This document shows positions 1 to 23,647 of a DNA stretch of 23,647 nt, one piece after another. Position numbers and translations under genes: made by a program. The notes under the pieces were generated by a model. The model ran no database searches. It was not told the DNA's origin and worked only from the letters and a program-made list of their open reading frames with translations. Each line of letters starts with the position of its first letter. The stretch's first letter is position 1. The DNA lies in the IMG/VR virus record IMGVR_UViG_3300035698_009183, positions 1-23,647 of that record, one strand, 5' to 3'. The stretch comes from a virus.

Positions 1-1
1 A

Positions 2-379
2 AACTCATGTGTCGAAATTACTACATATTCTCCGCACTTAGCTAACCAGCTTTTGTTGATGTGTTTCAGGTGTGGGATATTAGCAAGATCCAACAAACAA
101 CCTATTAGTTCGTCGCCTAAGACATTCAAAACAGATAATGAATTTAGATACATAGTCAATATTTCATCTTCTGATTTGCCTAAGATTGCAGAATATGTAC
201 CTGGCAAACTTTCAGAAATTAACGTAAAAAAACGTAATGATAATAGAAGATTTTTCTGGAAAAACTTTGTAGTAGCTCCCGTAGTTTCTAATGAATCATA
301 TAATTACGATGGATATGTATATGATGTCAGGGTACCTGGAACATACACAGTCACTGCTAATGGAATAGCTACTCATCAA
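2..379 (+). other. Intein 1 in portal (C-terminal part only)
   Basis: The C-terminal 126 residues of an intein whose start is left of the window. The first visible residues (TTYSPHLANQLLLMCFRCGIL) resemble the tail of a LAGLIDADG (DOD) homing endonuclease domain. Block F is VYDVRVPGTYTVTANG, and block G is NGIATHQ followed by Ser at 380, where portal sequence begins (SRFYYENESK). The last intein residue is Gln, not the usual Asn; Gln-ending inteins are known but uncommon. The +1 Ser would make the C-extein nucleophile an oxygen. Confidence 0.85.
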
Positions 380-3300
380 TCTAGATTCTACTACGAAAAC
401 GAAAGTAAAGTTGCTGCTGGCGTAGACTTTTATGTAAACTTCCCACTTAATGGATTTAAACTAGAATGCAAAAGTAAAAAGATTGTTCAATACTATGAAC
501 AACTTTCAAAGAAACTAAAACTAAATCATTGGCTAAGATTAATAGCCCATGAGTATTTCCTTCTTGGAGATGTATTTCCATTCTTAGAAATAGATTGTCC
601 AGAATGTCACGGAAGAGGATATCTAAAAAATGGTAATCCATGTAACCATCCAGGCGGATCAATCAAGAGAATCATTATTCTTAACCCAGACTGGATTGAT
701 GTTCAGTCAAACGTACTGGCAACAGAACCTGTCATATCTCTAGTTCCAGATGACGAAATAAGAATGATAGTACAGAGAAAACAACCGAAAGAAATCTATG
801 ATAAGTTAGACCCTGAAACTGTAAGACGTATTGCCTCTGGTATACCAATTCCTCTATCAAATAGATGTGTAAGTCATATTAAACATAATGCTAGTCCTTA
901 TGGAGTATACGGATCGTCGCTACTAAGACGTATGTTTACTATATTGGCTTACAAAACAAAGCTTATGACAGCTAACTGGATTGTAGCCGAAAGATTAATT
1001 CTTCCTGTCAGAGTCGTTAAGATTGGAGACAAAGAAAGACCAGCAAGTCCTAATGACATAAGCGATGTTGCTAATCAATTGTCTGCTGTTGCCAATGATC
1101 CTAACTTGACACTTGTTACTCATCATGCATTTGACTATGAGTGGATAGGGGCTTGTAACTCTAGTGATACCAAGGCTTTATGTAAATCTGGAGGATGGAA
1201 GAATTACTGGGATATCGATCCAGATGATGAAATTATGATTTTCGATCCAAAAACAAATGAGATGAGATACGAAGAACCACTTGCCTTACATGAATACGAT
1301 TACGATGACTGGATGGTTGAATTCAGTGGTAACAAGATGGATATGCTTGTTACGCCAAATCATAAGATGCTTGGCTATAAGAGAAATAAGAAAACAGCTT
1401 ATACAATGGAAGCCAGAGATTTTGCAAAAATAGCTGGTCATGGTGATTCGTATGTACGTTGTGTTGCAAATTATGTTACAGAAGAGGCTCCAGACGCAAT
1501 AGATGTATGCGGATATCAAGTCCCAGTAGATACCTTTATGAAGTATGTAGGATACTATTTGTCTGAGGGATATTCTATATTTAACGAGTCAAAGAGAGCA
1601 TATAGAGTTTCCATATCCCAGTCTCCTACGGTCAATGCATCTGTATGTGAAGAAATCGATGAATTAATGCCAGATCTTGGTATAGAGTATTCAAAGTACG
1701 AATATGAAGGCAGAGTGACTACGTGGGACATTCTAAAGAAAACCATTGCCAAGCAGATTTCTGATTGGTTTGGACATAATTCTAATGACAAGAAAATTCC
1801 TTCCTTTATAAAGAATATGCCAGTTGATAAGTTGAAAATTCTTATAGATGCCTATTGCCAAGGTGATGCCAGTTTTTACGAATACCAATCATCTTATGCA
1901 GTACAATGTGGAACAAACAGCAAACAACTTGCTGATGACTTGTCAGAAATTTTATTCAAATCTGGATATGCTCCCATTATAAGCCAGTACCGCAAGGGCA
2001 AACAATACATGATTTACTGTAATCTATCTGATAACGGGCAAGGACGTATGCCTCGTATATCTGAAAAGCATGTAAAAGCTACATTATACAAAGGAAAAGT
2101 TTGGTGCTATTCAACATCAACAGGCTTCTTTGTTACTCAAAGAAATGGGAAAATTGCTATACAGGGAAATACTGGTAAGATACATAATATTACAGGTGAA
2201 CTTGAAGAAATTGGTAAGGAAATCCTTGACGGATTCATGCTTAACCAGGCATTATTGAATGGTGAAGCGGCAGCATATTCTAGTGCCCAAGTTGGTGTAG
2301 AAGTTATGATAAGGAGACTTGAAAGTTGGAGATCTCAGTTATCTGAGTGGGTAGAAACAAATATATTCTTACCTGTTGCCATGATGCAAGGATTCATTGA
2401 TGAAGAGAAGTCCAAAGAATTAGAAGAGAAGATGTACTTATATCCAACAATAAAATGGAATGATCTACAACTTAGAGATACGTCTAATCTAAAACAGATG
2501 CTTATGCAATTACATGATAAGCAACTTATTTCATCTCAGACATTGCTTGAAACATTTGATATTGATTATGATCAGGAAATACAGCGAATCCGTGATGAGC
2601 AAATTGTCGTAGGACAACAAGGGCAAATGATGGGTGGTCAGGGTGGAATGGGTGGAATGGGTGGAATGCCTGGTGGTGGAGGTATGCCAATGCCAATGCC
2701 TGGAGGCGGAATGCCAGGTATGGAAGGTGGCATGGAAGGTGGCATGGGGACACCTGGAGGAGATATGGGGATGGGAACACCTGGTGGAGCACCGGCAGGA
2801 GGAATGCCTATGGGAGCTGCGGCAGGAGCACCTCCGGCTGGCTTCAAGGTCGAGAAACGAGGCAAAGGTTCAAAGCCTGAAGATCTTATGCAAACTCCGC
2901 AACCCACATTACTCAAGCTTACTAATTTAGAACAGAAAATGTACAAACTTCTTATGAATCTAAATCTTCCATATAAGACTTTCGCACAATATAAAGTAGC
3001 AGTAGCTGGACAGCAGCAACCATTTGTTATAGACTTTGCTATGCCTGATTTGGGTATTGGTTTTGAATGCTTACATCCTGATACATTAGTACTGACTAAC
3101 AATGGATCAAAAAAAGCGAACGATGTGTCCGGAGACGATATGCTTGTTGGACAAAACGGAGATTATGTAAATATTGTAAAAAAATATATTAATCCGAATA
3201 AAAATAATATGGTATCTATAAAAGCACACGGGTTAACTGAAATATATTTGACAGATAATCATCCAGTACTTGTAAGCAAGTCTAAGAGAACAAGAGTCAA

Positions 3301-4507
3301 AAGACACGAACCAAAAATAACAAGAACACGATCATATATTGTTCCGGATAAACCACGTTTTATTGATGTAAAAGATATTTCTAAAGGAGATTTTTTACTT
3401 GTTCCTAAAAAAATTAAATCAACTACAATAAACCATATTGACTTAAGTAAATATAATAATAGGGAATTGGCTCATAACTCAAAAATTATTCCTGATAGAC
3501 TTAATCTAAACAAAGAAACAGGATGGTTAATGGGCATATATTTAGCAGAAGGAAATAGTTGCTGTGGCAATATTACATTTAGTTTACACAAAGATGAAAA
3601 AAAATATGCAGATAAAATATTGTTATATATGGATAAATATTTTGGGCTAAAAGGGAAAATTTACTATTCTATAAAAAATAATGGTATGAGAGTTTGTTTT
3701 TGTTGTCGATCCTTAGCAATTTTCTTTAAAAACAATTTCAACGAATATTCTTATACCAAATCACTTGCAGAATGGGTATTTACCGCAAATAATGATTTTA
3801 TGGAATCATTTTTAAATGGACATTGTGATGGAGATGGTTGTAGAGATAAAAAAAGACAAAGACATATTACAAGTTCTCCATACTTAGCAAATGATATCCA
3901 GAGATTATACTTTTCACTTAATAAAGTAGCTGTTGTTAATGTAACAAAAAGAGGTGGCAAAATACATGATTTTGGTAAAAATAGAAAATATGAAGTAAAA
4001 GATCTATACGAAGTTTCATATACAAAAAATAAATCGAAATTACAATACAGAGAAGATGATAAGTATTTTTATCTTCCAGTGAAAAATATTAAAAAAGTAA
4101 AATATAATGGAGATTTTACCGTAAACTTCGAGACAAGAGGTAAAGATGGAAGCAGTCATACTTTTGTTGTCCATAATGTAATTACGCACAATTGCGACGG
4201 GAAACAGTGGCATGAACAGGCAGAGAACCAAGTAAGAGATGGACAAAGAGATAGAAAATTAGCTGGAATAGGATGGAGAATTCTCAGGTTCAAAGAAAAA
4301 GCCCTTGATGAACAGATGGATGTGATACAAAAAGTTATCATAGAAAATATAAAGGCTGCTGCTAAATCTAGAAAACATGGTAAAACAGATAAAGAATTTA
4401 TAAAAACTTCAAGTGTAATTGAAGGAAAGTCTCCAGAAAATATTGTATACATAAAAGAGAATCTAGAACAAAATGTTGGTGATATGTTTATTATAGGAAC
4501 AGTATAA
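2..4507 (+). CDS. Portal protein with C-terminal PD-(D/E)xK nuclease domain, three inteins, 5' partial
   Basis: The reading frame is open from the left edge, so the start lies outside the window. After removal of inteins (2-379, 1154-2170, 3068-4192) the visible exteins total 661 residues. The first two (380-1153, 2171-2611) read as a phage portal: a fplnGf segment, HEYFLLGDVFPFLEI, a CPEC...C DnaJ-like cysteine cluster near 600-650, then GKIHNITGELEEIGKEILDGF and a helical C-terminal stretch. Portals form the dodecameric DNA entry ring at one capsid vertex. A Gly/Met/Pro linker (2612-2842) leads to about 190 residues resembling DUF559/Vsr-like nucleases: LEQKMYKLL, VIDFAMPDLGIGFE, then CDGKQWHE, RDGQRDRKLAGIGWRILRF. 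The D, E and DGK positions suit a PD-(D/E)xK active site. The portal call is firm. Nuclease activity is inferred. Upstream starts inside the first intein (e.g. position 53) are not real starts. Confidence 0.88.
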   Translation, partial: NSCVEITTYSPHLANQLLLMCFRCGILARSNKQPISSSPKTFKTDNEFRYIVNISSSDLPKIAEYVPGKLSEINVKKRNDNRRFFWKNFVVAPVVSNESYNYDGYVYDVRVPGTYTVTANGIATHQSRFYYENESKVAAGVDFYVNFPLNGFKLECKSKKIVQYYEQLSKKLKLNHWLRLIAHEYFLLGDVFPFLEIDCPECHGRGYLKNGNPCNHPGGSIKRIIILNPDWIDVQSNVLATEPVISLVPDDEIRMIVQRKQPKEIYDKLDPETVRRIASGIPIPLSNRCVSHIKHNASPYGVYGSSLLRRMFTILAYKTKLMTANWIVAERLILPVRVVKIGDKERPASPNDISDVANQLSAVANDPNLTLVTHHAFDYEWIGACNSSDTKALCKSGGWKNYWDIDPDDEIMIFDPKTNEMRYEEPLALHEYDYDDWMVEFSGNKMDMLVTPNHKMLGYKRNKKTAYTMEARDFAKIAGHGDSYVRCVANYVTEEAPDAIDVCGYQVPVDTFMKYVGYYLSEGYSIFNESKRAYRVSISQSPTVNASVCEEIDELMPDLGIEYSKYEYEGRVTTWDILKKTIAKQISDWFGHNSNDKKIPSFIKNMPVDKLKILIDAYCQGDASFYEYQSSYAVQCGTNSKQLADDLSEILFKSGYAPIISQYRKGKQYMIYCNLSDNGQGRMPRISEKHVKATLYKGKVWCYSTSTGFFVTQRNGKIAIQGNTGKIHNITGELEEIGKEILDGFMLNQALLNGEAAAYSSAQVGVEVMIRRLESWRSQLSEWVETNIFLPVAMMQGFIDEEKSKELEEKMYLYPTIKWNDLQLRDTSNLKQMLMQLHDKQLISSQTLLETFDIDYDQEIQRIRDEQIVVGQQGQMMGGQGGMGGMGGMPGGGGMPMPMPGGGMPGMEGGMEGGMGTPGGDMGMGTPGGAPAGGMPMGAAAGAPPAGFKVEKRGKGSKPEDLMQTPQPTLLKLTNLEQKMYKLLMNLNLPYKTFAQYKVAVAGQQQPFVIDFAMPDLGIGFECLHPDTLVLTNNGSKKANDVSGDDMLVGQNGDYVNIVKKYINPNKNNMVSIKAHGLTEIYLTDNHPVLVSKSKRTRVKRHEPKITRTRSYIVPDKPRFIDVKDISKGDFLLVPKKIKSTTINHIDLSKYNNRELAHNSKIIPDRLNLNKETGWLMGIYLAEGNSCCGNITFSLHKDEKKYADKILLYMDKYFGLKGKIYYSIKNNGMRVCFCCRSLAIFFKNNFNEYSYTKSLAEWVFTANNDFMESFLNGHCDGDGCRDKKRQRHITSSPYLANDIQRLYFSLNKVAVVNVTKRGGKIHDFGKNRKYEVKDLYEVSYTKNKSKLQYREDDKYFYLPVKNIKKVKYNGDFTVNFETRGKDGSSHTFVVHNVITHNCDGKQWHEQAENQVRDGQRDRKLAGIGWRILRFKEKALDEQMDVIQKVIIENIKAAAKSRKHGKTDKEFIKTSSVIEGKSPENIVYIKENLEQNVGDMFIIGTV
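1154..2170 (+). other. Intein 2 in portal (339 aa, with LAGLIDADG endonuclease)
   Basis: Begins at Cys after WIGA: CNSSDTKALCKSGGWKNYW is a block A variant common in phage inteins (C..DT..L...GWK). Block B is LVTPNHKML (TxxH). The homing endonuclease motifs are VGYYLSEGYS and LIDAYCQGDAS; both acidic residues remain, although the second has Ala in place of the last Gly. The end is VWCYSTSTGFFVTQRNGK...IQGN followed by Thr. The penultimate residue is Gly rather than His. Removing it joins WIGA to TGKIHNITGELEE, restoring a continuous portal sequence. Confidence 0.9.
2612..2842 (+). repeat. Gly/Met/Pro-rich low-complexity linker in portal
   Basis: About 77 codons of Gly, Met and Pro with near-tandem 9-base units (GGTGGAATG) at the start. 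It separates the portal body from the nuclease-like C-terminal domain and is probably a flexible tether. Antisense open frames across this stretch are by-products of the repeat. Confidence 0.85.
3068..4192 (+). other. Intein 3 in portal nuclease domain (375 aa, with LAGLIDADG endonuclease)
   Basis: Starts at Cys (CLHPDTLVLTNNGSKKANDV, block A) and ends HNVITHN followed by Cys at 4193. Block B is IYLTDNHPVLV (TxxH). The endonuclease motifs are LMGIYLAEGNS and LNGHCDGDGCR, both with intact acids. Splice junctions are classical (Cys1, His-Asn end, Cys+1). Base composition is visibly more AT-rich than the flanking exteins, a sign of recent arrival. Excision joins GIGFE to CDGKQWHE and so rebuilds the predicted nuclease active site. 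Confidence 0.93.
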
Positions 4508-4509
4508 GG

Positions 4510-4947
4510 ATGCCTAAATTCAATCTTTCAATATATAAAGAAGCTGGAACAAGAAGAATAAGAGATAGGGGAATACGCTGGGAAGAAACGTATCATGAAA
4601 GATCTAAACCTTTAAAAAAGAAGTTTGATAAGATTCTAGGTCCAGGTTCATATTATCGTTGGGAAGGACATGATTATACTACAGACTCTGATTATTTTGT
4701 AGTTGTTGGTCCTGCTATTCAGAGAAGCGGAGAAAAGTCTTTTTTCTCTGGCGTAAAAAAATTACCACCTAGATATAAAAGAGCAAAAGTTAAAACATAT
4801 GCTCCAAGTGGTGAATATTTTACAAATATCTTTTCTGCCTTAAGCCATGCTTCTAAAATGTGGGGGATTTCTTTTCCTCCTCATCAGCAAAAGTATGACA
4901 ACAATGATCTTGCTCCTATAGATATACCAAGACATGTAAAAGGATAA
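4510..4947 (+). CDS. Small hypothetical phage protein (145 aa)
   Basis: It starts two bases after the portal stop, so the two genes are probably co-transcribed and perhaps translationally coupled; an AGGA lies about 12 bases upstream of the ATG, inside the portal end. The protein is basic and rich in aromatic residues, with no membrane segment or signal peptide. The N-terminus MPKFNLSIYKEAG places Tyr at position 9, as in five other small proteins of this window. The rest (RWEETYHERS, SYYRWEGHDYTTDSDYFVV, PPRYKRAKV) matches no family I recognise. Position between portal and protease suggests a virion or head-assembly component, but that is inference only. Confidence 0.75.
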   Translation: MPKFNLSIYKEAGTRRIRDRGIRWEETYHERSKPLKKKFDKILGPGSYYRWEGHDYTTDSDYFVVVGPAIQRSGEKSFFSGVKKLPPRYKRAKVKTYAPSGEYFTNIFSALSHASKMWGISFPPHQQKYDNNDLAPIDIPRHVKG

Positions 4948-5036
4948 AAATAGAGGATTATTTATGTTGTACATGAAAAGCACAGTATACACAAGATGAA
5001 ATACTATGTTATTTTTTTTAGTAAAGAAAGGTCATT

Positions 5037-5513
5037 ATGAGTATACCGCCCGCCGCCCCCGCCGCAGTAACAATAAATGAAACTAGAAACGGGAATAGTA
5101 CAAGAGCTTTTGCAGGAGTGATAGCTTTATTACTAGTTATAGCTGGTGTCTATGCTATGGTTGAACCAATGAACCAAAGAATAAACTCTTTAGAACGAGC
5201 TTTGGCTGCACAAAAAATAGAACAAACTAAAATATTAGATAAAATGTCTGATCGGTTAGAAATAGATGATATGAGAGAAAGAAAAGATACTGCAAAAATG
5301 AGTTCAATGTCAGAGAAGTTTGCAGAGGTTGAAACTCAATTCAGTGCTATAGATAGAAGAGTATCAGGACTTGAAGAATGGCAAATTTGGTGGAATAGAC
5401 AAATACCTGCCGGGAGCGCAAGGCAAGATGAGAAGATAGCAAATCTTGAGAAAATTATGTATAATTTACTTGACGAACATTTAAATCATAAGAAAAATTT
5501 ACAGGATAAATGA
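5037..5513 (+). CDS. Membrane-anchored coiled-coil protein (158 aa)
   Basis: Preceded by AAAGAAAGG about 8 bases before the ATG. Residues 1-23 are a short polar N-terminus with a Pro/Ala run, residues 24-43 form one hydrophobic segment (FAGVIALLLVIAGVYAMV), and most of the remainder is charged, heptad-like helix (INSLERALAAQKIEQTKILDKM..., then VETQFSAIDRRVSGLEEW). This is a single-pass membrane protein with a coiled coil, most simply N-in/C-out. The layout recalls spanin or membrane-anchoring phage proteins, but no lipobox is seen and the family is not recognised. It is followed at once by a 34-residue membrane peptide. Confidence 0.78.
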   Translation: MSIPPAAPAAVTINETRNGNSTRAFAGVIALLLVIAGVYAMVEPMNQRINSLERALAAQKIEQTKILDKMSDRLEIDDMRERKDTAKMSSMSEKFAEVETQFSAIDRRVSGLEEWQIWWNRQIPAGSARQDEKIANLEKIMYNLLDEHLNHKKNLQDK

Positions 5514-5541
5514 TACGAACCCACGACATGAGGAATTAATA

Positions 5542-5646
5542 ATGGGACTGGTAATAATAGCTGGCGTTGGAGTTTATTGGATATTAATAAACGAACCTAA
5601 ATGGTTTACTAACCACTGGTATCACTGGATGAGATGGTGGAACTAA
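5542..5646 (+). CDS. Tiny membrane protein (34 aa)
   Basis: ATG with GAGGAATTA 6-12 bases upstream. The product MGLVIIAGVGVYWILINEPK is a single transmembrane helix followed by a Trp-rich amphipathic tail (WFTNHWYHWMRWWN) with six Trp in 14 residues. It lies between the coiled-coil membrane protein and the protease-scaffold gene. Such an interfacial Trp-rich tail suggests membrane-surface binding. A role in lysis or in anchoring the partner upstream is possible but not shown. Confidence 0.62.
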   Translation: MGLVIIAGVGVYWILINEPKWFTNHWYHWMRWWN

Positions 5647-5684
5647 GCTATATGCCAATTTTAGACAGATAGATAGGTAACATA

Positions 5685-8600
5685 ATGGCACTACATAAAA
5701 AAGCGAATACTCACAATAATACGATTATGCTTCCGTTAAATAAGCCTGATTGGCCGGAATACCAACTTAAATATGCTTCTATAGATAAAATGCAAGAACC
5801 AGACTTAGGTGGATTTGATTTAGAAGCTGAGATAGAAAAACATCCAGATAATCTATTCATCAAAATTCTTGCTATTGTAAAAGATGAGGTGAATGATAAC
5901 GGAGATGCTTTCTCAGAAACAGAGCTTATTAAAGCTACTGATTCTTTTGTAGGCGTTCCTGTCTTCTGTAATCATCAAAACGATGATATAGAAAAAGCAA
6001 GGGGAATCGTAATACATTCATGGTATGACAAACAAGCTGGTGGAATCTATATTATATCAAGAGTAGACAGAATTGCTTACCCTCAACTAGCACGTTCAAT
6101 AGAAGAGGGTATTGTTCTAGGTTCTTCAATGGGATGCTTTCGTGGGAACATGAGAGTATTGATGTCAGATGGTTCGTATAGACCAATAAAAGAAATTAAA
6201 AAAAATGATAAGGTAATAACTCATAAAGGTAACATTAAAAAGGTAAAAAACGTTCAGATTCATACTGATAAGACAAACACAGATATTTACAAAATTAAAG
6301 TAGAAGGATTGCCAAACGAGATACATGTAACTGGTGAACATCCATTTTACTTGCTGAAAAAACAAGATCATTGTTTTATCACTGGAGAACATATAGGTAC
6401 ACGAAAAGGAAGAAGAGAAGATAACAATAATAGTCAAAACTATAGAAGAAGGGTAAAAAGAGGAGTTTACCAAAAAGAAGAATATAAGACTGCTCTTAAA
6501 GATGGATTATTGGATCTTCATGATTTTGGATGGGAAAAAACAAAAAACTTATCTGTTGGAGATATGGTTACGTTTCCAATATCTAATATGGAAATTGATA
6601 GCGAAGACGCAACTATTGAGAAGGCAAGATTAATCGGCTATTTCTTAGCCGAAGGAAGCTATCTTAAATACAAAGGAAGACGTACTGCCGTTGAATTTAA
6701 TATTAATTTAACCGAAGAAAAAGACACTCTAGGAAGAGAAATTATTAGTCTTTTACGTTATGTTTTTAAAGGATATAGGAACGAACCGTGGATACAAGAA
6801 AGACCAAAAAGAAATACTTACATGGTAAGACTTTATGGTACTGAAGTAGTAGAGTGGTTTTATAAATATTGTAATGAATATTCTCATAAAAAATATATGC
6901 CAGAAGAATGTTTATTCTGGCCTAAAGAAATACAAAAACATATTTTAGGGGCATGGATTAACGGAGATGGAACAAGAAGAAGAGTTTATCATCCTAGATC
7001 TGGCAAAAAACAAGAAAATATAACTTCAACAACTACGTCTGAACAACTACACTATCAGATGAAATTCATAACATCTAGGTTAGGAATATATTCGACAACC
7101 GATCAAGTCACAGAAAGAGCAATAAAAAGAAATAGAAAACCTTATTATACTCTTGTTTTTGGATCAAGAGAATCTGTAAAACTTAATGACGTTTTATCTG
7201 ATTCTAGAAAAGTTTCAGAAAACAATATAAAATCACAATTTCGATGTGCTGATAACTACATGGTTATGCCAATTAAAAATATCAGTACTGAATACAATGA
7301 TCAACAAGTATTTAATATAGAAGTAGAAGATGACCATTCTTATATAGTAGAAGGTGTTGCCGTGAAAAATTGCTCGGTAACCGCATCTATTTGTTCTATC
7401 TGTCATAATTGTGCTTCAGTTGCAGATGAATATTGTTCGTGTATTAAAGAAAGAAAGAACAAAAAAGTTAGTAGTAAAGTAAAATGTGAATACCACAACA
7501 GTCCTATTAAATTAGAAGGATATGAAGATGTATGTCCAATTTGCGGAGCTACGGAAAGAGAATCTAAAAAGAACGAATACAAAAATGCTCAGATTTTTGA
7601 GCATAACTTTGGCATCAAGTTCATCGAAGATTCATTTGTCGTAAATCCTGCATGTCATAATTGTCTTGTTCAAGAAATCTTTAATAAAACAGAATTCGAA
7701 AAGAAAGTTGCATCTCTTAAAGAGAAGGTACAAGGACTTGCAAAAGTCGCATGTTCTTCTGGAACATGTAACTTAGATCCTATTATTATTAAAGCTGCTG
7801 GGAAACAAGAGTTGGACGAACTTGGACAAGTTATGGAAATACTTGAAAAAGTTGCTAAATCAATGATGTCCCAGAAAGAATATGTTTCTATGCAATATGT
7901 CAGTGATGTTGTCGAAACGATGGCAAGCATACAGTCATATTTTGATGAACTTACAGAAATGGGTTATGGACAGATACCATCTCCTATGATAACAGGAGAA
8001 GAAAACATAGAGTTGCCGAAGTCTTCAGATGACATTGCAGAGCAATCACAACAACAACAACAACAACAACAACCATTGCCAAGTCCTCCTCAACTTCAGC
8101 CTACATCACAAGGTGGATTTGAGACACAGGACGTTGGATCGGGTATAGGGACAGTTACTAAACCTAAATTGTCAGAAAAAAAGAAGGATTTTATTCAAAA
8201 ATCTTCTAATTTAATTAAGAAACTATCGGAGCTAAACGAGAGATTGAATTCTCAGGAAATTACTACTCAAATTGGAAAAGACTATAAGGAGTCACAAATG
8301 GCAGACAAGAATAAAACTGGGCAAGAAAGCACAGATCTAAATAAGGTCGCTTCTGAACACAGTACTGATGTTATTACAGAAAAGCAACTACCTGAGGATC
8401 AAGGTGGTGGAGCAAGAACTGAGGAAATACGACCTGTTATCTTAGAAAAACAGCTTAACAATCCTAGTGAATACAAAAAGGATGGTTTAGTTGGCTCTCT
8501 TGAAGGTCCGATGGATAGATGGGGAACTTACGAAGTAATAACAGAAAAACAAATGTCTAGCGTTAATAAAGAATGTGTTGCCAGATGGGTAGACTATCCT

Positions 8601-11600
8601 GAAGTCATTACTGAAAAGCAATGGAGTGAGGTTTCTCGCCTTATTGGTTCTGAACTTAGTAAAGATCAGGACAGCATCATAACAGAAAAACAGATGGGAG
8701 ATTTCCTATCTAAGCATAGATATATGGATTACGACGTTATTACCGAAAAACAATTGCCACAACAAGATGGAGATCTATCTCGCTGGGCATACACGTTTGA
8801 CGGTAAGAGACTAGTTAAAGCAGCTATGGACGCTATCGCGGATACCATTGCTAACTACAACAAGACGCCTGCTGAAATAGCTAAGGCTGCTTCTTTTCTT
8901 AACGACAGTCCAAGAAACCTTGACAAAGCCTCAATGCTCGTACTAGTAAACGCAATGCCTACTAAGAAAGACATTAGACAGGCATCAAGAAGTAAGTACA
9001 CTTACTTCTCCAAGTTGGCTAACCAAGCTGTTGAGACACCAACTGCTATTGATTCACTTATACTTAGTGTTAGCGATAACTTGTCAGACTTGAGTGCAGA
9101 TGATGTTTTGCAGGCTGTTAAGCATGTTGTGTCTAGTGAAAAGGGCATGAAACAGGCAGAGTCGATTGCTAAGAATAAGCTCGGTTCAAATACTGGTACT
9201 GAGAAAATTACTGATAAAACTTCTGCATTCGATCAAGCTATCGTAGAACTTGATAGACCAGAAGATGGTATATACCAAGTCCGTGCTGGCGTATCAGAAA
9301 TTGGAGCAGATCCTACAGACAAAAAGGCATTCTTGCAAGCAACTGAAAAGTTCGCAAACGATGCCATCGGTGATTCTGGCATTAAGGTAGCCATTACTAA
9401 AGTTGATCTTGACGAAGAGTCTGGCATACTTATTGCTACTGCAAAAGACGTTAATTCAATGAATGATACAGAAAAAGAAGCTTATGCTCAATTTATAGAT
9501 GCTCCAATTAAGCCAAGAAACCTGTCGAGATCTAAGAGAGACGCTCGCAGAGAAATGAGAAACGAAGGCGACGAGATTATGCCTGACGATATTGGTGGAG
9601 ATGAAAGTCTAATAGACGAATTATTCCCAGAAGACGAAATTAGGAATCGTAAAGTTCCTATTAAGGGAAAATCGAGACCTGGACGCTTTGCATCCAACAG
9701 AGTTAAGACCGTAAAACAAGCTCAGATGCTTGGTGGTGAAATGGGTGGACAAGGTGGAGCGGCTCAGGCACCTGGTGCTGGAGCAACATTACCATCTGCA
9801 CCTCCAGAAGAAGCTCCTCTTGAGAGTTTCGAATCTACTGATCTTGGAGATGATCTTGGAGTGGAAGAAGAAGATTTTCAACCTAAGCCTCCTGGATCTG
9901 TTTGTCCAGTTTGTACTAGTCAAGATGTTGATATAATCAAAGGCGAAGGCAAATGTAATAACTGTGGTTCAGAATTTAATTACAAAATTGCTCTTGAAGT
10001 TACCATATGGGCTGACTTCATGGATAACTCTGTAGATGATGGTGACAGCGAAGAAGATGAACTTGGATTGGAAGGTGAAGGATTTGAGTTACCAGAAGCT
10101 GAGGCTCCTGCACCAGAAGCTGTAGCACCAGAAGCTGTAGCACCAGAAGCTACTGGAGTTCCTGCTGCTGCAAGCGTAGACAACAATAGTGTAGAGAAAT
10201 ATGCTTTTGCTTCTATGACCAAGATTACACCTGAAAGAATAAAAATTGCTGCCGACGCTAGCGTTAAATTGGGTAGCGTTAGCCCAATGACTGGTACAAC
10301 GCAGACAATTGATTTAGGAAACGGTGAACATATTTGTTTGGATACTGGTACAAAGTACAAAGTATCGTTCGTTGTTGATTCTAAGAATCCTAAGAATATA
10401 TATGCACAATGGTCATGGACTCCAGATGATGCTATTCTCGATTGCAAGAATTGCTCAAAGACTAAGACAGACTTTACTAAAGCTCTTACTTCATATGGCA
10501 AGACAGAAAAAGAGTTTGATGCCATGTCAATGAAAGAAAAAGGTATTGTTATTGTCGCAATGAAAAAAACTAATCTTCTTAAGACAGTCAAAACAGCAAG
10601 TAAAGATACTTCTGTTATAGAACGTATGCAAAAGGTTGCTGCTCAATTCCCAAATTTCCCAGAGGAAATTTGCAGAGAAAAGATCTATCGCAGATTCGGT
10701 GCCGATGCTGTAGCGTTGAGCGGTCCATACGAAGGCGAGAATCTAGCAGAAGCGATCATCAAGACTCTTAAGAAAGCAAATGTATATTCCAACAACCTCG
10801 CAGTCAAGGTCGCAGCAATTTGGTGTGACAAGGATGGCGCTGACGAATGTCTAGAAGACAGAGTTAGAGAAGGTTTTGATATTAAACAAGCATCACTTGT
10901 TTGTAATACGATGAAAGCTAAGTATGCTCAGTTTGATGACATCGTTGCTGACGATTTGGCTGATGACTTCGGACCAGAGGAAGAAGAGAACTTTGAAGAA
11001 CAAGAAGGTGGAGACTTCGAGGAAGACTTCGATCCATTTGAAGATGAAGAAAGCGAAGACTTTGACGAAGTTGATGAAGGGTTTGAAGGAATGGAAGGAA
11101 TGGAAGAAATGGGAGAAGAGACAGTAACTATTGAATTACCAGCAGAAGTTGCAGAAGCAGTTCAAGAAGCAGTTGATGTATCACTAGGTGCTGGTGAAAC
11201 TGAGATAGATGTAGAAATTGGTGGACCAGAAGAAGGCAATATCGACATAATTGAAGAAGGCGATGAAGGTGATATTGAAGGTGATATTGAAGGTGATATT
11301 GAAGGTGAAGATGACTTTATTGAAGAGTCTACAGACGGAGAGATAGAAGACGTTGTCGATGATGAAGTTGAGAAAGACATGCAAGGACCGTTAGGCGCAG
11401 ACAATATGGGAGACGGTCCCATGGTCAGCGACAACGTCGGTATGGAAGACAGCATGGATGTGAAAAACTTTGAGAATAAAGGAGGAGTTGATCCTCAAGT
11501 AGAAGAACAAGAACAACAAGGTCGTAGTTTTAAAGAAAGCGATCCAGAAGAATACGCACATGCATCTACAGATGACAACGTAATAAGAGAATCAGAATCA

Positions 11601-12698
11601 ATGAAACACGGACACATAAATAAAACGAACGAAATCAACCTTGACTTGTCTATGGTACAAGCTGTTTTGGATAAGCAGGCTACTGACATTGGATTGCAGA
11701 GTGCTCAAGATACTGCAACAGATTATAGCGGTTCTTCGACAATCGGTGATGAAGATAGTTTCACCGCCGACAAACCATCTGCTCCAAGCGGTAAGGCAAC
11801 AATGGGCGACGAATCACCAGATCTTCAGAAACAAGATAAGGCGTCGGCTCCAACATCAGATGCTAGGATGGGAGACGAAGGCGACGATCTAAAACCTGAA
11901 TTGGACGACAAAGCAACTGGTGGCGAAGAAGGTGCTGGTAACTCAAAAGCAGCTTCTACGAGAGATAGAACAAATTCACTCGCTGATGGTATTATAAAGA
12001 ACCTAAAAGAAGCAGAAGAAAAAGTAGTTAGAAAACAAGTTCAGGATGATGAAGATACTAAGCCTTATAGTGGTGATAGCTTCATGGGTAACGAAAAAGA
12101 ATCCATTGGAGATATCCCAGAAGCAAAAACGACTCCAGACGGAACCCCAGAGGATCAACAGTTCTTAGGTAATGAAAAAGAATCTATTGGCGACAAGCCT
12201 GATTCAGTTAAAGATACACCAGACATTCCTACCAGCGACGACAGAATTGGTGGGGAAACTGATAATGATAAGATAGCCCCTGAAAAAGAAAACGAAATGA
12301 CAGGGAATATAGAAGGTGGAACATTCGGTAGTTCCGAAAATGGGTCCAAAGTTCACAAGGAAGCTTTCCGCATAGCTGGACGAATGCTACAAAAGAATAT
12401 GATTGAAGCAAATGGTCTAGAAACTAAAGTGAAAGAACTTTCTAAATACGAACTTAATCAGTTGAGCGACATCGAAAGAGGAATGTTCAACACTAAAGGA
12501 CTCGACGCTCCATCAGGCGGCTCAGAGCAAGCCGTGATCGTAAGTGAAGCGAGTACTGAAAAAAATACCATTGAGAGACATGCCAGTCAAGAAGATAACT
12601 TGGTTGAAACGCTTCAGGGTATGTTCAGCTTACAAAAACGAGTCGATGCTGCTCAGACTGACGATATGACAGAATTAAGAAAAATATACGGTAGATAA
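5685..12698 (+). CDS. Prohead maturation protease fused to a giant scaffold (2337 aa, one intein)
   Basis: Residues 1-150 plus those after the intein (151-562) match head-maturation serine proteases: GVPVFCNHQND (predicted catalytic His97), GIYIISRVDRIAYPQLARSIEEG, and GSSMG (predicted Ser148) rejoined to CSVTASICSICHN. Cysteine clusters follow (YCSCIK, CPICG, CHNC), then coiled coil, a Q8 tract, six VI[T/L]EKQ repeats (residues 896-1023), a zinc ribbon (CPVC...CNNC, 1407-1427), very acidic low-complexity blocks, six [I/M/L]G[D/N/G]E repeats and a helical C-terminus ending LRKIYGR. The spliced product is about 1925 residues, far longer than usual protease-scaffold fusions. Expected role: internal scaffold that is digested during capsid maturation. 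Start chosen at ATG with AGGTAAC upstream. Protease assignment is good; functions of the middle are inferred. Confidence 0.82.
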   Translation: MALHKKANTHNNTIMLPLNKPDWPEYQLKYASIDKMQEPDLGGFDLEAEIEKHPDNLFIKILAIVKDEVNDNGDAFSETELIKATDSFVGVPVFCNHQNDDIEKARGIVIHSWYDKQAGGIYIISRVDRIAYPQLARSIEEGIVLGSSMGCFRGNMRVLMSDGSYRPIKEIKKNDKVITHKGNIKKVKNVQIHTDKTNTDIYKIKVEGLPNEIHVTGEHPFYLLKKQDHCFITGEHIGTRKGRREDNNNSQNYRRRVKRGVYQKEEYKTALKDGLLDLHDFGWEKTKNLSVGDMVTFPISNMEIDSEDATIEKARLIGYFLAEGSYLKYKGRRTAVEFNINLTEEKDTLGREIISLLRYVFKGYRNEPWIQERPKRNTYMVRLYGTEVVEWFYKYCNEYSHKKYMPEECLFWPKEIQKHILGAWINGDGTRRRVYHPRSGKKQENITSTTTSEQLHYQMKFITSRLGIYSTTDQVTERAIKRNRKPYYTLVFGSRESVKLNDVLSDSRKVSENNIKSQFRCADNYMVMPIKNISTEYNDQQVFNIEVEDDHSYIVEGVAVKNCSVTASICSICHNCASVADEYCSCIKERKNKKVSSKVKCEYHNSPIKLEGYEDVCPICGATERESKKNEYKNAQIFEHNFGIKFIEDSFVVNPACHNCLVQEIFNKTEFEKKVASLKEKVQGLAKVACSSGTCNLDPIIIKAAGKQELDELGQVMEILEKVAKSMMSQKEYVSMQYVSDVVETMASIQSYFDELTEMGYGQIPSPMITGEENIELPKSSDDIAEQSQQQQQQQQPLPSPPQLQPTSQGGFETQDVGSGIGTVTKPKLSEKKKDFIQKSSNLIKKLSELNERLNSQEITTQIGKDYKESQMADKNKTGQESTDLNKVASEHSTDVITEKQLPEDQGGGARTEEIRPVILEKQLNNPSEYKKDGLVGSLEGPMDRWGTYEVITEKQMSSVNKECVARWVDYPEVITEKQWSEVSRLIGSELSKDQDSIITEKQMGDFLSKHRYMDYDVITEKQLPQQDGDLSRWAYTFDGKRLVKAAMDAIADTIANYNKTPAEIAKAASFLNDSPRNLDKASMLVLVNAMPTKKDIRQASRSKYTYFSKLANQAVETPTAIDSLILSVSDNLSDLSADDVLQAVKHVVSSEKGMKQAESIAKNKLGSNTGTEKITDKTSAFDQAIVELDRPEDGIYQVRAGVSEIGADPTDKKAFLQATEKFANDAIGDSGIKVAITKVDLDEESGILIATAKDVNSMNDTEKEAYAQFIDAPIKPRNLSRSKRDARREMRNEGDEIMPDDIGGDESLIDELFPEDEIRNRKVPIKGKSRPGRFASNRVKTVKQAQMLGGEMGGQGGAAQAPGAGATLPSAPPEEAPLESFESTDLGDDLGVEEEDFQPKPPGSVCPVCTSQDVDIIKGEGKCNNCGSEFNYKIALEVTIWADFMDNSVDDGDSEEDELGLEGEGFELPEAEAPAPEAVAPEAVAPEATGVPAAASVDNNSVEKYAFASMTKITPERIKIAADASVKLGSVSPMTGTTQTIDLGNGEHICLDTGTKYKVSFVVDSKNPKNIYAQWSWTPDDAILDCKNCSKTKTDFTKALTSYGKTEKEFDAMSMKEKGIVIVAMKKTNLLKTVKTASKDTSVIERMQKVAAQFPNFPEEICREKIYRRFGADAVALSGPYEGENLAEAIIKTLKKANVYSNNLAVKVAAIWCDKDGADECLEDRVREGFDIKQASLVCNTMKAKYAQFDDIVADDLADDFGPEEEENFEEQEGGDFEEDFDPFEDEESEDFDEVDEGFEGMEGMEEMGEETVTIELPAEVAEAVQEAVDVSLGAGETEIDVEIGGPEEGNIDIIEEGDEGDIEGDIEGDIEGEDDFIEESTDGEIEDVVDDEVEKDMQGPLGADNMGDGPMVSDNVGMEDSMDVKNFENKGGVDPQVEEQEQQGRSFKESDPEEYAHASTDDNVIRESESMKHGHINKTNEINLDLSMVQAVLDKQATDIGLQSAQDTATDYSGSSTIGDEDSFTADKPSAPSGKATMGDESPDLQKQDKASAPTSDARMGDEGDDLKPELDDKATGGEEGAGNSKAASTRDRTNSLADGIIKNLKEAEEKVVRKQVQDDEDTKPYSGDSFMGNEKESIGDIPEAKTTPDGTPEDQQFLGNEKESIGDKPDSVKDTPDIPTSDDRIGGETDNDKIAPEKENEMTGNIEGGTFGSSENGSKVHKEAFRIAGRMLQKNMIEANGLETKVKELSKYELNQLSDIERGMFNTKGLDAPSGGSEQAVIVSEASTEKNTIERHASQEDNLVETLQGMFSLQKRVDAAQTDDMTELRKIYGR
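6135..7370 (+). other. Intein 4 in prohead protease (412 aa, with LAGLIDADG endonuclease)
   Basis: Starts at Cys (CFRGNMRVLMSDGSYRPIKE, block A) directly after SSMG, and ends VEGVAVKN followed by Cys at 7371. Block B is IHVTGEHPFYLL. Endonuclease motifs are LIGYFLAEGSY and ILGAWINGDGTR, acids intact. Block F is VFNIEVEDDHSYIVEG. The penultimate residue is Lys instead of His, a deviation at a residue that normally assists Asn cyclisation. The coding is more AT-rich than the flanking extein. Confidence 0.92.
8049..8072 (+). repeat. (CAA)8 trinucleotide repeat coding polyglutamine
   Basis: Eight uninterrupted CAA codons inside the scaffold gene, followed by a Pro-rich stretch (PLPSPPQLQPTSQ). 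A pure codon run can change length by slippage without loss of frame. It probably forms a flexible linker between the protease part and the repeat-bearing scaffold part. Confidence 0.9.
8370..8753 (+). repeat. Six VI[T/L]EKQ protein repeats in scaffold
   Basis: Copies begin at 8370, 8436, 8535, 8604, 8676 and 8736: VITEKQ, VILEKQ, VITEKQ, VITEKQ, IITEKQ, VITEKQ. Spacing is 20-33 residues. The codons differ between copies (Ile as ATT, ATC, ATA; Thr as ACA, ACT, ACC; Lys as AAA, AAG), so the amino-acid motif is kept by selection rather than by recent duplication. The hydrophobic-x-Glu core resembles the (I/L)xE sites cut by T4-type prohead proteases. Confidence 0.88.
10110..10154 (+). repeat. 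15-base tandem repeat (APEAV) in scaffold
   Basis: Two full copies of GCACCAGAAGCTGTA and a third diverging in its last codon, coding APEAVAPEAVAPEAT. A partial related unit lies just upstream (10091). It is an Ala/Pro/Glu linker after an acidic block. Confidence 0.85.
11265..11308 (+). repeat. 12-base tandem repeat (EGDI) in acidic scaffold region
   Basis: Three perfect copies of GAAGGTGATATT plus a partial fourth, coding EGDIEGDIEGDIEG. Perfect copies imply recent expansion. The surrounding 10930-11400 is one of the most acidic parts of the scaffold. Confidence 0.9.
11739..12260 (+). repeat. Six degenerate [I/M/L]G[D/N/G]E repeats in scaffold C-terminal region
   Basis: Copies begin at 11739 (TIGDE), 11799 (TMGDE), 11865 (RMGDE), 12081 (FMGNEKESIGD), 12162 (FLGNEKESIGD) and 12243 (RIGGE). 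Spacing within each group is 20-27 residues. Each copy is followed by Asp/Lys/Pro-rich sequence. Function unknown; a regular short binding motif in disordered scaffold is plausible. Confidence 0.75.
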
Positions 12699-12718
12699 TA
12701 TTCAAAGGAGAATAAAAC

Positions 12719-13264
12719 ATGGCTTTAATTCCTAGACAACACGTAGTTGCACTTAACTTGCCAGTTGACCCAGATTGGGACTTCACAATAGATGGCACAA
12801 TTGAAGCAGGTTTGTTTGTAGACCTTGACGCGAATGGTTATGTTCGCGCAGTAACGGTCGCTGGCAATCCTACAATTGGTTTTGCAGGCGATAATCTTTC
12901 CAACGCTGGTGGTGGCACTCCTTACGCTGCTACTTTGGCAATGGGCGCAAATGGTGCTGGTTCGCAGTCAACACAGAACAGAGTTTCTGATTTTTACAAT
13001 GAAACCCTAGCTTCTGGATTGATGACTGTTTATCAGGGTGGTGGACGTTTCTTCACTGACCAGTATGCTGATATAACATTCACTACAGGCGATGCAATTT
13101 ATGCAGCAGTCGGTGGAGCAGCTACAAATGTTGCTGGCGCAGGCTACCAGATTGGTATCTGTGCTGCAACTCCATCCGCTTATCCAAGTGGTGTTCCTGG
13201 TACCGATACGGTTGATAATTCTATCAGCTTGGGTACGTATCTTGACGTTATCCTTATCCACTAA
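12719..13264 (+). CDS. Candidate capsid decoration / head structural protein (181 aa)
   Basis: ATG follows AAAGGAG by about 8 bases. The protein is rich in Gly, Ala, Thr and Val, lacks charged clusters, and has the character of a beta-rich virion protein: DWDFTIDGTIEAGLFVDLDANGYVRAV opens it and LGTYLDVILIH closes it. It sits between the protease-scaffold and the major capsid gene, the usual place of a cement or decoration protein in many tailed phages. I do not recognise a specific family, so the role rests on position and composition. Codon use is richer in GC than the flanking endonucleases, similar to the capsid gene, which suits a highly expressed virion protein. Confidence 0.7.
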   Translation: MALIPRQHVVALNLPVDPDWDFTIDGTIEAGLFVDLDANGYVRAVTVAGNPTIGFAGDNLSNAGGGTPYAATLAMGANGAGSQSTQNRVSDFYNETLASGLMTVYQGGGRFFTDQYADITFTTGDAIYAAVGGAATNVAGAGYQIGICAATPSAYPSGVPGTDTVDNSISLGTYLDVILIH

Positions 13265-13359
13265 AAGTGGCTGAGCCTAACTAAACTTAAATTAATAAAA
13301 ATAAACTTTAGAACTTTAGGACTTGGAATAAGAACCTAGAGGCTAACAAGGAGAAAAAA

Positions 13360-14235
13360 ATGGCTTTAGCAAAAAATTCACTGACTGACAATCAAAAAGA
13401 AGAAATCATCGCCCAAGCTTTGAACACTGAAGAAGGTCGTGTGGCTCTTGCCCAGGCAATGGTCGAACCTATACGAAGAAGTTTGGAGTATCAGGCTGTT
13501 GGACGTAAGCTTTTGATGGTTGACGAACTTCCACAGGGTGCCTTGGCTCGTTACGAGCGTGATGTTGCTGCAATAGCACACATCGTTGCACGTAGAGGTG
13601 CTGTACCGGATCAGATCCAAGAAGGCGAAGAAATTCTAGTCCCTACCTTCGAAATCGCTGCCCACCCAACCGTAAGGTTGTCCGAGATTAAGGCTCGTCG
13701 ATTCTACATCGTTGATCGTGCCCAGATCAAGGCTAAGGAAGCTATACAGAAGGAAGAAGATACGAATATCTTCAACGCTCTTAGAGCTGCTGCAACCAAC
13801 CTTGGAACCCAAATCGTAACTAGTGTTGGAGTATTGACGACTGCTGCCCTTAACACAGCATTTCGTCTCATTGAGCAGCATGATCTTGTTGCTACTAAGA
13901 TCGTTATGCATGCTAACCAGTATTCTACGGTTAGAACATTCGGCAAGGACTTCTATGACGAAGCAACAACTCGTGAAATTATCACGACTGGACTGTATGG
14001 TCATCTTTGGACTGCCGATATCCATGTTTCATCCAGACAGAGAACCGACGAAGTCCTAGTAGTCGCTTCCCCTGATACGGTTGGAGCGTTCCCAATCAGA
14101 CAGGACATAACTGTTCTGCCTGCTGATGATCCTAAGAAACTTCGATTAGGTTGGGTCATCTACGAAGAAATCGGTATAGTAATCATCAATGATTACGCTA
14201 TCTCGCTGATTGAGATTGTAACTGCTGGTTCCTAA
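13360..14235 (+). CDS. Major capsid protein (291 aa, HK97-fold expected)
   Basis: ATG follows AAGGAG by 7 bases, the clearest ribosome site in the window. The sequence shows a helical N-terminus (LTDNQKEEIIAQALNTEEG...), then LLMVDELPQGALARYERDV, VPTFEIAAHPTVRLSEIKARRFYIVDRAQ (E-loop/P-domain like), TREIITTGLYGHLWTADIHVS and a C-terminal beta section ending LIEIVTAGS. This pattern is that of major capsid proteins of large tailed phages, and the place directly after protease-scaffold and decoration genes agrees. The length of 291 residues is short to normal for the fold. It is followed by a strong terminator, as expected for the most abundant transcript of the head operon. Confidence 0.85.
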   Translation: MALAKNSLTDNQKEEIIAQALNTEEGRVALAQAMVEPIRRSLEYQAVGRKLLMVDELPQGALARYERDVAAIAHIVARRGAVPDQIQEGEEILVPTFEIAAHPTVRLSEIKARRFYIVDRAQIKAKEAIQKEEDTNIFNALRAAATNLGTQIVTSVGVLTTAALNTAFRLIEQHDLVATKIVMHANQYSTVRTFGKDFYDEATTREIITTGLYGHLWTADIHVSSRQRTDEVLVVASPDTVGAFPIRQDITVLPADDPKKLRLGWVIYEEIGIVIINDYAISLIEIVTAGS

Positions 14236-14265
14236 GTAGTCTAGCTTAGATTAGTTTGTAAGTTA

Positions 14266-14303
14266 AGAGATACAAGTCATTTATGGCTTGTATCTCTTTT
14301 TAT
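14266..14303 (+). terminator. Rho-independent terminator after capsid gene
   Basis: A perfect 11-bp stem AGAGATACAAG / CTTGTATCTCT with a 10-base loop, followed by TTTTTATTTT. It closes the head operon 30 bases after the capsid stop. Confidence 0.88.
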
Positions 14304-14569
14304 TTTACACTTATGATGAATCTAATAACACGATAGATGAAAAACTTTGGTATCTTAGAAATATGATGTATGAAAAAGTATAAATATGATACATGAAGAT
14401 GTATTTAAATTATATTTATACTAGAAGACAGGGTTGACACCACATAACAGAATTAACTTTTCATTTTAATACAATCACAAATTCAAATCTTTTTTCGGTT
14501 CCTTCTTAATATGATATACGAAGAGATATGAAAAAATATATTTAAAATTTATAAAGGAGATAAGGTTGA
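14304..14569. other. AT-rich intergenic region with AATATGAT repeats
   Basis: No gene of convincing length. It holds three copies of AATATGAT (14360, 14383, 14508), each followed by a variant of (A/G)YAYGAA and an A/T-rich tail, giving loosely repeated units. A TATAAATA octamer lies at 14379, and a lone TTGACA at 14434 has no well-spaced -10. This may be the regulatory or insertion-flank region for the endonuclease genes downstream. Confidence 0.55.
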
Positions 14570-14614
14570 ATGTCGATATATAATAGTAGACCTAAATTAA
14601 AGGAACAGAAATAA
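14570..14614 (+). CDS. Possible 14-residue leader peptide
   Basis: ATG at 14570 is preceded by AAAGGAGATAAGG and encodes MSIYNSRPKLKEQK. Its TAA stop overlaps the next ATG as TAATG, the layout of translational coupling. The downstream endonuclease ATG has only AAAGGAAC some 13 bases away for its own ribosome site. It could be a coupling leader that keeps endonuclease output low, or the remnant of a gene broken by the endonuclease insertion. Too short to judge by sequence alone. Confidence 0.4.
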   Translation: MSIYNSRPKLKEQK

Positions 14615-15606
14615 TGAGAGAGCAACCACACTACACAGATTTGCTTACTAAGAAATTTTTTATAGAGCATTACATAGAGAAAAGAATGTCTTATCCCAAA
14701 ATACGAGAGATGCTATTGAAACAAGGATATAATATTCATGTTGGAACACTATATAATTACGCCAAGAGACTTGGTATAGGAAGAACAAGGTCAGAAGCAA
14801 AAATCAATAGATCTAAGAACCCACTAGATTGGACAAAAAACTATATGACAGACGATATATTAGAATGTATAGATGGATTTTTACTTGGTGATGGATGTAT
14901 ACAACTTGAGTACAGAAGTAAAAAAAACGTAGGAAGATTATCTTGTGGACTACAATATGAAGAATTTTGTAAGTATTTAATTGGTCATTTTCCAGAATAT
15001 ATGTCTACTAGCTCAAAATATGATAGAGAATCCATGAGCCTTGGATATATATGGGAGGGAAGAACTAGATTCCATCCTGATCTATATATTCAACGACAAA
15101 GATGGTATATTAAAGACGAAAAAGATAACAAAACAAAAAAACAGCCACCCAGAGACATTAGAATAACACCTAAATCAGTTATGATGTGGTATCTTGGAGA
15201 CGGGTCTCTTGTTAAGACTAAAAAAAACGCTATTACTCTAAGACTGTCTACAGACGGATTCGATAAAGAAAAGAACATATTCTTAGTTGAAAAATTGCAA
15301 GAAAAAAGAATAGATTGTTATGTGAATGGAGACAATAGGATACAGATCAGGACTGCTGCTGTTCCTGCTTTCTTTGATTTCATTGGTAGGAAGTCTCCTG
15401 TAAAGTGTTATGATTATAAGTTTGACTTACCAGAATGGAGATTTGAATCAAAAAGAATGAGCGTTGTTGCAAGTGAGTTAGGAATCGACTATAATAGACT
15501 ATCTTACTGGGTTAAATCTGGGAAAGTTCCTTGTTACAGGATTACTCCGAAGGGTAGACCTAGATTCTTGCCAGAGCACATAGAGAAGATAAAGGAAGTA
15601 ATTTAA
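14614..15606 (+). CDS. Free-standing LAGLIDADG homing endonuclease (330 aa)
   Basis: Two endonuclease motifs are visible, IDGFLLGDGCI near residue 90 and MMWYLGDGSLV near residue 190, each with the catalytic Asp. The N-terminus (FIEHYIEKRMSYPKIREMLLKQGYNIHVGTLYNYAKRLGI) is a helix-turn-helix of the kind that adds DNA contacts. A second helix-turn-helix lies at the C-terminus (MSVVASELGIDYNRLSYWVKSGKVP, then TPKGRPRFLPEHIEKIKEVI), resembling a MerR/excisionase-type reader. No intein splicing blocks flank it, so it is free-standing and would spread by cutting an allele lacking the insertion. It is followed two bases later by a second, unrelated homing endonuclease. Confidence 0.88.
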   Translation: MREQPHYTDLLTKKFFIEHYIEKRMSYPKIREMLLKQGYNIHVGTLYNYAKRLGIGRTRSEAKINRSKNPLDWTKNYMTDDILECIDGFLLGDGCIQLEYRSKKNVGRLSCGLQYEEFCKYLIGHFPEYMSTSSKYDRESMSLGYIWEGRTRFHPDLYIQRQRWYIKDEKDNKTKKQPPRDIRITPKSVMMWYLGDGSLVKTKKNAITLRLSTDGFDKEKNIFLVEKLQEKRIDCYVNGDNRIQIRTAAVPAFFDFIGRKSPVKCYDYKFDLPEWRFESKRMSVVASELGIDYNRLSYWVKSGKVPCYRITPKGRPRFLPEHIEKIKEVI

Positions 15607-15608
15607 AA

Positions 15609-16904
15609 ATGCAAAGAAAAATACATAATTTTAAATCTGAGATATTAATAGACAAGACAATAGATGAATTTGGATATCATCCTGACAAATACGGACCCAA
15701 ATCTGCCAAATTTGTTATAGCTAGGTGTCGTTATTGTGGCAAAGATCACAAGATTAGAAAGGGATTTTTTAATAAATCTGGATCAGCATGTCATAAAGCT
15801 TGTAAGCTTGAGGAGCAGAGACAACAGGTATCTCCTTTTAAGGATAAGAAGGTTAGGGAGAAGTCTAGGAAGACTAATTTGGAGAGATATGGTGTTGAGC
15901 ATGCTAGTCAGAATAAAAAGATATCTAGTAAAATTTCTGAATCTAAGAGGGCACGATCTTATAGACATATGGTTGATACATTATCTAAGGATGGTATCGA
16001 TTTATGTAAGGATTATGATGTTTTATCTTCTTCTAAGAACTGGGACCAACAGAGGGATGACATAGTTAGTAGTCTTAGGGAATTTTGTTCTAGCGAAATT
16101 TTACTTAACGTTTCAAAAGTGATACAATCTCATAGATTAGATATATACATTCCTGAGATGAAATTTGCTATTGATCTTATTGGTAGTTTTTGGCATTCAG
16201 ATGTTGTTTTGGAAGCTAAAGATGCCAGAAAAAAACATAGGATAAAGTTAGACTTATGTAGAGAGAAGGGGATAAGGTTATTTCACATTTTTGAGCATCA
16301 CTGGGACACAAGAAAAGATCAGATACTCAATTTTATAAAATCGATATTGAGCAAGAATGCGATTAAGGTTGCTGGTAGAAAGTGTATAGTAACCAATGAT
16401 GGATGTAAAGAGTTTATAAATAGGAATCACATACAGGGATATGGTTATGGAACTATTAAGTATTTTAATTTAGTTTATGATGGTAATATAGTTGCTAGTA
16501 TGACAGCATCTAAGCATCACAGGCAGAATGTAGTTGGTAATCCTGTTGTGTTGAATAGATTATGTTTTGCTAGTGGTTACAATGTACAGGGTGGTTCTAG
16601 CAAATTGTTTAAAAGATTTGTAGAATGGTCTAAAGATGAGGGATATGACAGAATATTAAGTTGGAGTGACAATTCATGGACTGAGGGTAGGATATATGAG
16701 GTATTGGGGTTTAATTTGGATAGAGAGTATGATCCTGATTACTTTTATTGGGACATAAAAAATAGGAAGTATTTTTCTAAGCAATCTCAAAAGAAGTCAA
16801 ATAGTGGATGTCCTAAAGAGATAACAGAAAGAGAGTGGAGTGCTGGTAAGGGTCTTTTCAGAATCTGGGACTGCGGAAAGAGGCTCTGGTCATACAATTT
16901 ATAG
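15609..16904 (+). CDS. Vsr-like homing endonuclease with C-terminal GNAT-like domain (431 aa)
   Basis: ATG follows AGGAAG by about 10 bases. An N-terminal cysteine motif (CRYCGKDH...CHKAC) and a NLERYGVEHASQNKKI segment typical of phage homing endonucleases lead to a Vsr-like nuclease core near residues 180-245: LDIYIPEMKFAIDLIGSFWH, then KLDLCREKGIRLFHIFEHHW. The C-terminal 130 residues (FINRNHIQGYGYG, LNRLCFASGYNVQGGSSKLFKRF, SDNSWTEGRIYEVLGF) match a conserved, GNAT-like module often found after this nuclease. Codon use is distinct from the neighbours (many AGG, GGT, TTG), a sign of separate origin. It is the only gene on this stretch ending in TAG besides the InPase-like gene. Confidence 0.82.
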   Translation: MQRKIHNFKSEILIDKTIDEFGYHPDKYGPKSAKFVIARCRYCGKDHKIRKGFFNKSGSACHKACKLEEQRQQVSPFKDKKVREKSRKTNLERYGVEHASQNKKISSKISESKRARSYRHMVDTLSKDGIDLCKDYDVLSSSKNWDQQRDDIVSSLREFCSSEILLNVSKVIQSHRLDIYIPEMKFAIDLIGSFWHSDVVLEAKDARKKHRIKLDLCREKGIRLFHIFEHHWDTRKDQILNFIKSILSKNAIKVAGRKCIVTNDGCKEFINRNHIQGYGYGTIKYFNLVYDGNIVASMTASKHHRQNVVGNPVVLNRLCFASGYNVQGGSSKLFKRFVEWSKDEGYDRILSWSDNSWTEGRIYEVLGFNLDREYDPDYFYWDIKNRKYFSKQSQKKSNSGCPKEITEREWSAGKGLFRIWDCGKRLWSYNL

Positions 16905-16940
16905 AAGGACTTCTTCTTATTTTCGGAATATATAAGTATG
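16905..16940 (+). promoter_or_regulatory. Promoter-like element, copy A
   Basis: AAGGACTT (16905-16912), 18 bases, TATAAG (16931-16936), then ATGAATTGG. It starts on the base after the upstream stop codon. Copy B repeats AAGGACTT and 19 bases of the TATA part (ATATATAAGTATGAATTGG), although the spacer differs. Probable promoter for the two genes that follow. Confidence 0.6.
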
Positions 16941-17210
16941 AATTGGTACATGAATAAAACAAGCCAAGATAAACCTGACATGAGTGGTAGAATATCTGAT
17001 TTATGTAATGAGATCGACCAGTATCCTCTTATATTACGTGTCGCCGTAAAATTATATTTAGAAGGAGTAAGAGAACTAGATATACATAAGATCCTCGCAG
17101 GAGCAGGAGGAGATCCTACCACAAACAATATTTATAATATCATCAGAGATATAGATAGTGGATTCACTCCAATCACTTCTAAACTTAAGGAGATGTCAGA
17201 AAGATCATGA
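16938..17210 (+). CDS. Small hypothetical protein (90 aa)
   Basis: Unrecognised. The body (ISDLCNEIDQYPLILRVAVKLYLEGVRELDIHKILAGAGGDPTTNNIYNIIRDI) is helical, with a possible helix-turn-helix in the second half, so DNA binding is conceivable. The start is uncertain: the ATG at 16938 (MNWYMNK) touches the TATAAG box and lacks a ribosome site, while 16950 (MNKTSQ) and 16980 (MSGRIS) are in frame. If the TATA box is a promoter, transcription would begin at or after 16938. Its TGA stop overlaps the next ATG as ATGA, so the two genes are coupled. Confidence 0.65.
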   Translation: MNWYMNKTSQDKPDMSGRISDLCNEIDQYPLILRVAVKLYLEGVRELDIHKILAGAGGDPTTNNIYNIIRDIDSGFTPITSKLKEMSERS

Positions 17211-17689
17211 AAATCATAGAAACGAACTTATACAAAACAGCCATAGACGAAAATTTAGGATACGAAAGAGACTTCAATGACATAAAGGTAAAAATTGAGA
17301 ACGCTGCTGGCACAGTTCGTTATGGTATAGATCCAGATGGTAACGAATGGAGAACAGAATTTCAATATGATTATGGATTCGTAACAAGATTAGCAGGCGA
17401 TGATGGAGATGGACTAGATGTATATCTAGGTCCGGACGAAGAAGCAGAAAACGTATATTCCGTAACTCAAGTAGATAAAGAAACAGGCGAATTCGACGAG
17501 TTGAAAGTGATGTTAGGATTTGGGTCAGAAAAGGAAGCAAAAGAAGCATATCTAAAACATTATGATTCTCCTGATTTCTTTGGTGGAATAACAAAAATAT
17601 CAATGGATGACTTCAAAAAAGCCATAGAAGGAAAGGGAGAGAAAGTCCCTCTAACATGGAAAAAAAAAGATAAAGAAGAAGACGACTAG
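17207..17689 (+). CDS. InPase-like domain protein (160 aa)
   Basis: ATG follows AAGGAG by about 15 bases and overlaps the previous stop (ATGA). Residues 20-150 match the phage/mobile-element domain labelled inorganic pyrophosphatase-like: WRTEFQYDYGFVTRLAGDDGDGLDVYLGPD, VYSVTQVDKETGEFDELKVMLGF, then AYLKHY and GITKISMDDFKKAIEG. The clustered Asp (DDGDGLDVYLG) could bind metal ions, but catalytic activity has not been established from this sequence. The N-terminal MKIIETNLYKTA is one of several copies of a shared tag, suggesting that the domain is delivered to a common place such as the capsid. A terminator follows. Confidence 0.75.
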   Translation: MKIIETNLYKTAIDENLGYERDFNDIKVKIENAAGTVRYGIDPDGNEWRTEFQYDYGFVTRLAGDDGDGLDVYLGPDEEAENVYSVTQVDKETGEFDELKVMLGFGSEKEAKEAYLKHYDSPDFFGGITKISMDDFKKAIEGKGEKVPLTWKKKDKEEDD

Positions 17690-17707
17690 AATTGAATAGA
17701 CTTTCAG

Positions 17708-17739
17708 AATAGAGTAAGCTTAGGCTTGCTCTATTTTTT
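17708..17739 (+). terminator. Rho-independent terminator
   Basis: A 12-bp stem AATAGAGTAAGC / GCTTGCTCTATT with one G-U pair, loop TTAG, then TTTT. It ends the two-gene unit begun at copy A of the promoter-like element. Confidence 0.85.
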
Positions 17740-17807
17740 GTGATTAAATCTATGAAGATCAGACGATATAAAAGATGTTATATTAACTTAAAAAAAGGAA
17801 ATTAATT

Positions 17808-18374
17808 ATGGGAAAAATAGAGTCAATTAAAAAAATAGTTGAAGAGATCTTAGAAGACAGAGGCATAGACAATGCAGAAATTATTTATAATGCAATGACT
17901 GTTATTCAAAGAATAGAAAATTATGAGCGGGCAAAAAGTCTACGGAACAAAAGGTATGAAGAATGGAAAGATGCTGTTGTAACTATTGACAGAGACAACA
18001 AGTGGTATGCATGTGTCTTAGATCCTAAAGACTTGATGGATGAAAATAGAGAAATAGTTTATAAACAAAGTTTTGGACTGAAATGCAACAAAGGAAAAGC
18101 TTTTATTGCTTCTCTTTCTAGATATATTCCTGGAATGAAGGAAAACGGCATGTTCGATGAAAAAGAATTTCAACTTACGTCAAAACATGTCCGCGTTATT
18201 CTTATAGATGGGAAAGAAGAATTCTATCTGAATAAGTATAACAAAGTACTTAAGGATATTATCGCTTATCATAATACTATGTGCGTAAGAGAGATGGAAA
18301 AAGAAAAATTTGAAGATAGTAAGAATGCAATAGAAATTGACCTTAGTGCAAAAGAAGATAGTCTATTCGGATAA
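17808..18374 (+). CDS. Hypothetical phage protein (188 aa)
   Basis: ATG follows AAAAAAGGAAA by about 8 bases. A stand-alone unit between two terminators; its promoter may be the AT-rich stretch with TATAAAAG near 17769. The protein is mixed alpha/beta and charged: an N-terminal helix pair (IESIKKIVEEILEDRGI, MTVIQRIENYERAKSLRNKRYEEW), a central part with KWYACVLDPKDL and QSFGLKCNKGKAFIASL, and an acidic C-terminus. No membrane segment and no shared N-terminal tag. No family recognised; nothing in the sequence sets its function. Confidence 0.78.
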   Translation: MGKIESIKKIVEEILEDRGIDNAEIIYNAMTVIQRIENYERAKSLRNKRYEEWKDAVVTIDRDNKWYACVLDPKDLMDENREIVYKQSFGLKCNKGKAFIASLSRYIPGMKENGMFDEKEFQLTSKHVRVILIDGKEEFYLNKYNKVLKDIIAYHNTMCVREMEKEKFEDSKNAIEIDLSAKEDSLFG

Positions 18375-18392
18375 GAGCATACACTGATTTTA

Positions 18393-18430
18393 AAGAGCAA
18401 GTATTAATATGCTTGCTCTTTTTTTTTTTA
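18393..18430 (+). terminator. Rho-independent terminator
   Basis: A 12-bp stem AAGAGCAAGTAT / ATGCTTGCTCTT (one G-U pair), loop TAAT, then nine T. The stem half GCTTGCTCT also occurs in the terminator at 17708, so the two are related. Copy B of the promoter-like element begins five bases later. Confidence 0.9.
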
Positions 18431-18434
18431 TAAA

Positions 18435-18477
18435 AAGGACTTGCATATATTTTTAGAAATATATAAGTATGAATTGG
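18435..18477 (+). promoter_or_regulatory. Promoter-like element, copy B
   Basis: AAGGACTT (18435-18442), 19 bases, TATAAG (18462-18467), then ATGAATTGG. Here the ATG opens only a 9-codon frame (MNWHRTKGK), and the real gene starts 31 bases later with its own ribosome site. This shows that the conserved block is not kept merely for coding MNW. It directly follows a terminator. Confidence 0.65.
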
Positions 18478-18499
18478 CATAGAACAAAGGGAAAATGAA

Positions 18500-18967
18500 A
18501 TGAAAAAAATAATCACTAAGAAATATGCAGATACAATCAATGATGACGGATATGCTGATGGTGGAGAACCGTACACAGAAAATGAAATGAACTCTATGGA
18601 ACAAGAACCAGAAATGGTAGATATGAGTTCTCGTCCAGTATCTATGCCTAGAAACATAAGAGCTAAACTACAAAAAGGAGTTGCACAAATATTGAATCCT
18701 ACTTATTTTGATGGAATTCCATTAGGTAACATATTTGATTTATTGGGTGCTAGTGATGTAATACCTCTTCAGGAAGATGGAACAAAATGGGATGGATTTC
18801 TTGTTGGAGGTGCTGAATGTGGGACCGACAAAGCAGCCGATCAAAGAGCTAATTTAGAATTAGCCATAAGGACTAAAGCAGGGTTACAATTGACAAGTTC
18901 TGTACTATCTATAGCATGGTGTAAAATGCCATCAGGCAAAACAGAAGTGGTTGGATATATAGCTTAA
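18500..18967 (+). CDS. Hypothetical protein with shared N-terminal tag (155 aa)
   Basis: ATG follows AAAGGG by about 10 bases. The N-terminus MKKIITKKYADTI is a copy of the tag seen on several proteins here, with Tyr at position 9. An acidic, disordered linker (residues 14-45) follows, then a compact domain (RNIRAKLQKGVAQILNPTYFDGIPLGNIFDLLGA..., WDGFLVGGAECGTDKAADQRANLELAI, LSIAWCKMPSGKTEVVGYIA) that reads as alpha/beta. No family is recognised. The architecture of tag, linker and domain resembles cargo delivered by a signal peptide-like segment. Confidence 0.75.
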   Translation: MKKIITKKYADTINDDGYADGGEPYTENEMNSMEQEPEMVDMSSRPVSMPRNIRAKLQKGVAQILNPTYFDGIPLGNIFDLLGASDVIPLQEDGTKWDGFLVGGAECGTDKAADQRANLELAIRTKAGLQLTSSVLSIAWCKMPSGKTEVVGYIA

Positions 18968-18979
18968 ACATTTTAACTA

Positions 18980-19017
18980 AAGGATTTCGTTAATTTTTGC
19001 GAAAGTATAATAATATG
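18980..19017 (+). promoter_or_regulatory. Promoter-like element, copy C
   Basis: AAGGATTT (18980-18987), 18 bases, TATAAT (19006-19011), three bases, then ATGAATTGGTAC. It lies 12 bases after the previous stop codon. A perfect -10 hexamer strengthens the promoter reading. Confidence 0.6.
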
Positions 19018-19446
19018 AATTGGTACAAATTAGAAAACTATACAAAACAAGCACAATCAAGAATACAAGTTGTCAATAGAGGCGAAGATCGTAGAGTTTA
19101 TGATATAATAGATAGACTAAAAGATTTTAACCTACCAGAAGATCCAGAATGGTCACTCACAAGAATAGCAACAGTTGGCATAAAAGAATTCGACGAACAA
19201 GGTGAAGAAGTTGCTGAAAACTTTTTCATGGATGTAGCGTCTAAAGCAGAGTTAGAAGAAACTACAGGATATTCTATGGCTAGAGATCTATGCAGAATCC
19301 TCACCCAAATGGATAGAGATGGGAGACCAATTGATAGATTTGCAGATCCAGAAACTGATGAAGAAGAATTTGAGACTGATGAAGATTTAGCTCAAAAAGA
19401 GCAAACACAAAGAAATTATATGAATAAGATGAGAAGCTATTTATAA
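19015..19446 (+). CDS. Hypothetical protein, MNWYK-type N-terminus (143 aa)
   Basis: Start placed at the ATG 19015 (MNWYKLENYTKQAQ); a TTG at 18997 is also open but would run through the promoter-like box. Tyr is again at position 9. The body (VVNRGEDRRVYDIIDRLKDFNLPEDPEWSLTRIATVGIKEFDE, NFFMDVASKAELEETTGYSMARDLCRIL) is alpha/beta and acidic, and the C-terminus is Glu/Gln-rich helix. No family recognised. No clear Shine-Dalgarno precedes the ATG. It is the last plus-strand gene before the inverted block. Confidence 0.72.
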   Translation: MNWYKLENYTKQAQSRIQVVNRGEDRRVYDIIDRLKDFNLPEDPEWSLTRIATVGIKEFDEQGEEVAENFFMDVASKAELEETTGYSMARDLCRILTQMDRDGRPIDRFADPETDEEEFETDEDLAQKEQTQRNYMNKMRSYL

Positions 19447-19489
19447 TCAACATGACTGTTGATACCATTTCCTAAACGTTTTATATTAT

Positions 19490-19507
19490 AATAACATAGT
19501 TGTTATT
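19490..19507. terminator. Weak hairpin between convergent genes
   Basis: AATAACA / TGTTATT with a TAGT loop, 7-bp stem, in the AT-rich gap between convergent genes ending at 19446 and 19579. There is no good T-run on either side, so a terminator role is only possible. Confidence 0.3.
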
Positions 19508-19578
19508 TATATATCAAAAAACATGGTCTGTGGCATAGAGAACAATAAGTTAATGAACATATGTTTTAAGATTTAGAT

Positions 19579-20691
19579 CTAAAGTGGTCTAGTTTCTACA
19601 TATCCTTGTACTGTTATTCTAAAAAACAACAATTGGCTAAAATCGTCGTTTAAAGTCATAACCAATTTATCCAAATTTTCAGCTTTCAATACAAGTTCCT
19701 CTGGTTCTTCTTGACTTATTGTTATCAATGTATTCGTACCGTCTGATATAGTTGTAGAGAGTTTAGCGTGTGGGTAACTTAGTAAATCCATTAATGATGT
19801 TATTTGTACAGAAAAAATAGGAGTTGGGTCGTTTTCTGAATATCGCTCATAATTATATCCAGCATCTAGTGTCATACCAAGTATCTTATCATAAGATAAA
19901 TTTGGCATTGTAGAATCTGCCCTATCAGGATCATAGGCATCTACAAAAACAGTCTGGTATGATGTAATATAAAACCACGTTCCCTTGTCTGGTTCAACAA
20001 CAAACTCTATAGAAGCACCTGATGCTTGCAGGGTAAGTTCATCAATCCAAAACTTAGGACTCTTACCTCTTTCTCTTGCTTCGTTCTCTATTCTAAGAGC
20101 ATCTATAGACGATACTTCAATCCCCATATCTGTAAGTGGTATTGAAATATAATGCCATTGGTCATAACTATCAAATGGAAAATAATCTTCAAGGTAGACC
20201 TTTGATCCTGCTAATGCTCCACCGATATGTGCATATAATGAAAAAGAATCATTGGCACGCCAGTCCTTGTCTACATATATCCACATAGATACTGCAACAA
20301 AATTAGACATATCAACATTTTCACCATTAACATTAAGCAATTGCATAATGTCATTAATATTAGGGTTGTCGCATTTTAGGCTCTTGGTTCCTGAATGAAA
20401 TTGACCTGTATCCCCGTCTACCCATTTTGTTCCTACGGGTTCTGAAAATGTCCATGCTGTACCTATGACATAGTTTTCATCACCATCAGGGCACACGTCT
20501 ACATCACAAGTTAGATCTGTATCTAATACTGCGGTAACTGCTCCATAAATTCCATCTGTTGTATTATGTGCAGTCATCCCAATGCAGACAGTACTAACAA
20601 AGGTTTGTCCAGCTTCAATGATATGGTTCAAAGTGTCTGTATCTGCCGTGCCTGTGTCTGCACTAGTCGTATCTCCTCCATCAGCGACAGT
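19579..20691 (-). CDS. Virion appendage protein, C-terminal part after in-frame TGA
   Basis: Continues in the same frame as the 63-codon frame upstream, separated from it by a single TGA (20692-20694). The first start codon after the TGA is a TTG at 20631 with no well-placed ribosome site, so this part probably depends on readthrough or is lost. From about codon 20 a galactose-binding-like beta-sandwich is visible: IGTAWTFSEPVGTKWVDGDTG, HSGTKSLKCDN, VAVSMWIYVDKDW, WHYISIPLTDMG, PKFWIDELTL. The C-terminal 130 residues (TMPNLSYDKILGMTLDAGYNYERYS, SVQITSLMDLLSYPHAKLSTTIS, RITVQGYVETRPL) look like a second beta domain. Probably a surface or tail-fibre protein that binds carbohydrate; that role is inferred. 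Confidence 0.68.
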   Translation of the reverse strand, partial: TVADGGDTTSADTGTADTDTLNHIIEAGQTFVSTVCIGMTAHNTTDGIYGAVTAVLDTDLTCDVDVCPDGDENYVIGTAWTFSEPVGTKWVDGDTGQFHSGTKSLKCDNPNINDIMQLLNVNGENVDMSNFVAVSMWIYVDKDWRANDSFSLYAHIGGALAGSKVYLEDYFPFDSYDQWHYISIPLTDMGIEVSSIDALRIENEARERGKSPKFWIDELTLQASGASIEFVVEPDKGTWFYITSYQTVFVDAYDPDRADSTMPNLSYDKILGMTLDAGYNYERYSENDPTPIFSVQITSLMDLLSYPHAKLSTTISDGTNTLITISQEEPEELVLKAENLDKLVMTLNDDFSQLLFFRITVQGYVETRPL

Positions 20692-20883
20692 TCATGATAC
20701 AGTACCAAAAGCAGCATTTTGAGCCATCTCTATTCCATATGTATCATTTGTAAAAAATGCTGTTTTTGGTAAAAATGTTTTTAATGGACGTGTTGCTACA
20801 ATAAGGGCATTATCTTCTTTATCACCTGTCACTTCTGCCTTTATCCCAGTTGTCGGATCTGTTATGTGTGCTTTAATAGGCAT
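20692..20883 (-). CDS. Virion appendage protein, N-terminal part ending at TGA (63 aa)
   Basis: ATG six bases after the upstream gene's stop, with no strong ribosome site. The sequence MPIKAHITDPTTGIKAEVTG...NALIVATRPL shares the pattern of the two genes upstream (D..[TS]G...AxV...NxL), an N-terminal motif that probably attaches the protein to the virion. TFLPKTAFFTNDTYGIEMAQNAAFG follows before TGA. The downstream 371 codons are in the same frame, so the original gene spanned 19579-20883 (434 codons). Either a nonsense change has split it, or a long form is made by stop-codon readthrough. Confidence 0.65.
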   Translation of the reverse strand: MPIKAHITDPTTGIKAEVTGDKEDNALIVATRPLKTFLPKTAFFTNDTYGIEMAQNAAFGTVS

Positions 20884-20889
20884 TTGTTT

Positions 20890-21456
20890 TTAATCGTGGA
20901 AAAGGAAAGCTACCGTTCCTCTTATAATTGGTGCAATTCCATCAACGCAGTATATAGTAAAAGATTGATTTTTTGGAATTATAATATCTTGTTCAAAATT
21001 GAAAAATTTAGTATCAGCCGCAGCAGTTATCCATATTTTTTGGAATATAGCACCACCTGATAGCCCTGTTATATCTACTGCTCCATCTGCTATATTTGAA
21101 TAGCAAAGACAATCTGCTATCGTGCCAGAACCAGCATTAAGATTTGTAGGTGTGATATCTGTCCCGCTAGTTTTTATTGCCGTACCAACTTCTCCTAATT
21201 TAAAATACACTTCTTCAGCAGCAGAACATTGTAGCCAAACTCCTTCTATTATCATATCTTTATCATCTGTATTTTTTAGATAAAAAATAACATCATCTGC
21301 TCCATCTGGAGTAACAGCAAACAATGCATTATAAGAATTTCCATGTTCTTGATTTACATGATGCTCATTACTCACAGTAACACATTTTGATTTTAATCTA
21401 TTTTCGTCATCTACTGCGACAAAACGCCCTGATCCAGTTCCGTCTTCTATCAACAT
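20890..21456 (-). CDS. Virion structural protein, paralogue of the upstream gene (188 aa)
   Basis: ATG with an excellent GGAGGA 7-13 bases upstream, located in the last codons of the previous gene, giving tight coupling (4-base gap). The N-terminus IEDGTGSGRFVAVDDENRLKSKCVTV is shared with the upstream gene. The rest alternates short hydrophobic strands with Gly/Asp/Asn turns (ITPTNLNAGSGTIADCLCYS, FEQDIIIPKNQSFTIYCVDG), typical of beta-rich virion proteins. Length 188 against 192 in the paralogue. Probable tail or head appendage subunit; exact position in the particle is unknown. Confidence 0.75.
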   Translation of the reverse strand: MLIEDGTGSGRFVAVDDENRLKSKCVTVSNEHHVNQEHGNSYNALFAVTPDGADDVIFYLKNTDDKDMIIEGVWLQCSAAEEVYFKLGEVGTAIKTSGTDITPTNLNAGSGTIADCLCYSNIADGAVDITGLSGGAIFQKIWITAAADTKFFNFEQDIIIPKNQSFTIYCVDGIAPIIRGTVAFLFHD

Positions 21457-21460
21457 TTTA

Positions 21461-22039
21461 CTATCCTCCTATCAACATTTTATCAAAATTATACATGGCG
21501 ACATTTATAGATACTTTCATACTAGTATTCCCAACAGGTGCCTGCACGGATATTCCAAAATGTCTTCCTGGCCCAATAACGATTCTTCCTTCTTCTAATG
21601 CAACAGACATAGGAGGAAGAAATTGAGCAGTCCACCAAACTGTACCTGTCATTGTTGTAAGACTTTTTAATGTTGTTGCTTCTAGAGTATTTCTAGAGGC
21701 AAAATTTGTATTTACAGGAGTTATTGTTGATCCGCCAGTTATTGTCGGGTTCAAGTAATATCTTAGTATACCGCTATCGCTCCCGCCAGTAGTTTCCCAT
21801 ATATCATAAAATACGCGATCAACAACAATATCAAGAGATCCTGTATTAGATATATAAATTATTCCTGTTTCAACAGCATCTGTTATAGTCACTTGTGTAG
21901 TAGTTACTTCGTAGTAATTTTCATCAAGTGTTGATATTAATCTTTGTTCTACTGTCACAGCTCTTGTTATTAGTTGATTGTCTGCGTTTACTGCTGCTAA
22001 GAACCCACTCCCTGTTCCATCTTTAATTGTGTCAGGCAC
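21461..22039 (-). CDS. Virion structural protein (192 aa), GTG start
   Basis: Starts at GTG, chosen because AAGGAG lies 8 bases upstream and the shared motif begins just after (IKDGTGSGFLAAVNADNQLITRAVTV). The body reads as a beta-sandwich: VTTTQVTITDAVETGIIYISNTGSLDIVVDRVFYDIW, STITPVNTNFASRNTL, HFGISVQAPVGNTSMKVSINVAMY. It is a paralogue of the next gene in the operon, sharing the STITPVN/DITPTN segment in addition to the N-terminal motif. Function is inferred from pattern and from the surrounding appendage genes. Confidence 0.76.
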   Translation of the reverse strand: MPDTIKDGTGSGFLAAVNADNQLITRAVTVEQRLISTLDENYYEVTTTQVTITDAVETGIIYISNTGSLDIVVDRVFYDIWETTGGSDSGILRYYLNPTITGGSTITPVNTNFASRNTLEATTLKSLTTMTGTVWWTAQFLPPMSVALEEGRIVIGPGRHFGISVQAPVGNTSMKVSINVAMYNFDKMLIGG

Positions 22040-22094
22040 GATATTCTCCTTATTCCCAAATTACCTTTTTAAAAACGTATTCTTCTAAGTGTTA

Positions 22095-22265
22095 TCACTC
22101 TATCTCCTGATTACCTATATTACTATCTGTTATTAATTCAAAATGTATATTCATTTTTTTAAGTTCCTTTAGTATATTGTTCAATAAGCCTTGTGTGTCG
22201 TCGTCAGAGACAGTAGCTTCTATTTTGTTTCCTTCTATTTGTTGTGGCAATGGAATGTATGTCAT
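22095..22265 (-). CDS. Small helical phage protein (56 aa)
   Basis: ATG at 22265 with TAGGT upstream. The sequence MTYIPLPQQIEGNKIEATVS...LLNNILKELKKMNIHFELITDSNI has a charged amphipathic helix in the middle, a form common in small proteins of phage tail regions. Its TGA overlaps a GTG (22098) that opens a 9-codon frame (MITLRRIRF, 22069-22098) ending at a T5A5 run; that micro-frame may be a remnant or a frameshifted small gene and is not called separately. It is co-oriented with virion genes on both sides. No family name can be given. Confidence 0.62.
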   Translation of the reverse strand: MTYIPLPQQIEGNKIEATVSDDDTQGLLNNILKELKKMNIHFELITDSNIGNQEIE

Positions 22266-22308
22266 ATATAAATCTACCTATTTTATAAGAAAAATCCTTT
22301 ATTCTGTG

Positions 22309-22722
22309 TTAAATTATGTACCAGTTTGATCCGTCACACACAATGTGTAAACTAGTATATTGTATGTTTATCTCAACCGTCTCATTGCCATCAACTTCTT
22401 CATCTTCGTTTGGACTAATAGAAATATTATTTAATGAACTATCTATTTTCTTTATATATAGGTTTTGCTCGTTATTGTCTGCCGCTGCTGGCAACGTTAT
22501 TGTTATTTCTCCACCTGATGCATCACAGAGTATAACTCTATCTTCGCTAGTTGCTATATAGTCTTCTGTTATAGACAAAACATCTAACGACATAGATGGT
22601 ATATTTTCCCATTTACCTGTTACAGAATTATAGACTAGACCATCTTGATCTGCAATACTTGTTATAGTGGTATCGCAAAGTTTTTCGATACTATCCGTTA
22701 TTCCCTGGGCATGTGGTGACAT
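22309..22722 (-). CDS. Virion appendage protein with C-terminal beta domain (137 aa)
   Basis: The ATG overlaps the upstream stop as TAATG, so translation is likely coupled. The N-terminal part (DTTITSIADQDGLVYNSVTGKWENIPS) is a linker/tail-fibre repeat motif in which a value for a spatial domain is followed by a Trp turn. The C-terminal 85 residues (YIATSEDRVILCDASGGEITITLPAAADN, LYIKKIDSS, DGNETVEIN, LHIVCDGSNWYII) match a beta domain found at the ends of many phage tail and baseplate proteins. It is probably a trimeric fibre-tip type module. The receptor is not predictable. Confidence 0.76.
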   Translation of the reverse strand: MSPHAQGITDSIEKLCDTTITSIADQDGLVYNSVTGKWENIPSMSLDVLSITEDYIATSEDRVILCDASGGEITITLPAAADNNEQNLYIKKIDSSLNNISISPNEDEEVDGNETVEINIQYTSLHIVCDGSNWYII

Positions 22723-23066
22723 TATGGGTTAGATAACAGAGCGTTCTTAAGTTCATTTACGCTCATAATTCTACTTTCATTTATTGTTGATACTTTTACG
22801 TCTACGTTTTCTATTTCTTGTGGATTAACAGCGACAATTGCTAGTATAGTTCCTGGAACTCCTTGCTCAAAGAACTTAGCTGCTCCCCTAAATCCATCTG
22901 GGAACAACTCGTAGTGCCATAGATAGAATCCGTTGCCAAGTTCTGTAAATCCAAGACTTATCGCACCTGTTGCATCGGTTCCATCCGATGATACTAATTG
23001 AGCATTAAGTGTTTTACCTGCATCGCAGGAAGCCAGTCCAACGCTGATATCCATTACATAACTCAT
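22722..23066 (-). CDS. Virion-associated beta-rich protein (114 aa)
   Basis: First gene of the minus-strand operon. The sequence (DISVGLASCDAGKTLNAQLVSSDGTDATGAISLGFTELGNGFYLWHYELFPDGFRGAAKF) resembles small phage tail/baseplate proteins with an immunoglobulin-like strand pattern in which a Gly/Tyr/Leu-rich edge precedes FRGAAKF. The C-terminal helix (VSTINESRIMSVNELKNALLSNP) may contact the next product. ATG 23066 sits two bases after a TATAAT box; ATG 23054 (MDISVG) is an alternative start. The stop overlaps the next ATG as TAATG. Confidence 0.72.
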   Translation of the reverse strand: MSYVMDISVGLASCDAGKTLNAQLVSSDGTDATGAISLGFTELGNGFYLWHYELFPDGFRGAAKFFEQGVPGTILAIVAVNPQEIENVDVKVSTINESRIMSVNELKNALLSNP

Positions 23067-23099
23067 GTATTATATTTCAATAAATAAATGTGAAATCCT
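23064..23099 (-). promoter_or_regulatory. Promoter-like element, copy D
   Basis: On the minus strand: AGGATTT (23099-23093), 18 bases, TATAAT (23074-23069), two bases, ATG. It heads the minus-strand virion operon and is arranged back-to-back with copy E, the two upstream boxes being four bases apart. Confidence 0.6.
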
Positions 23100-23103
23100 C
23101 TAT

Positions 23104-23138
23104 AGGAATTTAGATAGTTTAGGAGAACTATAATTATG
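23104..23138 (+). promoter_or_regulatory. Promoter-like element, copy E
   Basis: AGGAATT (23104-23110), 18 bases, TATAAT (23129-23134), one base, ATG. An AGGAGA ribosome site (23121-23126) lies inside the spacer. Together with copy D it fills the 69-base divergent gap. Confidence 0.5.
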
Positions 23139-23258
23139 TTAACCATTCGTATAATAGCGTTTTTGTTGTTTGGAAACATCGGTGGACTTATGCTCATTGG
23201 ATATTGCTGGGAAAAATTCAAATCGAAACTTGATCAAAGGAAATCTTTAATTAAATAG
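23136..23258 (+). CDS. Tiny membrane protein (40 aa)
   Basis: ATG with AGGAGA 9 bases upstream. The product (MLTIRIIAFLLFGNIGGLML, then IGYCWEKFKSKLDQRKSLIK) has one transmembrane helix at residues 5-23 and a basic C-terminal tail, predicting an inner-membrane peptide with the tail in the cytoplasm. It opens a plus-strand run of small genes. Function unknown. Confidence 0.65.
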   Translation: MLTIRIIAFLLFGNIGGLMLIGYCWEKFKSKLDQRKSLIK

Positions 23259-23268
23259 GAATGTTAAT

Positions 23269-23490
23269 ATGAAAGTTATAGAAACAAAAAAGTATGCTGA
23301 GAAAATACGTGGAGGTAAGTCAAGTGGGAAAGATGCTGACGAATTCCCAAAAGATCAACTACAAAAAGGGATAGACGTAGAGAAAGAACACACTAATGAT
23401 GAGGAATTAGCTGAAGAGATAGCTATGGATCATCTTGTCGAAATGCCAGACTATTATGACAAATTAGAAATAATGGAAAAAAACAAATGA
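23269..23490 (+). CDS. DUF5661-like small protein with N-terminal tag (73 aa)
   Basis: ATG follows AGGAATGTTAAT. The N-terminus MKVIETKKYAEKI is a copy of the shared tag (Tyr at 9), followed by a Gly/Ser/Lys linker. Residues 25-68 (DEFPKDQLQKGIDVEKEHT, then AEEIAMDHLVEMPDYYDKL) match the pattern of DUF5661: GI.VE.EHT....A..IA.DHL.E.PDYY. The conserved His, Glu and Asp could coordinate metal, but no activity is known to me. Its TGA overlaps the next ATG (ATGA). Confidence 0.72.
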   Translation: MKVIETKKYAEKIRGGKSSGKDADEFPKDQLQKGIDVEKEHTNDEELAEEIAMDHLVEMPDYYDKLEIMEKNK

Positions 23491-23647
23491 AAAAAATAAA
23501 AACACAACAATATTTCAAGTTGGTGAAAAAGGCACAAGGCAGACGAGAATGGTCAGACGTGCCTGAGATAATTATTGCAGAACTTGCTTTTAACCCAGCA
23601 GAAAACGGTTGGTTTGATATAACTAACAATAAGGAATTACCTGGCGT
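23487..23647 (+). CDS. Tagged hypothetical protein, 3' partial
   Basis: ATG overlaps the previous stop (ATGA) and the frame is open to the right edge (53 full codons). The N-terminus MKKIKTQQYFKLVKKAQG carries the shared tag with Tyr at 9. The visible remainder (REWSDVPEIIIAELAFNPAENGWFDI) is too short to identify. Confidence 0.65.
   Translation, partial: MKKIKTQQYFKLVKKAQGRREWSDVPEIIIAELAFNPAENGWFDITNNKELPG

Follow-up and report, generated by a model that had tools for sequence, protein, structure and literature searches.

The window, that is, the whole stretch of DNA analysed here, comprised 23,647 bases of the virus record IMGVR_UViG_3300035698_009183. An open reading frame at positions 2-4507, the 5' end of which lies beyond the window, was found to comprise a portal extein, three inteins, a linker, and a nuclease domain (Table 1). 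Relatives without intein 1 continued directly into RFYY. The N-terminal part of the nuclease domain ended in ...VIDFAMPDLGIGFE at position 3067, and the C-terminal part began with CDGKQWHEQAENQVRDGQRDRKLAGIGWRILRF at position 4193. A 145-aa protein was encoded directly 3' of this gene (4510-4947) and was also found close by in most related loci. It had no match in Pfam or PHROG, and is a possible partner of the portal-nuclease protein.

Table 1. Features of the portal-nuclease gene in the window.
Feature	Coordinates	Strand	Basis
Portal-nuclease gene (three inteins included)	2..4504	+	Open frame; phrog_16240; phage G gp14 homology
Intein 1, C-terminal end (last residues ATHQ, then SRFYYEN)	2..379	+	Sequence
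Intein 2, 339 aa (CNSSDT...IQGN), within the portal	1154..2170	+	Extein match breaks; intein motifs
Flexible linker, Gly/Pro/Met-rich	2612..2917	+	Sequence
Nuclease domain, N-terminal part (helix Glu, DFA Asp, predicted catalytic Glu at its end)	2918..3067	+	Joined-domain DUF559/MTES_1575 matches; conservation in relatives
Intein 3, 375 aa, between the predicted catalytic Glu and Cys	3068..4192	+	Splice motifs; homologous inteins at this site in four relatives
Nuclease domain, C-terminal part (CDGKQWH...RDGQRDRKLAGIGWRILRF)	4193..4372	+	Joined-domain Pfam matches; conservation
C-terminal tail, LGxxxLIG-like end partly conserved	4373..4504	+	Alignment of homologues

Sequence comparison identified the product of the open reading frame as a predicted portal subunit of a tailed phage. 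Its portal part matched phrog_16240 (E 1.7e-36), a family that was also matched by all seven full-length relatives, and showed 31% identity to the portal gp14 of Bacillus phage G. A structural model of the full-length portal was of low confidence (pLDDT 48) and served for fold recognition only; in that search, solved portals ranked on top (11bp, E 1.1e-4, probability 1.00; T4, 812, and NF5). The portal of phage G likewise has a Gly/Pro-rich C-terminal region, but, unlike the portal in the window, it lacks the nuclease domain. No homologue of the domain was found elsewhere in the phage G genome, and the idea that this phage keeps the nuclease as a separate gene was rejected on that ground.

When the two parts of the nuclease domain were read across intein 3 (the joined domain), Pfam cut-offs were passed for MTES_1575 (E 9.4e-10; 38.9 bits, cut-off 38.2) and DUF559 (E 2.7e-9; 37.3 bits, cut-off 20.6). 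DUF559 was also matched by 40/40 homologues of the domain. A profile built from 40 intein-free homologues matched an endonuclease-like protein (3hrl, E 4e-6) and the mobile-intron nuclease I-Bth0305I (3r3p, E 6e-5) in the PDB. The fold was modelled with AlphaFold on a close intein-free relative (L027), standing in for the window domain, with pLDDT above 90 across most of the core. Foldseek comparison of this model with the PDB returned 3r3p, PvuRts1I, 3hrl, and Vsr, all with probability 1.00, and the alpha-beta-beta-beta-alpha-beta core of the PD-(D/E)xK superfamily was present. The first-pass annotation had proposed that a Gly/Met linker connects the portal to a PD-(D/E)xK nuclease of DUF559/Vsr type, and the phrog_16240, Pfam, PDB, and Foldseek matches bore out both halves of this proposal. 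It had named two observations that would speak against it, namely the absence of a nuclease fold and the loss of the D and E residues in homologues. Both were looked for; the L027 model showed the fold, and the two residues were invariant, as detailed below.

All predicted catalytic residues were kept in the window copy, i.e., E of LEQK, D of VIDF, and E of GFE, together with D of CDG, H of QWH, and D of RDGQRD. Among distinct intein-free domains, the helix E was invariant (90/90), as were D of (L/I)DFA, E of ExDG, H of WH, and D of RDxxRD (each 91/91). The D of the ExDG motif was found in 87/91 domains and was replaced by E or C in the other four. The omega value had a median of 0.06 and a maximum of 0.22 over 77 close pairs, which overlap and are thus not independent. 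The invariance of these residues and the omega values point to strong purifying selection with the active site kept, and a decayed nuclease domain was rejected on the same evidence. On sequence and model grounds, the domain appears to be an intact endonuclease and to fall within the DUF559/Vsr/EDxHD branch of the PD-(D/E)xK fold. A possible likeness to the EDxHD type is seen in the fold and profile matches to I-Bth0305I and in the invariant E, D, H, and D. The mobility and sporadic spread typical of an EDxHD homing endonuclease were not seen, since the domain was fixed in 48/48 portals and co-inherited with them.

Portals sense packaged DNA, and a tethered DNA-binding domain would suit this function. 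The nuclease fold might accordingly be kept at the portal for binding only, retaining the genome end or sensing a full head with no cutting, and the replaced D of the ExDG motif in four of the 91 domains would be in line with this. The invariance of the helix E and of the D, E, H, and D residues goes beyond what binding alone requires, and we regard a purely binding role as improbable.

DUF559/MTES_1575 (REase), Vsr, and I-Bth0305I share sequence and predicted fold with the portal nuclease domain, but they are free-standing or form parts of repair, restriction, or homing proteins; no member of these families joined to a portal was found among the matches examined.

To survey other portals for the C-terminal domain, two portal-anchored scans of viral contigs were performed, one of them covering the best 80 of 190 relatives, which yielded 53 distinct portal ORFs. 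The nuclease was present in all 48 portals with the 3' end inside the stretch. Since this architecture recurred in 48/48 complete relatives that were found via the portal, the observation lies well above chance. More distant portals, beyond the best 80 of the 190 relatives, may lack the nuclease. Among named records examined, homologous portals without the domain were those of phage G, LR745208, Rctr197k, and Mycobacterium phage Tonenili. Portal and nuclease identities, compared pair by pair, were correlated (r 0.80), and none of 1,000 permutations gave a value as high. The correlation indicates that the fusion is old and has been inherited as a unit; a recent or local insertion of the nuclease was rejected by its presence in 48/48 portals and by this correlation.

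The linkers in 91 relatives were 75-202 aa long (median 114 aa) and rich in G (26%), P (11%), A (10%), and M (9%). Several carriers were contigs of 296-548 kb and thus include jumbo phages. The carriers are a widespread group of large, uncultured phages; no relatives were found in the genome_contigs scans. A weak match in Prevotella phage Lak-A1, a recoded phage, proved to be a free-standing homing-type endonuclease rather than a portal, and the one record looked at among the Vibrio phage matches was a P-loop protein.

Two adjoining free-standing homing-type genes were identified further downstream (14614-16904), encoding a LAGLIDADG endonuclease and a Vsr-like protein (phrog_3339/phrog_559). 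The latter had a GNAT-like C-terminal part. Like the inteins, the portal nuclease could itself be a selfish passenger, in this case a homing-type nuclease of recent capture that plays no part in the virion: a homing nuclease, I-Bth0305I, is one of its closest solved structures, and phrog_559 matched both the nuclease domain and the free-standing homing-type gene at 15609-16904, the match between the two being weak. Homing elements are sporadic. The portal domain, by contrast, occurred in 48/48 complete portals and was inherited together with them, and no empty allele, i.e., a portal lacking the domain, was found within the fused clade in the portal-anchored scans. A passenger of this kind is therefore very unlikely, while a homing-type nuclease is plausible as the evolutionary origin of the domain.

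Intein 3 (CLHPDT...VITHN) was located, as first noted from the sequence, inside the active-site motif, exactly between the predicted catalytic Glu and CDGK. It contained Cys1, block B TxNH, the terminal His-Asn, Cys+1, and LAGLIDADG-type motifs. Its Pfam scores (Intein_splicing, PF14890, 23.7 bits; LAGLIDADG_3, PF14528, 22.0 bits) were near but, taken alone, below the cut-off. Splicing would restore E-CDG, and the unspliced precursor is probably inactive because the insertion breaks the catalytic motif. The E|C site was occupied in five of about 96 distinct domains (the window, L020, L039, L062, and L218). The five inteins belonged to one LAGLIDADG family, with 34-48% identity among themselves and about 20% to the other inteins of the window. 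In the 91 intein-free domains, the residue after the catalytic E was mostly Ala or Thr, and Cys in three. Portals of the fused clade carried inteins at several sites, and some TerLs were interrupted as well; the TerL genes of the relatives L073, L088, L089, and L090 were split by intein-like insertions, either around the ATPase motif (WGRR) or around the nuclease motif (TDDL|C). A 412-aa intein (CFRGNM...VAVKN; 6135-7370) was also found in the protease-like head protein.

The first-pass annotation regarded intein 3 as an unusual safety switch, by which the nuclease would be held off during portal synthesis and activated by regulated splicing. The interruption of the ExDG motif directly after the catalytic Glu is what such a switch would call for, but the nuclease is intact and uninterrupted at that site in the other 91 of the roughly 96 domains, the five inteins form a single homing family, and the same gene has inteins where no nuclease lies. 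The idea thus did not hold up, and it is the least probable of the explanations considered here. The sequence data fit a homing element in a conserved target better, which would make intein 3 a sporadic passenger and not a maintained switch; given this sporadic distribution, any effect on activity would be incidental. Intein 3 would then illustrate how an intein can home into the active site of an enzyme that does not need it for control.

To ask whether the portal nuclease replaces that of the terminase, TerL was examined and was found in 20/20 relatives searched, with the three nuclease motifs intact in all. Pfam Terminase_6C missed all of these TerLs, so that a family search alone would have been misleading. 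A replacement of the terminase nuclease was therefore rejected, and the portal nuclease appears to add something to the terminase.

In phage T4, the resolvase gp49 is bound to the portal and frees stalled branched DNA (PMC9958956, PMC10893049), and the DNase gp4 is needed for packaging (PMC7824862). GFP fused to the C-terminus of the T4 portal was located in the prohead interior (PMC10893049), and prohead function was kept with GFP on up to about half of the portal subunits (PMC9958956). On the strength of gp49 and gp4, we tentatively favor, at a little short of an even chance, a portal-tethered nuclease whose DNA processing is coupled to packaging or head maturation. In the sequences compared, a flexible Gly/Pro/Met-rich arm, about 75-200 residues long, connects the portal and the nuclease. 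If the portal is dodecameric like its homologues, up to twelve nucleases would stand near the DNA channel, and, by analogy with the T4 C-terminal fusion, these arms would lie inside the head near the inner mouth of the channel. There they could nick, trim, or resolve irregular DNA, such as branches, flaps, mismatches, and stray ends, during genome loading. Such an inner position would be better suited to trimming or repairing DNA that has already entered than to debranching on the outside, where branched DNA stalls. Against this reading, a ring of twelve nucleases in active form, turned toward the packaged DNA, would have to be held in check.

As is proposed for the window protein, nucleases of T4 work at the portal or within the head while DNA is packaged, namely gp49 (endonuclease VII), which is bound to gp20, and gp4. 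The T4 nucleases are separate proteins, however, and the fold of gp49 is a different one, whereas the nuclease in the window is covalently part of every portal subunit. RuvC was found in phage G and in 0/12 fused records, most of which were fragments, a pattern that may hint at a resolvase-like role for the portal domain. An endonuclease VII-like gene was present in one fused record, so the fused clade is not wholly without resolvases. A RusA search gave only two matches, both below the cut-off. As a counterpoint to DNA processing at the portal, related portals, including that of phage G, do without the domain.

The chief rival to DNA processing at the portal is release of the nuclease, in which the prohead protease would cut the linker in head maturation and the freed nuclease would either be cleared or stay in the head and be ejected with the genome, to act on the DNA of the host or of rivals at an early stage of infection. 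In SPN3US and related giant phages, the portals have long N-terminal propeptides (161-254 aa), which are lost to the prohead protease (PMC5694885, PMC10052503). SPN3US gp81 thus resembles the window protein in having a large extra region on the portal of a big phage. The flexible linker would be easily cut, and both the window and relatives have, downstream, a protease-like gene that bears a long C-terminal extension. The propeptides of the SPN3US type differ, however, in being N-terminal and in having no nuclease reported in them, the nuclease in the window being C-terminal. Further, a Glu cleavage motif was not conserved among the linkers (ITE-like in 5/91), and a free cargo would not need fusion to the portal. 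We consider release by proteolysis unlikely, and no specific support was obtained for the earlier suggestion that the nuclease acts on host or rival DNA.

The protease-like head protein (5685-12698) carried six (V/I)I(T/L)EKQ(L/M/W) motifs in its long extension (residues about 896-1027), and 4-6 copies were found in 14 related ORFs. The T4 prohead protease cuts Alt at ITE-6 (PMC5694885), which the ITE of these motifs resembles. On this sequence likeness, the repeats may be processing sites, or else scaffold repeats.

No portal joined to DUF559 was found in the published literature covered (full text, titles, and passages, with subscription journals mostly outside this coverage). The portal and the nuclease are of known kinds, and the combination appears to be new. 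Channel and sensor are the roles usually ascribed to portals; a strictly conserved portal-attached nuclease would give packaging or head maturation an additional enzymatic step in a large phage group, and one fused protein would combine functions that are divided in T4 between the portal and separate nucleases. Somewhat more tentatively than the coupling of DNA processing to packaging or maturation, we propose a hitherto undescribed packaging machine, in which each portal subunit would carry an active nuclease arm inside the head, inspecting and cutting the passing DNA independently of the terminase nuclease. Additionally, an inorganic pyrophosphatase-like domain (PF18823, E 2e-39) was encoded near the head genes (17207-17689).
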